Positions 1-64,000 of a DNA stretch of 64,000 nt are shown in pieces. The notes under the pieces were generated by a model. That model was not told the DNA's origin, did no database searches, and saw nothing but the letters and a program-made list of their open reading frames with translations. Every line of letters begins with the position of its first letter. The stretch's first letter is position 1. The position numbers were made by a program, and so were the translations under genes. Source of the stretch: Blastopirellula retiformator (lineage in GTDB: Bacteria; Planctomycetota; Planctomycetia; Pirellulales; Pirellulaceae); contig NZ_SJPF01000001.1 in NCBI RefSeq assembly GCF_007859755.1, forward strand, positions 186,001 to 250,000, given 5' to 3'.

Positions 1-274
1 AATTAAGGGAGTGCTGCTGTCCCTAAGGCCAATGGGCCTGCAGATTTCGTTTGACTCTCGATTCGCGGCAGGCCTATACTGCGCGGTACGCCGACCAGCA
101 TGGGGTTGTTGGTCGCGCCAGTAGCGAGGAGGACCGCGCAATACCCCTTGCGCCGGATGGACCTTCGCGGCATTTGATTTCCTGCCTGCCTGCCGCCTCT
201 GCCGAAGCCATCCTACCTCCGACGACATCCACCACTGGGTTGTTAAGTCGGAAATCTGATTTGGAGCTCTCGCC
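1..274. other. Leader region with no recognisable gene
   Basis: This stretch precedes the DUF1501 gene. No reading frame entering from the left edge gives a protein-like sequence, and the one short open frame (51-281) has no recognisable composition. DUF1501 genes in planctomycetes often follow a DUF1549/DUF1553 cytochrome-type gene, but none is visible here. A promoter for the downstream gene is likely, though no clear -35/-10 pair was identified. Confidence 0.4.
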
Positions 275-1741
275 ATGCTAGTTATCCCGGGGCGCAAAGC
301 CAAGGATGTGTGCGATCGTCATTTGGGTCCTACGCGGCGCGACTTGTTGCGCGTCGGCGGTTCGGCGTTTCTCGGCCTGAGTCTCGGCCAGGCGCTGCAG
401 ATGCAAGAAGCGTCCGCTGCTAGCGAGTCTTCCGGGGCTGGTTGGGGTCGCGCCAAGTCGGTGATCATGGTCTACCTGCAAGGGGGCCCGAGCCACATCG
501 ACCTGTGGGATCCCAAAGAAAATGTGCCCGACAAGGTGAAGAGCGCGTTCGGCACGATCCATAGCAAGGTGCCCGGCATCGACCTGACCGAGAACCTGCC
601 GAAGCTGGCCCAAGTCACCGACAAGCTGTCGCTGATTCGCTCGATGAGCTACTCGCCCAACGGTTTGTTCAACCACACCGCGGCGATCTACCAGATGCAT
701 ACCGGCTACACCGCCGACAAGGTAAGCCCCAGCGGACAGCTTGAGCCGCCGTCGCCGAAAGACTATCCCAACTTCGGCAGCAACATCATCAAGCTGAAGC
801 CGCCCGAGGAGCCGATGCTGCCGTTCGTGATGATGCCGCGTCCGCTGCAAGAGAGCAACGTCGTCAACAAGTCGGGCACGGCCGGCTTTTTGGGGCGCGC
901 CTACGATCCGTATTATCTCTTCCCGCCGGGAGACGATATGGACATGCAGAAGATGGAGCGGATCAATATCACCGACCTGACGCTGCGGCCTGAGGTCTCG
1001 ACCGGCCGGTTAGGACGCCGGGCTCGCCTGCGCGACATGATCAACGCCGGGATGCCGGGTCTGGATCAAGCGGTCCAAAAATACGACATGGACAAGTATT
1101 ACGAAACGGCGATGAACCTGATCTCGTCGGGCCGGGCTCGCGACGCATTTGATCTGAGCAAAGAGAGCGACAAGACCCGCGACATGTACGGCCGCAATAC
1201 CTTCGGCCAAAGTCTGCTGCTGGCGCGACGGTTGGTCGACGCCGGTACGCGAGTGGTGGAAGTGATCTGGCCGAAAGTGGCGAACTCCAACAACCATAGC
1301 TGGGATCATCACGTCGACCTGACCAATCGGATGAAGAACCAATCGGCGCCGATGCTCGACAGCGGTCTGTCGGCTTTGATCGCCGATATGGACGACCGCG
1401 GCATGCTGGAAAATACGCTGGTCGTCGCGGTTGGCGAGTTCGGCCGCAGTCCGCAGCGTGGGGTCAGCACGTCGGGCAACGGCAACAGCGCCGATGGTCG
1501 CGACCATTGGCCTTATTGCTATACGGCCTGTCTGGCTGGCGCCGGCATCAAACGTGGCGCCGTCTATGGCGAATCGGATCAAACCGCGTCGGCTCCCTTG
1601 AGCGATCCGGTCCATCCGACCGAGTTGCTCGCGACGATCTATCACACCCTGGGCATCGACCCGGCGACGATCGTTTACAACCACTTGAACCAGCCGCGCG
1701 AACTGGTCAAGGCGGAAGCGGTGACCGGCCTGTTCGGCTGA
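275..1741 (+). CDS. DUF1501 family secreted protein
   Basis: 488-residue member of the planctomycete-expanded DUF1501 family, related to the alkaline phosphatase/sulfatase fold; the biochemical role is unproven. A twin-arginine-type leader is visible near residues 20-45 ([10 protein letters not shown] followed by a small-residue hydrophobic stretch), which suggests export of a folded protein. Family landmarks are [17 protein letters not shown] near residue 65, the [19 protein letters not shown] block near 305, VGEFGRSP near 385 and [19 protein letters not shown] near 408. The Asp/His-rich blocks resemble the metal site of the superfamily. Length is normal for the family. DUF1501 genes are usually paired with a DUF1549/DUF1553 gene; no partner is in the window. 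Confidence 0.93.
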
Positions 1742-1760
1742 CGAAGAAGAATACGGCCGA

Positions 1761-2435
1761 CTAAGAGGGGGACGAACTCGCCGGTTCGGCGGTCGTTTCG
1801 CCCGGCTGAAACTCTGCGAACAACGTGCGCACCAATTCTAGGTGCGCGCTGCTGTAGTCAAGCCGAATCTGCGACGGTCCGCGGTGAAAACGGCTCCGTT
1901 CGACGACCAATTCGAAACGGCCATTTTCAGTCTCTTGAAACCGGACGAAGAGGATGATCGATTTTCCCTCGACCGTTGGCGCTCCCCGGGCGACGTTTTC
2001 TTGCTCGTAGGCGATCGTGAAGTTGTAGGAGATCTCGAATCTTACGAAGACGCCAGGCGTTTCTTTCGAGTCGGCCGTCACGACGTCGGGAACCACCTCG
2101 TAGTTGATCAGCGGCTCGTAGTCGAACCGTTGATAGAAGACGCCGCCGACTTTCGGCGTGTTTACTTCGATCGCCGAGAACTTGCGACTGCGAACGGTCG
2201 CTTTCCGCTCGGCGGCGATCAGCGGCGTACCGTCGACGATGCGGCGCGGCGTCGGTTCGGCAGGAGGAGGAGGTGCGGAGACGGACTTCTTCGGCGTCAC
2301 CGTCGGCACGTACGACTCGATATCCTCCACTGCCGGCTGCAGCACGCCATCGAGTACGGATTCCATCCGAAACATGATCGCCAAGGTCACCAGCACGACG
2401 ATCGCGAGAATCGCAAACCCGATGAATCGGCCCAT
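1761..2435 (-). CDS. Hypothetical membrane-anchored protein
   Basis: About 224 residues from the chosen ATG at 2435. This start places one transmembrane helix right at the N-terminus (GFAILAIVVLVTLAIMF). The frame is open a further 27 codons upstream, but that extension has no membrane or protein-like character. After the helix come a short Pro-rich linker (APPPPAEPTPRR) and a soluble region with alternating hydrophobic beta-type segments, such as IILFVRFQETENGRFELVVERS. No catalytic motif or known family was recognised. It lies downstream of 2555-3691 on the same strand and may share its transcript. The function is unknown. Confidence 0.7.
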   Translation of the reverse strand: MGRFIGFAILAIVVLVTLAIMFRMESVLDGVLQPAVEDIESYVPTVTPKKSVSAPPPPAEPTPRRIVDGTPLIAAERKATVRSRKFSAIEVNTPKVGGVFYQRFDYEPLINYEVVPDVVTADSKETPGVFVRFEISYNFTIAYEQENVARGAPTVEGKSIILFVRFQETENGRFELVVERSRFHRGPSQIRLDYSSAHLELVRTLFAEFQPGETTAEPASSSPS

Positions 2436-2554
2436 AGCACAATGTATCTGCGAAGATGGAGATGGAACAAAGTCTCCAGTCTCGCGCAGTCTCGTAGTAT
2501 TTTGCGCGAGCGGCATTTGAAGAATTTCGGAAGATTTGCGAAATCGGGAATTTG

Positions 2555-3691
2555 CTACTTGGTCATGAAGTCACGGCGTTTCAGCTCCGCTTTCAAGATG
2601 TTCAAGGTCGGATTCGCTTTTACTAGTTTAAGGGCGTGATTTTGGGCGAGACTCGACTGACGGGACGAAGCCAGCGCCGTACGTAACTCGGACAACAGCT
2701 CGGCAGCCTTGCCATAAGATTTGCTGGAACGTTCCGCAACGAGTTGATCGATCAACTCAAGCGTCGGTTTCGGATCGGCGGCCATTTCGGCGCGGCGTTT
2801 GAGGAGACTCGCTTCGCGCTTCTGCACCTCCTTTTTCTGGTACGCTTCGTATAGCTTTTCCGCCTCCTCGCGTAGTTCCGCGATCGTCCGCGACGACTCG
2901 GCGGTGGGCCAAACGACCATGTCGGTCGACGCTTGATACCGCTGCAGCATCTCGCCCCGGACGTCAGCCCCTTGGCCGCACATCACCTGGTGCAGCCAGG
3001 TTTCCTTTTGGGATGTCGTTTGGTCGGTCAACCAGCGTTCGTAACCAGCGGCCGAGTCGGCCATCTTCGGCAAAGGCGAACTGAGTTGCGCCGCCGCGTC
3101 AATGACGTAATCGCCGATGTCGTAGAAATCGGCCAAAGCCCGCTGGGCGTCGGTCAGCTTTCCCATCCCGGCGGGAACCGGAGGTTCCGTTTCTTCACTC
3201 GGATCATGTTCCATGTCCATTCGGGCGGCCAACGCGGCTAAATAAAAGGGGCGCAAGTCCCCTGTCAAAATTTCGTCGCGAAGCGGGCGTAATCGATCGA
3301 TCAGCTCGCCCAAGTCGCCGAAGTAGTCTTCGAGCCAGCCGGGCTCGTATTGCGGTTCGATGCAGAGGATTCCGCCGGTCCCCTTTTTGTCTTTGGCGAA
3401 ACGTACGCCCTCGCCATCGAGATAGTTCTTCGCTCGCTGGAGAATGGGAGGCGTACGCCTAAATCGAATGGCAATTCGGCGAATGCCAAAGTTGGCGTAG
3501 TGGAGATGGATGTCGTATCCGCGCCGCAACATCTCGTCGGCGTCGCCATGAAAGTCGCCGAAGTGGTATTCGTTCTCGAAAGACCAAGGAGTGATATCAG
3601 CGCGAGACGACTGATCCTCCATGAATTCCATATTCTTGGCGCTGACCGGCGCGTCTGTCGCGCGGAAGGCAACGTACTGGTATTCGCTCAT
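2555..3691 (-). CDS. Conserved hypothetical protein of the SWIM-zinc-finger-associated type
   Basis: 378 residues. The N-terminal third (MSEYQYVAFRATDAPV..., SSRADITPWSFENEYHFGDF, GDADEMLRRGYDIHLHYANFG) matches a family I recognise from planctomycetes and actinobacteria, often encoded beside a SWIM zinc-finger protein. No SWIM gene adjoins it here. The C-terminal 150 residues are strongly helical and charged, with a probable coiled coil around TIAELREEAEKLYEAYQKKEVQKREASLL. No signal peptide or membrane segment is seen, so it is probably cytoplasmic. The family has no established biochemical role. It lies 35 bases downstream of the lipoprotein gene on the same strand. Confidence 0.8.
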   Translation of the reverse strand: MSEYQYVAFRATDAPVSAKNMEFMEDQSSRADITPWSFENEYHFGDFHGDADEMLRRGYDIHLHYANFGIRRIAIRFRRTPPILQRAKNYLDGEGVRFAKDKKGTGGILCIEPQYEPGWLEDYFGDLGELIDRLRPLRDEILTGDLRPFYLAALAARMDMEHDPSEETEPPVPAGMGKLTDAQRALADFYDIGDYVIDAAAQLSSPLPKMADSAAGYERWLTDQTTSQKETWLHQVMCGQGADVRGEMLQRYQASTDMVVWPTAESSRTIAELREEAEKLYEAYQKKEVQKREASLLKRRAEMAADPKPTLELIDQLVAERSSKSYGKAAELLSELRTALASSRQSSLAQNHALKLVKANPTLNILKAELKRRDFMTK

Positions 3692-3726
3692 TTGGGGAGA
3701 TCCATCCTGACGAGGTTGAATGCCGA

Positions 3727-4392
3727 CTAAGATTCCTCTTCCTCCGACGGCGTTTCTGCCGGCGTCTCCACCTTGTCGGAGTTAAACTTCGAGTCATTCG
3801 CCATGCGGTACAAGGCGCTGGCCTGAGCGGCCAGATCGGCCTTTTCGATCAGCAGTTCGAGCTTGTAGCGGCGGCCGCTGTGGACCGTTTCCACAACCAG
3901 TTGACGGGCCGCTTCGCTTTGGAACTTGGCCGGGCGGCAATACTGGACCCAGTAGCTTGATCCGATTTCGATCACCTGGGGGGGTGGATAGACGAAGGTT
4001 CGCTCCCCGATTTCCTCGGCCAGTTGCTTGTACAGAACCTGGGCGGTCGGCTCATCGACCAGGTCGGCCATTGAGCTGTCGGTGGCATGCACCAAGATCC
4101 GCGGAATGCCGGAGGGATCGTTCTGGTAGGCGCCCAGCAGATATTCGCTTCGCCGAGGCAGAAATCGCCAGCCTTCGGGCAAGGTCGTCTGATAGCGGCC
4201 TTGGTCCAGCGGCGGAACTTGCAGTCCGGCCGGGGCGAGCGTCAGCGGCAAACCGGGCTCGGCCGGCTTGGGGGTCGCCGCGGTTGGAGAGCCGGACGCC
4301 GGAGCGGCTTGTGGCGGGGTCGGCTGATCGGCCGAACAGCCCGCCAATAGAAACAAGCAGCCTGCGGTGAGCGTAAGACGTGCGATATTCAT
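3727..4392 (-). CDS. Predicted lipoprotein
   Basis: 221 residues from the ATG at 4392. An AGGAGG ribosome site lies immediately upstream on the minus strand, and the N-terminus is a classic lipoprotein signal (hydrophobic TLTAGCLFLLAGC, with Cys-19 as the lipidation site). A Pro/Ala-rich tether (PTPPQAAPASGSPTAATPKP) links the lipid anchor to a soluble domain containing WRFLPRRSEYLLGAYQNDPSGIPRILV. No family was assigned. It is the first gene of a minus-strand run that continues with 2555-3691. Its promoter region abuts a MITE-like repeat at 4441-4584. Confidence 0.8.
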   Translation of the reverse strand: MNIARLTLTAGCLFLLAGCSADQPTPPQAAPASGSPTAATPKPAEPGLPLTLAPAGLQVPPLDQGRYQTTLPEGWRFLPRRSEYLLGAYQNDPSGIPRILVHATDSSMADLVDEPTAQVLYKQLAEEIGERTFVYPPPQVIEIGSSYWVQYCRPAKFQSEAARQLVVETVHSGRRYKLELLIEKADLAAQASALYRMANDSKFNSDKVETPAETPSEEEES

Positions 4393-4440
4393 GACAAACC
4401 TCCTGAGAAGCAACAGGAATGCCTCGCGTCGCACGAACCT

Positions 4441-4584
4441 TAGCAGTTCGTTGATTTTCTCGACGGACTGCGTGATCGCAGGGATGCGATCTCAAAATAG
4501 CGACGTAAGTCGTTATTTTGCGAGCTACGCTCTGAGCCTAGCGAGGTTGAAAAATGCCACGATGGCACGTTTCAACAGGCAGCT
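4441..4584. repeat. MITE-like repeat, copy 1 (long form)
   Basis: A 144-bp copy of a dispersed repeat also found at 62676-62796 and, as a 32-bp remnant, at 17452-17483. It begins TAGCAGTTCGTTGATTTTC and ends TTTCAACAGGCAGCT, and the two ends are imperfect inverted copies. Inside are several stem-loops: a 10-bp stem at the left end, GATCGCA/TGCGATC, an 11-bp stem around AGCGAC/GTCGTT, and a stem of about 13 bp with two mismatches at the right end. Copy 2 lacks the segment of about 25 bp carrying the AGCGAC/GTCGTT stem. There is no coding capacity. It sits between divergent gene ends and starts and shows the organisation of a non-autonomous element. Confidence 0.8.
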
Positions 4585-4599
4585 CATCGCGGGCGCGAC

Positions 4600-4902
4600 T
4601 TATTCGATCACTTCTTCGATCGTTTCTTTGACCTTCTGGACGAAGTGCGGGGGCTTGCCCGACTTGCTGAGGTCCTGAGCCTTTTTCTCGGCTTCTTCCT
4701 TCTGGTCGTATTCGTACAGGGCGATCCGCTTCATCGACTGGTTAAAGACGCCCCAGAAAAGCTTCATGCGGACTTCGGTCGTCTTTTTCGCCCTCGATTT
4801 TCGTTTGGCCTTCTTCTTCGGCGCCGGTTCGGCTCCTTCGGCGACTTCCGCCGCATCGGCTTGTGCACGTAACTCTTTGCGGTTGACAACTTTGCGAGCC
4901 AT
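4600..4902 (-). CDS. Small basic conserved protein
   Basis: 100 residues. The N-terminal half is very basic and Ala/Lys-rich (PKKKAKRKSRAKKTTEVRMK), while the C-terminal half is a compact domain (KLFWGVFNQSMKRIALYEYDQKEEAEKKAQDLSKSGKPPHFVQKVKETI) rich in aromatic and charged residues. This layout recurs in small proteins I associate with planctomycetes. The Lys-rich tail suggests nucleic-acid or ribosome association, but that is inference. No membrane segment is present. The stop lies 16 bases from the repeat at 4441-4584. Confidence 0.75.
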   Translation of the reverse strand: MARKVVNRKELRAQADAAEVAEGAEPAPKKKAKRKSRAKKTTEVRMKLFWGVFNQSMKRIALYEYDQKEEAEKKAQDLSKSGKPPHFVQKVKETIEEVIE

Positions 4903-5078
4903 AGGCCTGGTCTTTTTCGTCCGTTGTTGACTGCGATCAGCAGCGAGGGAGAATTGATGTCAAGAAAAGGTCCCCGTAGCGAATCTCGACTGGGGGAATC
5001 TCCCAATGCGTAATCGGACCATTATACAGCATGGCGTTACGCGACGCCACCGTTCGAGACGCCCCAGAAGGGCCGCGC

Positions 5079-6134
5079 ATGACGCCCCATTTGCTGCAAA
5101 CCCTTGATCTAACTTCGCTTCAGGCGCTCGTCGCCGAGTGGGGACTCCCTAAATTCCGGGCCCAGCAAATCCGTAGCTGGATCGTAGATAATCGGGCCGA
5201 GTCGTTCGACGATATGGCCAATCTGCCTAAGGCCTTACGCGGACAGCTGGCCGAGAAAGCCCAGCTGTGGACCACCAAGGTCGCCCGGCATACCACGGCC
5301 GCCGATGGGACCGAGAAACTGCTGTTGCAGCTGCATGACGGGGGCCGGATCGAATGCGTGCTGCTTCGCGATGGCGATCGCCGCACGATCTGCATCAGTT
5401 CGCAGGTCGGTTGCGCGATGGGCTGCGTCTTTTGCGCCAGTGGACTGGATGGGGTCGAGCGGAACCTGACCGTCGGTGAGATCATCGAGCAAATGCTGCG
5501 GCTGCAGCGACTGCTGCCGGTCGGCGAGCGGCTGAGCCACATCGTGGTGATGGGGATGGGCGAACCACTGGCCAATGTCGATCGCCTGTTGCCGGCGCTC
5601 GACTTCGCCTCGGCGGAAGATGGGCTGGGGATCAGTCACCGCCGCATCACGATCTCGACCGTTGGCTTGCCGCCGGCGATTCGGCGTCTGGCCGATCGCG
5701 ATAGTCGCTATCATCTAGCGGTGTCGCTACATGCCCCCGATGACGAGCTGCGGAACAAGATCGTGCCGACCAACAAGAAGGTCGGCATTCAGGCGATCTT
5801 GGACGCGGCCGATCACTACTTCGACGTCTCGGGACGGCGGCTGACGTTTGAGTACGTCCTGCTGGCCGAACTGAACGATCAACCGGAGCATGCTTATCGC
5901 CTGGCCCGACTGCTGAAGGGGCGCCCGGCGCTGCTCAATATCATCCCCTACAATCCGGTCGCCGGATTGCCCTACCGCACGCCCAGCAAAGAAGCGCAAC
6001 ACGAGTTTCGCGCGATTCTGGAAAACGCTGGCCTGACGGTCAAATTCCGTCAGAAGAAAGGGGACAAGATCAACGCCGCCTGCGGTCAGCTGCGGCGGAA
6101 CACCCCAGAAAATCTGGTGCAAATTACCGGGTAG
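5079..6134 (+). CDS. rlmN: 23S rRNA (adenine-2503-C2)-methyltransferase RlmN
   Basis: 351-residue radical-SAM enzyme that methylates C2 of A2503 in 23S rRNA, and of A37 in some tRNAs, using two S-adenosylmethionine molecules. The radical-SAM cluster motif CxxxCxxC is visible as CAMGCVFC (Cys 112, 116, 119). VMGMGEPLANVDRLLPAL, the RITISTVG block and the C-terminal NAACGQL cysteine that takes part in catalysis follow. The ATG at 5079 is preferred to the one at 5031 because AGAAGGG precedes it at good spacing and MTPHLLQTLDLTSL fits the usual N-terminus. Half of a CATGCT-type hairpin repeat begins directly after the stop codon. Confidence 0.96.
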   Translation: MTPHLLQTLDLTSLQALVAEWGLPKFRAQQIRSWIVDNRAESFDDMANLPKALRGQLAEKAQLWTTKVARHTTAADGTEKLLLQLHDGGRIECVLLRDGDRRTICISSQVGCAMGCVFCASGLDGVERNLTVGEIIEQMLRLQRLLPVGERLSHIVVMGMGEPLANVDRLLPALDFASAEDGLGISHRRITISTVGLPPAIRRLADRDSRYHLAVSLHAPDDELRNKIVPTNKKVGIQAILDAADHYFDVSGRRLTFEYVLLAELNDQPEHAYRLARLLKGRPALLNIIPYNPVAGLPYRTPSKEAQHEFRAILENAGLTVKFRQKKGDKINAACGQLRRNTPENLVQITG

Positions 6135-6156
6135 GACGCGGTATAAGCATGGCGCC
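6135..6156 (+). repeat. Half copy of CATGCT-type hairpin repeat
   Basis: The 22 bases following the rlmN stop (GACGCGGTATAAGCATGGCGCC) equal the right arm of the hairpins found at 10882-10925 and 10937-10984. The flanking GGCGCC is shared with the inverted copy at 10882. The left arm is missing, so no stem forms here. Confidence 0.6.
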
Positions 6157-6176
6157 AAGTGCCTTGAACAGACCTT

Positions 6177-6914
6177 CTAGTACAACCAGTACCAGCCCCA
6201 CTCGACCGTCAGGTTGAAGCAGAGGGCCAAAAAGAGGCTCATCCCCAGGTAGTGCCCCAGGTCCCGTTTTTCACGCAGGGCCAGATCGACCGTCGCAGCC
6301 ATCACGGTTTGGGCGGCGGCGGCCGCGGCCAGGACGATGACGCAGCGGCTCGCCCAGAACTCAGAACCGGTCATCATGTCGGTCGGCGAGATGATGTCCA
6401 TCGACGCGATCGCCAACTGCGGCAGGGCGAAGGTAAACGTAACCAGCTTCCACCGCATCTTCGGAATCATCGCGGTGGTGATCATGCCGGACGACCAGAT
6501 CACGACGCTCAGCACGGCGGCCGCCGGATCAAGCAGCGGCTTCAGAAATTGGGGACTGGCCCACGAGAGCCAGATGAACTCGCGAACGAAGTAGAACGGT
6601 ATGTACAGCATCGCCAGCAGCATCAGGTAGTTGCCTGGCGACCAGGCATGCCGCAGGTCGAGACGCTTGCGGCGGGTAAACCAACGCCACGCGATCATCG
6701 CGCTGAGCACGCCGATGGCGATATTGACCGACGCGAACGTGGCGTAGGCGACGTTCGCATCGTCCATATTGCCGTCGAAGTCAAACCCGGCGTACTTCAA
6801 AAACGTCGTGGAGAAACCGAGGCCGACACAGATCAGCGACGTCGCGACGATCAGATCGGCAACCGTGATCGTCAGCGATCCGGGCGCGATGAAACTGCGT
6901 TTCGGTGGGGTCAT
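6177..6914 (-). CDS. Seven-helix integral membrane protein, unknown function
   Basis: 245 residues with about seven transmembrane stretches, among them LIVATSLICVGLGFSTTFL, IAIGVLSAMIAW, YLMLLAMLYIPFYFV, AAAVLSVVIWSSGMI, CVIVLAAAAAAQTVMAA and LGMSLFLALCFNLTVEWGWYW. The short loops are basic on the predicted inside (WRWFTRRKRLDLRHAW). No transporter or enzyme signature was recognised. It converges on rlmN, with 42 bases between the stops. A role in the cytoplasmic membrane is likely; nothing more specific can be said. Confidence 0.75.
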   Translation of the reverse strand: MTPPKRSFIAPGSLTITVADLIVATSLICVGLGFSTTFLKYAGFDFDGNMDDANVAYATFASVNIAIGVLSAMIAWRWFTRRKRLDLRHAWSPGNYLMLLAMLYIPFYFVREFIWLSWASPQFLKPLLDPAAAVLSVVIWSSGMITTAMIPKMRWKLVTFTFALPQLAIASMDIISPTDMMTGSEFWASRCVIVLAAAAAAQTVMAATVDLALREKRDLGHYLGMSLFLALCFNLTVEWGWYWLY

Positions 6915-7308
6915 CGAGTCTTAGAGCTAAGCTGAAGGGAGTTTCCGCCGCGCTTGCCCGCCTGCAGCGCCGACTGGAAAGAAAAGGGATCGCAAACTAG
7001 GACGTTTGTCCTGGACTGGTCGACCGAAAGTTGCAAGCCTCGTGCTCAAGATCTGTCGCCGCGTACCATCTAGTTCACTTACTAATGATACCAGTAACCC
7101 CGTGAAATCAAGCGCGTTTCGCTGGGCCTGCTAATTTTGCGTGATATCACGCGAAAGAAATCGATAAATTGCCGACTTTGGTATTCTTTTTGCGCTAATC
7201 CATGCTAGCGAACGCATTAATGGCTCTTTATTTTCCAAGCGATGGGTCTAAAACCCTCGCCTTCAGGCGAAACCTTTAGGTTCTTCCGTTTCCGGCTAAA
7301 ATCGGGGA
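6915..7308. other. Gene-free stretch with a probable IS200-type subterminal hairpin
   Basis: No open frame of protein character is present. It is more AT-rich than its surroundings. Just before the transposase remnant, TCGCC-TTCA-GGCGA forms a small hairpin (7257-7270), followed by AACC-TTTA-GGTT. Such short hairpins sit near the ends of IS200/IS605 elements and could mark the left end of the relic. Confidence 0.45.
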
Positions 7309-7424
7309 ATGGAAAGATACCGCACCAGTTCGCATAGTCGTTTTGACATCAAGTTCCACTTTGTCTGGGTGACCAAGTATCGCAAACCGATTCTCGTGGG
7401 GGAGCTCGGCGTTCGTGTACGAAG
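7309..7424 (+). pseudogene. IS200-like (Y1) transposase, N-terminal remnant
   Basis: Only the first 38 or so residues survive. HSRFDIKFHFVWVTKYRKPIL followed by GELGVRVR is the conserved start of IS200/IS605 Y1 transposases and REP-associated tyrosine transposases. The HUH histidine pair and the catalytic tyrosine, which lie further downstream in the family, are absent. The frame breaks exactly where the left arm of the inverted-repeat element at 7425 begins. It cannot encode a working transposase. Confidence 0.8.
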
Positions 7425-7583
7425 GAGAAAAGGTGTCAGGACTCTTTATTCCTCCCCTTCGGCGACACCGCTTGGCCCCAATCAACCGCCCGCCGCCTGA
7501 ACCTAGAAACCACCCTCCGCCCCGACGGCAGGCCGAAGAAAGCGAAGGACTCTCCAAAACAAAGAGTCCTGACACCTTTTCTC
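7425..7583. mobile_element. 159-bp element with perfect 23-bp terminal inverted repeats
   Basis: The left arm (7425-7447) and right arm (7561-7583) are perfect inverted copies over 23 bases, with core GGTGTCAGGACTCTTT. The 113-bp interior holds another partial copy (AGGACTCT at 7556) that can pair with the right arm. There is no convincing coding content. It replaces the middle of two unrelated gene remnants: transposase N-terminus to the left, esterase C-terminus to the right. The layout resembles a REP/BIME pair mobilised by a REP-associated transposase, or a MITE. No target-site duplication was seen. Confidence 0.7.
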
Positions 7584-7587
7584 TCTT

Positions 7588-7782
7588 GGCGAAAACGATC
7601 TCGACAACCAACATGGCAACTGGTGGCTCTCGAATTTGCAAATGGAAAAGGCGCTCGCGTATCAGAAGTATGACTACAAATTCGTCGGCGGAACCGGCGG
7701 TCATAGCGGCGTGCATGGTGGGGTGATCCTGCCGGAGTCGCTGCGCTGGTTGTGGCGGGGGTGGGATCAGGAGAAGTCGTAG
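7588..7782 (+). pseudogene. Esterase C-terminal fragment
   Basis: Reading GGC at 7588 through TAG at 7782 gives about 64 residues: ENDLDNQHGNWWLSNLQ, MEKALAYQKYDYKFV, GGTGGHSGVHGGVILPESL and RWLWRGW. This matches the C-terminus of planctomycete enterochelin-esterase-like alpha/beta hydrolases, where the GGHS histidine is the catalytic one. The nucleophile domain is missing and no start codon is available. The fragment begins right after the right arm of the 7425-7583 element. Confidence 0.7.
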
Positions 7783-7786
7783 CGTG

Positions 7787-8338
7787 ATGTCGGACGAGCA
7801 GGAACAGGAAATCGCCAAGCTGGAAGACGCCCGAACAACGTTTTTGGAAAACGTTCCGGCCGTCTATACGTTTACGAGCTTTATCTCCACCAATCTGACG
7901 ACCGAGGATGAAGTCCAGTTTTTGCGAGCGCTGTTGCAGTGCAAGCTTTCTCGAGCCGCAATCATTTCTCAACTGGCGGACGGGGCGTCTCCAAAGTGCT
8001 GGTGGGACTTGGCGACTTTTGGAGTTCGTCGAGCGATCACCGCGGTTCGTCTTGCCGAGGTAGAACCGTTTCGGATCGGTCTATTGCCATTGCTTGCCGG
8101 TCTGTCTGGGGGAGATTGGCGAGACGCGCTCCGCCACTTGTCGGTTGTCGAGGACTGCGGTAGCCGACTTGGGCGCAGCGCTCAGCATGATTTGACCGCG
8201 ATCCTGGCTGAATGGGGGAACGAGAAAGCGGCGAAGATTTGCGAATCCTATTTCGCTCGCAGTGCAGAAATGCGCGACGTACGGGCCATGGGCCTGTTTC
8301 CATTTGGAGCCGACCAGGAACTGTGGTATCAAGGTTGA
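7787..8338 (+). CDS. Hypothetical protein
   Basis: 183 residues from the ATG at 7787; a GTG directly before it is an alternative. It is predicted soluble and all-helical, with repeated Leu/Ala-rich helices (FLRALLQCKLSRAAIISQL, IGLLPLLAGLSGGDWRDALRHL, LTAILAEWGNEKAAKICESYF). The pattern resembles helical-repeat proteins, but no family was recognised. It starts five bases after the esterase fragment within an accessory stretch, and has no functional clue from neighbours. Confidence 0.6.
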   Translation: MSDEQEQEIAKLEDARTTFLENVPAVYTFTSFISTNLTTEDEVQFLRALLQCKLSRAAIISQLADGASPKCWWDLATFGVRRAITAVRLAEVEPFRIGLLPLLAGLSGGDWRDALRHLSVVEDCGSRLGRSAQHDLTAILAEWGNEKAAKICESYFARSAEMRDVRAMGLFPFGADQELWYQG

Positions 8339-8359
8339 TCAGAGTGATTCGGGTTCTAC

Positions 8360-9004
8360 GTGGACGCTTCGTTCTGTAGGCTTCTACCGATTGAAACGAG
8401 GGTGAATAACTTGCCTGGCTATGTTGACACTAGTGCGAAAACAAAGAGGCGGACGCGATTCGCTCGGTGGCCGCTCGCTTGCTTGATTGTTGGTTTTGCT
8501 TCCGCCGGGACCACCTTTCTCGTTTGCCAGTCATCTTCGCTCGCTAATTGGTATTCTCCGCCAAAGCCTTCCTTGTTGATTGGTTTGCCCCTTGTGGGCG
8601 ATGCAGTCTATGGTGAACCAGAAGGAGAATTGCTCTTGAGCGACGGTAGCGGTCGTCATCTCACCGGGAAGGTGACTTATGGAATTCGCAACCTGCTTTC
8701 GAGTCGGTCGATCGTGGTGCAGTTTCCAGCGAAGGCTGGATATCTTCGAGATTCGGTCGGCGCCTACCGCACCGTTGATCCAGAGCGTTGGCCATCGTTC
8801 GCGAAGCAATCAATATTGATCGTGATTCCGCCAGACGAGACAGTTGCCTTCGACGATACGTACAACGGCATATTCAGCAACGATGCGCAATCGGAGACGG
8901 ACGAATGGTGCTTCGTCTTCTCGTCCGATGAACCAGCGAAAGAACAAGGCGAACTCTATTTCGGATGTCTATCGTTTCAGACAAGTTGGGAATCCCGCGA
9001 CTAG
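8360..9004 (+). CDS. Hypothetical membrane-anchored protein
   Basis: 214 residues from a GTG at 8360; a GTG at 8402 is an alternative. After a basic N-terminus (KTKRRTRFARW) comes one transmembrane helix (PLACLIVGFASAGTTFLVC). A predicted extracytoplasmic beta-rich domain follows (LLIGLPLVGDAVYGEPEGELLL, SRSIVVQFPAKAGYL, SILIVIPPDETVAFDD, WCFVFSSDEPAKEQGELYFGC). No motif is known to me. It is AT-richer than the genes around it, which fits the accessory character of 7-9.4 kb. Confidence 0.6.
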   Translation: MDASFCRLLPIETRVNNLPGYVDTSAKTKRRTRFARWPLACLIVGFASAGTTFLVCQSSSLANWYSPPKPSLLIGLPLVGDAVYGEPEGELLLSDGSGRHLTGKVTYGIRNLLSSRSIVVQFPAKAGYLRDSVGAYRTVDPERWPSFAKQSILIVIPPDETVAFDDTYNGIFSNDAQSETDEWCFVFSSDEPAKEQGELYFGCLSFQTSWESRD

Positions 9005-9023
9005 TTGCCCCAACGCAGATACC

Positions 9024-9337
9024 ATGAACGTCAATTCTCCCGATCGAAACGAAGCGACGCTGCAAACGCTTGAGCAAATCTCGCGGAAGTATCTGGAAGG
9101 TTCCCAGGAGCGGCGAGCCATTTTCACGGCCGCCGATATGAAGAATTCCTGAAGGAGTTTCCCGTCACGGACGAAACGATCAACAACGCGCTTTCGAAAA
9201 CGGCCAATTCGCCGGAAGGAACGATGGCGCAGGTCCACGGTAAAATGTGGGTGTTGGTGATCGACCCTGACGGAAAACGCCGCCTGATCGAGCCGCTCAT
9301 GATTGATTGGGATGAAGAGAATTCGCGGGAAGCGTAG
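9024..9337 (+). pseudogene. Small gene split by a frameshift
   Basis: An ATG at 9024 opens a 42-residue frame (NVNSPDRNEATLQTLEQISR...) that stops at 9152. A second frame overlapping it carries protein-like sequence to a TAG at 9337: GRRYEEFLKEFPVTDETINN, then MAQVHGKMWVLVIDPDGKRR and LIEPLMIDWDEENSREA. Joining the two needs a one-base shift near 9120-9150. The alternative is two tiny overlapping genes. Neither part matches a family I know. Confidence 0.4.
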
Positions 9338-9469
9338 CGCTAACCCAATCCGCGCTGCGTCATCCTGCCGAATTTGGTAGCCTAACCGCTGACCGCCCTC
9401 ACTCTTCTGGGGGCATATTCTGGCGGCTTTTCGTCGCGCTTGGCTTACGACTACCAGGAGGCTCCACCG

Positions 9470-10867
9470 ATGGGTTTGCACGAGAAAGACGATCGCCGCG
9501 AAGAGTTGGATGACGACGTTTACGCTTCGACCGATCTCGCGGTCAGCATGCCGAAATACAAGTTTCCGCACATCGAACAAAACCCCCGCCACGCCTATTC
9601 GGTCGTCCATGACGAGCTGATGCTCGACGGCAATTCGCGGCAGAATCTCGCCACGTTCTGCCAAACCTGGCTCGAGCCGGAAGTCCACCAGCTGATGGAC
9701 GAGTGTCTCGACAAGAACATGATCGACAAGGACGAGTATCCGCAGACCGCCGAGATCGAGGCCCGCTGCGTTCATATGCTCGCCGACTTATGGAACTCGC
9801 CGTCCGAAGCGAACACGATCGGCTGTTCGACCACCGGTTCGAGCGAAGCGGCGATGCTGGGCGGGATGGCGATGAAGAATCGCTGGAAAGCGAAGCGAAT
9901 CGCGGCCGGAAAAAGCTATGACAAACCGAACATGATCACCGGCCCGGTCCAGGTCTGCTGGCACAAGTTCGCCCGGTATTGGGATATCGAACTGCGGGAA
10001 GTGCCGATGGAAGAAGGCCGCTTGCTGCTGACGCCGGAGGAAGTGATCAAACGCTGCGATGAGAACACGATCGGCGTGGTGCCGACGCTGGGCGTGACGT
10101 TCACTTGCCAGTACGAGCCGATCTTTGAGATCTCGGAGGCGCTCGAAGCTTTCGAGAAGAAGACCGGGCTCGACATTCCGATCCATGTTGACGGCGCGAG
10201 CGGCGGTTTCCTCGCGCCGTTCTGTGCACCGGAGCTGGTGTGGGATTTCCGTCTACCGCGGGTGAAATCGATCAACGCGTCGGGGCATAAGTTCGGCCTG
10301 GCGCCGCTGGGCGTTGGCTGGGTCATTTGGCGCGAGCAAAGCGACCTTCCGGAAGACTTGATCTTTTGGGTCAATTACCTCGGCGGCAACATGCGCGACC
10401 TGGCGCTCAACTTCTCGCGCCCCGGCGGTCAGGTCGTTTGCCAGTATTACAACTTCCTGCGACTCGGCCGCGACGGCTATCGCAAGATTCACTCGGCCTG
10501 TTACGACACGGCGTCGTACCTAGCTGAAGAGATCGAAAAGTTTGGCCTGTTCGACGTCATCTACGACGGCGATCGCCGCAGCGGCATTCCGGCGCTTTGC
10601 TGGAAGTTGAAGCCCGGCCTCAAGCCAGGTTTCAGTCTGTACGACTTGGCCGATCGTCTCTGCGCTCGCGGTTGGCAAGTTCCGGCTTACTCGCTGCCGG
10701 CCGATCAAACCGATCAGGTGATCCAGCGGATCTTGGTACGTCACGGGGTAAGCCGCGATCTAGGTGCGCTGCTGCTGGTAGATATGAAGCGGTCGATCGA
10801 GTACTTTGAAGGGCACCCGGTCAGTGCGCCGCTGAGTGAAGAAGAAGCGGGCGGGTTTCATCACTAA
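9470..10867 (+). CDS. gadB: Glutamate decarboxylase (PLP-dependent)
   Basis: 465 residues. It decarboxylates L-glutamate to gamma-aminobutyrate, consuming a proton, and is a cytoplasmic enzyme of acid resistance and GABA metabolism. AGGAGG lies just ahead of the ATG at 9470. Family blocks are [52 protein letters not shown] and the PLP lysine in [10 protein letters not shown] (Lys-274, equivalent to E. coli Lys-276). The chain ends GGFHH; E. coli GadB closes its active site at neutral pH with a histidine next to the C-terminus, and a histidine at the matching place here suggests similar autoinhibition. No glutamate/GABA antiporter gene (gadC) is adjacent. Confidence 0.95.
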
Positions 10868-10881
10868 GAAAAATCTGGCGC

Positions 10882-10925
10882 CATGCTCTTGCAGCGTCTT
10901 CGCTGGATGAGCATGTCTTTGCCTT
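10882..10925. repeat. CATGCT-type hairpin repeat, copy A
   Basis: CATGCTC-ttg-CAGCG-tctt-CGCTG-gat-GAGCATG forms a stem with one symmetric internal loop. Read on the minus strand it is the same pattern as copy B at 10937 and the half copy at 6135, including the GGCGCC flank. It lies just after the gadB stop and could help end or stabilise that transcript. Confidence 0.6.
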
Positions 10926-10936
10926 GAAGTAACGCA

Positions 10937-10984
10937 TTGAAGACATGCTTATACCGCGAAGACGCGGTATAAGCATGTCTTCAA
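10937..10984. repeat. CATGCT-type hairpin repeat, copy B (22-bp perfect stem)
   Basis: A perfect 22-bp inverted repeat with a four-base AAGA loop; the core is CATGCTTATACCGCG. It ends nine bases before the ATG of the membrane-protein gene at 10994, so its RNA would place a very stable stem where the ribosome should load. It has no T-run and is therefore not a classic terminator. Confidence 0.8.
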
Positions 10985-10993
10985 AGATTTCGG

Positions 10994-11875
10994 ATGAACG
11001 ACGACGTCACACCGGTCGAACAACTCGAAGAAGCCGGCGCCTGGCCGTTTGTCACGCATCGCGTTTGGCGACGCCTGGGCGAAGTTTATCGTCAATGGCA
11101 TGCGCGGCATCATCGCAAGCGCTTGGCGCCGCCTGAGACGTTGCATGTGCGACGATTGCCCAGCTTGCTGCTTCGTGGGCTGTGGCTGCCGGGCAAGTTG
11201 AACTGGTGGATCGGCGTCATCTTTGCGATCGGGGCGAGTCTGTTTGCGGTTGGCTGCGTGTTGAGTCTGTGGCCGGCGCTGGCCGGTTCGCTTAGCATCG
11301 GCGTTTTGCAGATTGGCGCGATCTACTTCGCTGGGTCGATTCCGTTTACGACCGCCGCCTATCTGCAACTGTTTCAGGCGGCCAACGCCGGAGAGTTTGG
11401 CCAGGGGAAACCGCTGCGGACGAAGCTATTCGCCTGGCGGCCGCATGACCCAGGCTGGCTGAGCTGTCTGTCGCAGTTTATCGGCACCATTCTCTTCAAC
11501 TTCAACACGTTTGACTCGATGTGGCCAGGGCTCAGCTGGTTTTGGCAAGAGTACCTGGTGTGGGTTCCCAACGTCGTCGGTTCGATCTTGTTTCTCTTCT
11601 CTGGCTATCTCGCCTTCATCGAGTTTTGCCACGCCTACTTCGCCTGGCGGCCTGACAATCTCTCGTGGTGGATCGTCACGATCAATTTGCTCGGCTGCAT
11701 CGGCTTCATGATCTCGGCCGTTTACGCCTTTGTGCCGACCAGCGGAATCACGCTAGCAGCCGAAACAATCGCTACCGCGTTTACGCTGCAAGGCGCGATT
11801 TGTTTCTTTGTTGGGGCGGTGTTGATGTTGCCGGAGACGGCGGAAGAAGCGGGCGAGGAGCTTCCGTCGGCATAG
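10994..11875 (+). CDS. Hypothetical multi-pass membrane protein
   Basis: 293 residues. A basic cytoplasmic N-terminus of about 65 residues is followed by several transmembrane helices, among them WWIGVIFAIGASLFAVGCVL, VLQIGAIYFAGSIPFTTAAY, LVWVPNVVGSILFLFSGYL, WWIVTINLLGCIGFMISAVY and FTLQGAICFFVGAVLML. The acidic tail is ETAEEAGEELPSA. The aromatic-rich loops (FAWRPHDPGW, FAWRPDNLSW) look like an internal repeat and suggest a duplicated unit. No transport or enzyme motif was recognised. No Shine-Dalgarno sequence is visible, and the 22-bp hairpin sits immediately upstream. Confidence 0.75.
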   Translation: MNDDVTPVEQLEEAGAWPFVTHRVWRRLGEVYRQWHARHHRKRLAPPETLHVRRLPSLLLRGLWLPGKLNWWIGVIFAIGASLFAVGCVLSLWPALAGSLSIGVLQIGAIYFAGSIPFTTAAYLQLFQAANAGEFGQGKPLRTKLFAWRPHDPGWLSCLSQFIGTILFNFNTFDSMWPGLSWFWQEYLVWVPNVVGSILFLFSGYLAFIEFCHAYFAWRPDNLSWWIVTINLLGCIGFMISAVYAFVPTSGITLAAETIATAFTLQGAICFFVGAVLMLPETAEEAGEELPSA

Positions 11876-12015
11876 TCGGCGGTGCGTCGAATGCGGATGC
11901 TTTTGCGCAAACCAATCGCTTCTTTTTACGCTGACATGCTGCCCGCCGCTCGGTATGATGGCGGTTCCTCTCCTATGTCCTTTCACGGAATCTTCCCGGC
12001 CAGGAGACCGATGCG

Positions 12016-13137
12016 ATGATGCGGGTTGTATTCTACGCTTGCGGCGTGTGGTGCTCTCTGTTGTTGGTTGCTGCGGCGGAAGAGTCGCAGGCAACGCTCG
12101 ATGATTTGACCGCAGCCACCACCGCCAACATTGCCGCGTTCGACAATTTTTATTGCCAGTTCGATGTGAAGATTGGCAAGGCGTTGTATGAGGGAGAGTT
12201 TAAGAATCTCACCTTCGATCATGTCAGCGGCGTCGGGCATGGCGTCTGGGCGAAGAAGGGACCGATCGAGGTTTACGATTTTCGGCAGGAAGGGGAATCA
12301 AAGTGGGAAATCACCAACCATGCCGTCTATGGTCCGTTGATCTATACCGAGGCGCTGATCCGTTACCCTGGCTTTCAGCTGCACATCAAAAAGAACGCGG
12401 TGATCACGTCAGCGCCCAATGCCGACTTTCATCCCCGGATGGATCCCCTTTCGCTGCATCATATGGTCGAAGGAGATTGGAATACGCGGCTGGCCGAATT
12501 GCTGGCCCGGTTTGTACTGGAACGCGACTGCGAAGTTGGCGCCAACCTGCGTAAACCAGACGTCGACTTTTACGTAACGCAGCTCAATGAAGGGAAGACC
12601 GATCAGTTTCGCGTCATCACCGAAGACCGTAGCCTGACGCTACAGTTTGCCGCCGGAGACTATGCCTTTCCCAAAGTGGTCGGCTACTCGTATCGCAAAT
12701 CGGAAGGCTCTCCCTGGCGGACCTGGTGGATGCATGTGCTGGAAACCGAAGTGGTAGAAGGCGTCGGCACGTTCCCCAAGAAGGTGGTCGTCATCCATCC
12801 GCTGATCGCCGGAGAAGAGCCGTTGGGAGTACGGAACTGGCAGGGGCGATTTACCAAGCCGCCGACCGTCGCTTTCGCCCTGCTGTGGGAACTGAAAACG
12901 GTCGAATGCCGCGAACCGACCGCCGACGAACTAACCTTCACCGCCGACCGCGACCTGCCGGTCATGCGAGCCGGCTTTGCCCGGGTGACCTACGTCAAAG
13001 AAAAAGATTCGGTCACGCCCGATCAACTGCCGGAGCTGTTTGAATCGTTGGCCAACAAGCTTCCAAAGCGGAAAAAGCCGGGGAGCGACGACGAGGAAGA
13101 TGCGGCCGAAACGCAAAAGAACGAAGTGAAACCTTAG
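12016..13137 (+). CDS. Hypothetical secreted protein
   Basis: 373 residues with an N-terminal signal peptide (VVFYACGVWCSLLLVAAAEE). AGGAG lies eight bases before the start. The mature part is a beta-rich protein with an outer-membrane-lipoprotein-carrier flavour: IAAFDNFYCQFDVKIGKALYEGEFKNLTFDH is a typical opening of planctomycete proteins of that shape, but I cannot assign the family firmly. The tail is a charged spacer (PKRKKPGSDDEEDAAETQKNEVKP). It is probably periplasmic and has no operon partner. Confidence 0.7.
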   Translation: MMRVVFYACGVWCSLLLVAAAEESQATLDDLTAATTANIAAFDNFYCQFDVKIGKALYEGEFKNLTFDHVSGVGHGVWAKKGPIEVYDFRQEGESKWEITNHAVYGPLIYTEALIRYPGFQLHIKKNAVITSAPNADFHPRMDPLSLHHMVEGDWNTRLAELLARFVLERDCEVGANLRKPDVDFYVTQLNEGKTDQFRVITEDRSLTLQFAAGDYAFPKVVGYSYRKSEGSPWRTWWMHVLETEVVEGVGTFPKKVVVIHPLIAGEEPLGVRNWQGRFTKPPTVAFALLWELKTVECREPTADELTFTADRDLPVMRAGFARVTYVKEKDSVTPDQLPELFESLANKLPKRKKPGSDDEEDAAETQKNEVKP

Positions 13138-13185
13138 TCGTTTCCGCCGATAGGCGACAACCGCCCGGCGGCTATCCGCCAATCG

Positions 13186-13650
13186 TTACGGCGTAGCTTC
13201 CGCCGTCTCGCCATCGAGCGTCATCAACCAATAGGGACCGTCTGGGCTGGTCGATTGCTCGTCGCAGCGCCAGCCAAGTTCCTGATAGAAGGCGAGGGCG
13301 TTCTTGTTCGAGGTTGAGCACTTCAGCTGCGCTGGTCGGCCGATTTGACCCAAACAGGCGTTGAGCAAGGCCTTGCCAACGCCCATCCGTTGGTAATCCG
13401 GCGCCACAAACAGATTGTGGATGAAGTTCTCGGGCGGCCACCACGAGACGAACCCCACGATCCGCCGACTACGCTCGGCCACCCAAATCGGCTCGCCGGC
13501 GGTCGCTTTGTCAAAGTCGTCAAAGCGGATCTTATCGTTCGGCATCCAATGAAACGCCGACCGCCGCGAAGCGTAAAAGATCTTCGCACAAGCCGCCCGA
13601 TCCGGGCGCCCGGCGACTCGCGTGATCCAGGGTGAAGGGGTGGTGGTCAT
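13186..13650 (-). CDS. GNAT family N-acetyltransferase
   Basis: 154 residues, the usual size for a GNAT domain that moves an acetyl group from acetyl-CoA to an amine. The acetyl-CoA pocket motif A is visible as NLFVAPDYQRMGVGKALLNA (Q/RxxGxG/A = QRMGVG). Strand 4 is RRIVGFVSWW, and the C-terminal KNALAFYQELGWRC is the typical 'NxxAxxFYxxxGF' block. The substrate is not predictable. It lies convergent with the secreted protein gene at 12016. Confidence 0.9.
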   Translation of the reverse strand: MTTTPSPWITRVAGRPDRAACAKIFYASRRSAFHWMPNDKIRFDDFDKATAGEPIWVAERSRRIVGFVSWWPPENFIHNLFVAPDYQRMGVGKALLNACLGQIGRPAQLKCSTSNKNALAFYQELGWRCDEQSTSPDGPYWLMTLDGETAEATP

Positions 13651-13762
13651 GTGGATATTCTAGCCACGAGTTCGACGACCGAGATACAGGAGATGATCGG
13701 GTAGAGGCGGTTTTTGGGGCGAGGTTCACGAGACTGGCTCTGCGAGAGTTTGGAGCCAGAAT

Positions 13763-13800
13763 AAAAAAACGCCGCAGAAAGCAATCGCTTCCTACGGCGT
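13763..13800 (-). terminator. Intrinsic terminator of the DUF11 protein gene
   Basis: On the minus strand ACGCCG...CGGCGT with an inner AAGC/GCTT pairing is followed by a run of seven T. It lies 27 bases past the stop of the gene at 13827-16277. Confidence 0.8.
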
Positions 13801-13826
13801 GGTGATGGTCGAACTCTTGGCGAAAG

Positions 13827-16277
13827 TTACCGGTCGGAATAAACCCGGGTGCTTTCTTCTTTGGTGATCGGTTGCGGGATCTCGTCGCTGGAGACTTGGA
13901 CCTTGATCCGTTGGTCGCCGGCTTGAACCCCCTTCACCTTGATGCGGAAGGTTTCTTCTCCCTTCGGCAGTAGGCGAGCGAGCGGCTCGAAGACGATCTC
14001 GTTGCCGCTAACCAAACCCTTGGCGGCGCCGGCTGCTTCGACCCCTTGCATGCCTGGCGGCAAGATCGCGGCGACGCGGACGTTGGTGGCGGTCTTGGAG
14101 CCTTGGTTGACGACGCGGACGTCGTAGGTGGTGTCTTTGCCCAGTTCGATCGGATCGGCCTGGTCGGCCACTTCAAAGAAGAGGGCGGCGATGCCTTCGA
14201 CCTGAACCAGCGTTTCGTTCTGTGCGGCCAGGCCCATGCGAGCTGAGCCTTCGACCCGGATCTTCTGGTCGCCTGGTTCGACCGGCAGCGCGGTCAGTTC
14301 GACCGTGCCGCTTTGCGACGGGGGCAACTCTTGCAGGTTCCAGTAGATCGCATGTTGGTTGGCGTCATACTGGCCGGCGTTATTGGCGTCGACAAACTTC
14401 ATCCCCTTCGGCAAGTAGGTGATCAGGTCGATGTCTTGCGCCGGAGCGGTGCCGGGGTTGCTGATCGAAACCTGGTACTTGGCTGGGCGATCAAGATAGC
14501 GGAGCTTCGGACCAACCATCGAAACTTCAAGTTCCGGGGCGATCACTTCGACGTTCAGTTCGGTCTGCGTTTGCAGATTGCCGTCGCCGCGGATGCCGAG
14601 CACGTTTTGCGTTTGGCCCGCTTTGGAGGCATTCAGGACCAGCTCAAGACTGCGGGTCTCGCCCGGCTTGAGGGTGCCGATTTCAAATTCGAGTTCGCTG
14701 CCGGCCGGGTGAGTGAAGTTGGCCGGGACCACTTCTTCCAGCACCACGCCGGTCGCCGGACCGGTGCCGGGGTTACTGACGGTGATCGCCAGCAGCAAGT
14801 TGTCGCCGATCAAGACGGTCGGCGCCGCGGTTTGTTCGATGGTCAGCTCGGGCTTGGTGACTCGCGAGCGGACAGTCGCATGGGCGGCGAACGAAACAGT
14901 CGCCACGCTGCCGACGTCACCCTCGGCCTGGGGCATTAGTTCCATCGTTAAACGTTTTTCTTCGCCGGGGGCGATCTGGCCGATCTTCCACAGCAGTTCG
15001 CCGCTGGCGTTCGACTCGGCGACCGGGGTAGTGCTGACCAGCGCCGTGCCGGCCGGAACCGAATCGCGAATCACCACGTCATGGGCGGTTGCCTGGCCGA
15101 CGTTCTTGATGACCACGGCGAAGGTAGCCGCTTTGCCGACTTGGATTTCGACGGGAGCTTGTTTTTCGATCGTGATCGACGGTTGCTGGAGGCCTTCGTG
15201 CTTGGCGTCGCCAGGCTTGCCGATGCCGGTTTCTGGGACAGGACCGCCGAGTCGGCTGCTGCCGCTGTCCCCCAGGCTGCCGTAGCTGGGCATCGCGCGA
15301 GGCGTCGGATAGCGGTCAGGCGTGGCCGGGGCGACGCCGCCGATCGAAGCCGGAGCTGGGTAGCGATCGGTCGCCGGGGAGGTTTCGCGCGGCATCGAGC
15401 CAGCGGCAGGCGGCGTCGAACTGACGGTCGCCGGGCTGCCGCTACCGGAGCTGCTGTACTGGAAACGGCTGCTAGGCGTCGAAGCGGCCGGTGCGGCCGA
15501 TTCGGCGGCGCCGCCAATCGGCGGAGCGGCGTAACGCGGATTCGAGGCGACGCTCGGCGCCGGGTTCGATTCGATCGCGGCAGCGGCGGCCGGGGTTTCG
15601 GGATCTCGCGACAGCGCGGCCGACATTGGCGTAGTGGCCGGAGTTCCGCTGGCCGGAGGCGTCGTTGTCGGGGGTGTCGTCGTAGGCGGTGTGGTCGACG
15701 GCGGAGTCGTCGCGAATCGAGAAGGCGCCGGCGTCGAAGTCGCTGCAGGCGCAGCTGCTGGGGTTGGCGTTGAATCGCCAAGTTGGAAACGCGAACCGGT
15801 CGACGGCTTGGGCGTCGGCGAGCTGTCGCCTAGGCTAAAACGGCTGACCGGCGGTTTCGGCGTATCGCCGATGGTGACCGGGGCAGGCTGCGTCGGGGCG
15901 GCGGCGCCGGTATCACCGAGAAAGCGGCTGGAGCCGGTCGACGGTTTGGGCGTCGAAGTGGCCGGAGTAGGAGCGCTGTCGCCGATCGAGAAGCGGTGCG
16001 AAGCCGGCGGCGGTGGAGTCGGCGTCGAATCGCCGCTGGGGTCGTCATTTTCGTTGTTGGCGCGGACGATCGACGGGACGTAGCGACCCGCCTGATCAGC
16101 GGCGGCGGCGGTCGAAGACTCGACCAGGGCCGCTACATTCTCTCCTGCGGCGTCGACTACAGGCTCAGCAGCGGTGTGAGCCGTCGACAAAACCGATTGT
16201 ACGATCGCAGCGACGCCCAAAGAGGCGACGCCGCCAATAGCGGTAAAGCGGAGGTAGAGATTCTTCATGGCGTCCAT
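13827..16277 (-). CDS. Large DUF11-repeat surface protein with Pro/Ser/Thr-rich stalk
   Basis: 816 residues. A hydrophobic N-terminal segment (FTAIGGVASLGVAAIVQSVL) suggests export or anchoring. Residues of about 75-345 are low-complexity Pro/Thr/Ser with recurring units of the type SRFSLGDSSPTPKPSTG and a TTPPTTTPP run. From about 370 on there are four or more DUF11-like immunoglobulin-type modules (VEIQVGKAATFAVVIKNVGQ, VLIGDNLLLAITVSNPGTGP, AKYQVSISNPGTAPAQDI, KDTTYDVRVVNQGSKTATNV), each with the N-x-G-x-x-x-A signature. Such proteins are cell-surface or cell-wall components; in planctomycetes they may be S-layer or envelope proteins. A second ATG three codons in (16268) is possible. Its terminator is at 13763. 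Confidence 0.85.
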   Translation of the reverse strand: MDAMKNLYLRFTAIGGVASLGVAAIVQSVLSTAHTAAEPVVDAAGENVAALVESSTAAAADQAGRYVPSIVRANNENDDPSGDSTPTPPPPASHRFSIGDSAPTPATSTPKPSTGSSRFLGDTGAAAPTQPAPVTIGDTPKPPVSRFSLGDSSPTPKPSTGSRFQLGDSTPTPAAAPAATSTPAPSRFATTPPSTTPPTTTPPTTTPPASGTPATTPMSAALSRDPETPAAAAAIESNPAPSVASNPRYAAPPIGGAAESAAPAASTPSSRFQYSSSGSGSPATVSSTPPAAGSMPRETSPATDRYPAPASIGGVAPATPDRYPTPRAMPSYGSLGDSGSSRLGGPVPETGIGKPGDAKHEGLQQPSITIEKQAPVEIQVGKAATFAVVIKNVGQATAHDVVIRDSVPAGTALVSTTPVAESNASGELLWKIGQIAPGEEKRLTMELMPQAEGDVGSVATVSFAAHATVRSRVTKPELTIEQTAAPTVLIGDNLLLAITVSNPGTGPATGVVLEEVVPANFTHPAGSELEFEIGTLKPGETRSLELVLNASKAGQTQNVLGIRGDGNLQTQTELNVEVIAPELEVSMVGPKLRYLDRPAKYQVSISNPGTAPAQDIDLITYLPKGMKFVDANNAGQYDANQHAIYWNLQELPPSQSGTVELTALPVEPGDQKIRVEGSARMGLAAQNETLVQVEGIAALFFEVADQADPIELGKDTTYDVRVVNQGSKTATNVRVAAILPPGMQGVEAAGAAKGLVSGNEIVFEPLARLLPKGEETFRIKVKGVQAGDQRIKVQVSSDEIPQPITKEESTRVYSDR

Positions 16278-16408
16278 GCCGGGATAGGGAATGTCTCGAT
16301 TTCTGCGGGGCCCGCTTTTCGAGCGAGAACTGCTTACCTATCAAAATCGGAACATTGGGCAAAGATCAATTCAAGAATTGGTTCCTCTTTGCCGACATTC
16401 GTCCGACG

Positions 16409-17275
16409 CTAGCGTCGATTGAGATCGAACAGGGCGTCGAGCATGCTTTCCTGCGTCTTGGCGACGGCGACCAGCGACTTGTAGGCGGTCAGCGAACTTT
16501 GGGCCAGAATGGCGCTGCGGGTAAGCTCAGCGGTTTCGCTAACGAAATTGGCGTCCATCAGTTCGCTGTAGATCGACTGCAGTTCAATCTGCTGATCTTC
16601 GAGCGACTGGTAGATCGAGTCTTGCGAGTACTTGTCGAAGGCGGCGTACTCGGCCCGGTTGTAGATCAGTTGCGACTGCACGCCGTCGAGCGCCTTCAAG
16701 GCCGACGCCAGGTCGCCGCTTTCCAGGTCGTACTGCCCGCCGGTTCGCAGATCGGCCAGCACTCCGTCTTCGCCACCATAGGTCTCGGCGTCGAGCGTCG
16801 GCAGGTAGAGTTCGGACGACGTGTTAAGGTCTGGGCTGTAGTTGACGTTAAGCTTCTCGCCACTGAATACGGGGCGGCCGTTGTAGGTGACGTCTCCCAG
16901 GCGATTGAAGGCGTCGATGGCGCCGTCGATTTCAAGCTGCAGCGCCGCCCGCTCGGCATCGCTGGTGGTGCTGCTAGCGGCGGTGATCAGGTTGCCGCGG
17001 ATGGTGTTGGTCAGCCGCGAAGCTTCCGACAGGGCGCCATCGGCGACGTCGATCAGCGCGCTCGTTTGCCGGCTCGAGCGCAGTAGCGCTTCGCGGGTGG
17101 TGATCTGCGATTTTACGGCCTCCGCGGCGAGTAGTCCGGCGGGATCGTCGGCCGCCCGGTTGATCCGCTGTCCGGTCGACAGACGCGCGATCGAGTTGAG
17201 CATCGAGTTGAAATTTTGATTGACCGAGTTGCCGACGGTCAGATACGCGCTCGAGAGAGTGGAGACCGGATTCAT
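16409..17275 (-). CDS. fliC: Flagellin (short form)
   Basis: 288 residues. The flagellin N-terminal D0/D1 block is clear (SMLNSIARLSTGQRINRAADDPAGLLAAEAVKSQI with the LSTGxRIN and DDPAG motifs), as is the C-terminal block (ALDGVQSQLIYNRAEYAAFDKYSQDSIYQ, ending SMLDALFDLNRR). The surface-exposed D2/D3 domain is almost absent, so the filament core would be thin. FlgL (hook-associated protein 3) is an alternative, but the conserved start fits flagellin better. It exports through the flagellar type III system. No other flagellar gene is in the window, so it is an isolated flagellin locus. Confidence 0.85.
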   Translation of the reverse strand: MNPVSTLSSAYLTVGNSVNQNFNSMLNSIARLSTGQRINRAADDPAGLLAAEAVKSQITTREALLRSSRQTSALIDVADGALSEASRLTNTIRGNLITAASSTTSDAERAALQLEIDGAIDAFNRLGDVTYNGRPVFSGEKLNVNYSPDLNTSSELYLPTLDAETYGGEDGVLADLRTGGQYDLESGDLASALKALDGVQSQLIYNRAEYAAFDKYSQDSIYQSLEDQQIELQSIYSELMDANFVSETAELTRSAILAQSSLTAYKSLVAVAKTQESMLDALFDLNRR

Positions 17276-17451
17276 GGATCAACCGCCTACCGTGAAAACG
17301 CCAAGGAAGTAGAAGGGGACGCTTCACCAGGAAACGTAGCATTCTTGGCGGCAGGGGTTTGCCGACGGTAGCGATTGTGCCGGCGGTTTATTGAAGCGTC
17401 TTACCGCAGCTCGCTTTCGAAAGAACTGGGGAGAAGCTGCAGCGGAAGAGT

Positions 17452-17483
17452 TAGCAGTCCGTTGATTTTCCAACAGGCAGCTA
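17452..17483. repeat. MITE-like repeat, copy 3 (32-bp deletion remnant)
   Basis: TAGCAGTCCGTTGATTTTC joins directly to CAACAGGCAGCTA, that is, the two ends of the repeat at 4441 and 62676 with the middle missing. In copy 2 the same joints read GATTTTC at the left and CATTTTCC at the right, so recombination between the short ATTTTC direct repeats explains the deletion exactly. Confidence 0.75.
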
Positions 17484-17644
17484 GAGCGGTTTTCTTCAAT
17501 CTTTAGCGTTCTGGCTGGTTGCGGCCGCGCTGGTCGGCGTTGACCTGCATCGACGAATCCTTGAGGATTCGCCTGCTTCGGTCGCCTTGACCAGCTTGCC
17601 TCACCAACGCCAGAAACGCTACAGCTATCAGAAAAACGCTCTAG
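17481..17644. repeat. 164-bp imperfect inverted-repeat element
   Basis: The ends read CTAGAGCGGTTTTCTTC... and ...GAAAAACGCTCTAG, an imperfect inverted repeat of about 33 bp that includes AGCGTTCTGG/CCAGAAACGCT. Inside, GCTGGTC pairs with GACCAGC and CGAATCC with GGATTCG, so nearly the whole unit folds into one branched hairpin. It abuts the 32-bp remnant at 17452 and shares its CTAG. The TAG stop of the gene at 17641-17988 lies inside the right arm. No second copy is in the window. Confidence 0.65.
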
Positions 17645-17988
17645 GCGTTGAGTTCGCCCAAGAAGTCGGCCAGTTCGACGAACTTGCCCGCTTGCACCTG
17701 TTCGACGCGTAATTGTGCGTCGGGCCAGCCGAGGGTACGGACGAGTTGCTCTAGCGGCGCGGCGCGGTAGTCGCCGGTCAGATCGACGCGCAGCACGCGG
17801 TCATCTCGATCGTAGACGACGCCGTCGAGTTGCCAACTTTGGTCTTCGGCAACCCAGACGAACGACCCGTCTGGTTCAAAAAACATCCGCGGCCAGTCGG
17901 ACCAGATCGCTTCGACCTGTTCGAAACTGACGGGGAACAAACCGGCGGTGGGATCGGGATGGAGTGAGATGGGGGAGCTGTCGCTCAC
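17641..17988 (-). CDS. Hypothetical protein coupled to cutA
   Basis: About 115 residues from a GTG at 17988, whose GTGA overlaps the cutA stop; this is why I prefer it to the ATG at 18018, which would overlap cutA by 34 bases. The protein is small and soluble (LFPVSFEQVEAIWSDWPRMF, FEPDGSFVWVAEDQSWQLDG, VVYDRDDRVLRVDLTGDYRA). No known motif is present. The four-base overlap implies translational coupling to cutA. The stop codon is supplied by the repeat at 17481-17644, so the C-terminus may have changed when that element arrived. Confidence 0.7.
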   Translation of the reverse strand: MSDSSPISLHPDPTAGLFPVSFEQVEAIWSDWPRMFFEPDGSFVWVAEDQSWQLDGVVYDRDDRVLRVDLTGDYRAAPLEQLVRTLGWPDAQLRVEQVQAGKFVELADFLGELNA

Positions 17989-18308
17989 GATTCGGTTCCG
18001 ACTTGGTCGTTGAGCCAACTGAGGTAGTTAATCGAGCCATGCACGATCGGTACTGCGACCAGTTCGGGCACGTCGTACGAGTGAATTTGTTCGACCGTCT
18101 GGGCGATTTCTTTGAACCGTTTCGCCTCGGTCTTGATGACGCACAGGACTTCTTCCGATTGAGAGATCTTCCCGCGCCAATTGTAAACGCTGCGAACGCC
18201 CGGCATGATTTGCACGCAGGCCGCCAGCCGTCCGCTAACCAACGCATCGGCAATGTGCTCCGCTTCTTCCATGCTCGCAGCGGTTGTGTAGATGATGATC
18301 GCTTCCAT
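17985..18308 (-). CDS. cutA: Divalent-cation tolerance protein CutA
   Basis: 107 residues, full length for CutA, a small trimeric cytoplasmic protein with a PII-like ferredoxin fold. It is linked to copper and other divalent-metal tolerance, though its molecular role is still debated. The family's landmarks are present: IIIYTTAASMEEAEHIADALVSGRLAACVQI, the SVYNWRGKI core with W and the KISQSEEVLCVIKT strand, and HSYDVPELVAVPI near the C-terminus. It overlaps the next gene by four bases (GTGA). Confidence 0.95.
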   Translation of the reverse strand: MEAIIIYTTAASMEEAEHIADALVSGRLAACVQIMPGVRSVYNWRGKISQSEEVLCVIKTEAKRFKEIAQTVEQIHSYDVPELVAVPIVHGSINYLSWLNDQVGTES

Positions 18309-18451
18309 GATTGGAAACTCGCCGTTAAGGAGGGGACGAACCAGGAATATGGTAACTATTCATAATCTACTCTTCTGGTAGTCGTTGCCCCAGCGAATAC
18401 AATCTGCGGATTGCCGAAGCGATCGGCAAACATTTTTCGCCGTGCTCGCGA

Positions 18452-19888
18452 CTAGTGCGCGAATCGAGAAGCGGGGCTGCCTGACTGAAAGAAGTGGGGC
18501 CGGTCGATCTTACCCGATTTCGAGGAAGCGATCATGCCTACGGGCGAAGCCGTTTCAGCGCCATCGACCCGAATCTGGCGGATCGTCGAAGAGGCGGAAC
18601 CAAGCATGCTTGACCAGGTTTCGTAAGGACGACCATGCCGCTCGTCTCCTTGATAGAAGGCGAGAAGATTGATCGAGTCGCTGGCGACCAGCTGCCCGCC
18701 AGGTTGGGCAAGCGTCGTCGCGTCATACGTGCGACGCCACGATCCGCTGTTGAAGTAGATTTGATTCAGGACGAAGCCGTCGGCGTAGCTCGCTTCCAGC
18801 GGAGTCGCCATTGCCCGATGGGTGTGACCATAGACGACGTACTTGGCGCGACGGTTGCGAAATTCGGACTCAGTCAACGCATTGGCGAGCAACGAATCTG
18901 CGTGCGGCGCGTCGTCCTTACGATGTAGCAAGAACCGACCAGCCAATTGATCGACGTCGATCGAATCGCTCCACCGCTGCGATCGGAACCAAGAGGCGTC
19001 GAGGATCTCTTCGATCTGCTGATCCCACAAGGTGCGCAGTTCGTATTGCAACGAGCGCTTGGCCCCGCAGCTGCGCTGAATCGCGTTGACCAGCATCGTC
19101 GGCATGATCTCGAGCGGACGGACGTCGGTCAGTTCCTCGAGCGCTAGGATCAGATCGAGCGGCAGGTCGCCGCCAAACTTTTCGGCGGCCGATTGGACGA
19201 ATCGCATCGCTCCTTCGATCACCAGCGCGTCGGCCAGGCTGCTCTCGTCGCGTCGGCCGCGAAAACTGAGCGGATCAAAGATGTCGCCATGCCGCGCGTA
19301 GACCCGGTGCTTGGCCAAAGTGCGGGCCAACTGCGGAGACTCGCTGGGGTCGTGCGGGAACGGAGCGTCGGGCACGTTGGCCAGGCCCATCGCCTGACAG
19401 ATCTTGCGGCGGACTGCGTTCATCGCGTCGCCATCGCGATAGAGAAGCCAATCGGCGTCGCCAATCATGTAATACAGACGGACCGGCACCGGCTGCAGCG
19501 GCACGTCGAAGGCAGGCTTGCCGTCGTTGGTCGCCATCGGAATGCGAATCGCGCCGCGATTGGCGAGCGACTCGAGCAGTGCGATGGAGTCCTGATTGTG
19601 ATCGAGAATGTCGGCGACGATCGAGGACGTTTGCGCGGCCGTCGCACTTTCGCCCGACCAGGGCCGAACCAGCCCTGATAACCAAGCGGCGCTGTTGACC
19701 AGATCGAGTACGTCCCCCAACAGCACGATATCGATACCATCCAGGGGGCGATAACGATCGTCCGATCGCCACGAAGCGCGGACCGCCATATCCTGCATCC
19801 GTTCGACGAACATCCGAAACGCATCCGCATCGAGCGTGCGAGCCGTCGTTCCATCGGTCAAATGAAGATCACTAACGATGACGAGCAT
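18452..19888 (-). CDS. Calcineurin-like metallophosphoesterase
   Basis: 478 residues from the ATG at 19888, chosen because an AGGGGGAAG ribosome site precedes it and the metal motif begins at once (MLVIVSDLHLTDG). Further metallophosphoesterase signatures are VLLGDVLDLVNSA, YARHGDIFDP and the C-terminal VYGHTHRAM. Together they supply the Asp, His and Asn ligands of a two-metal site. It hydrolyses some phosphoester; the substrate is unknown. It is longer than a minimal domain owing to helical insertions. It is divergent from the cytochrome gene at 20056, so the 167-bp gap between them probably holds both promoters. Confidence 0.88.
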   Translation of the reverse strand: MLVIVSDLHLTDGTTARTLDADAFRMFVERMQDMAVRASWRSDDRYRPLDGIDIVLLGDVLDLVNSAAWLSGLVRPWSGESATAAQTSSIVADILDHNQDSIALLESLANRGAIRIPMATNDGKPAFDVPLQPVPVRLYYMIGDADWLLYRDGDAMNAVRRKICQAMGLANVPDAPFPHDPSESPQLARTLAKHRVYARHGDIFDPLSFRGRRDESSLADALVIEGAMRFVQSAAEKFGGDLPLDLILALEELTDVRPLEIMPTMLVNAIQRSCGAKRSLQYELRTLWDQQIEEILDASWFRSQRWSDSIDVDQLAGRFLLHRKDDAPHADSLLANALTESEFRNRRAKYVVYGHTHRAMATPLEASYADGFVLNQIYFNSGSWRRTYDATTLAQPGGQLVASDSINLLAFYQGDERHGRPYETWSSMLGSASSTIRQIRVDGAETASPVGMIASSKSGKIDRPHFFQSGSPASRFAH

Positions 19889-20055
19889 GTGCTTCCCCCT
19901 TTCTGGTTTTTGCGAGCCTTCTGCGCACAACCCGTCGTCCTTTTTCGGAATCCGGTCGTAGGGAACGTGAAGCATATTCCGAGAATTCGGCCGACAATCG
20001 CTAGAGAAGCGACTTACAATAAGGAAACCGCCCGTTTTTGCTAGCAAAGCCTGCG

Positions 20056-21876
20056 ATGCACGCTTCTTCTTCCACTCCATTTCGATCCGCGCTGCTGATC
20101 TTCGCCCTGGTCCTGGGGGCGGTCTTGCTAGCGTGCGCCTGGAGCGCGGCGGACGGACCGAAAGTGACCCGCCACGCGGTGAAGGTCGATCTGCCGCAGC
20201 CAGTGGCGGCCGACGGGTACGTCGGGTCGAAGTCGTGCCTGGAGTGTCACGCGTCGCAGTGCCAATCCTGGGACGCTTCGCACCATCGCCGCATGACGCA
20301 GTTGGCCGATCCGCAGTCGGTGCTGGCGCCGTTTGATGGACGGACGATGAGCCTGTATGGCCAAGAGTACTGTGTTAGCGAGCGGGAGGAGCAGTACTGG
20401 GTTGAGATGCCGAACCTGTACGGCGATACGGCCGCCGAGCCGCGGATCGAACGCCCGATCGTGATGACGACCGGTTCGCATAACGAGCAAGTCTATTGGT
20501 TCCCCAGCGACGGCGGTTCGCTACGGATGTTTCCCTGGGCGTATCAAGTTCGGGCGGCGAAATGGATGCCAGTCGACGCAATCTTTGTGACTCCGCCGAA
20601 AGACGCCGTCGCGAAACGCCCAACTTGGGATCATCGCTGCGTGCAGTGCCATACGACCCATCCTCGTTCGCACAAGTTTGATCTATCGCGACCGGCCGAA
20701 GTGGCTGATCTGGCGATCTCTTGCGAGGCGTGTCACGGTCCGGGCGAAGCGCATGTCGTCGCCGCCAAAGCGGGTAACGGAGCGGTGGGCATCGTCAATC
20801 CTGCCAACTTGACCCACCGCCGCTCTTCGGAAGTGTGCGGGCAATGCCACAGCGTACACACCACCTTCGGCGACGATCAGGCCCATCAGCTCGACGCCGC
20901 TGGTTGCAGTTTTCGCCCCGGCGACGATCTGTCGGAGGCGAAGAAGCTGCTGACCGATGGCTCGGTCGAACAGTTTTGGGCTGATGGCATGGTACGGGTG
21001 TCAGGACGCGAATACACCGGACTGCGGGAGTCGAAGTGTTACCAACAAGGAGAAATCTCCTGCGTCACGTGTCACCAAATGCATCAGACGGCTGATGATC
21101 ATCGGCCAGCCGCCGAGTGGGCCAATGATCAACTCGGGCCCGAGGCGCTGACCAATCAGACTTGCACGCAGTGTCACGCCAAGATCGCCGACGATGTCCC
21201 TGCACATACGCATCATGCCGCCAACTCCAGCGGCAGCCAATGCGTCAACTGTCACATGCCGCATACGGCGTTTGGTTTGCTGAAGGCGTCGCGCAGTCAT
21301 TGGATCGATAGCCCGCGGGTGACGCCGATGAGCCAGTCAATCGACTGGAACTCTACGCGGCCGAACGCGTGCAATCTTTGCCACTTGGACAAGAGCCTCG
21401 GCTGGTCGGCCGAACATCTCGAGACCTGGTTCAACCAAGAGCCGCCGCAACTACCGGAAGATGAACAGCAGGTCGCTGCGTCAATCTTGTGGATGATCCG
21501 CGGAGACGCCGGACAGCGGGCGCTGTTGGCGTGGCACTACCGTTGGCCAACGGCGCAAGAGGCGAGCGGCACGGCCTGGATGGCGCCCTTTGTGGCGCAG
21601 CTGCTGGATGATCCTTACGCCGCGGTTCGCTTTGTCGCGGGACGAACGGTGGAGCAGCTGCCTGGCTACGCCGACTTTGCGTATGACTCATTGGCCAGCG
21701 AAGCGGCCCTGCAAGAACGGGCCGCCGCTTTGCTGCGACAATGGAACGAGGCGGCGAAACCGGAGTCGATTCGCCGCGCAGAGTTATTGATCAACGCCGA
21801 GGGAAAACTGGACGAAGACCAGATCGAACTGCTACGGCTCTTCCGCGACGAGCGTCCGGTCAATCTCGCGGAGTGA
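20056..21876 (+). CDS. Octaheme c-type cytochrome
   Basis: 606 residues from the ATG at 20056 (an in-frame TTG at 20038 is less likely). After a signal anchor (ALLIFALVLGAVLLACAW) come eight CxxCH heme sites: CLECH, CVQCH, CEACH, CGQCH, CVTCH, CTQCH, CVNCH and CNLCH. The first lies in the SKSCLECHASQCQSWDASHH context typical of the cytochrome c554-like multiheme family. A C-terminal helical segment without hemes follows (LLDDPYAAVRFVAGRTVEQL). It should work in the periplasm (paryphoplasm) in electron transfer; whether it is an enzyme cannot be told. Its stop is three bases from the nagB stop. Confidence 0.92.
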   Translation: MHASSSTPFRSALLIFALVLGAVLLACAWSAADGPKVTRHAVKVDLPQPVAADGYVGSKSCLECHASQCQSWDASHHRRMTQLADPQSVLAPFDGRTMSLYGQEYCVSEREEQYWVEMPNLYGDTAAEPRIERPIVMTTGSHNEQVYWFPSDGGSLRMFPWAYQVRAAKWMPVDAIFVTPPKDAVAKRPTWDHRCVQCHTTHPRSHKFDLSRPAEVADLAISCEACHGPGEAHVVAAKAGNGAVGIVNPANLTHRRSSEVCGQCHSVHTTFGDDQAHQLDAAGCSFRPGDDLSEAKKLLTDGSVEQFWADGMVRVSGREYTGLRESKCYQQGEISCVTCHQMHQTADDHRPAAEWANDQLGPEALTNQTCTQCHAKIADDVPAHTHHAANSSGSQCVNCHMPHTAFGLLKASRSHWIDSPRVTPMSQSIDWNSTRPNACNLCHLDKSLGWSAEHLETWFNQEPPQLPEDEQQVAASILWMIRGDAGQRALLAWHYRWPTAQEASGTAWMAPFVAQLLDDPYAAVRFVAGRTVEQLPGYADFAYDSLASEAALQERAAALLRQWNEAAKPESIRRAELLINAEGKLDEDQIELLRLFRDERPVNLAE

Positions 21877-21879
21877 TCG

Positions 21880-22686
21880 TTACGCTTCTTCGATCCAAGG
21901 GAGCTTGCCGGTCTCGAGCATGCGGTGGGCGTTTTCCACTTCTTCGTAGTATTCACGCCGGGCCAGTTTCGACGCGGCCGCTTCGTCCAAGACGACGACC
22001 ACCTCGCGGTGCAGTTGCAACGCGCTGGCGGTGACCTGGGCGGTGACCGGACCTTCGACCGTGGCGGCGATCGCTTCGGCCTTGTTTTCGCCAAAGGCGA
22101 GCAGCAGACAGCGGCGCGATTCGAGAATCGTACCGACACCCATCGTGATCGCCAGTTTGGGGACCGCTTTCTCGCTGCCGAAGAACCGGGCGTTGTCGCG
22201 GACCGTCTCTGGCGCCAGCGTTTTCAAACGGGTTCGGCTGCCGAGCGACGAGCCTGGTTCGTTGAAGGCGATGTGACCATCGGTGCCGATGCCCAGGACT
22301 TGCAGTTCGATTCCGCCGGCGTCTTCGATCAGCTGTTCGTATCGTTCGCCATACTTCTCGAAATCGAGCGCCCGGCCGTCGGGGACGTTGGTGTTGCGGA
22401 CATCGACGTTGATGTGGTCGAACAGGTTCTTCTGCATGAAATAGCGATAGCTTTGCTCATGCGAGGGGGGAAGTCCGACGTACTCGTCGAGGTTGAAGGT
22501 GGTAACGCGGGAGAAGTCGAGCCCTTCCTCTTGATGCATTCGGATTAGTTCGCCGTACAGCTTCAGCGGGGTGCCGCCGGTTGCTAGCCCCAAGGTGCAG
22601 ACCGGTTTTTGGCGAACCAGGCGGGCCACCATCTGGGCGGCTCGGCGGCTGGCGGCTTCAGGGGTCGATTCGATGATGACGCGCAC
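21880..22686 (-). CDS. nagB: Glucosamine-6-phosphate deaminase
   Basis: 268 residues, the usual length. It converts glucosamine-6-phosphate to fructose-6-phosphate and ammonia, feeding amino sugars into glycolysis. The GTG at 22686 gives the canonical start (MRVIIESTPEAASRRAA) with AGGAG upstream; the open frame continues 56 codons further but without homology. Signatures are LGLATGGTPLKLYGEL, TFNLDEYVGLPP (catalytic Asp), GIGTDGHIAFNEPG (catalytic His) and SRTRLKTL. No nagA or transporter is adjacent. Confidence 0.95.
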   Translation of the reverse strand: MRVIIESTPEAASRRAAQMVARLVRQKPVCTLGLATGGTPLKLYGELIRMHQEEGLDFSRVTTFNLDEYVGLPPSHEQSYRYFMQKNLFDHINVDVRNTNVPDGRALDFEKYGERYEQLIEDAGGIELQVLGIGTDGHIAFNEPGSSLGSRTRLKTLAPETVRDNARFFGSEKAVPKLAITMGVGTILESRRCLLLAFGENKAEAIAATVEGPVTAQVTASALQLHREVVVVLDEAAASKLARREYYEEVENAHRMLETGKLPWIEEA

Positions 22687-22930
22687 TGGGAAAACTCCTA
22701 GCGTGTGGGGCGAACAAGGCTGACGCCGCGACTTGGCGGCGGATCCCCGCCCTGACGCCGATCGGCGAGCAAAGCGAGAACTTTGATAATACGCGCTGGA
22801 TGGGGCAAACAAAAGAGACTGCAAAAACCCGACAACATTCGGCGCAGAATTCATCTGGCGATCAAACCCCGCTGCTGTCTATAATCGCCCGCCCAAGGAA
22901 CGCGCAGGCCAAAACAAGGAGGTTTCGACC

Positions 22931-23758
22931 ATGCGATCGATCGCAGTACTCAATCAAAAGGGTGGCGTTGGTAAAACGACGACCGCCGTCAATCTCGCCG
23001 CTGGTTTGGCTCGTGCTGGAATGCGCGTTTGCGTGATCGATCTCGATCCGCAGGCTCACGCCTCGTTGCATCTGGGATTGGGCGTCGCCAGTGGACACGA
23101 ATCGGTATATGAAGTTTTGGTTGGGGATGCGTCCTTGGCCGACGTCCGCAAGCAAGTCGCCGAGAACCTATGGGTGATTCCGGCCCATCTCGACCTGGCC
23201 GCCGCCGAAATGGAACTGGCCGGCGAAGTGGGTCGTGAGGTGATCCTGTGCGACAAGCTGGAAGCGGACGACATGGAGTTCGACTACCTGATTGTCGACT
23301 GTCCGCCGAGCCTGGGCGTATTGACGCTCAACGCGTTGGCCGCGGTGACCGAAGTCTTCCTGCCGCTGCAGCCGCACTTTTTGGCGCTGCATGGTTTGAG
23401 CAAGCTGCTGCGAACGGTCGACATCGTCGCTCGCCGCATCAACAATAATCTGCGTCTGACCGGCGTCGTCCTCTGCCTGTTTGAAAAGAGCACGCGATTG
23501 GCGGGCGAAGTGGCCGGCGACGTTGATCAATTCTTTGGCAATGGCGCCGGAGCGAATACCGCGTGGGCGGATGCGAAAGTGTTCCGCACGCGGATCCGCC
23601 GCAACATCCGTCTTGCCGAAGCGCCGAGCTTTGGACAGGCGATCTTCGAGTACGACGGCGATTCCAACGGCGCCGAAGACTACGCGAACTTGGCTCGCGA
23701 AGTGCTTGGCCTGGCGGTCGCCAATGCCGAACAACCAAAACTGGCCGGCGCCGCGTAG
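22931..23758 (+). CDS. parA: ParA/Soj family partition ATPase
   Basis: 275 residues. The deviant Walker A motif KGGVGKTT is at residues 10-17, Walker A' is in CVIDLDPQAHAS and Walker B is in FDYLIVDCPPS. It dimerises on ATP and binds DNA non-specifically, usually working with a ParB protein on chromosome or cargo positioning. AGGAGG precedes the ATG. No parB or parS-like site is nearby, so this is an orphan ParA whose cargo is unknown. The Ala-rich C-terminus is slightly extended. Confidence 0.92.
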   Translation: MRSIAVLNQKGGVGKTTTAVNLAAGLARAGMRVCVIDLDPQAHASLHLGLGVASGHESVYEVLVGDASLADVRKQVAENLWVIPAHLDLAAAEMELAGEVGREVILCDKLEADDMEFDYLIVDCPPSLGVLTLNALAAVTEVFLPLQPHFLALHGLSKLLRTVDIVARRINNNLRLTGVVLCLFEKSTRLAGEVAGDVDQFFGNGAGANTAWADAKVFRTRIRRNIRLAEAPSFGQAIFEYDGDSNGAEDYANLAREVLGLAVANAEQPKLAGAA

Positions 23759-23839
23759 GTAGAAAGCGGCGGTCGCTCGACAGGTCGATTCGATTAGAAT
23801 GGATGGTTTCATCCTTGACTTGCGCAAGCGACCGGCGAC

Positions 23840-24511
23840 GTGCGTACCTTTATAAAATGGCTGTTCTTGATCGGCGTCCTGCTTCTGGCGCCGGTCGTCC
23901 CGCTATTGTTTTGGGAAGCGGAAGCCGAAGCGGTGATCGTCCAGTGGAGCGAGCAGCCGCCATCGCCGCTACTGACGGCGGGAATCGTCTTTTCGCTGTT
24001 GGCGGCCGATATCTTTCTGCCGGTTCCCTCCAGCGTCGTCAGCACCTTGGCGGGTTCGCAGCTGGGGACCGTGGGCGGAACGCTCGTCTGTTGGGCCGGA
24101 ATGACGGCCGGCGCCGTGATCGCGTTCGCGCTGGCGCGGAAGTTTGGCGATCCGATCGTGCGGCGGTACTCGAAAGCGGAGGACCTGCTGGCGATGCGCA
24201 AGGTGGCCGATCGGATCGGACCTTGGGGGATCGCATTGACGCGGGCGCTGCCGATTTTGGCCGAAGCGATGGTGTTGCTGTTGGGAGCGAGTCGGCTGAC
24301 GTGGCGAAAGTTCTTGCCGCCGACGCTACTTGCCAATTTGGGTATCGCCCTGGCGTACGCCGCCCTGGGAGAACTGGCGGCGCAGCACGAGTGGATCTTG
24401 GTCGCGGCGGGCATTAGCGCCGCCGCGCCGCTTCTCCTAACTTGGTTCTTTCGCCGTCACTTGCGGCAGGCTACGGACGAACCGTCTGGCGACCAATCGA
24501 GTAGTACGTAA
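23840..24511 (+). CDS. DedA/VTT-domain membrane protein
   Basis: 223 residues from a GTG at 23840. Transmembrane helices surround the VTT (SNARE-associated Golgi) domain: [20 protein letters not shown] with the acidic and proline residues typical of Ded[18 protein letters not shown], the conserved [19 protein letters not shown] and a terminal helix. DedA proteins act in the inner membrane as lipid scramblases or transporters. The last 41 bases overlap the 3' end of the convergent dehydrogenase gene. Confidence 0.85.
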
Positions 24512-25784
24512 AGCCGAGGTCTTTCATCGTTGCACAGTCGTACAGGTTGCGCCCGTCGAAGATGACCGGCGCACTCAAGAGACGCTTCACTTCGTTCATG
24601 TCGGGCTGACGGAACTCGGCCCATTCGGTGTTGATCGCCAGGGCGTCGGCGCCTTCCAGCGTTTCGAGCGGCAGATCGCAATAGATCAGTTTGTCGCCGT
24701 AAATCGCCGCAACGTTTTCGGTCGCTTCCGGGTCGTGCACCCGGACCTTGGCGCCGGCGGCGAGTAGCTTCTCGATCAAGACCAGCGCCGGCGCTTCGCG
24801 AATGTCGTCGGTCCGCGGTTTGAACGCCAGGCCCCAGATCGCGAACGTCTTGCCGGCGAGATCGTCGCTGTAGTAGTCATTGATCTTTTCGAGCAGCGTG
24901 CTCTTTTGCTCTTCGTTGATCTTATCGACCGCTTGCAACATGACCGGGTCGATACCGGCGCGAGCGAACATCGCTTCCAGCGCGCGAACGTCTTTGGGGA
25001 AACAGCTGCCGCCGTAACCGACGCCGGGGAAGAGGAACGAGAACCCGATGCGGCTGTCATGACCGATGCCGCGGCGAACGTCGTTGATATCGCCGCCGAG
25101 CTTTTCAGTCAGGTTGGCCATCGTATTGATGAAGCTGATCTTGGTGGCGAGCATCGCGTTGGCGACGTACTTGGTCAGCTCGGCGCTTTCGGGCGACATG
25201 ACCAGAAACGGCTTTTCGGTTCGCAAGAAGGGAGCGTAGAGACGCCGCAACTTCTCGCCGACCTTCTCATCCCGAACGCCCACGACAACGCGGTCCGGTT
25301 TCATGAAGTCGTCGATCGCCGCCCCTTCTTTCAGGAATTCGGGATTGCTGGCGACATGGCACTCGCGACCGGTCAGTTCTTTCAGCCGCGCGTAGGCCTG
25401 GGCGTTGGTACCGACCGGCACGGTGCTTTTGATCACGACGGCGGCGTCGGGCTGCAGGTGCGGCGCCAGGCCATCGACAACCGCCCATAAGGCCGACAGG
25501 TCGGCGGCGCCATCGTCGCCTTGCGGCGTGCCGACGCCCAGGTAAACCAACTCGGCGTCTTTGACCGCTGCGGCCAGATCGGTGGTGAAGAGCAACCGCC
25601 CCGCTTCGGAGTTGCGCACGACCAGCTCTTCCAGGCCTGGCTCGAAAATCGGGATTTTACCCTCTTGGAGCGCGGCGACTTTGGCGGCGTTGATATCGAC
25701 GCAGGTAACCTGATTTCCGCTGTCCGCAAAACAAGTACCCGTCACCAGACCGACATAGCCGGTCCCTACCATGGCGATTTTCAT
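24471..25784 (-). CDS. ugd: UDP-glucose/GDP-mannose dehydrogenase family protein
   Basis: 437 residues. It oxidises a nucleotide sugar, most likely UDP-glucose to UDP-glucuronate, with two NAD per turnover for envelope polysaccharide. The NAD-binding [15 protein letters not shown] motif is at the N-terminus. The middle domain has [23 protein letters not shown] and the catalytic cysteine region [16 protein letters not shown]. The C-terminal domain has [17 protein letters not shown]. The symbol is assigned by best family fit, and the substrate is not proven. It lies upstream of no gene on its strand and next to the gmd-rmd pair, consistent with a role in surface sugars. Confidence 0.93.
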
Positions 25785-25899
25785 GACGTTCCGAATCTAC
25801 ACGCGAAGAGGAAAGAAGCGAAGGAAAGCATGGATTATACCGCAGAGCGGAAAAGCGGGTAAGCTCGCGTTGAGTTAGCCCAACCCGCCTTCAAGGCGG

Positions 25900-30586
<4,687 letters not shown>

Positions 30587-30829
30587 GCGACGATCCTTTC
30601 CGTGGAAACTTCAGGGCGGCGCTAAAGCGAGAAAGGCTTTGAAAGCGGCGCGAAGCACGGCAGCCGATGGTTGGCCGCCTAGATGGAATTTGTAGGGCCG
30701 ATTTTACCAGAATTTTATGGGGTCAACTAGCAGGGAACGCAGGTTTTGCTCTGTCGCAACCTACTGTGCTACAATGAGTTGCGACGCGACTTTTTCGCTC
30801 CTCCGGCGGGTCTCCTTTCCGTGCGAAAT

Positions 30830-31375
30830 ATGACTGAGTTTGAGCACCGCGGACAGGATCAAAACCGCTTGCCGGGAGTCCGGGAATTGGTCTTCTGGTT
30901 GGTGTTGGCGATCATCCTGGCGATGGGGCTGATTGGCCTGATCGTGGGAGTCGCCATTCACGAGGCGGCGCTCGCTGCTGACGGGGATCAGCAGCAGTGG
31001 GTCGAGACGACGCTTGCCATCGTGATCTTGTCGGCTCCGGTCCTGGCCCCGGCAGCCCTCTTTTACATGAGCGTCTGCTGCCGCATGAAAATGGCCGCGT
31101 TGGCGATGTCGATCGCCCTCGCGATTGCCGCGACCGGGGCGTTCTTTGGGATGCTGGCCGCCACGTTCTATTCCGAGGCGGCGACAGGAATGTTATTGGT
31201 GATCTTGGCCGTTATGCTGCGAGTCGGGCATCTAAACACCTGCTGGTACAAGGCCTTAGATCAGCAAGAGACGCCGCCGCGGGCCCAATTTCGCCGGCTC
31301 GACGCGGGACTGGCGGTTCTTTCGCTGGCGATTATTTCCGTTTCGGCCGCTTGGACTTGCACCTGGCAATGGTAG
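30830..31375 (+). CDS. Hypothetical membrane protein (first of a pair)
   Basis: 181 residues from the ATG at 30830, with a GTG at 30821 as an alternative. A hydrophilic N-terminus precedes helices FWLVLAIILAMGLIGLIVGV, LAIVILSAPVLAPAALFYMS, AALAMSIALAIAATGAFFGML, MLLVILAVMLRVG and LAVLSLAIISVSAAWT. No motif is known. Its last seven bases (ATGGTAG) contain the ATG of the next gene. The two proteins share the pattern LDQQ...PPRxxF before the last helix, which suggests an old tandem duplication. Confidence 0.72.
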   Translation: MTEFEHRGQDQNRLPGVRELVFWLVLAIILAMGLIGLIVGVAIHEAALAADGDQQQWVETTLAIVILSAPVLAPAALFYMSVCCRMKMAALAMSIALAIAATGAFFGMLAATFYSEAATGMLLVILAVMLRVGHLNTCWYKALDQQETPPRAQFRRLDAGLAVLSLAIISVSAAWTCTWQW

Positions 31376-31884
31376 AAGAACAAGACGAAGTCCGCCCGTC
31401 GACCGAGTTGGTCAGCTGGACCATCGCGTTTCAGATCCTGATGTGCGTCGCCGCTGGCTTCCTGCTGGGAATGGCAGTCCGATTTTACCAGTTCCAATAC
31501 GGGTGGAACGTAGACATGTTCCTCCCTTTGGCCTTGCTGCTGGTTCCGGTGAGCATTGTCTTCGTCCTCTATCGCAGCGTCTTTCGGCGGATACGAATGC
31601 CTGGCTCCCGCGGGCCGCTGGTGATCCTTCCGCTGTTCTACGGGTTGATCATGCTGCTGATGTGCCTGGGCTTGCCCTATTCGATTCCGTTCATGATTGT
31701 CGTGAGCGTGATTTTCGCGATGCTCTATCGCATCGTTGTGCTCGATCAACAGTGGCAGCAAAGTCTGGTCGAGCAAGACGTGCCGCCGCGATCAGGTTTC
31801 ACCTTAATGGGCCTGATGGTGGGGTTTGTGGGGCTATCAATCACTTTGGCGATTGCTCGGTTGATAGTTGTCGGCATGTCCTAA
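31369..31884 (+). CDS. Hypothetical membrane protein (second of a pair)
   Basis: 171 residues from an ATG at 31369 that overlaps the preceding stop by seven bases, a clear sign of translational coupling. Four or five helices are visible: WTIAFQILMCVAAGFLLGMA, MFLPLALLLVPVSIVFVLY, LVILPLFYGLIMLLMCLGL, FMIVVSVIFAMLYRIVVL and LMGLMVGFVGLSITLAIARL. The LDQQWQQSLVEQDVPPRSGF block mirrors the LDQQETPPRAQF block of its neighbour. A two-component membrane complex is plausible but is inference only. Confidence 0.72.
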   Translation: MVEEQDEVRPSTELVSWTIAFQILMCVAAGFLLGMAVRFYQFQYGWNVDMFLPLALLLVPVSIVFVLYRSVFRRIRMPGSRGPLVILPLFYGLIMLLMCLGLPYSIPFMIVVSVIFAMLYRIVVLDQQWQQSLVEQDVPPRSGFTLMGLMVGFVGLSITLAIARLIVVGMS

Positions 31885-32139
31885 GTCGGGGGCGCCAGCG
31901 TCTCAAATTGAGACCGGCCGCTGCAAATTTGACAACAAATTGTTCCTCTGCGCTGTCCGCTTTTCCGCACAACCGGCAATCTCCGCTTAGATTGCCGCAA
32001 AAAACGGCCTTCTAGCGATTCTCCTGCTCTGGCGCAGCAATTGCCTTTTCTGGGAGAAGAAACCAAAACCCGCGGGGAAACGATTTTCACCGTGCATCGC
32101 GGCAAGACGCCTTCAGCCATAAAGAAATGGGAGGCGATC

Positions 32140-32667
32140 TTGTTCGTCAAACACCTTTCCGTCGTCGTAGGCCTAACCGCGTTGGGCTTTGTCGTACCGA
32201 TCGCCAGCGATCTGCGTCAAACCTCGTGGACCGAAGCGACCGCCGACTATCAGGTTACGCCGGCCGCCGCCGCGCAAGTCGCCTTCGCCGAGACGCAGTC
32301 TCTGGTTTTGGGGTCACGCGAGTTCGCCCAAAACCTGCGTGGCGAGACGATCGACCATTGGGACGACGTCGCGGCCAGTCGCGTCGACTATCTCCACGAG
32401 AGCGAACATGGCACGCTCGGCCTGGCGATTCGCTGGAGCCTGTTGATGTCGGTCGCCTATTTGGGGCTACAAGTGCTGACCGTCACGTTTGGTCTGTTGG
32501 CCCGGACCAGTTATCTAGCCAACCTGGCGATCGTCGGCGGAGTGGCGATGTTCTTGACCGGCGCGATGCCGGCCGCGGGACTGTTGGCCCTGGCGATCGG
32601 CATGATCTTGAAGATGGGGCAGATCTTGGACTACTTCACGTCGGTGAAGCCGGCGGCAGAGTATTAG
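32140..32667 (+). CDS. Hypothetical membrane protein
   Basis: About 175 residues if it starts at the TTG at 32140, which has GGGAGG five bases upstream and opens straight into a hydrophobic segment (LSVVVGLTALGFVVPIA). The frame remains open back to 32041 without an ATG, so the start is uncertain. A periplasmic-type loop (AFAETQSLVLGSREFAQNL) separates it from three more helices (SLLMSVAYLGLQVLTVTFGL, YLANLAIVGGVAMFL, GLLALAIGMILKMG). No family was recognised. Its stop overlaps the convergent gene's stop by four bases. Confidence 0.6.
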   Translation: MFVKHLSVVVGLTALGFVVPIASDLRQTSWTEATADYQVTPAAAAQVAFAETQSLVLGSREFAQNLRGETIDHWDDVAASRVDYLHESEHGTLGLAIRWSLLMSVAYLGLQVLTVTFGLLARTSYLANLAIVGGVAMFLTGAMPAAGLLALAIGMILKMGQILDYFTSVKPAAEY

Positions 32668-33485
32668 TCGATGTCCCGAAGTCCCTTCTCCTGGTCCGCA
32701 ACTGCCGGCACGACGTAGCCTTCGTGTCCTTGTTTATCGCGGGTATTTCGCCCGATCAGAAACTTGCCCGTTGCAACGCCGACGACCCCCAGCGAACAGT
32801 CGTAGGGCCAACGCCCTAGCATGTTGAAATCGACGTCGGTCTTGATCAGTTCGGCCGGTTTTCCATAGCAGCCGAACCACCAGCAGCCGTCATGGAAGTT
32901 GGCTGTTTGAATTCCCATCAAGGAGTACTTGCTGTCGATCACGTGCCGCTTCACGAACTTCAGATCGGCGTCGTACTCGTAGACATAATTCTCTTCGACG
33001 CCTGGCGGCAGCCCGCCAATCACGTAGAAGCGGCCATCGCGAACCGACATCCCGCCAGCGCCATGCACCACCTCTTGGACCTCGACGCGATCCAGCTCTT
33101 TAAGCGTCTCCGCGTCATAGACATAGACCCACGAGTCGGCTTTGCCCGCAGGCTGGTTGAACTGCTTCAGGTTGACCGCCACATAGATCTTGCCAGCGTG
33201 AAAACAAAGATCGCCGTGATGGCTGACGACCGAGATGCTCTTGATGATCTTGCCAGCGAAGTTCGTTTTCACCAATTGGTTGGTGAAAGGCCAGTAAATA
33301 TGCCCCGCGTCATCGATGCAGATTCCTTGCGGATGGCCCGGGTAGCGGCCTTCGCAGGTGATCTTTTCGAAGGGAGGTGTGGCGAGGTTCTCGGCGAAAG
33401 CGGACGTTCCGAAAGCAGCGGCGCTCGTCAGTACGGCGGCGCTATGCAAAAAAATCCGGCGGGTGATGAATGAAGGGAGCGACAT
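32664..33485 (-). CDS. Tat-exported beta-propeller-like protein
   Basis: 273 residues. A twin-arginine leader (ITRRIFLHSAAVLTSAAAFGTSAFA) points to export of a folded protein. The mature part has repeated four-strand units of the NHL/WD type (HPQGICIDDAGHIYWPFTNQ, HHGDLCFHAGKIYVAVN, DSWVYVYDAETLKELDRV, HGAGGMSVRDGRFYVIGGLP). These indicate a small beta-propeller that binds rather than catalyses, though this is inferred from the pattern. It is followed downstream by no same-strand gene and sits next to a decayed formylglycine-enzyme gene. Confidence 0.78.
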   Translation of the reverse strand: MSLPSFITRRIFLHSAAVLTSAAAFGTSAFAENLATPPFEKITCEGRYPGHPQGICIDDAGHIYWPFTNQLVKTNFAGKIIKSISVVSHHGDLCFHAGKIYVAVNLKQFNQPAGKADSWVYVYDAETLKELDRVEVQEVVHGAGGMSVRDGRFYVIGGLPPGVEENYVYEYDADLKFVKRHVIDSKYSLMGIQTANFHDGCWWFGCYGKPAELIKTDVDFNMLGRWPYDCSLGVVGVATGKFLIGRNTRDKQGHEGYVVPAVADQEKGLRDID

Positions 33486-33536
33486 GAGCGAGGGTCTTGC
33501 TGGGGAAGATTGATCGGTGAGGAGGTGTGGGTTTTC

Positions 33537-34212
33537 TTACTTCACTTTGGTCGCCAGCACACAGCGAAAGCCAACCGCATCGTCTTGGGTCGTCACCGGA
33601 ATCGTTTGCACCGCGTCAGAGCGGCACTGGTCGGCGGTCGACTTCCAACTGCCGCCACGAACATGCGCCTGTTGACGTTGGTCAGGGTCGCGTTTGGTCC
33701 ATTCGTCGATGTAGCCATGCATGTCATACAGGCCCCACGGGTTCGGCTTTTTCGCTCCGACCGGCGGGTCATTGCCGGCGGCGTTGCCGGTGTACCAAGC
33801 GTAATCGTCCAGCTTTTTCACGTCGTCGCCGAAGTGGTATTTCGTCGTTGTGCCAGCGCGGCAGCAGTGTTCCCACTCGGCGTCGGTTGGTAGACGAATC
33901 TCCTGGTCGGCGTCGATTAGCTTGGCGTCGCGCAGCAACTGGGTGACCTTTTTGCAAAAAGTCTCGGCATCCGTCAGCGACGTCATCTCCACCGAATTGC
34001 GAGGGCCTTTCCAGCGCGACGGATTGGCGCCCATCACCGCTTCGTACAACTCTTGCGTCGTTTCGTACTTAGCAGATCGCGTACGACTGCTTGGCGCTAT
34101 CAGCGGGCGTGATCGCGACGAACTCTCCCCGAAATTGCTGCAGCAATTTCAAGGTCGACTCATCAGCCGGTGCGGCGACCAGGCTAAGCAGCAGGCAAAC
34201 GGGGGCGGACAT
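33537..34212 (-). pseudogene. Formylglycine-generating-enzyme-like (SUMF1) gene with frameshift
   Basis: An ATG at 34212 begins a signal peptide (APVCLLLSLVAAPADESTLK) and runs to FVAITPADSAKQSYAI, stopping at a TAA at 34069. One base over, the frame continues AKYETTQELYEAVMGANPSR, RLPTDAEWEHCCRAGTTTKY, NPWGLYDMHGYIDEWT, HVRGGSW and GFRCVL, the hallmarks of the FGE-sulfatase/SUMF1 fold. The normal bridge would read SYAIAKYE, so a single extra base near 34074 breaks the gene. The MGS-containing block usual between these parts is also missing. SUMF1-fold proteins activate sulfatases or bind sugars; this one is probably non-functional unless the base is a sequencing error. Confidence 0.75.
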
Positions 34213-34491
34213 GGCGGGCTCAGCGAGAAGAGGGGAACATCAGACCAGATGGTGGTTGTAACCCTAATTCCGGCCATTTGCAAAAACTCGCGGCTTTCGA
34301 AACATCTGGTGCTAGAAGAGTTCAAGCGAAATTTTCAATCTTTCGATTTTCGGATAAATGTCAAGAAACAGCCGCAAATTACCCAGCTTATTGCCTTCAG
34401 GCTGCTATCGGGGAAGCGCGCTTGCCGGCAAAATGGACGGATGCCCCTCATTCATTAGACGACCATATAGCAGCGCTTCAGGAGAGTGTCG
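34213..34491. other. Intergenic region upstream of ald
   Basis: No protein-like frame is found. The region lies between the divergent SUMF1-type gene and ald and is AT-richer than the flanks, so it should hold both promoters. No confident -35/-10 or operator could be named. Confidence 0.4.
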
Positions 34492-35604
<1,113 letters not shown>

Positions 35605-35628
35605 CACTCCTCGAGAAGTGAGTATTCG

Positions 35629-36144
35629 ATGAGCGAGAAACCCGCGGTCCAAGTCGGCATCGTGATGGGTAGCGATAGCGATTGGCCGAAAATCAATGGC
35701 GTTGCCAAAGCGCTGGAAGAATTCGGAATCGGTTACGAAGCTCACGTGATGAGCGCTCATCGTACGCCGCATATCGTCGGCGAATGGGCCACGACTGCGG
35801 CCAGCCGCGGTTTGAAGGTGGTGATCGCCGCTGCCGGCGGCGCGGCTCACCTGGCCGGCGTCGTCGCCGCTCACACCACCTTGCCGGTGATTGGCCTGCC
35901 GGTTCCGACGGCCGAATTGGGCGGGCTCGACTCGCTGCTGTCGACCGTGCAGATGCCGGGCGACGTTCCGGTCGCCAGCATGGCGGTCGGCATGGGCGGT
36001 CCGCGGAACGCCGGTCTGTTCGCGGTGCAGATCTTGTCGTTGTCTGATCCCGATCTGGCCGCCAAGTTCGCCGAATTCAAGACCAAGCTGGTCGACAAGA
36101 TCACGGCCAAGGACGCCAAGTTCCAAGAGTCGCTCGGCAAGTAA
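35629..36144 (+). CDS. purE: N5-carboxyaminoimidazole ribonucleotide mutase
   Basis: 171 residues, a class I PurE that moves the carboxylate of N5-CAIR to give CAIR in purine synthesis. The substrate loop GIVMGSDSDWP, the MSAHRTPH histidine segment, AAAGGAAHLAGVVAAHT and MGGPRNAGLFAVQIL are all present. PurE is an octameric cytoplasmic enzyme. It sits between ald and mtnA on the same strand with short gaps; purK is not in the window. Confidence 0.96.
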   Translation: MSEKPAVQVGIVMGSDSDWPKINGVAKALEEFGIGYEAHVMSAHRTPHIVGEWATTAASRGLKVVIAAAGGAAHLAGVVAAHTTLPVIGLPVPTAELGGLDSLLSTVQMPGDVPVASMAVGMGGPRNAGLFAVQILSLSDPDLAAKFAEFKTKLVDKITAKDAKFQESLGK

Positions 36145-36159
36145 CCCCGCGAGATCATC

Positions 36160-37236
36160 ATGCAGTCCGAACTGACGGCCGACATAGAACCCATTCGCTT
36201 CGTCGGCCAGACCGATGGCACGCTGGAGTTGCTCGATCAAACGCGGTTGCCGGTCGAATTGACCGTCATCCGCTGCTCCGACGTGGAGACAGTCTGGGAA
36301 GCGATCAAAAAGCTCCGCGTCCGCGGCGCCCCGGCGATCGGCATTGCCGCCGCCTACGGCGTTGTGGTCGGGCTGCAGACCGTGGGCGACGAGGACGCCG
36401 CGGCATTCTGGAAACGTCTCGACGAAGTGACCGACTACCTGGCCGGCAGTCGGCCGACGGCGGTCAACTTGTTTTGGGCGCTCGATCGGATGAAGCGGGT
36501 TGCGCATCAGTTGCGCGACGCCGGCCAGTCGATCGCCGAGATTCGCACGGCGCTGGTCGCCGAAGCGAAGACGATTCATGCCGAGGACCGCGACACCTGT
36601 CGGGCGATCGGTCGGCACGGCGCCGACGAACTGAAGGGCGCCGCCAACTTTCTGACGCATTGCAACGCCGGCGGTTTAGCGACTGCCGAGTATGGCACCG
36701 CGCTGGCCGTCTTCTTCACGCTGCAGGATGACGGCAAGGATCTGCATGTCTTCGTCGACGAAACCCGGCCGCTGCTGCAAGGCGCCCGACTTACGGCGTG
36801 GGAACTGGCGCAGCGCAAGATTCGCGCGACATTGATCTGCGATTCGATGGCGGCCCAGGTGATGCGCGAAGGTCGCGTCGATGCGATCGTGACCGGCGCT
36901 GACCGGATTGCGGCCAACGGCGACTCGGCCAACAAGATCGGCACCTACTCGTTGGCGGTCTTGGCCAAGGCGCATGGCATCCCGTTCTATATCGCCGCGC
37001 CGATCAGCACGTTTGATATGGCGATCGATTCCGGCGACGAGATCCCGATCGAAGAGCGGGCCTCCGAAGAAATCACGCACGGCTTCGGCAAGCAAACGGC
37101 CCCCGAAGGGATCGGCGTCTACAACCCGGCGTTCGACGTCACGCCGGCCGAGCTGATCCAGGGGATCATTACCGAGCGAGGCGTGATCTCGCCGGTGACG
37201 ACCGAGATGGTCGCCAAGATGTTTGCGGCCGAGTAA
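36160..37236 (+). CDS. mtnA: S-methyl-5-thioribose-1-phosphate isomerase
   Basis: 358 residues. It isomerises methylthioribose-1-phosphate to methylthioribulose-1-phosphate in methionine salvage. Family landmarks are KLRVRGAPAIGIAAAYGVVV, the catalytic-cysteine block LTHCNAGGLATAEYGTALAV, DETRPLLQGARLTAWEL, the Asp-containing VDAIVTGADRIAANGDSANKIGTY and NPAFDVTPAELI. It starts 15 bases after purE. No other mtn genes are nearby, so the rest of the salvage pathway must lie elsewhere. Confidence 0.95.
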   Translation: MQSELTADIEPIRFVGQTDGTLELLDQTRLPVELTVIRCSDVETVWEAIKKLRVRGAPAIGIAAAYGVVVGLQTVGDEDAAAFWKRLDEVTDYLAGSRPTAVNLFWALDRMKRVAHQLRDAGQSIAEIRTALVAEAKTIHAEDRDTCRAIGRHGADELKGAANFLTHCNAGGLATAEYGTALAVFFTLQDDGKDLHVFVDETRPLLQGARLTAWELAQRKIRATLICDSMAAQVMREGRVDAIVTGADRIAANGDSANKIGTYSLAVLAKAHGIPFYIAAPISTFDMAIDSGDEIPIEERASEEITHGFGKQTAPEGIGVYNPAFDVTPAELIQGIITERGVISPVTTEMVAKMFAAE

Positions 37237-37627
37237 TCTCCGCCTCATCGATACGCTGGGCGATCGGCTGCGACGTCGCATTTTGCGAAGTCGCGCGATG
37301 CGGCGTTATCCACAGCATCCAGGTCGTCGCAAAAGCCGCAACCTGGACCCAGCGCCGCCATTCTACGTCGGGCTCGATCACCGCAGTTACCAGGGAAGGG
37401 AGTAGGGGAGTTCCTTTCCAGGGTAATTGGGCGAATTGATTTGCCTAGCGCGATTCCTAACCCCAAACGGTTAGCCGCGATAGCTTCTGGCTATCGGGGC
37501 CGACAAAGTCGGCAGGAAGCATCGGTCCGCGACTGGTAGAATTCCGGCGGCATCCTAGCCGATTGATTTGGGTACGTCGCCCTTGTGCCTCTCTCCTGGG
37601 ATTGACGCTTCCTGCGGCTAACCACTC
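37237..37627. other. Gene-free stretch with one hairpin
   Basis: No frame of protein character is found. At 37474-37500 GCCgCGATAGC pairs with GCTATCGgGGC (one mismatch, five-base loop), without a T-run. It separates the convergent mtnA and M32 carboxypeptidase genes and could protect or end either transcript. Confidence 0.4.
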
Positions 37628-39145
37628 TTAGTGTTCAATCCCGTAGAGCGGGGCGTACTTGGTTCGCAGGTACTTCAGCAGCGGGCGATGGTCGAGCGAT
37701 TCGCCGCAGATGTTTTGCATCAACTGCGGAGCCGGGTAACAACTGCCAGGCTGGTGAACCTTCTCGCGGAGCCAGTCGAGCAGCGGCATGAACACGCCGT
37801 GGCGGAACATTTCGGCCAGGTCTCCCAGGTCGATCGCCGCCTGATCAAACAGCTGCGCCGAGTACATGTTCCCCAGCGAGTAGGTCGGGAAGTAGCCGAT
37901 CAAGCCGGCGCTCCAGTGAACGTCTTGCAGACATCCATCGGCATCGTCATCCGAAGAGAGTCCCAGCAGCTGTTGGTACTTTTCGTTCCAGGCGCCCGGC
38001 AAGTCGGCGACCGGCAAGTCGCCAGAGAGCAGCGCCTGTTCTAGCTCAAAGCGAATGATGATATGCAGATTGTAGGTCGCTTCATCCGCTTCGACGCGAA
38101 TCAGCGACGGGCGGACGTCGTTGACCGCAAAGTGGAAGTCGCCCATCGGCGTATCGCCGAGCGACGGGAACAGTTTCTTCAGTTCCGGATAGTAATGCCG
38201 CCAGAACGGATAGCTGCGGCCGACCATATTCTCCCACATCCGCGACTGCGATTCGTGCAGCCCAAGCGAAACGGCTAACCCGGGAGGCAAACCGAATTGA
38301 TCGGAGCGAAGTCCTTGATCGTAGAGACCATGTCCGACTTCATGTAGCGTGCTGTAAAACGCGGAGGGAAAGAAGTTTTGATCGTAGCGAGTCGTGATGC
38401 GGCAGTCGTGCGGACCAACGCCGCAGCAGAACGGATGATGCGTCACGTCAAGCCGGCCCGCCTCAAAGTCGAAGCCGATCTCTTTGGCGACGCGCTTGCC
38501 GAACTCTTCCTGCAGCGCGATCGGATAGTCGCGCTTCAGGATGTCCATCTTGGGATGGCGACCGCTTTGGGCGATCTCGGCGACCAGCGGCGCCAGGTCG
38601 TCTTTCAATGCGGTCAGGGCGGCGGCGACTTCCGACGTCTTCGCTTCCGGCTCATAGTAGTCAAGCAGCGCGTCGTAGCGCGACTCGGCGTAGCCGATCG
38701 CATCGGCCGTTTCCCGCATCAGCTTCAACATGTTGTCCAGCTGCGGGCGAAAGAGCGGAAAGTTGTTGCCGCTGCGAGCCTGGACCCAGACCTGTTGGGC
38801 GAGCACCTTCGCTTTGCTCAGCTCGACGACCAGCGCTTGCGGCAGTTTCGAGTCGCGCTCGTACTCCCGCGAGAGAACGCGGATTGTTGTGCCCATATCG
38901 CTGTGCGGATCTTCGGCCAAGGGACTGTCGCGCAGCGACGCTAACAACTCGCCGACCTTGGCGGACGTGCGGCGCTCGTGAATCAGTCCGGCAAGTAAAG
39001 AAACTTGCTCGGCGCGATGCGTGCCCGCCTTGGCAGGCATGATGGTCCGCTCGTCCCATTCCAGCAGCTGCTGAATGCCGTCAAGCTTCGCCGCTTCGCT
39101 GATCTCCTGGCAAAGCGCGTCGTACTGTTGTTGGTGGTCAGCCAT
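37628..39145 (-). CDS. M32 family (Taq-type) carboxypeptidase
   Basis: 505 residues, full length. It is a zinc carboxypeptidase removing C-terminal residues, usually cytoplasmic. The zinc motif HEXXH is HEVGH near residue 267, in the context STLHEVGHGLYDQGL. Other M32 signatures are the N-terminal LLEWDERTIMPAKAGTHRAEQ, HPFCCGVGPHDCRITTRY (the H-P-F and D-x-R-x-T blocks) and GLHESQSRMWENMVGRS with the third ligand Glu. GYFPTYSLGNMYSAQLF near the end is also conserved. The NADPH:FMN reductase gene lies 60 bases upstream on the same strand. Confidence 0.95.
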   Translation of the reverse strand: MADHQQQYDALCQEISEAAKLDGIQQLLEWDERTIMPAKAGTHRAEQVSLLAGLIHERRTSAKVGELLASLRDSPLAEDPHSDMGTTIRVLSREYERDSKLPQALVVELSKAKVLAQQVWVQARSGNNFPLFRPQLDNMLKLMRETADAIGYAESRYDALLDYYEPEAKTSEVAAALTALKDDLAPLVAEIAQSGRHPKMDILKRDYPIALQEEFGKRVAKEIGFDFEAGRLDVTHHPFCCGVGPHDCRITTRYDQNFFPSAFYSTLHEVGHGLYDQGLRSDQFGLPPGLAVSLGLHESQSRMWENMVGRSYPFWRHYYPELKKLFPSLGDTPMGDFHFAVNDVRPSLIRVEADEATYNLHIIIRFELEQALLSGDLPVADLPGAWNEKYQQLLGLSSDDDADGCLQDVHWSAGLIGYFPTYSLGNMYSAQLFDQAAIDLGDLAEMFRHGVFMPLLDWLREKVHQPGSCYPAPQLMQNICGESLDHRPLLKYLRTKYAPLYGIEH

Positions 39146-39205
39146 GGTCGTGCAATTTTCTGGTGAGAGAGGGTGTTGGTTGAGCGAGTTGGCCAGCGGC
39201 GGCGG

Positions 39206-39781
39206 CTAACTCTGCAGCTTGGACGCCAGATGCACCAGCGTCTCGCCAAGGGAGTGAATCGCCGCGTGCCGCTCCAGGTCTTTCAGCGAACCGTCGGCCG
39301 AGAAGGCGTTGGCGGCGTCCGGAACGGCGATCTGTTCGGGCAAGACGACGACGCCGATGTTGCTCAGGATCGAGCGAACATGCACCAGGCCGCGAAGTCC
39401 TCCCAGCGCGCCCGGCGAGGCGCTCATGATCGCCGCGACCTTTCCCCGATAGGCGGCCAACCGCGGCTCGCCGGGGTCGGGACGCGAAACCCAGTCGATC
39501 GTGTTCTTCAGCAGCGGCGTGATCGAGCTGTTGTACTCCGGGCAAGAGAGGAGCAGTGCGTCATGTTCCAGGAACAGCTGCTTCAGCTTCTTGACGTTTT
39601 CAGGCCGGCCGTCCGCCTCCAGATCTTCGTTGAAGATCGGCAGCGGATAGTCAGCCAGGTCGATCAGCGTCACATCGCCCCCAGCCGCGGTAGCGCCTGC
39701 GGCGGCGATCGAGATCACTTGCTTGTTATGGGAATCGCGTCGCGCACTTCCGGCAAACGCCAGAACTTTCACTTTCGTCAT
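39206..39781 (-). CDS. NADPH-dependent FMN reductase family protein
   Basis: 191 residues of flavodoxin-like fold. The FMN phosphate loop is FAGSARRDSHNKQV near residue 9, and the second flavin loop is SCPEYNSSITPLLKNTIDW, typical of the SsuE/YieF/ArsH-like quinone and FMN reductases. SASPGALGGLRGL near residue 115 is also conserved. It reduces flavins or quinones with NAD(P)H; the natural acceptor is unknown. It may be co-transcribed with the carboxypeptidase gene downstream. Confidence 0.92.
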   Translation of the reverse strand: MTKVKVLAFAGSARRDSHNKQVISIAAAGATAAGGDVTLIDLADYPLPIFNEDLEADGRPENVKKLKQLFLEHDALLLSCPEYNSSITPLLKNTIDWVSRPDPGEPRLAAYRGKVAAIMSASPGALGGLRGLVHVRSILSNIGVVVLPEQIAVPDAANAFSADGSLKDLERHAAIHSLGETLVHLASKLQS

Positions 39782-40195
39782 GCGGGTCGCCTCGCTGAGA
39801 GCGGTCGTCGTTTGCTTCCGAATCTATCCGGTAGAAATTGTAACCCGATCGCCGGGAGGTGGCGATTGGGGCCCTCCTTGCCAGGGAAAACCTGATGTTA
39901 CTAAATAAGAATTAATTTGATCTGAAACGCGGCAAACCGCAGACAGGACTCGTTTTAACGGCAAACTTTAGCGGAGGCTTTCAACTTGCGCGAAGCTCGC
40001 CTTCCGGTCAGTACGGTGCGGTAAGGAGTAACGTTCGCGAGGCATTTTGCGAAGTGATTTTGGGTCCCATGTCGATGTTGGAATTGGAATTTCAAATTCA
40101 ATTTCTGTGGGTTGTCGGTCACCAAGCAATCGCCCCTGCCGATAACAGGCAACCCGACGTTCGCCATATGCTTTAAGTGGATTGGGAGCTGTACT
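39782..40195. other. Upstream region of the Cys-rich outer-membrane gene
   Basis: About 400 bases without a gene. The stretch around 39895-39930 is AT-rich (TTACTAAATAAGAATTAATTTG) and is the best candidate for a promoter of the gene at 40196, giving it a long 5' leader. No riboswitch fold was recognised. Confidence 0.35.
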
Positions 40196-41305
40196 ATGAG
40201 ACTCTTGCTTTGCACCGCCGGGTTACTGGGGGCCGCCATGCTTATGGCGGGCAGCGCAGGCGCAGCGGAGTATGTTTTGATCGGCGATCAGTCGCCGACG
40301 GTCGACGCCTCGTTGGTCTCGTATCAATACGCATCGCTAGGCGGCTGCGGCGACAGCGCCGACCTGGTCGGCTGCGAATGCGGCAGTGCGATTGGCGACT
40401 GCTGCGGTGACCTGGGCGATTGCGGTCAGTCGTGCGGCATGTCTGGCGGTTGCGGCAGCTGCTGCGGCTGCAACTCATGCTGCGGCCACGATTGCTGGTT
40501 GACCAAGTTCCTGGTTCCCAGCGATCATTGCTACGACGACTTCATCAGCCCGATCACCAATCCGGTTTACTTTGAAGATCCGCGAACGCTGACCGAAGTT
40601 CGCTTCATCTACCTGCATCATCAGATTCCGTCCGCCGCTTTCGGTGGTCACGTCAATCTGATCGCCGTGCAGCTGCGTGCGGCGCTGACCGAGAACCTGT
40701 CGATCATCGCGACCAAAGATGGTTTCGCCACGTCGACCAGCCCGCTGATCGACGATGGTTGGGCCGACGTCGCCGCTGGTTTGAAGTACAACCTCTACAA
40801 AGATCCGTTCAACCAACGCATCCTCAGCGCCGGCTTGACCTACGAAATGCCGGTCGGCAGCACCCGCACGCTGCAAGGAAGCGGAGACGGCGTCTTCGAC
40901 ATCTTCCTGACCGGCGGTACGCAGTTCGGCTGCAACAACCACTTCCTGTCGACCAGCGGCTTTTTGCTGCCGGCTGATAAGTCGGCGGAAAGCTCGATCT
41001 GGTTCTGGTCGAACCATGTTGATCATCGCATCGCCGGCACCAAATGGTATGTCTTGGGCGAGATGAACTGGTACCACTACATGAGTTCGGGCAAAGCGTT
41101 CACCGGCGCTCCGATCGAAGGTGGCGACCTGTTCAACCTTGGTACGGTCGGCGTCGCCGGCAACGACATCGTGACCGGCGCCCTGGGCGTAAAGTACAAG
41201 CCGTCGTCCCACATGGAACTCGGTTTCGCTTGGGAAACGCCGCTGACCGAACGTCGCGACGTGCTGCAAAACCGCATCACGGTCGACTGCATCTTCCGCT
41301 ACTAA
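40196..41305 (+). CDS. Outer-membrane-type beta-barrel protein with Cys-rich N-terminal region
   Basis: 369 residues from the ATG at 40196, giving a good signal peptide (LLLCTAGLLGAAMLMAGSAGA). After it comes a Gly/Cys-rich stretch with 14 cysteines between about residues 45 and 105 (GDCCGDLGDCGQSCGMSGGC and onward), unusual for an exported protein. The rest alternates amphipathic strands (TLTEVRFIYLHHQIP, NLIAVQLRAALTENLSIIAT, RILSAGLTYEMPVGSTRTL, HMELGFAWETPLTE) and ends in an aromatic residue (CIFRY), as barrel proteins do. The Cys cluster may form disulfide cross-links in the envelope or bind metal. A strong terminator follows. Confidence 0.82.
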   Translation: MRLLLCTAGLLGAAMLMAGSAGAAEYVLIGDQSPTVDASLVSYQYASLGGCGDSADLVGCECGSAIGDCCGDLGDCGQSCGMSGGCGSCCGCNSCCGHDCWLTKFLVPSDHCYDDFISPITNPVYFEDPRTLTEVRFIYLHHQIPSAAFGGHVNLIAVQLRAALTENLSIIATKDGFATSTSPLIDDGWADVAAGLKYNLYKDPFNQRILSAGLTYEMPVGSTRTLQGSGDGVFDIFLTGGTQFGCNNHFLSTSGFLLPADKSAESSIWFWSNHVDHRIAGTKWYVLGEMNWYHYMSSGKAFTGAPIEGGDLFNLGTVGVAGNDIVTGALGVKYKPSSHMELGFAWETPLTERRDVLQNRITVDCIFRY

Positions 41306-41346
41306 TCGGGCGCCAACTCCGCACGTACCCGATAACCAGGTTAAGG

Positions 41347-41379
41347 CTGGGCGCCTCGAAAGAGGTCGCCCAGTTTTTT
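41347..41379 (+). terminator. Intrinsic terminator after the Cys-rich barrel gene
   Basis: CTGGGCG-CCTC-GAAA-GAGG-t-CGCCCAG forms an 11-bp stem closed by a GAAA loop and is followed by six T. It lies 42 bases beyond the stop codon at 41305. Confidence 0.9.
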
Positions 41380-41452
41380 ATGCGCCGAGCGATCGTATTC
41401 CGCAGCGCCAGCGACGGAAGTGCGGCCGAGATGCAAATGACGAAACGCCACC

Positions 41453-42227
41453 TTAAAACGACGCCTTCTCCATGGGCTGGAAATTCGTCGAGACATCGCC
41501 TGACAAATTGATCGCGGTCCGGTATTCGGTGTTGTAGATGCCAAAGCCGCGATAGGGCGCGCCAAACGGTACCGAGACGTTTCGCGCGATCGCCAAGATG
41601 CCGGCGATCGCCTGGCGCTGGTCCTTGGGTTTCGGCGACATCGCCCGGTAGTAGGCGGCCCGCTGATAGCGGTCGGTTGCATTCACATTGCCTGGCAAGG
41701 GCATTTCGCTGCTAGGCTTGGAAAAGTCTTGCTTCTCCAGCAGAGCGAGCTGCTCGTCATAGGTCGGATCGTTGGTCATGACCTGATACTCGCGACGATG
41801 ATGGACGACCAACTTGCCTTCGACAAATTCCAAAATCGCCGAATCGCCGCTGGCGTCTTCGATCGCCAAGTGAACGGTCGCCTCGCGGTCGTGCGCTTCG
41901 ACCATCACGATCTGCACGCTCTAGGCACTCTTGGACGCTGGCCGCATTGTCGGGCAGATACTGCAGCCACAGTCCGGCCTGAATCCCCGGCTTGGTCGCA
42001 TCTCGGGTACCAAAGTTGGTCTTGCGCAAATACAACATGTGGCCGGCCAACCCTTTTTCGTTCAGACCGTCGGCCGTTCCAAGACCGTACACGGTTGTCG
42101 CCAGACTGCCATACTTCGACGTCCACTTGGCCGGGTTTTCGGCGACGACCAGATGGCCCGCGACCAAGCCGCCGTTCCGCTCCATGTCTTGGTTCGACTT
42201 GCCAAAGAAGGAGACGCGACGACGCAC
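41453..42227 (-). pseudogene. Choloylglycine-hydrolase/linear-amide hydrolase family gene, decayed
   Basis: Two overlapping frames carry one protein. The first part (42227 to about 41920) reads DMERNGGLVAGHLVVAENPA, KYGSLATTVYGLGTADGLNE and KGLAGHMLYLRKTNFGTRDA; the second, shifted by one base, reads MVEAHDREATVHLAIEDASG, DSAILEFVEGKLVVHHRREY, QVMTNDPTYDEQLALLEKQ and so on to the TAA at 41453. These blocks are typical of Ntn-type amide hydrolases of the penicillin V acylase/bile-salt hydrolase group. The N-terminal catalytic cysteine segment is missing: upstream the frame meets a stop near 42240. So the gene has lost its nucleophile and gained a frameshift. Confidence 0.75.
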
Positions 42228-42379
42228 CGCGTCTTCCGCTCAGTTCAGCAGGGCGATCGCTTTGCTAGACCTTAGGATTCGAATCAGGTCGAAGTGCAAG
42301 TGACCGTCGATGAAAGAGGATCGCCACTGTTCAGGGTCCTGTTTGCGACCGCAGCCGCTTTCGGCTCTCCGCTGTTCTT

Positions 42380-43486
42380 CTAAAACCACCAGCCGCTGCG
42401 GATCATAACGGTGTCATTCATATCGAGCGTGAACGGCTCGTTTTTGTATTCGAACTTGCGGCCGAAGACGTAGCCGAATTCGATGAACGATTTGCCGCCC
42501 CCATCACGGCGACGTTCAAAGCCGACGATCGCGCGATAGTCGGAAATCGTCAACAAGTCGTTCGAGCCATCGGCTCGCTGGACGCTCCAGGTGCCGCCGC
42601 CCAGTTCGCCGGTGATGTACCACCAGTCTTCATAGCCAGGGCCATAGTCCCATAGTTGGCTGTAGCGGGGACGGGGAAAGGTTAGCTCAAGTTTGCGATT
42701 CTCGCCGGTCCAGACCAGGCCAAGGATCGGCAAGACGTCAAAGTCGTCGCGGTTCAGCCAGACGACGCCTCCTAGCAGTTGCCATTGCTTGTTCCAGTTG
42801 TAGGTGGCGATCGCCATGGCGCTGGGGCGAAACGCGTCGCTGTTTTGCTGTTTGAAATCGCTGTAGTAACCGGCGGTGCCTGACAGGATTAAGCCCCAGC
42901 GTTCGTTGACCGGACGCAGGTAGCGCGTCGTCACAAAGGCGTCGTACAGCGTCGGCGGGGCGTCGATCGACGCAGGGCCAACCAGAAAGTGCATCCCAAA
43001 CCCCGGCGTCACAATCACCGGCGATTCGATCGTCGGCGCCGGAAAGCCGAGCGTGATCGTCCCCAGCACGTCGGTCATGCCGATGTTGTCGCCGCTGCCG
43101 GCGATCCAGGTGCTATCGGTGGTGACCGACTGCAGCACGCCGGGCTTGCTGGTCGCCAAGACGGGACGCGTACGGAAGATCTCGTCCTCGTTAAGCGTCA
43201 GTCCCCCTTCCATCTGCACGTCGTACGGCATCTCGTCCAGCTCCGGCGGGATCACCGCGTTGGCTTGCCGGACGGCGGAAGTCGGATCAAGCGGCTCATA
43301 GAGCGGCGACTTCTGCGGGAAGACGTCGGTCGGGGGAAGCGGCTGGATTGGTTCGTACGGATTGTTACTCTCGGTCGCCGACCGGCTATCGCCGCTCCAG
43401 TCGGCGTACTGCGCCAGCGTCGTCTCGGCCCCAAGGCAGAGCGGAACGATCGCCAGCCAGAATCGTAGCGAGGACCAATGCACCAA
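42380..43486 (-). CDS. Outer-membrane-type barrel protein (DUF6268-like)
   Basis: 368 residues from a TTG; the next codon GTG is an equal candidate, and no ATG is available. A signal peptide (FWLAIVPLCLGAETTLAQ) is followed by a Pro-rich spacer and then a barrel-like region ending MIRSGWWF. Recognisable blocks are TLGFPAPTIESPVIVTPGFG, WGLILSGTAGYYSDFKQ, WQLLGGVVWLNRDDFDVLPI and EDWWYITGELGGGTWSVQRA. The same blocks recur in the neighbour at 43509, so the two are tandem paralogues of a planctomycete outer-membrane family. The substrate or role is unknown. Confidence 0.82.
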   Translation of the reverse strand: MVHWSSLRFWLAIVPLCLGAETTLAQYADWSGDSRSATESNNPYEPIQPLPPTDVFPQKSPLYEPLDPTSAVRQANAVIPPELDEMPYDVQMEGGLTLNEDEIFRTRPVLATSKPGVLQSVTTDSTWIAGSGDNIGMTDVLGTITLGFPAPTIESPVIVTPGFGMHFLVGPASIDAPPTLYDAFVTTRYLRPVNERWGLILSGTAGYYSDFKQQNSDAFRPSAMAIATYNWNKQWQLLGGVVWLNRDDFDVLPILGLVWTGENRKLELTFPRPRYSQLWDYGPGYEDWWYITGELGGGTWSVQRADGSNDLLTISDYRAIVGFERRRDGGGKSFIEFGYVFGRKFEYKNEPFTLDMNDTVMIRSGWWF

Positions 43487-43508
43487 AAATATTTCTGACG
43501 GAGAACGC

Positions 43509-44717
43509 TTAGAAGTTAAAACCGGTTCGCAGCATCAGCGTGTTGTCGACGTTCAGCGTGGGAATAGCGCTGCGATACACCAGTTGCCGCTCCCAGACGA
43601 AGCCGAGTTCGACGTAGGCCCGCAGGCGATTCGGATGAGTCGCTTCTAGCCCGAAGAAGACGCGGTAGTCGTTGATGTCGACCTGATCGTCGACAAAGCC
43701 CATGCCGGTGTCGCGTTGGATCGTCCAACTGCCGCCGCCATATTCGCCGCCGACATACCACCAAACCTCTTTGTCGCCGAACGTCGTCCAGTACTTCGAG
43801 ATCCGAGGGTATGGAAAGACCAGGTCAAACTTGCTGCGGGCGTCGGGCTGCCAAGTGACGCCGAGGACCGGCAGGAGTTTGATGTCCAAACGATCGAGAT
43901 AAACGACGCCAGCCTTCAGCGTCGTAGTCGGCGTTAGTTTCACGGCGGCGACGCCCAAGCCTTGCAAACGAACGCTGTTGCTGTTGAATGTTTTGAAGTC
44001 GGAGTAAACGCCAGCGCGAAAACCAAGCTCGGCGTACAAACGCGGAGTCAGTTCTGGATTCCAGGCAAAGTCCAAGTAGGCGCTGTAGGCGTTACCTGGC
44101 AGGTTCTGAACCACATTCTGCGGACCATCCCACAAGTGCAGCACAAAGGCAGGCGTCACCAACAGCGGCGCGTTGCAGCCGAGGAAGTTGGGGAACTGGG
44201 CCGTCGCCGAAACGTCAAAGTCGTGAATCTGCAGCGCCGTATTGTCGTTGGTCAACTTCGGCAGCCACGTGTGGCGGAAGCCGACGTTCTCGAGGAACCG
44301 CTCGTACGGAATCGAGGGGAATTCGGTCGTCGGTTGATAAATCGGTTGCTGGGCGCCATTGGCGGGCGCCGTTTGATTCGGGAAGTAGGAGGGAGGTCCG
44401 GCGTTAAATCCAGCCGGCGGCGTCGTCGGCGGCGGTGGATAGCTGCCGGGCGGAGGATAGCTGGGGGCGCCGTATGTTGGCGCATTGTAAGGCGCCGCGT
44501 AGGTCGTTGTCGGATACGAACTGAATTGCGTTCCCGTGGCGTACGGATCAAACGGCTGGATGCCGCCGGTCAACGTCGCTGGAGGTTGAACTCCATACGG
44601 AGAAGGCGCAACCGTATTGATCGGCGTCGGGGCCTGGATACGCTGTGCTAGCAATGCCGCCGGGGCCGCTAGTACAAGAGCGCCGACGAAGATCGTGTTT
44701 TTGAAAATTTCGCGCAC
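43509..44717 (-). CDS. Outer-membrane-type barrel protein (DUF6268-like paralogue)
   Basis: 402 residues from a GTG at 44717; a TTG five codons earlier is possible. Signal peptide: TIFVGALVLAAPAALLAQ. A long Pro/Tyr/Thr-rich low-complexity segment (APYNAPTYGAPSYPPPGSYP) separates it from the barrel. Shared blocks with its neighbour are AGVYSDFKTFNSNSVRLQG, LDRLDIKLLPVLGVTW, FPYPRISKYWTTFG and VWWYVGGEYGGGSWTIQRDT, ending MLRTGFNF. The Pro-rich part is absent from the other copy. Only 22 bases separate the genes, so they are probably one operon. Confidence 0.82.
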   Translation of the reverse strand: MREIFKNTIFVGALVLAAPAALLAQRIQAPTPINTVAPSPYGVQPPATLTGGIQPFDPYATGTQFSSYPTTTYAAPYNAPTYGAPSYPPPGSYPPPPTTPPAGFNAGPPSYFPNQTAPANGAQQPIYQPTTEFPSIPYERFLENVGFRHTWLPKLTNDNTALQIHDFDVSATAQFPNFLGCNAPLLVTPAFVLHLWDGPQNVVQNLPGNAYSAYLDFAWNPELTPRLYAELGFRAGVYSDFKTFNSNSVRLQGLGVAAVKLTPTTTLKAGVVYLDRLDIKLLPVLGVTWQPDARSKFDLVFPYPRISKYWTTFGDKEVWWYVGGEYGGGSWTIQRDTGMGFVDDQVDINDYRVFFGLEATHPNRLRAYVELGFVWERQLVYRSAIPTLNVDNTLMLRTGFNF

Positions 44718-44829
44718 GATTCTCTCAAGCAAACGGTCGCCAAAGGACGATAAACAGTTAATTGGGGAATTCGTGCGGTGTAATTACCAACCGCCGCCAA
44801 GCGGGTCAAGGCGAACTTCGTCTTATGCG

Positions 44830-45351
44830 CTACGTTGGTTTCCCTTCTTCCGCCGTCTGCGGAGTCCAATGGAACTGGTACTGCTCGCCCAGCATCTGGC
44901 GCGTCAGACAGATAATCTCTTGGGTGTGGCCATAGAAATGCGAGACGCTATGGATCACCGCTTGCCAACCGCGAACATCGCGACCCTGCACGCGGCGCCG
45001 CTCAAGCATCGCCGCCGCTTCCGTTTGCTCAACAACGGCGTACGCCTCTTTCAGGGTCGCGTTTAGCTGTTCCAGTAGGTGCGCGGCAGGAACCGGATCG
45101 CGCTCGGCGAACTCGGCCGGGCGATCGCGCACGTCAGCCGCTCCGCCGACGCCCGAGATAATGTGCTGGCGAAGGTTGCCTTCCAAGTGAATCAGAATCG
45201 TGCCGATCGAGTTCATCCCGGGGCCAGGGCGTCGCCACAGCTGGGCGTCAGAAAGCTGATCGACGCAATGTTCGATTCGGTCGACGCAGCCAACCAGACA
45301 ATCGATTAATTCGGCGGAAACGGCGGAAGTAACGTCGGCTGCGGTCGGCAT
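44830..45351 (-). CDS. DinB family protein
   Basis: 173 residues from the ATG at 45351, which has AGGAG six bases upstream; the frame is open further but without homology. The four-helix DinB/YfiT-like bundle is suggested by the helix with ELIDCLVGCVDRIEHCVDQL, the ligand histidine in GTILIHLEGNLRQHI and the C-terminal SVSHFYGHTQEIICLTRQML with two more histidines. Members bind a metal ion and often act as thiol-dependent S-transferases. The substrate is unknown. The tRNA-His gene lies upstream on the same strand. Confidence 0.87.
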   Translation of the reverse strand: MPTAADVTSAVSAELIDCLVGCVDRIEHCVDQLSDAQLWRRPGPGMNSIGTILIHLEGNLRQHIISGVGGAADVRDRPAEFAERDPVPAAHLLEQLNATLKEAYAVVEQTEAAAMLERRRVQGRDVRGWQAVIHSVSHFYGHTQEIICLTRQMLGEQYQFHWTPQTAEEGKPT

Positions 45352-45509
45352 GGGGTTCTCCTGTATCGGCGGCCAGAGCGCATTGGGGGCGCAGTTTTCA
45401 GGTAGACGCATAGAGATAAATTCGGTTCGCGGTGACCAGAAGGGGCGCGGGCGGGTTTGCCTAAGATGTTGTGAGGCAAACGTTTAGAGAATCAGAGAAA
45501 ACGAAAAAG

Positions 45510-45584
45510 GGTGGATAGAGGGACTCGAACCCACGACCCCTGGAATCACAATCCAGTGCTCTAACCAACTGAGCTATACCCACC
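45510..45584 (-). tRNA. tRNA-His (anticodon GTG)
   Basis: The minus strand folds into a cloverleaf: acceptor GTGGGTA/TATCCAC, D arm AGCTCAGTTGGTTAGAGC, anticodon arm CTGGATTGTGATTCCAG with GTG, and T arm GTGGGTTCGAGTCCC. An extra G at position -1 faces C73, the histidine tRNA identity feature. CCA is not encoded, and a T-run follows the 3' end. Confidence 0.97.
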
Positions 45585-45775
45585 ATAGTCGTCGAAACGT
45601 CCCAGTTTAAAGCCGCGATAGGCGGTCGTCAACGGCCGAGAGGCCGCCCCGATTAAAATAGGGAAAGCCGCCGAAATGGCTGAAACGATCGACGAAATCT
45701 TGGCCTAAGGGGGAGAAGACTTGTCCTTAGCAAGAGCCAGATCGCCGAGATCAGGTTCGCTCTCTTTTCCCTATC

Positions 45776-46444
45776 GTGCCGGAGCTGGTCGCCGTGCTGA
45801 ATTCGCTTGCTCGTCTGATCTCGTTTTGCGGAAGTTTGCTGCTCGTGTCGCTGGTCGTCGCCGCGCCGCCGATCGAGCTTCGCCCCGAGATGCTGATTGA
45901 TCTGTCCGGACGTCCCGAGCAAGTGGAATTGGTCGATGAACAGGCGAAGCTGGCCGATCCCGCCTTCCGCGCCGCCAGCAAACCGCCTGCGAGCTGGCAA
46001 GGGGCGGCGCTTTACTATCCGCGGCCGGTGGTGATCGCCAATATTGGCGTCTTGATCGCACTATTATTGCCGGCCGTTCAACAAGCTCGCGAGGCGGCGC
46101 GGCGGATGCAGTGCACCAACCAGATGAAACAGCTCGGCATCGCGATGCACAACTATCACGACATCTACCTGCGGTTGCCCCCCAGCAACGAGCGGATCGA
46201 CAATGTCGCGCCGACGCAGCCGCGGCGCGAGTGGGGTTGGGCGCCGCGGATCATGGCGTTTATGGAACAAACGGCGGTGGCGGACGAAATCGATTTCGCC
46301 CAACCTTCCTGGACGCGGCCCAGCGACTGGACCAACGCAATGATGGATGATCCGTCGGTCTCGGCTGATTTCAACCTTTTCGGTGGTGATTCCAACGCGG
46401 CATGCGCGTTAGGATGGCCTCTGCGACGTCCCTTTCCCGCGTGA
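45776..46444 (+). CDS. Chimeric, truncated DUF1559-type protein
   Basis: 222 residues from a GTG at 45776. Residues of about 90-145 are unmistakable DUF1559 ([39 protein letters not shown]). The normal N-terminus, the pilin-like GFTLVELLVVIAI segment with its prepilin cleavage site, is missing. In its place are a signal-peptide-like helix ([14 protein letters not shown]) and about 60 residues of unrelated sequence. The joint lies at [13 protein letters not shown]. The C-terminus lacks the HxxGxxxxxxxDG block and ends in frame-run-off sequence. It is either a decayed gene or a new fusion with a changed export route. Confidence 0.6.
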
Positions 46445-46488
46445 AGCGACGTCGCTTTGTTATTCCATTCAGCAGAAAGAGCAGAGCC

Positions 46489-46839
46489 ATGTCGCGTTAC
46501 GAAGGGAAACCGTTCGTACGACTAATCGAGTGTTACATCTTGTCGGCGATCGACGAATTGCCGGAAGCCTACGAGCAGAAGCTGCAGGAAATGGTCCCGG
46601 CGCTGAAGGAGACCTACAACATTGACGGCACCTGGAAGGAAGTGGTCGCCCAGGTGATGCAGTTTCCCGAAACGATCGACGAAGAACTGCGCAACATGTG
46701 GAATCACAACCAGGCGGTCGCCGCCCAGTCCAACCAGATTCTCTCGGCCGAAGCGTTCGCCCAAGCGGTCGTCGATCAGAACTTTCCGACCGAACAGCCG
46801 GCGGAAGGAGAAGAGCCGCCAGCCGACGAAGAAGAGTAG
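46489..46839 (+). CDS. Conserved hypothetical protein
   Basis: 116 residues from the ATG at 46489; the open frame upstream to 46402 is basic and not protein-like. It is soluble, helical and acidic (RLIECYILSAIDELPEAYEQ, KLQEMVPALKETYNIDGTWK, QVMQFPETIDEELRNMWNHN), with a Glu/Pro tail. No motif was recognised. It is followed closely by a protease-like gene, and the two may be co-transcribed. Confidence 0.72.
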   Translation: MSRYEGKPFVRLIECYILSAIDELPEAYEQKLQEMVPALKETYNIDGTWKEVVAQVMQFPETIDEELRNMWNHNQAVAAQSNQILSAEAFAQAVVDQNFPTEQPAEGEEPPADEEE

Positions 46840-46872
46840 TCGTCAAGTTATTCGCTACGAAAGGATGCGTTG

Positions 46873-47631
46873 ATGCTGGTTCGTCTGATTGCGGTTTTGG
46901 CGGTACTGGTTTATCTATGCTACAACGCCCCGGTACTGGCCGCCGAAGATCGCCCTGATCGCTGGGAGAGTCCGTTCTTCATTCGTTCGATCGTTGATAA
47001 AGAGGGGAAGAAGATTGGCAAGGCGTCGAGCGGGTTTCTCGTTCGTCGAGGCGAGCAAGTCTATCTGGCGACCGCGCGGCACGTCTCGGAAGAAAGCTCG
47101 GCGGATTCCATCGTCTCTTTCTCGATTGGCGATAGCAGCGTCAACGTGAAGCTGGCCGACCTGGGGCTTTCCAGCGAAAACCCCTGGCTGACCAAGCCCA
47201 GCTACGACGTGACGGTGTTGCCGGTCTCGCACAAGTTGTTGGCCGCCGCGGTCGCCGTTCCCCTGGAAAATTGCCGGCGTGATTTGCCCCCGGCGCGAAC
47301 GACCCTAGAGGTGGTTGGCTTTCCGATGGGGCTTGGAGTCCAAGGTCCCGATTTATCTCCCATCGTCATGGAAGCGAAGCTCGCCAGCGGCGAGATCAAT
47401 GATCCGTTCAAACAGGAAGGCCAGCGGATCGTCGTCTGCGTGCCGGCGCTGGCGGATGGCTCAAGCGGTTCGCCTGTCTTCGCGTCTATCGAGGAAGACC
47501 GGTGGCGGTTGATCGGCGCCCATAGCGGCAACCTGATCGACAGCAGCGGGGGCAAATTGGCGAAGTTCGTCCCGGCGCATGCCCTGATCGATTTGGTCGA
47601 AGACCATGCCGCGTCGGAGAAAACGGAGTAG
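46873..47631 (+). CDS. Trypsin-like serine peptidase, secreted
   Basis: 252 residues from the ATG at 46873. The signal peptide is LIAVLAVLVYLCYNAPVLA. The chymotrypsin-fold triad can be read as His in LATARHVSEE, Asp in KPSYDVTVLPV and Ser in ADGSSGSPVFASI (the usual GxSGSP form). Short spacings and lack of a PDZ domain distinguish it from DegP/HtrA. It should act in the periplasm or envelope; the substrate is unknown. It lies between a small acidic protein and two membrane-protein paralogues. Confidence 0.8.
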   Translation: MLVRLIAVLAVLVYLCYNAPVLAAEDRPDRWESPFFIRSIVDKEGKKIGKASSGFLVRRGEQVYLATARHVSEESSADSIVSFSIGDSSVNVKLADLGLSSENPWLTKPSYDVTVLPVSHKLLAAAVAVPLENCRRDLPPARTTLEVVGFPMGLGVQGPDLSPIVMEAKLASGEINDPFKQEGQRIVVCVPALADGSSGSPVFASIEEDRWRLIGAHSGNLIDSSGGKLAKFVPAHALIDLVEDHAASEKTE

Positions 47632-47670
47632 TTGCGATTTCACTCGCTTTGCCGCCAGGGCTCAAGTAGC

Positions 47671-48147
47671 ATGACGACTGAGATGTCCGAGAAATGGGCG
47701 TCGCCGATTCACCAGGCGGTCAAAGAGACTTTAGTCGCCATGCAGTTTCGCCTAAGCACGCTTGGACTGGTCGTTCTGTGGTTCGCCGTTTTGCTTGCGC
47801 TTGGCAAGGCTGGCGGCGTCGAATCGTTTCTGATGTTTCTCAACTTCTCTGGCTTCTTCCTGCCGATATTTATCGCGAACGTCTATCTGCGAATCAGCGT
47901 CTCGTTCTTGATGACCACCTTCGCGGTCGATGCGATGCTGGCGATCATATTCTGGACCTTCGACCAACATAGTACGGCAACGCTGGTCGAGACGGCGCTG
48001 GAGTTACTGCCGCGGGCTGCGATTGTCGGCTTGATCGCCGTCGCGTTCAGCTGCGGAGTTCGCTGGCTGGCCGTTCTGGTTTATCGTGATATGGTGTTCG
48101 TCCGGCAAAAGAGAAGAGAGCTGGCGGAAAGGAACCAGACGACTTGA
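47671..48147 (+). CDS. Hypothetical membrane protein (paralogue of 48205)
   Basis: 158 residues from the ATG at 47671. Four helices are visible: FRLSTLGLVVLWFAVLLALG, FLMFLNFSGFFLPIFIANVY, VSFLMTTFAVDAMLAIIFW and AAIVGLIAVAFSCGVRWLAV. The N-terminal MQFRLSTLGLVVLWFAVLLA, followed by GKAGG, is clearly related to MQFLLRTLGIIVAWFAVAFA, followed by GKANG, in the next gene. The function is unknown. Confidence 0.7.
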   Translation: MTTEMSEKWASPIHQAVKETLVAMQFRLSTLGLVVLWFAVLLALGKAGGVESFLMFLNFSGFFLPIFIANVYLRISVSFLMTTFAVDAMLAIIFWTFDQHSTATLVETALELLPRAAIVGLIAVAFSCGVRWLAVLVYRDMVFVRQKRRELAERNQTT

Positions 48148-48204
48148 TGATGTCGTTCTGAAGGACTTGTTCGCCATCACCAATCTCGATCGGTTTCGAC
48201 CTCC

Positions 48205-48792
48205 ATGCAATTTCTTCTTCGCACGCTTGGTATTATCGTCGCTTGGTTTGCGGTGGCGTTTGCGATCGGCAAGGCGAACGGCGCTGCGGCTTGTCTATTG
48301 TTTGTCGGCGGCTCGGCATTTGTGGCGCCAGCGTTCGTTCTGAACGTGTGGATTCGCGTTGCGGCAGCAATCGTGATGGCGACGGTGGCGACCGATCTGT
48401 TTGGACTAGCGTTTGAACCCTTGTTGGCGGATGACCCCGCCGAGACGACCGGCGAGCATTTCATGCGAGCGACTCCAGCGACGATCGTGATCGGCGCCCT
48501 CGCCGTAACCGTCAGTAGCGGCATTTGCTGGATTGTAGTCACCAGCTATCGCGATTTCTTGCGCCGCTATATCGACCATTGTCGCAGCAAGGCTAGCGAC
48601 GTCGTTGCGGCTAAATCGGTGGAGGTTCTTTCAGCGCCATGCGGCTTTGTGCCAAAGACCTTTTCACGCGGTGAACTGCATGTTTATAACATTCGACATA
48701 TTCAGCATCATGCGGCTCGATTAATCTTGCGTTTAAGGCTTCGTTTCGACGATGATATTCCTTGGTTAGGAACAGGCTGGAAAGAGGCGTGA
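48205..48792 (+). CDS. Membrane protein fused to a DinB-like C-terminal fragment
   Basis: 195 residues. The first 130 or so are four membrane helices homologous to the protein at 47671. From about residue 140 the sequence changes to GFVPKTFSRGELHVYNIRHI and QHHAARLILRLRLRFDDDIP with WLGTGWKEA, which looks like the C-terminus of a DinB-superfamily protein with its histidine helix (HIQHHAA). The joint is near VEVLSAPC. The two parts belong to unrelated families and normally to different compartments, so this is a fortuitous fusion or a decayed locus that has stayed open. Confidence 0.6.
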   Translation: MQFLLRTLGIIVAWFAVAFAIGKANGAAACLLFVGGSAFVAPAFVLNVWIRVAAAIVMATVATDLFGLAFEPLLADDPAETTGEHFMRATPATIVIGALAVTVSSGICWIVVTSYRDFLRRYIDHCRSKASDVVAAKSVEVLSAPCGFVPKTFSRGELHVYNIRHIQHHAARLILRLRLRFDDDIPWLGTGWKEA

Positions 48793-48823
48793 TCGTGAAA
48801 GCTTCCTTGTAACGGAGGTGCCC

Positions 48824-49336
48824 ATGAATTTCCGCTTCACGAGTAGTCATCTCTTCCGCTCGATTGCTATTATTTCCATTCTATTTGCCATTTGCTTTCT
48901 GTTTGATCGGGAAGAAGTTTCTTCCAACCACGTCGCTCGTTTGCTAAAAGGAGACGCTGACGTTCGACTCTCGCACTTCAAGGCGTTCGGCCAACACCGA
49001 AACGTCGAATGTTGCGATCCCCAGGCCCTTCAGTACTTGGAGCGATGCCTGGCCGGTTCGACCCCAACTGGCTGTTCGTTGCCAACAACGGACGAAGAGA
49101 TCGAAAGCCACAGCGGGTACTATTCGTATTACATCACCTTTGGTCTGAATGACGGACAGGAGTGCACGATGTATTGCCAGGTATCGAACCAGGATCTCTG
49201 CCTGTTGGCGCCGACCGAGCCGCCCACCGGCGAGATGGGCATGCCCAACTGGCAAGCGAGATTCTCATCGCCGATGCCAGAGAGAGTAACGCGGTTGTTG
49301 GCGGTGCTGACCGCCGACGAATGCCGCTTGGATTAG
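48824..49336 (+). CDS. Hypothetical secreted or anchored protein
   Basis: 170 residues from the ATG at 48824, with CGGAGG ahead of it. One N-terminal hydrophobic segment (SIAIISILFAICFLF) acts as signal or anchor. The remainder is soluble, with six cysteines (VECCDPQALQYLERCLAG, TGCSLPTTDEEIE, CTMYCQVSNQDLCLLAP). No family is known. A strong terminator follows. Confidence 0.7.
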   Translation: MNFRFTSSHLFRSIAIISILFAICFLFDREEVSSNHVARLLKGDADVRLSHFKAFGQHRNVECCDPQALQYLERCLAGSTPTGCSLPTTDEEIESHSGYYSYYITFGLNDGQECTMYCQVSNQDLCLLAPTEPPTGEMGMPNWQARFSSPMPERVTRLLAVLTADECRLD

Positions 49337-49375
49337 AGTTCGAGAGCACGCAAACGCCGCAATTTTCCACCAGGT

Positions 49376-49425
49376 AAGACGTCGATCGTTCGCAGAGTAA
49401 TCCTGCGGGCGATCGGCGTCTTTTT
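49376..49425 (+). terminator. Intrinsic terminator after 48824-49336
   Basis: AAGACG-tc-GATCG-tt-CGCAG, a seven-base loop, then CTGCG-gg-CGATC-gg-CGTCTT: three stacked stems with small symmetric internal loops, ending in five T. The direction fits the plus-strand gene. Confidence 0.85.
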
Positions 49426-49487
49426 CGGCGCGGCCCACTGTTAAAAAGAGAGAAGGGCGTGCGCCTTCTTGTCGTTGGTCGAAGTCT

Positions 49488-49895
49488 CTATTTCTTCGGC
49501 ACGTCAAAGTCGACTTCGCTGCTCTTGGTCGGCAGTTCTTCGGTCGTTTGATAGGCGGCGAACAGCGGTTTGCCATCCAAGTTGTCGCCATGGGCGACGC
49601 CATCGTACCCTTCGATGCGAACCACGTGCGGGCCGCCGACCACGCCCAGCGCTTCCCTGGTGTCGTATTTCCCTTGGCGAATAATCGCCAGGCTGCCGGG
49701 ACCGCTGTTGCCGGCCTTAGTATCAGGTTCAAAGTAGATCGTACCGGTCGGCACTGGCTGCCCATCGTACGTGACGGCGCCATGGATATGAATCGTTGAC
49801 GTGGAGGGGCCGCAACCGACCGCGACCAAAGCGGCCAACAGCGCCGAGCAAGCGGCGCTGCGAAAGAGGATAACGTTCACAGGATGGCTCTGCAA
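49488..49895 (-). CDS. Small lipoprotein with carboxypeptidase-regulatory-like domain
   Basis: 135 residues. Signal peptide with lipobox: SAACSALLAALVAVGC, with Cys-28 as the anchor. The mature part has the opening IHGAVTYDGQPVPTGTIYFEP, typical of the transthyretin/carboxypeptidase-regulatory-like fold. Such small lipoproteins commonly accompany DUF1559 genes in planctomycetes, and here it lies directly downstream of two of them. A structural role in the cell envelope is inferred. Confidence 0.82.
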   Translation of the reverse strand: MQSHPVNVILFRSAACSALLAALVAVGCGPSTSTIHIHGAVTYDGQPVPTGTIYFEPDTKAGNSGPGSLAIIRQGKYDTREALGVVGGPHVVRIEGYDGVAHGDNLDGKPLFAAYQTTEELPTKSSEVDFDVPKK

Positions 49896-49922
49896 AAGAA
49901 GGATTCGAACAAATCGCGAGGC

Positions 49923-50873
49923 TTACAAGGGAAAGCCGCCGGTCGGTAAACCGTCGTCAACCTTTCCCAGCGAACGATAGACGCTGAGGTCGATCGTTTC
50001 CGGGACAAACTGGATCGAGCCGTCTCCCAACAGGAAAAAGCAGCCGCCGGGATGATAACTGCCGAAGAGCTTGGTCATGATGTTGAGCGTGTCATACTTC
50101 AATCCGACCTGCGGGTTGGAATTAATCTGATCACGCGCAGCGGCCAAGACCAGCGGAACGCCCCATGCGTCGATCTTGGCGCCGGAAGCCCAGCTGCTGT
50201 AGATGCCGTCGGGCCGCGATTGCGGAGTCAGGCAATACTTGGTTTCTCCCACCATGAACGTATTGGACGAACCGTCGAGCATATCGCGGAACTTGGTCTT
50301 CGAGTTGAAGTACAAGATGCCGTTGCGATAGAAGACGCGGTTGCCCGACTGCGTCGAACAGCTTTCCTCCGATTGGGCGCCCCCGCCTTGAACGCCGTAG
50401 TAGCAACTGATCGGCCAATCGTCACGGCTGCCGGGGTCGGATGGGCATTGGAACGTGGAGTTGGCGATTTGGAACTGCGTGTGATTGGCCGTGACGCCGG
50501 GGACGTTTTCCGTCGACGTGAACGCCGCGTCGATGTCGAACAGTTCGTAGCGGTTCCCTTGCTCTAGGAAGGGAAGGATCGCAACGGTCCAAGGCTCGCG
50601 GGTATCGTCCCGGACGCCGGTGGTGCACCAGTTGCTGCTGCTGTAGTCGGGGTTGCGGGTGTTCTTAACGCCAGCAGGAAAATGATCGTACGTGTCGTGG
50701 TGGTTGTGCAGCGCCAGGCCGAGTTGTTTCTGCCGGTTCGAGCAGTCCATTCGCCGGGCCGCTTCGCGGGCTTGCTGCACCGCAGGAAGGAGCAACGCGA
50801 TCAATACGCCGATGATCGCGATCACGACCAGAAGTTCCACTAGAGTAAATCCACAACGAGTTCGCTGGTGCAT
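49923..50873 (-). CDS. DUF1559 pilin-like protein
   Basis: 316 residues from the ATG at 50873 (an in-frame GTG three codons earlier is possible). The type IV prepilin-like N-terminus is intact: GFTLVELLVVIAIIGVLIA with the Gly/Phe cleavage site and Glu-5, followed by [17 protein letters not shown]. The C-terminus carries the family motif in YHPGGCFFLLGDGSIQFV. Such proteins are exported through a type II/IV pilin system and are massively expanded in planctomycetes. It is a tandem copy of 50988-51941 and shares most of its length with it. Confidence 0.94.
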   Translation of the reverse strand: MHQRTRCGFTLVELLVVIAIIGVLIALLLPAVQQAREAARRMDCSNRQKQLGLALHNHHDTYDHFPAGVKNTRNPDYSSSNWCTTGVRDDTREPWTVAILPFLEQGNRYELFDIDAAFTSTENVPGVTANHTQFQIANSTFQCPSDPGSRDDWPISCYYGVQGGGAQSEESCSTQSGNRVFYRNGILYFNSKTKFRDMLDGSSNTFMVGETKYCLTPQSRPDGIYSSWASGAKIDAWGVPLVLAAARDQINSNPQVGLKYDTLNIMTKLFGSYHPGGCFFLLGDGSIQFVPETIDLSVYRSLGKVDDGLPTGGFPL

Positions 50874-50987
50874 GGCCAACACCTATGAATCGAGGTTCTG
50901 GAATTGAGAAACCGTGATGTGTGGGGCAACGTCGGTCGGTGGGATGAGCGATGTCGCGATTGGGCGGTCTCCTGACGAGTGACCCGC

Positions 50988-51941
50988 TTACGAACCAAAG
51001 CCGCCAACCGGCAATCCGTCGTCCACTTTGCCCAGCGCGCGATAGGTCGCCAGGTCGATCGTCTCGGCGACGAAGTGAACCGAGCCGTCGCCAAGCAGAA
51101 AGAAACAGCCGCCGGGGTGATAACTGCCGAACAGTTTCGTCATGATGTTCAGCGTGTCATGCTTCAAGCCGACGTTCGGGTTCGAGTTGATCTGATCGCG
51201 GGCGGCGGCCAGCACATAAGGCGAACCGTAGGGGTCGGTCTTCGAGCCGGTCGCCCAGCCGGTGTGGATTCCATCGGACCGACCCGTCGGGGTCAGGCAG
51301 TACTTCGTTTCGCCCACCATGAAGGTGTTGGACGAACCGTCGAGCATGTCGCGGAAGTTGGTCTTGGAGTTGAAGTACAACACGCCGTTGCGATAGAAGA
51401 CGCGATTGCCTGACTGCGTCGAACAACTTTCGTCAGCTGCCGGGCCGCCTCCCTGCACGCCGTAATAGCTGGTCGTCGGCCAGTCGTCGCGGCTGCCGGG
51501 ATCGGACGGACATTGGTAAGCCGAGTTGGCCAGTCGGAACTGGGTGTTGTTGGCGGTCACGCCGGGGACGTTGGACGACGCGGTGAACGCGCCATCGAGA
51601 TCGAACAAATCATAGCGGTTTTGTTGCTCGAGGAAGGGCAAGATCGCGACGGTCCACGGTTCGCGTGCGTCGGCGTTGGCCCCGGTCGAACTGCACCAGT
51701 TCGAACTCGAATAATTCGGACTGTTGGTGTTTCTCACCCCGGGCGGGAAGTGGCCGTAGGTGTCGTGGTGGTTGTGCAGCGCCAGGCCAATCTGCTTGAG
51801 ATGGTTCGAGCAATCCATCCGCCGGGCCGCTTCGCGGGCTTGCTGCACCGCCGGCAAGAGGAGGGCGATCAGCACCCCGATAATGGCAATTACGACGAGC
51901 AGTTCGACGAGCGTGAACGCTCTGCGAATTCGAGGAAACAT
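50988..51941 (-). CDS. DUF1559 pilin-like protein (tandem copy)
   Basis: 317 residues. Prepilin start: RAFTLVELLVVIAIIGVLIA, then the [17 protein letters not shown] block. Shared blocks with the neighbour include REPWTVAILPFLEQ, QCPSDPGSRDDWP, CSTQSGNRVFYRNG, LYFNSKTNFRDMLDGSSNTF and YHPGGCFFLLGDGSVHFV. The first residues before the cleavage site and a few loops differ. With the lipoprotein gene downstream it forms a three-gene minus-strand unit. Confidence 0.94.
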   Translation of the reverse strand: MFPRIRRAFTLVELLVVIAIIGVLIALLLPAVQQAREAARRMDCSNHLKQIGLALHNHHDTYGHFPPGVRNTNSPNYSSSNWCSSTGANADAREPWTVAILPFLEQQNRYDLFDLDGAFTASSNVPGVTANNTQFRLANSAYQCPSDPGSRDDWPTTSYYGVQGGGPAADESCSTQSGNRVFYRNGVLYFNSKTNFRDMLDGSSNTFMVGETKYCLTPTGRSDGIHTGWATGSKTDPYGSPYVLAAARDQINSNPNVGLKHDTLNIMTKLFGSYHPGGCFFLLGDGSVHFVAETIDLATYRALGKVDDGLPVGGFGS

Positions 51942-52253
51942 CGGACGTTACCAAAAAGAAGAGAAGAGATAAGACGAGTAAGGGATAACTTGCAAATTTT
52001 CTAGTAAATATGACGAGAAGGCAAGGGCAAAAGGGGGATAAGCGAGTTTAAAGGAGAAAACGACCACTTCATATCTGGATGTAACGCCGATAAGTTTCCT
52101 TTGGTTTTGAGCGACGGATCGGCTGCATGCAATACGTCAAGGGAAAAGTAAGGAACGTTGTGGAGTAAGTGGTCGCCGCCCCCAAGTTGGGCGACGCTTC
52201 GACTTGCCTAGCCGATAGCTGTGGCGTAGACTTTGCGCGCATTTGGCTAACTA
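51942..52253. other. Gene-free region between DUF1559 and dgt
   Basis: About 310 bases without a coding frame. It lies between divergent genes, is relatively AT-rich near 51970-52020 and should contain the promoter of the DUF1559 unit. No repeat or hairpin of note was seen. Confidence 0.4.
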
Positions 52254-53465
52254 TTGAAACTGCTAGCAGTTAGAATCACTGAAGTGATCCACAAGAACAC
52301 CGACCCGTCATCGGCGGGGACCGCTTTGATCCAGGATGACCCGTTGTCGATCTACAGCGGACCGAACTATCACGAGCGCGAATCGATCTTGCTCGCACCG
52401 TATGCGATGTTTAGCGCCAATACGCGCGGTCGCGAGGTGCTCGAGCCCGATCAGACCTACCGCAGTCCGTTTCAGCGTGATCGCGATCGGGTCGTCCACA
52501 GCAGCGCTTACCGACGACTGAGCGATAAGACGCAGGTTTTCTCCGGCGTCAGCGACTATCACCGGACCCGGCTGACCCACACCATTGAGGTCGCTTCGGT
52601 GGCGCGGACGATGGGCCGCGTGTTCCGGCTCAATGAAGACCTGGTCGAGGCGCTGGCGCATCTGCACGACATCGGACATCCGCCCTACGGACATTCGGGC
52701 GAAGACGTCTTGGATGAGTGCATGGCGAGCGTGGGGGGCTTTTCGCACAACCGGTTTGGCCTGGTTTTGGTCGATCAGTTAGAGACGCGGTCGCCTGCTT
52801 ATGACGGTTTGAACCTGACCCAGGAAGTGCTCGACAGCCAGCGAACCCGAATCGACAAAAGCGGCGGGGCCCCAAAATCTCCGCTGCTCGAAGCCCAAAT
52901 CGTCGACGCGGCCGACAGCGTGACGTACGATGCGCATGATGTCGACGACGCCGTGAAGGTCGGATTGGTCCGAATGGAGCAGGTGCTCGAGCTGCCGCTG
53001 GTGCGGCGCTGTTACGAGAACGCTTGTCAGCGGTACGGTCGGGTCGAAGGGGGCGTGCTGCGGAAAATGATCGTGCACGAACTGATCGATCTGCAGGTAC
53101 GTAACGTAATTGAGAACATCGGCGCTCAGTTAGCCGCCGACCCGCCGCAGAGTGCGACCGAGATCCAGTCGCGGCCGACCCTGATCACGATGAGCGACGA
53201 ACTGCTGGCCGAGAAGAGGGAGTTGGAGAAATTTCTCTATTCCGAAGTCTATCGGCATCCCGCAATCGTCGAGTTTCGAGAGCGGGTGCAGCACCAACTG
53301 ACGACCATGTATCGCGGGTATTTACAACATCCCGAGTGGCTGCCGGCGAAGATCGCGGGACGCTTGGATCAGTGGGGCCGAGAGCGCGCGGCCGGGTACT
53401 ACCTCGCGACGATGACAGATACTTATTGTACAAACGAATTTAGGAAACGATTCGGTCAAAGCTGA
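52254..53465 (+). CDS. dgt: Deoxyguanosinetriphosphate triphosphohydrolase-like protein
   Basis: 403 residues from a TTG at 52254; a GTG at 52284 is an alternative, since neither has a good ribosome site. It is an HD-domain enzyme that splits dNTPs to nucleoside and triphosphate. The HD residues are visible in THTIEVASVARTMG (first His) and ALAHLHDIGHPPYGHSGE (HD), with AADSVTYDAHDVDDA supplying the last Asp. The RSPFQRDRDRVVHSSAYRRL and YHRTRLTHT blocks are typical of the dGTPase subfamily. It stands alone on the plus strand. Confidence 0.92.
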   Translation: MKLLAVRITEVIHKNTDPSSAGTALIQDDPLSIYSGPNYHERESILLAPYAMFSANTRGREVLEPDQTYRSPFQRDRDRVVHSSAYRRLSDKTQVFSGVSDYHRTRLTHTIEVASVARTMGRVFRLNEDLVEALAHLHDIGHPPYGHSGEDVLDECMASVGGFSHNRFGLVLVDQLETRSPAYDGLNLTQEVLDSQRTRIDKSGGAPKSPLLEAQIVDAADSVTYDAHDVDDAVKVGLVRMEQVLELPLVRRCYENACQRYGRVEGGVLRKMIVHELIDLQVRNVIENIGAQLAADPPQSATEIQSRPTLITMSDELLAEKRELEKFLYSEVYRHPAIVEFRERVQHQLTTMYRGYLQHPEWLPAKIAGRLDQWGRERAAGYYLATMTDTYCTNEFRKRFGQS

Positions 53466-53598
53466 CGCCCCTGGGGGGTGACTAAGAGGCAGCTTATCAG
53501 CTAAGATACCGGGTTGGAACGGAACAGACACACCTCTTACACTTAGTTTGCCGCACGGTTCATGCGCTTCTGCTGCGCGGCGATAGGCGACGGGCATT

Positions 53599-54690
53599 AT
53601 GGCTCTCCTCATTCTGCGATGTATTTTTCTGTTGGTCGCCGCCGGCGTCGGCGTCTCGATCATTACGGTCAATGATTTCGCCAGCACGGCTCGCTCCCAA
53701 CCGTTCTGGACGTTCACCGGTGTGATGTTGGTGGCGATCGTCGTCATCGGGATGGACGTCGCGTTTAAACGGAAGCGGTACGACACCATCAGCGGCGTTT
53801 ACTTCGGGTTGCTGGTCGGTCTGTTCTTGACGTACATCCTGGGGCTGGCGATCCAACCCTTTTTCCCGGCCGACGAATTGGGCGCCACCGGCGGTCCACA
53901 GCGCGCGGTGCAGTTGGTGATCGGGATGGTCCTTTGTTACGCGTGTATCAGTCTGGTGCTGCAAACCAAGGATGACTTCCGCTTCATCATCCCTTACGTC
54001 GAATTCTCGAAAGACGTGAAGGGGCTTAAGCCGTACATCCTGGATACCAGCGTTGTGATTGACGGTCGCATCGCCGACGTCGTCGAAACGCAACTCTTTG
54101 ATAACCAACTGATCATGCCCCGCTTTGTGCTGGCCGAATTGCAGGCGATCGCCGACAGCGGCGACAAGCTGAAACGCAGCCGCGGACGTCGCGGGCTCGA
54201 CATCTTGAATCGTCTCCGCAACCACACCGCGGTCGACCTCAAGATTCATGATCGCGAAACGCCGGAGATGGACGGTCAGCCGGTCGACATGAAGCTGGTG
54301 CTGTTGGCCAAGAACATGGAAGGCAAAATCGTCACCGGCGATTACAACCTGAACAAAGTGGCTCGCCTGCACAACGTCGACGTGATCAACCTGAATGACG
54401 TCGCCAACGCCCTGAAGCCGGTCTTCCTGCCGGGCGAACAATTGGTTGTGCGGATCGTCAAACGGGGCGAAGAAGACAGCCAAGGGGTCGGCTACCTGGA
54501 CGACGGCACGATGATCGTTGTCGAAGGGGGCCGCGATCACATCGGCCAGAACGTCCAGATCTTGGTGACCAGCGTGCTGCAGACCAGCGCCGGCCGCATG
54601 ATCTTCGGCCGTTACGAAACGGTGGTGGGCGGCCAAGGAGGCTCGTCCGAAGCGCCCAGTCGTCAGCGTCCCGCCGAGTCGAAGGCGTAA
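53599..54690 (+). CDS. PIN-TRAM domain membrane protein
   Basis: 363 residues, similar in layout to Bacillus YacL. Four membrane helices in the first 120 residues (LLILRCIFLLVAAGVGVSII, FTGVMLVAIVVIGMDVAF, GVYFGLLVGLFLTYILGLAI, LVIGMVLCYACISLVL) are followed by a PIN nuclease-like domain. The PIN acidic residues are in ILDTSVVIDGRIADV, VLAELQAIAD, RRGLDIL and IVTGDYNLNKVA. A TRAM RNA-binding domain closes the protein (GEQLVVRIVKRGEEDSQGVG and onward). It may be a membrane-bound RNase; the substrate is unknown. Confidence 0.92.
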   Translation: MALLILRCIFLLVAAGVGVSIITVNDFASTARSQPFWTFTGVMLVAIVVIGMDVAFKRKRYDTISGVYFGLLVGLFLTYILGLAIQPFFPADELGATGGPQRAVQLVIGMVLCYACISLVLQTKDDFRFIIPYVEFSKDVKGLKPYILDTSVVIDGRIADVVETQLFDNQLIMPRFVLAELQAIADSGDKLKRSRGRRGLDILNRLRNHTAVDLKIHDRETPEMDGQPVDMKLVLLAKNMEGKIVTGDYNLNKVARLHNVDVINLNDVANALKPVFLPGEQLVVRIVKRGEEDSQGVGYLDDGTMIVVEGGRDHIGQNVQILVTSVLQTSAGRMIFGRYETVVGGQGGSSEAPSRQRPAESKA

Positions 54691-54712
54691 CGCATCGCCG
54701 CTCTAGCGAGAA

Positions 54713-55354
54713 TTATTCCAGGCCCGCCTCTTCCGGCGGGTCTGTTTTTTTGCGCGGCGGTTTCGGTTTGCGGCGGCGCTGACTCGCTTTGTCGGCATAG
54801 AAGGCGATCGCCGCACCGATCAATCCGATCCAAGTGATCGCCAGCAAGCGGAAGAGATCGAAGTAGCTTTCTCGATCGGGCTGCACCGGCAACGCCGACT
54901 TTTTGACCCCGAAATTCTCGACCTTCCACAACGGCAAAACTCCCTCTTGAGTCACGTTTCCGTTCTTATCCTTGCGGATGTACATGACGCGGTTGGAGTC
55001 CTCTGCATTCAGCGAAAAGGTGGTCAGTCCATCGTAGGCGGGCACATAGCCGCTCAGCAGATATCGTTCCAGGTGCTCGGCCGCCGGTTTGGAAAACGTC
55101 GGAATCGTGCGGACGGAACCTCGTCTGGGATCGTCCCAATAGAACGCGCCAACCATCGCAATTAGAAAGCCGACGAACAGCGATCGAAACGCCCCGCGAC
55201 AGCCGACCGCCAGGCAAGCCGCAATGATCAACAGCGCCGGGCAGATCAGCTCCAGCGCCATTACCAACTCTGGAGTGGGAAAGCGAATCGCCGCCAGGCT
55301 GCCGCAGACAATGGCGGTGAAGATGGCGAGCGTGCGAATTGAGAATTGCGGCAT
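54713..55354 (-). CDS. Hypothetical membrane protein (first of a pair)
   Basis: 213 residues from the ATG at 55354. Three helices at the N-terminus (IRTLAIFTAIVCGSLAAI, ELICPALLIIAACLAVGC, FRSLFVGFLIAMVGAFYW), a soluble domain, then one helix (FRLLAITWIGLIGAAIAFY) and a basic tail (QRRRKPKPPRKKTDPPEE). The tail's codons form the hairpin of a terminator for the opposite strand. It starts two bases after the stop of 55357-55917, with which it shares the overall plan. Confidence 0.7.
   Translation of the reverse strand: MPQFSIRTLAIFTAIVCGSLAAIRFPTPELVMALELICPALLIIAACLAVGCRGAFRSLFVGFLIAMVGAFYWDDPRRGSVRTIPTFSKPAAEHLERYLLSGYVPAYDGLTTFSLNAEDSNRVMYIRKDKNGNVTQEGVLPLWKVENFGVKKSALPVQPDRESYFDLFRLLAITWIGLIGAAIAFYADKASQRRRKPKPPRKKTDPPEEAGLE
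54723..54751 (+). terminator. Terminator for the PIN-TRAM gene, inside the convergent gene
   Basis: CCCGCC-tcttcc-GGCGGG-tctg followed by seven T. It lies 32 bases after the plus-strand stop at 54690 and within the last codons of the minus-strand gene 54713-55354, where it encodes KKTDPPEEAG. Confidence 0.8.
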
Positions 55355-55356
55355 AG

Positions 55357-55917
55357 CTATCCGACTCCTGCTTCGTTTTCCGGCGTGGTCCGCGACGCGA
55401 TGTAGTGGCAGAGCAGGGCGGCCAGTAACCCAAACCAAAAGAGGCTGAGCAGGCGAATCGATTTGGCGAGCGGCGTCAGTTCGGCCCGGCGTCGGGAATA
55501 AACTAGACCTGTCGTATAGATGGAGCCTCCCGCGATACAACCGGCGGTATAGCTTGCTCCGCTAAAGCCATCGGGATAGAAGCGAGATGGCTCGTTTGCA
55601 GCGTTTTGGTGTTTGTAGAGTTCGTTCGGCGGGATAATCTGCTCGGCCGCGGCCAGAATGGGCGCGGTATAGGATTTGGGACTAGCCCCTCCCAGTTCCC
55701 AATATCCCATGAAGCCCGAAGCGATCAGAAATCCGACATACTTCTGGCGTCCCGGACCAACACCACCGATCGCCGCGCAGCCGGCAGCCAGCATCATCAC
55801 CACCCACACGCTGCCTAAGCCATGATTCAGCGTTTGGCTGGGAAAGCAAAACGCGATCAACGTGACTGCAATCAGTAGCGCGACGAGCAAGAAAGCTGTT
55901 GGCAAAATACGGGGCAT
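55357..55917 (-). CDS. Hypothetical membrane protein (second of a pair)
   Basis: 186 residues from the ATG at 55917. Helices: ILPTAFLLVALLIAVTLIAF, GLGSVWVVMMLAAGCAAIGG, YVGFLIASGFMGYW and LLSLFWFGLLAALLCHYIA. The order (N-terminal helices, soluble middle, one helix before a short tail) matches 54713-55354, so the two appear to be divergent paralogues in an operon. The function is unknown. Confidence 0.68.
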   Translation of the reverse strand: MPRILPTAFLLVALLIAVTLIAFCFPSQTLNHGLGSVWVVMMLAAGCAAIGGVGPGRQKYVGFLIASGFMGYWELGGASPKSYTAPILAAAEQIIPPNELYKHQNAANEPSRFYPDGFSGASYTAGCIAGGSIYTTGLVYSRRRAELTPLAKSIRLLSLFWFGLLAALLCHYIASRTTPENEAGVG

Positions 55918-55998
55918 CTCGATTCCCGCGAGAAGGAGAGACAACCGCCGATTGTCGCGAATTGCCCTGCGAGATGCGAGGAATTTTTTTTGGCCGCT

Positions 55999-56163
55999 TT
56001 AGCCGCCAGCCGCTGCGATGACTTCTTCCAGACGCTTCGTCACACCCAACTGTGCCGCCCAGTGACGGAGGTACTCGAAATCAAGCGACGTCTGAATTTC
56101 CAGAATTCGCTGAGAATCTCGCATCTGAAGTTCCGACTCCGCCAGATTCGCCCATTCGAGCAG
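55999..56163 (-). pseudogene. C-terminal remnant, nucleotidyltransferase-like
   Basis: About 54 residues ending at a TAA: EWANLAESELQMRDSQRILE then IQTSLDFEYLRHWAAQLGVT and KRLEEVI. The RD-x-x-x-I-L...LD-YLR-WA-xLGV pattern is that of the C-terminus of MNT/AbiEii-type nucleotidyltransferases. No start or catalytic GS...D motif is present. It runs head-on into the fragment at 56167 on the other strand. Confidence 0.5.
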
Positions 56164-56166
56164 ATC

Positions 56167-56682
56167 GGTTCGATCGCCACCGCGGCCAATACCTACATCA
56201 CCAACAACACGATCAGCGACTTCCTGACGGCGACTGCCTTTGGTTCCGGCATCGAATTTGAATCGACAGCGAACCCCAGCACGAACAATGTCGTCATGAC
56301 TGGAAACTCGGTCTCCCATTCGCTCGCCGCAGGCTTTAACGACGGCTATCGAGTCATCGGCGTCGACGGCGACTTGAATCTCAATTTCCAGGACAACACG
56401 ACGTCCGGCAGCTTTGGCAATTACGCTGCCGAGTTGATGTCGAACGACGCTACGTTCAATATTCGGATGCGTAATAATACGCTTTCGGACAATGTCCTAG
56501 TCGGGGGTGGTCCCTTCTCACACCAAGTTAACTTTGAGGTCTTCGGCGGCCAAACAGTTCCCAATCCGCTGGTCGCAGCAGACGTCACGGGCCAGGACAC
56601 GATAAGCGGTACCGTGACGATCCAAAACCTTGGCGGCGGCGTCGATCGCGTCGCCCCCAACAGCCTGCCGATTCCAGAATAA
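56167..56682 (+). pseudogene. C-terminal fragment of a beta-helix surface protein
   Basis: About 171 residues of Asn/Gly/Thr-rich sequence (NTYITNNTISDFLTATAFGS, VVMTGNSVSHSLAAGFNDG, LNLNFQDNTTSGSFGNYAAE, IRMRNNTLSDNVLVGG) typical of right-handed parallel beta-helix adhesins or calcium-binding repeat proteins. It lacks a start and signal peptide of its own; the in-frame codons before it are the antisense of the nucleotidyltransferase remnant. Confidence 0.6.
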
Positions 56683-56703
56683 GGTAAGCTAGTCGTAGAG
56701 GCC

Positions 56704-56790
56704 TAGGGCAGGCCGTGCCTGCCGAAATGCGGTTGCGTCGTCTCCCGAGAAGACGCACCGCCAAACTTCTGGCAGGCACGGCCTGCCCTA
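56704..56790. repeat. 87-bp hairpin with perfect 20-bp arms
   Basis: TAGGGCAGGCCGTGCCTGCC at 56704-56723 is exactly inverted at 56771-56790. Between them GCGGTtGCGTC pairs with GACGCACCGC, so the whole unit folds. Repeats of this type (GGGCAGGCCGTGCC) are familiar from planctomycete intergenic DNA. It separates gene debris from the MerR gene. Confidence 0.75.
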
Positions 56791-56811
56791 CCCAAGGCGA
56801 GACCGGACGCC

Positions 56812-57591
56812 ATGTTTACGACTAGCGAGTTCTCCCGCGTCAGCGGGCTATCGATCGAGATGCTGCGTCTGCTGAACGAGCAGCAGGTTCTGCCGCCGGC
56901 TGCGCCTAACGAGGACGAAGAGCTGGCCGCCTATGATGATGCTCAGCTGCCAATCGCCCGGGCGATTTATCACCTGGGCAAGATCGAGATCCCGCTCGAG
57001 CGGATCAAAACGCTGCTGGATCAAAACGAAGGCAAGGTCGATATCGGCCGTCTGCTGACGCAGCAAGAGCGTGCGCTCCCCGCGAAGCGAATCAAAGCGA
57101 TCGCCACCCACGAGGCGGCGATTGAGGCGCTGTGTGCCCTAAGCGATGACGACATCAGCGAACGCAAGGTCGACCGCCTGCTGGTGGCCGGTCTGCGGAT
57201 GCGCGGCAGGTACACCGACTGCGGCAAGGCGTTTGGCAAAATCGGATGGCAGTATGGGCGTCAGTTGTGTGGCCCGGCGATGATGCTCCACTACGACAAA
57301 GAATACAAAGAGCATGACGCCGATTTTGAAGCCTGTTTCCCGATCCGCCCGGCGGCGTCCAGAAAAGGGATCGAAGTTCATGAGTTGGAAGGGGGGCGAC
57401 TCGTCTCGCTGACCCACTGCGGGCCGTATGAAACTTTGACCGGTTCGTATGTCCGACTGCTGCGCTACGTGCGCACGCGGCATCCTGGCTATCTGCTACC
57501 GACTCGGGAAAGCTTCCTCAAAGGACCAGGCTGGCTCTTTCGGGGCGACCCAGAAAAGTACCGGACCGAACTGCAAATTTTGGTTGCGTAG
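56812..57591 (+). CDS. MerR-type regulator with GyrI-like effector domain
   Basis: 259 residues. The N-terminal winged-helix domain is a MerR type (FTTSEFSRVSGLSIEMLRLLNEQQVLP, then YDDAQLPIARAIYHLGKIEI), followed by a long dimerisation helix. The C-terminal half is a GyrI-like small-molecule-binding domain (GIEVHELEGGRLVSLTHCGP, with the usual closing DPEKYRTELQILVA). It is probably a cytoplasmic activator of drug- or metabolite-response genes, as with BltR or BmrR. The DNA-binding wing tyrosine/arginine are not perfect matches. The nearest possible target is itself or the ferredoxin gene. Confidence 0.88.
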   Translation: MFTTSEFSRVSGLSIEMLRLLNEQQVLPPAAPNEDEELAAYDDAQLPIARAIYHLGKIEIPLERIKTLLDQNEGKVDIGRLLTQQERALPAKRIKAIATHEAAIEALCALSDDDISERKVDRLLVAGLRMRGRYTDCGKAFGKIGWQYGRQLCGPAMMLHYDKEYKEHDADFEACFPIRPAASRKGIEVHELEGGRLVSLTHCGPYETLTGSYVRLLRYVRTRHPGYLLPTRESFLKGPGWLFRGDPEKYRTELQILVA

Positions 57592-57711
57592 GAGAATCTC
57601 TGGGGGGAGAAAAACGCCGGCAACTTCCACTTAACGATCTGGGCGGTCGATGTTATCTTTGAGAGCCTCGGAAGCCGCAATCTTTTCACCTACCATCGGT
57701 CGCGGTCGCTT

Positions 57712-58119
57712 ATGCCCATCGTCAAGTTCCTCAAAGAGAACGCCCAGGTGGAGGTCCCCCAAGGGGCGAATCTTCGTCAGGCGGCGATTTCTGCAGGCGT
57801 CAACGTCCATCAAGGGCTCAACGGGATCGGCGCCGGGGTCAACAAGGTTCTCAATTGCCACGGTTTGGGGCAATGCGGAACTTGTCGCCTCTTGATCACC
57901 AAGGGGATTGAAAACGCCAGCCCGATGCGCATGATGGAGATAGTAAAGTTTACGGTTCCGGTAGGGCCGTTGTTGCCGATTCCCGATCCAATCGCCTGTC
58001 TCGCCTATGTGGGCAACGAAGAGACGATGCGGCTTGCCTGTCAGACCAAGGTGTTGGGAGACATGGAAGTGGAGACGGGGCCCGAGTTGAATCTCTTCGG
58101 CGAAAACCTCTTTAGCTAA
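57712..58119 (+). CDS. 2Fe-2S ferredoxin
   Basis: 135 residues. The cluster cysteines are in NCHGLGQCGTCRL (C-x5-C-x2-C) and the distal LACQTKV, the plant/adrenodoxin-type ligand set. The N-terminal MPIVKFLKENAQVEVPQGANLRQAAISAGV is the usual beta-grasp entry. It carries electrons between unknown partners. An unusual insertion (ENASPMRMMEIVKFTVPVGP, then LLPIPDPIACLAYVGNEETM) separates the third and fourth cysteines, and the Cys in IACLAY lies in it. It is followed after 17 bases by a PII gene. Confidence 0.88.
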   Translation: MPIVKFLKENAQVEVPQGANLRQAAISAGVNVHQGLNGIGAGVNKVLNCHGLGQCGTCRLLITKGIENASPMRMMEIVKFTVPVGPLLPIPDPIACLAYVGNEETMRLACQTKVLGDMEVETGPELNLFGENLFS

Positions 58120-58136
58120 CGTCGCCGAGTCAACGC

Positions 58137-58490
58137 GTGAAACAAGTCATCGCTATCGTCAAGCCTTATCTGGCCGAAAAGGTCTTGGAAGAGTTGAGCC
58201 GCGCGCCGATTGAAGCGCTCAACGTCCGCGAAGTAAAAGGCTTCGGCCGACAGAAGAGCTACCTCGACGAATACAGCGATAGCGAATATGGCCAGACCTT
58301 TCTGCCCAAAGTCGAGATCACGATCTGGCTGGACGACTACCGCGCGGAAGAGACGGTCCGCCGCATCGTCCAGGTCGCCCGTAGCGGCCGGATGGGGGAC
58401 GGCAAGATCTTCGTCCTGCCGGCGATGAATGTCGGCGAAGCGATCGATATTAGCGCAGCGCCGGTTGGCGGCGGCAAAAAGAAGAAGTAG
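58137..58490 (+). CDS. glnB: PII family nitrogen regulatory protein
   Basis: 117 residues from a GTG at 58137. PII proteins sense ATP/ADP and 2-oxoglutarate and bind targets through the T-loop. KGFGRQKSYLDEYSDSEY holds Tyr-51, the residue uridylylated in Proteobacteria, and the FLPKVEITIWL strand follows. GDGKIFVLP (about 89-97) is the C-loop/B-loop signature. The T-loop tip (SDSEYGQTF) differs from the common GAEYMVDF, and the chain ends GGGKKKK. Neither amtB nor glnA adjoins; the neighbour is a ferredoxin. The symbol is by family only. Confidence 0.9.
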   Translation: MKQVIAIVKPYLAEKVLEELSRAPIEALNVREVKGFGRQKSYLDEYSDSEYGQTFLPKVEITIWLDDYRAEETVRRIVQVARSGRMGDGKIFVLPAMNVGEAIDISAAPVGGGKKKK

Positions 58491-58498
58491 GGCGGGCG

Positions 58499-59800
58499 CT
58501 ACGGCGTCTTGCTAAAAGTCGCCGCCTCTTTCAGCGCCGACTTCAGTTGTGCGTGCGACGCTTTCGCTGCCGGGCTTGAATCGGGCGAGATCGCGGCGGC
58601 AGGCTTTAGGCCGTACTCAACAATCGGTCGCAGCTTCCCCTGGTTGTTCAGGATGAACAGATCATTGCGGACATGCCGCTGCTGTTCCTTCTGGACGTGA
58701 ATCCACGATCTGGGCGTCCCACTCTCGCCCCGTAACTGCGCCGCAAAGCTGACGCCGTTGATCGGGTTGGGGGATTGCTGGGCGCCGGTCAGTTCGACCA
58801 GCGTTGGCAGCAGATCGGACAAGTCGACCAGGTTGTTGTTGACGCGGTCTGGTTTCACGTGACCGGGCCAACTGACGATCAGCGGGACGCGAGTACCGGT
58901 GTCGGTCATGTGCGACTTGCCCCCGGGGATGCGGCGCTGGACCATGCCGTCGGTCCAATTGGTAAACAGCCGCTGATCGGTTCCATTGTCGGCGACGAAG
59001 ATCAGGATCGTATCGTCGCGCAGACCAAGTCGGTCGAGCGTCTGCTCGACTTGGCCCACCTGTTTGTCGAGATAGCTGACCATGTCGGTCATGTATTTCG
59101 GGTCGCCATCTCCCTTTCCGGCGCTCAGCGCGTCTTCGCTGTCGGGCGTCGGTTCCCACGGCCAATGCGGCAGCAAACAGGCATAGTAGACGAAGAAGGG
59201 CTCGTCCTGATGACGCTCAATAAAGTCGGTGACGAACGCCAGGTTCTCATCGGGGCCATAGCCGCCGGGCGTCGAAACGACCTTGCCGTTTTGCCGCATC
59301 GTGGGGTTGGCGTAACGCGAGGTCTTCTGGCCGCCGTTGAAGATCTGCCAGGCCTGGTACTCGTCAAAGCCATGGGCGGCGATCGTGTCGCGCTCTTCCA
59401 AAAAAGAGAGCTGCCACTTACCGGCCATCGCGGTCGCGTAACCAGAGGCTTGCAGCAGCTTTGCGAGCGAGGTTTCTTTGGCCGGATCGAGAAACTCCCG
59501 ATGCCGATCGGGCAGGTAGATGACGCGAGGAATCCCGTTGTGCAGTGGATACCGCCCGGTCAGCAATTGGGCGCGAGAAGGGGAGCAATACGGATCGGCA
59601 AAACAATGCGTAAACCGCATCCCGCTCTTCGCCAGACGATCGATGTTGGGCGTCTTGTAGGAGATCCCGCCGTACGACTCAACGCATTCGATCCCCAGGT
59701 CATCGGCCAGAAAGAGGACGATGTTGGGTCGGTCGTCAGCCGCCGCGACCGACGAAACGGCGCAGCAAACGAATAGGCACAGTAGCGAGACGCGAATCAT
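58499..59800 (-). CDS. Sulfatase (arylsulfatase family)
   Basis: 433 residues from the ATG at 59800; the frame extends upstream but the signal peptide (VSLLCLFVCCAVSSVAAA) begins here. Metal ligands are in IVLFLADDLGIE, and the formylglycine motif is CSPSRAQLLTGR, with Cys-72 to be converted. ATAMAGKWQLSF and VADNGTDQR supply the remaining Lys/Asp/Asn ligands. It should hydrolyse sulfate esters of algal polysaccharides, a hallmark of marine planctomycetes. The terminal helix is typical. The formylglycine-enzyme-like gene at 33537 is too damaged to activate it. Confidence 0.92.
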   Translation of the reverse strand: MIRVSLLCLFVCCAVSSVAAADDRPNIVLFLADDLGIECVESYGGISYKTPNIDRLAKSGMRFTHCFADPYCSPSRAQLLTGRYPLHNGIPRVIYLPDRHREFLDPAKETSLAKLLQASGYATAMAGKWQLSFLEERDTIAAHGFDEYQAWQIFNGGQKTSRYANPTMRQNGKVVSTPGGYGPDENLAFVTDFIERHQDEPFFVYYACLLPHWPWEPTPDSEDALSAGKGDGDPKYMTDMVSYLDKQVGQVEQTLDRLGLRDDTILIFVADNGTDQRLFTNWTDGMVQRRIPGGKSHMTDTGTRVPLIVSWPGHVKPDRVNNNLVDLSDLLPTLVELTGAQQSPNPINGVSFAAQLRGESGTPRSWIHVQKEQQRHVRNDLFILNNQGKLRPIVEYGLKPAAAISPDSSPAAKASHAQLKSALKEAATFSKTP

Positions 59801-59917
59801 GATCGGTGGGGCTCCATCAAGATCTAGCGGGCGAAAGGGTAGATCTATCGTAGCCCGAGGCGCGAGCCGAGGGAATGTGCGGGACAACTCCATCGCACCA
59901 GCGAATCGCCAACGATC

Positions 59918-60463
59918 CTAGCCCTGCAGCGCTTCCCGCACATCCATCAACACAAACCCCAGCAAATTTTGCCCCTCCCAGGTCTGGGGGTGAGCCGCTT
60001 TCGGATCGGTCCCCTTCAGGCCGATGCCCCAGATCCGATCGTACGGGCTCGCTTCGACCAGCACCTGATCGCCAGTCGCCAGCAGGAACTCTTTCAGCGG
60101 TTGGTTCTGGCTGAACTTGGCCAGGTTCCCCTCGGTGACCAGCCGCCGCGCCTCGGCGGTCCAGACTTTGTCGTCAAAGTTACGTACCTTGCGACCCAAG
60201 GCCTTCGCCTGTCTGGGCGTGTCCGAGTAGATGATCTTCAGCGCCATTTCGGCGTCGTCAAACAGGCGGGCCTTGGCCGCCATCATCCAGTGCTCAGCCG
60301 TCGGGTAAAGTTGGCCATCGATCGTGAAGGGGACCTCATACCATTGGCTGAAGCAACTCTTGTAGATCGAGCCGTCTTTGGAGGGCTGATGTCCCCAGAA
60401 CATCAGGTAGTCAAACGTCTCGCCGGCGGCGCAGCGCTGGCGCAAAGAATTTAGATCGAGCAT
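59918..60463 (-). CDS. NADAR domain protein (YbiA/DUF1768)
   Basis: 181 residues from the ATG at 60463. Family blocks: DYLMFWGHQPSKDGSIYKSC, FSQWYEVPFTIDGQLYPTAE with HWMMAAKA, and SPYDRIWGIGLKGTDP near the end. NADAR proteins act on ADP-ribose-type or riboflavin-precursor N-glycosidic bonds; the E. coli YbiA hydrolyses a riboflavin intermediate, and some members reverse guanine ADP-ribosylation of DNA or RNA. No toxin is adjacent. It is probably cytoplasmic. Confidence 0.9.
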   Translation of the reverse strand: MLDLNSLRQRCAAGETFDYLMFWGHQPSKDGSIYKSCFSQWYEVPFTIDGQLYPTAEHWMMAAKARLFDDAEMALKIIYSDTPRQAKALGRKVRNFDDKVWTAEARRLVTEGNLAKFSQNQPLKEFLLATGDQVLVEASPYDRIWGIGLKGTDPKAAHPQTWEGQNLLGFVLMDVREALQG

Positions 60464-60545
60464 CGAGTCAGTCCCGTTGGTGGATTGCGGCGTACGGGAG
60501 GAGAGGAAAGGGTCGGAGAAAAGGTTCGCCAGAAGGGGGCGAAGG

Positions 60546-60743
60546 TTATTTTTCGCCCAGGGCCGCTTTGATGATTTCTTCGATATCGAAATCGCCCAGA
60601 TCAATCGAGTCCATAACCGAGTCGATCATGACCCCTTCGTCGATTTGATGGAGTTCGGCCAGAATCAGCGCGATTTCTTCGTCGCTATGGCCGCGGCCGC
60701 GGAGATATTCAGTCAGTTCCGGATATTGATCCAGTTCGCTCAT
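60546..60743 (-). CDS. Small acidic conserved protein
   Basis: 65 residues from the ATG at 60743; a TTG at 60803 would add 20 basic residues (KYRRKVKPYRKPATNK). The sequence is helical and acidic (SELDQYPELTEYLRGRGHSD, EEIALILAELHQIDEGVMID, IDLGDFDIEEIIKAALGEK). No known motif. Upstream, two 16-base direct repeats lie at 60805-60841. Confidence 0.6.
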   Translation of the reverse strand: MSELDQYPELTEYLRGRGHSDEEIALILAELHQIDEGVMIDSVMDSIDLGDFDIEEIIKAALGEK

Positions 60744-60804
60744 CTTGTTTGTCGCCGGTTTGCGGTACGGTTTCACTTTCCGACGGTACTTGTGAGCGGC
60801 CAAG

Positions 60805-60841
60805 CGGACCTCTTACAAGCCCATTCGGACCATTTACAAGC
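60805..60841. promoter_or_regulatory. Direct repeat pair, possible operator
   Basis: CGGACCTCTTACAAGC (60805-60820) and CGGACCATTTACAAGC (60826-60841) differ at two places and repeat with a 21-base period, two helical turns. They lie between the divergent genes at 60743 and 60993. A regulator binding site is plausible; no regulator can be named. Confidence 0.4.
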
Positions 60842-60992
60842 ATAGAACATCCGTTGCCGGAGGAACAATCGGTCTCGCCTGATTCTACCTCAGAGAGCTC
60901 GGATTTGCTCGATTTCGCCGCTTGCAGGTGATAAGTTAATAACGTGAGCCCTGCCATAACGTTGCCTACCGTATTTGTTGGAGACGCCCCAG

Positions 60993-62303
60993 ATGTTGTA
61001 TCGTCCAATCGGGTTGGCCATACTGCTGATCGTCGCAGTCATGACCGATTTTGCCGTTGGCGACGACTGGCGCGCTTGGCGCGGCGGTCGCGGTGATGGC
61101 GTCAGCCAGGAGACTGACGTTCCGCTAACCTGGAGCGAATCGGAAAACATTCGCTGGAAAGCGGAGCTTCCTGGTTGGGGCGGTTCTACGCCGGTCATCC
61201 AAGATGCTGGATTAATTATTACTTGCCAGGATGAGAATGGGGCCCTTTTTTTACAGCTGTTTGACAAAAACTACGGAAGTCCGCTTCGCAAGATAAAAGT
61301 GGGAACTGGCGACGTACCGCGCACATCACCGAAGCGTTTGCGTCAAAAATTTCATAACCTGCACAATCTCGCCTCTCCATCGCCAACAGTTCATCACAAA
61401 TCGATCGCCGTCCACTTCGGAAATGGCGTTTTGGCGGTTTACGATTTTGAGGGGAATCGCCGCTGGGAGCGAAATCTCCAAGAAGAATATGGCGCCTACA
61501 CGGTCTGGTGGGGACACGCCAACAGCCCGCTGATCGTCGATGGAAAGGTGATTTCGGTCTGCATGCAAGACTCACTGTCCGACCTGAAAGACCAGAAGCC
61601 GGTCGAAAGCTACCTGGTCGCCCACGATCTGATGACCGGCGATTTGGTCTGGAAAACGGAACGGATGACCGGCGCTCCGGCCGAGCAGGCCGACGCCTAC
61701 ACCACGCCCTTGGTTCGTCAGCGGAACGGCCAGACCGAACTGATCGTTATGGGGGGCAATCAGCTAGACGCCTACGATGCCCAGACCGGTAAGCAGATCT
61801 GGTATCTCCCGGGACTGGAAGGAGGCCGCACCGTCACCGGCCCGACCGCCGACGATAAGCGGATCTATTGCACCCGGGGGATGCGCGGTCCGCTGCTGGC
61901 GGTCGACCTGAAACAGGTCACCACCGGTCAGGTTCCGGAATCAGCGATCGTCTGGGAAGAAAAGCAGTCGACGCCGGACACGCCGTGCCCGGTGGTGGTC
62001 GATGATTTGCTGTTTACGGTCACCGATGACGGCATCGCGGTCTGTCGCGAAACGGCGACCGGCGAGGTAGTATGGAAGGAACGGTTGGGAGGCAAGTTCA
62101 AGGCGTCTCCCGTGGCGGTCAATGGACGGGTCTACTTCTTGAATACCGAAGGGCTGTGCAGCGTGTTAGCGGCCGATCGCGAGTTCCAGAAGTTGGCCGA
62201 AAACAAGTTGGACGACGAGACGATCGCATCGCCGGCGATTTCCGATGGCTGCATCTACATCCGCGGCCGCAAGAATTTGTATTGCATCGGCAAAGCGCCA
62301 TAA
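60993..62303 (+). CDS. PQQ-like beta-propeller protein, secreted
   Basis: 436 residues from the ATG at 60993. Signal peptide: PIGLAILLIVAVMTDFAVG. The DDWRAWRGGRGDGVSQETDV and SENIRWKAELPGWGGSTPVI opening is typical of planctomycete PQQ-like (outer-membrane-assembly BamB-like) repeat proteins. Propeller blades are visible as VLAVYDFEGNRRWERNL, LVAHDLMTGDLVWKTER, QLDAYDAQTGKQIWYLPG and IAVCRETATGEVVWKERLGG, each with the A/G-x-D-x-x-T/x-G-x-x-x-W signature. No cofactor-binding residues can be claimed. It precedes the STAS gene by 11 bases. Confidence 0.9.
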   Translation: MLYRPIGLAILLIVAVMTDFAVGDDWRAWRGGRGDGVSQETDVPLTWSESENIRWKAELPGWGGSTPVIQDAGLIITCQDENGALFLQLFDKNYGSPLRKIKVGTGDVPRTSPKRLRQKFHNLHNLASPSPTVHHKSIAVHFGNGVLAVYDFEGNRRWERNLQEEYGAYTVWWGHANSPLIVDGKVISVCMQDSLSDLKDQKPVESYLVAHDLMTGDLVWKTERMTGAPAEQADAYTTPLVRQRNGQTELIVMGGNQLDAYDAQTGKQIWYLPGLEGGRTVTGPTADDKRIYCTRGMRGPLLAVDLKQVTTGQVPESAIVWEEKQSTPDTPCPVVVDDLLFTVTDDGIAVCRETATGEVVWKERLGGKFKASPVAVNGRVYFLNTEGLCSVLAADREFQKLAENKLDDETIASPAISDGCIYIRGRKNLYCIGKAP

Positions 62304-62314
62304 GGGATATCCAC

Positions 62315-62689
62315 GTGAACGAAAGCACATTGATGTTGTCCTCTCGCGAAGGGGACGTCGTAAAGGTCAAGCTCTTGCCGGTGGAGCTGCGCACGCCGGA
62401 AGATTGCTACGATCTGCGGAACGAAATGATCGCCGCGTCGGACGGCTGCCGCGTCGTGCTGATTAACTTCGAGAACGTTACGTTCATGAGTAGCGTCGGT
62501 CTCCTCTCCTTCCTCGGCCTCCGCCGAGCCGTCGCCGACCACGAAGTGCGGATCATCTTCTACAATCTCTGCGAGAACCTCAGCGCGATGTTGTCGCTTT
62601 GCCGATTGATCTCCGACTCGCCCCACGCCAAGGCGCCCTTCGAGACCGCCGACAACGAAGCCGCCGCCATAGCCCTAGCAGTCCGTTGA
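62315..62689 (+). CDS. STAS domain protein (anti-anti-sigma-factor type)
   Basis: 124 residues from a GTG at 62315, eleven bases after the propeller gene; an ATG at 62333 is possible. VVLINFENVTFMSSVGLLSFL is the STAS signature: the DVSxISSxGL helix start with the phospho-acceptor serine (here SS before VGL). Such proteins are phosphorylated or bound by anti-sigma kinases in partner switching. No kinase is in the window. The last four codons and the stop lie inside the MITE-like repeat at 62676-62796, so the present C-terminus was set by that insertion. Confidence 0.88.
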   Translation: MNESTLMLSSREGDVVKVKLLPVELRTPEDCYDLRNEMIAASDGCRVVLINFENVTFMSSVGLLSFLGLRRAVADHEVRIIFYNLCENLSAMLSLCRLISDSPHAKAPFETADNEAAAIALAVR

Positions 62690-62796
62690 TTTTCTCGACG
62701 GACTGCGTGATCGCATGGATGCGAGCCGCGAAGAGCTACGCTCTGAGCCTGGCGAGGTTGGAAAATGCCACAAGGGCATTTTCCAACAGGCAGCTA
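62676..62796. repeat. MITE-like repeat, copy 2
   Basis: 121 bp related to 4441-4584. The left end TAGCAGTCCGTTGATTTTC and right end TTCCAACAGGCAGCTA are imperfect inverted copies. AGTCCGT/ACGGACT forms one hairpin, and GTTGGAAAATGCC/GGCATTTTCCAAC a second, perfect 13-bp one. It lacks the internal segment of about 25 bp of copy 1. It overlaps the 3' end of the STAS gene. Confidence 0.82.
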
Positions 62797-62832
62797 GCGA
62801 CGTAAGCGGCGCAGGGCCGGCGTCGTTCTGCC

Positions 62833-62997
62833 GTAGGGTGGCTGCAGCAAGCGGAGAGAATCTAGCCATGCCATCCTCAAAAAAGATCATTCGCTTGCGC
62901 AACCCACCTTGGATCGCGCTGCCTGAAGGTGGGTTGCGCAAGCGATTCAGGCGTCCGCTGATTGGATCGATTTCCGCGCTTGCTCCACCCACTCTAC
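62833..62997. repeat. Nested inverted repeat
   Basis: The outer arms GTAGGGTGGCTGCAGCAAGC (62833) and GCTTGCTCCACCCACTCTAC (ending 62997) are imperfect inverted copies; the inner arms (62891-62910 and 62926-62945) are perfect over 20 bases with core GCTTGCGCAACCCACCTT. The unit of about 165 bp folds into one long stem with an inner hairpin. It lies upstream of sufS and has no coding content. Confidence 0.7.
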
Positions 62998-63154
62998 GTT
63001 TCGGCCGCGTCGACCCTTCTTCAGCTCCAGGCGCCGAGTTGTCTATTTCCCTTTCGGCTCTTAAAATCATAAAGTGATGCGAAAAAGCGAGCCCTCTGTC
63101 AAAATAGGGGGAATCTGGCTCGAAGTGAGCCAATAGTAACAAGTTAGGAACGCC

Positions 63155-64000
63155 ATGACGGTTGCCTCCCAGCAAACCGAGAAGCTTGACATCGACGCTA
63201 TCCGGGCTGATTTTCCGATCCTGCACCAACAAGTGCATGAAAAACCGCTGGTTTATCTCGATAACGCCGCCTCGTCACAGAAACCGCGTCAGGTGCTCGA
63301 CGCGCTGCGGGAGGTCGACGAGCGTTATTACGCCAACGTCCACCGAGGCGGCCACCAACTGAGCAACGAGGCGACGTCGCTGTACGAAGAATCGCGGGAA
63401 GCGGCTCGGCGGTTCCTGGGGGCTCGGTCGACCAAGGAGGTGATCTTCACCTATGGGACGACCTCATCGATCAACACCGTCGCCCATGCTTGGGGCGGGG
63501 CCAACCTGTCGGCCGGCGATGAGATCCTGCTGACCGAGATGGAGCATCACTCCAATCTCGTTCCGTGGCAACAAATCGCGCAGCGGACCGGCGCCAAGAT
63601 CAAGGCGCTGCCGGTCACGCCCGATGGACTGCTCGACCTCGACCAACTGCCGAACCTACTGAGCGAACGAACCAAGATCGTCGCCTTCTCGGCCGCGTCC
63701 AACGTGCTGGGGACGATCAATCCGGTCGAAGAGATCGTTCGCCAGGCGCATGGGGTTGGGGCACTCACCTTGGTCGACGCCGCTCAGGCCGCACCGCATA
63801 AGCCAATCGACGTGACGGAGTGGGACGCGGACTTCGTCGCCCTCAGCGCACACAAGATGGTCGGCCCCTCGGGCGTCGGCATCTTGTACGGCAAACAAGC
63901 GTTGCTGGAAGCGATGCCCCCATTCCTGGGCGGCGGCAGCATGATTGATACCGTCACGATCGATAGCTTTACCCCAGCGCTGCTGCCGGCGAAGTTTGAA
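63155..64000 (+). CDS. sufS: Cysteine desulfurase SufS (partial)
   Basis: The first 282 residues; the gene runs off the right edge. It is a PLP enzyme that removes sulfur from cysteine for Fe-S cluster assembly. The start MTVASQQTEKLDIDAIRADF and ILHQQVHEKPLVYLDNAASS are family-typical. TYGTTSSINTVAHAWG, TEMEHHSNLVPWQQ and VDAAQAAPHKPIDV follow, and the PLP lysine is in ALSAHKMVGPSG. The class II (SufS/CsdA) features fit better than IscS. The active-site cysteine would lie beyond the window. Upstream, a nested inverted repeat separates it from the STAS gene. Confidence 0.95.
   Translation, partial: MTVASQQTEKLDIDAIRADFPILHQQVHEKPLVYLDNAASSQKPRQVLDALREVDERYYANVHRGGHQLSNEATSLYEESREAARRFLGARSTKEVIFTYGTTSSINTVAHAWGGANLSAGDEILLTEMEHHSNLVPWQQIAQRTGAKIKALPVTPDGLLDLDQLPNLLSERTKIVAFSAASNVLGTINPVEEIVRQAHGVGALTLVDAAQAAPHKPIDVTEWDADFVALSAHKMVGPSGVGILYGKQALLEAMPPFLGGGSMIDTVTIDSFTPALLPAKFE

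Follow-up and report, generated by a model that had tools for sequence, protein, structure and literature searches.

The analyses presented here indicate that the 159-bp unit at 7425-7583 of the window (the whole 64,000-nucleotide stretch of Blastopirellula retiformator DNA that was analysed) is, as read from its sequence, a MITE-like derivative of a larger element of the same genome, which we name TIRYT-type on its anatomy, a Y1/HUH transposase gene bounded by terminal inverted repeats (TIRs). The assignment follows from the presence of full-length elements with the same ends and of short copies that consist of both ends with one internal deletion. Taking the explanation as a whole, we consider it very likely that the unit is a MITE of this 748-bp element, the inverted ends of which are nearly identical, that it was moved in trans and that the deletion beside it was driven by the element. 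A single internal deletion, apparently between short CTCC repeats, removed most of the transposase gene; an intact transposase would recognize the arms in trans and would have moved the short unit; and the element would have driven the deletion in the window, either directly in transposition or via recombination between two copies. The features to which the argument refers are as follows.

6177-6914, minus strand: gene of unknown function, a synteny anchor, with 82-90% identical orthologues in place in three genomes of the same genus
7227-7421, plus strand: left portion of an IS200-like element, including roughly the 38 initial tnpA codons (from 7309); 99% identical over 195 bp to a copy on contig C7
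7425-7447, plus strand: left 23-bp arm (core 7432-7447)
7428-7580, plus strand: short non-autonomous element, AAAAGG...CCTTTT, delimited, to within about 6 nt at either outer edge, by alignment to its three sister copies and to the full-length element
7454-7560, plus strand: 3' transposase-gene remnant (TIRYT); the internal deletion joins at about 7452-7455, where CTCC is found on both sides
7561-7583, minus strand: right 23-bp arm (core 7561-7576)
7587-7782, plus strand: last 64 codons and stop (7780-7782) of an esterase gene that has lost its 5' part; 89-92% identical to intact genes in the same-genus genomes G001-G003

The inverted ends of the unit are identical over 23 bp, as the preliminary description had claimed: both arms read GAGAAAAGGTGTCAGGACTCTTT, as inverted copies at 7425-7447 and 7561-7583 (a repeat finder extended them to 26 nt, 96% complementary and separated by 107 nt). 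Within the 64-kb window the degenerate core matched these two sites without mismatch and no others, a third site having two mismatches. With a full-length element as query, positions 12-41 aligned to 7426-7455 and positions 644-771 to 7454-7582, i.e. the two window pieces are both ends of the full-length element (about 30 and 129 bp, each including six bases beyond the core). The unit does lie wedged between the head of an IS200 tnpA and the tail of an esterase, as had been proposed, with the correction that about six bases per side (7422-7427 and 7581-7586) are similar neither to the IS200 copy nor to the esterase.

Nine full-length elements were found, measuring 747-749 bp between the outer core edges, each bounded by the arm core and each carrying a gene for a Y1/HUH transposase (226-231 codons), the frame of which is open in eight and frameshifted in one (C3:126); across 36 pairwise comparisons they are 95.3-98.1% identical. 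An open-frame Y1 transposase gene bounded by the same arm, which had been suggested as something to look for, is thereby at hand. The four short elements, 143-145 bp between the outer core edges (the window unit, C2:145137, C2:148088 and C2:798730), all keep both ends and have an identical internal-deletion junction, at which CTCC is read on both sides. Over their whole length they are 87-98% identical among themselves; to the full-length query they are 83-90% identical over the common 3' piece, so that their original parent may be gone. Among the eight cores of these copies only one departs from the exact sequence, by a single base, so that three copies have two exact cores and the fourth has one. 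Considering that the cores are exact or nearly so despite this level of overall identity, we take arm identity as a sign of constraint or use, and not of the recent origin that had been read from it. A 166-bp unit in another genus (G016:C9:200164-200321) has the same arms around an unrelated interior, which fits expectation if the arms are what matters. Like a MITE, the window unit is short, is without a complete gene and has its ends in common with an autonomous-looking element of the same genome.

A genome-wide count of the arm, also proposed in the preliminary description, gave 27 exact occurrences of the core GGTGTCAGGACTCTTT in the 6.2-Mb genome (14 forward and 13 reverse), and none of its reversed pattern, which served as control. 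With up to three mismatches there were 44 places, compared with 17 for the reversed control; six of the 17 inexact core sites were inspected, five of which are ends of elements or element fragments (C2:145137, C3:126, C4:5620, C4:911046 and C6:13044), while C2:8469 is part of a 24-bp end fragment. Thirteen copies in the genome are two-ended, and truncated copies supply further ends (for example C4:906167-906656, C2:268978-269275, C4:4897-5112 and C7:4293-4454). The core copies are clustered (start of C1, C2:145-148k, C2:269-275k, start of C4 and C4:906-911k), and the bases just outside the AAAA of the genome's own copies read GAAG, GCAG, ACAG, GGAG and others. In two other genomes (G081:C135:4226-4262 and G237:C1:9666026-9666064) two arm cores stand head to head with a spacer of 5 or 7 bases. 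Next to damaged or truncated arms in at least three genomes (the C3 locus of B. retiformator itself, L013:111-126; L052/L073; L080) stands the sequence GTGCCGAACAGTATT, which may be the terminus of a further repeat or a common target.

Profile matches identify the product of the gene as a Y1 tyrosine transposase. The protein matched Pfam Y1_Tnp (PF01797) at 51.9 bits (cut-off 23), a profile matched in all 33 members of the alignment of relatives, and its best and sole NCBIfam match was to REP_Tyr_transpos, at 60.9 bits, below the cut-off of 80. In the alignment H62, Y122 and N126 are invariant, N59 and H60 are present in at least 90% of members, and the HuH motif is NHWH in both query and consensus. 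A profile search against solved structures gave matches to TnpAREP (4er8; E 0.01) and to three transposase chains (E 0.011-0.013), which are weak, yet lie within the expected superfamily. Besides Y1_Tnp, at E up to 0.1, the 33 members yielded a single weak LPD24 match, in one member, and none to the C-terminal helix-turn-helix profiles Bac_DnaA_C, HTH_23 and HTH_28. Spread by plasmids was considered, but none of 72,556 plasmid records matched the protein at E 1e-20. Passages of PMC6006769 place 20 of the 26 TIRYTs of PMC3733652 in TnpAY1 subclass 2.1, which is characterized by a C-terminal helix-turn-helix and an HuH motif of NHVH or NH[YF]H (PMC6006769). Considering its NHWH motif and the lack of a C-terminal helix-turn-helix match, we do not place the present transposase in that subclass.

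Passages of PMC3733652 describe the TIRYT, or TIRtron, as a RAYT-like Y1 transposase gene bounded by long terminal inverted repeats, not REPs; they also state that TIRs can make moderately abundant repeat families, list R. baltica with genomes rich in tyrosine transposase genes and flanking repeats, and present the motif GGGGWSAS as common to some TIRs only (PMC3733652). The likeness to our elements lies in a RAYT-related Y1 gene (HUH and Tyr) with non-REP terminal inverted repeats in its own copies; in most relatives inspected the arms flank the gene, a few loci (e.g. L053, L127 and L145) being without clear arms. The motif fits GGGGTCAG of many relatives, and the arm of B. retiformator, GGTGTCAG, differs from it by one mismatch. 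The same passages mention neither many near-identical full copies per genome, nor miniature internal-deletion derivatives, nor tandem duplications ending inside the arm (PMC3733652). In the literature searched, most subscription journals lying outside it, no such miniature TIRYT derivatives were found by title or abstract, and a search for the literal GTGTCAGGACT gave nothing on bacterial repeats by title.

DDE-type MITEs carry a target-site duplication, whereas here no target duplication was seen and the parent encodes a Y1/HUH-type enzyme. What the unit has in common with the MITEs of DDE insertion sequences, which passages of PMC2817692 name, is that it is an internal-deletion derivative with conserved ends and without a complete gene. 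With IS200/IS605 the elements share the Y1/HUH transposase superfamily and the lack of a visible target duplication, but they have terminal inverted repeats, which the known IS200/IS605 members do not according to the same passages (PMC2817692).

With regard to the neighbouring genes, the intact esterase adjoins the orthologue of the 6177-6914 gene (for which no Pfam match was found) in all three same-genus genomes, so the esterase is uninterrupted in relatives, as the preliminary description had led us to look for, and the exact arm is absent from all three. G002 and G003 aligned with the window to about 7198 and resumed at 7587, the left alignment of G001 ending earlier; between these points the window has 388 bp, containing the IS200-like left part (7227-7421) and the unit, compared with about 0.93-0.98 kb in G002 and G003. 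The unit marks the joint of a deletion, by which the remainder of the IS200 element and roughly four fifths of the esterase, counted from its start, were lost. Since the tail alone had no Pfam match at E up to 1, the name 'esterase' rests on the reading of the relatives' proteins. The orthologous N-terminal part was not found in the genome, and translocation of the 5' part was rejected, as the genome search gave only paralogues of 37-56% identity. The IS200 tnpA head scored 32.8 bits with NCBIfam NF033573 (below the cut-off of 55) and 22.9 with Pfam Y1_Tnp (just under the cut-off of 23); it had been called decayed, but it is truncated and is 99% identical to another genomic copy. The other IS200-like copy, C7:82453-82809 (L174), has an unusually long frame of 202 codons and DHVD at the HUH motif, where HUH enzymes read DHVH in the part of PMC6006769 that includes Table 1. 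The simplest order of events would be that the IS200 element entered first and that a deletion then fused its tnpA with the esterase tail, the unit marking the junction; that both arms are intact points to a deletion ending at the element.

Most copies sit in differing surroundings, and we infer from the sequences that the element has moved. For eight other elements of the genome (C1:3066, C2:269787, C2:272817, C2:798730, C3:126, C4:3387, C6:12312 and C6:180793, the match at C2:269787 being of 44 bp only) at least one flank was matched to an element-free copy, a paralogue or a same-genus relative, and in all eight the matched reference did not run on into the other flank within the sequence compared; for C2:145137, C2:148088, C2:274488 and C4:910313 no reference reached the junction. 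As the references are mostly paralogues or dispersed repeats in variable parts of the genome, and the sequence compared beyond them is short (in places about 300 bases), this is a hint rather than proof that insertion and deletion go together. Clean empty sites were found neither when the joined flanks of six own elements were compared with four genomes of the genus nor in dispersed repeats, and no target-site duplication was visible at 13 elements, the longest direct word shared by their 16-nt flanks being 4 nt. A dispersed repeat of about 290 bp borders several elements (L010:5376-5665, L018:3494-3783, L160 and L014:6979-7267), with 78-84% likeness between the copies compared; Rfam gave nothing at gathering scores in three own loci, this repeat included.

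Some flanks are mutually related (C1:3066 left and C4:906650 right, 94% over 181 bp; C2:148088 right and C6:180793 left, 84% over 278 bp), and duplication of longer segments could therefore account for part of the spread. Such relations, and the clustering of copies in few places, would suit a unit that is a dead fragment, i.e. a decayed transposase gene carried by segmental duplication and immobile itself. We hold this to be improbable, given that none of the four short copies has lost an arm and that their cores deviate by one base at most, though they are only 87-98% alike overall, and that the matched flank ends near the arm in eight other elements. As for the origin of the wedge, the element may have inserted twice, into the IS200 copy and separately into the esterase, after which ordinary homologous recombination left a single copy at the deletion point and the element was passive in the deletion. 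This would explain both the intact arms and a deletion ending at the element, in a genome with 13 two-ended copies, but it requires both insertions to have preceded the deletion and to lie within about 1 kb, and no intermediate was encountered, the three same-genus genomes being without the exact arm; we regard it as a real possibility that falls somewhat short of probable, and one that can be compatible with the MITE explanation of the unit.

The preliminary description had taken the unit for a paired REP element of the kind mobilized by the relic transposase beside it. Indeed its inverted repeats are paired and a Y1-class relic adjoins it, and in the REPIN/RAYT system, as set out in passages of PMC3116915 and PMC2817692, two inverted repeats likewise surround a short spacer and are thought to be mobilized in trans by a Y1 protein. 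Here, however, the GTAG/GTGG guide at the palindrome foot is absent, the window arm folds no better than shuffles, the copies are fewer (27 arm cores, compared with 37-427 copies for the REPs treated in passages of PMC2817692), and transposase gene and ends are both multi-copy. Without such a guide, with few copies and with folding no better than shuffles, the arms are not canonical REPs, and what stands of the earlier view is a paired, REP-like repeat linked to a Y1 transposase. Since the unit is made of the ends of an element belonging to a different Y1 protein, it is that protein, not the IS200 relic, which is the likelier mobilizer. A REPIN moved by IS200 was rejected, as the interior of the unit derives from another gene, and we consider it most improbable that the unit is a REP/REPIN pair which owes its spread to the adjacent relic or to a classical REP-associated transposase.

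Folding of the window arm gave -0.4 kcal/mol (z +1.29 relative to shuffles) and that of the arm of a full-length element of the same genome -1.6 kcal/mol (z +0.83); two GGCCTC-type arms of relatives gave -7.6 kcal/mol (z -5.4) and -3.7 (z -2.56), and three other arm types were no better than shuffles (z -0.49 to -0.97). In many relatives the arm has the potential to fold back on itself; the two GGCCTC-type arms fold well and the own arms no better than shuffles, so that kinship of the arms with REPs is possible for part of the family, but the window arm does not pass as a REP. Covariation within the arm, tested after 34 of 171 ends in another register had been dropped, was clear for one of five position pairs (102 of 137 ends Watson-Crick; shuffle mean 60.5, reached by none of 2000 shuffles) and weak for a second (55; shuffle mean 42.9, 26 of 2000 shuffles), two of the remaining pairs having none (222 and 234 of 2000 shuffles) and one hardly varying. 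On the tree the covarying pair has at least 8 and at least 10 changes on its two sides; a sign test on well-supported branches of the tree (58 rows) was not significant (5 pairs, median p 0.25), with the same direction in 3.2 pairs on average and no difference in 1.8.

The protein was matched at E up to 1e-40 in at least 119 of 241 family genomes (with up to 12 candidates scored per genome) and, in a separate named collection, in 13 relatives, including Rhodopirellula, Rubripirellula and Pirellulaceae records; the exact arm core occurs in 30 of the 241 genomes, most often (27 times) in that of B. retiformator. In ten genomes, picked for having several copies, the best within-genome pair was 96-99% identical over the element in eight, the others being G031 (86%) and G014 (64%). 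Mean within-genome identity is 36-75% for classes other than IS200, and 99.4% for IS200, in the part of PMC6006769 that comprises Table 1; although these are class means and ours are best pairs from picked genomes in which diverged members are also present, i.e. not the same measure, the near-identical copy groups are unlike what one would expect from that picture. As far as the passages cited above present it, the published picture is exceeded both by these 96-99% identical pairs in eight of ten picked genomes and by tandem duplications at 39 of 169 ends.

These duplications were scored in 173 ends extracted by motif from own and relatives' loci, 169 of which were kept once redundant ends and those lacking sufficient flank had been dropped. 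In 39 of the 169, the bases immediately outside the arm directly repeat flanking sequence together with a portion of the arm, over a match of at least 13 bases; the same holds for 78 of 9818 positions drawn at random from these loci. The motif-picked ends are not a random sample, and close relatives are counted separately. In 22 of the 39 ends the duplicate match extends 9-11 bases into the arm, stopping at or just past TCA^GG in most arms; in the other 17 it stops elsewhere, including a second group about 19-23 bases in. The duplicated unit is 13-20 bp long in 26 of the 39, and GG is often found at both of its ends. Replication slippage may be an alternative source of the duplicates. In relatives, ends with duplicates are seen for example at L100, L113, L061, L063, L097, L134 and L140.

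With its many near-identical copies, common ends and gene-less derivatives of a non-IS200 Y1 gene, the element looks like a recently active transposon. A wider proposal, which we put forward as doubtful, is that the TIRYTs of planctomycetes are a true IS family with an HUH enzyme and TIRs, which would cut at TCA^GG within the arm, duplicate their ends in partial cycles and often delete neighbours in full ones. Failed or partial cycles would then duplicate the end outward in tandem, mostly as 13-20-bp units and once in 15 copies, and copies would be found at chimeric junctions (IS200 head, unit, esterase tail) because completed cycles often delete neighbouring DNA. The 748-bp element, with its 226-residue enzyme, known arms and ready-made mini-elements, is a compact natural system in which one can ask how an HUH enzyme deals with symmetrical ends, the same question being open for REPs, REPINs and TIRYTs.

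Beside the own copy C4:910313 (L015:8070-8300) a 15-bp unit, CTGATCTCACCTTTT, is present in 15.4 repeats, and its reverse complement starts AAAAGGTG, resembling the outer end of the element. A second TIRYT lineage, with ends AGAAAAGGGGACGGGGGTC and a protein 60-61% identical to that of the first, occurs at C4:918484-919187 (L099) and in the same-genus genome G001 (L106).
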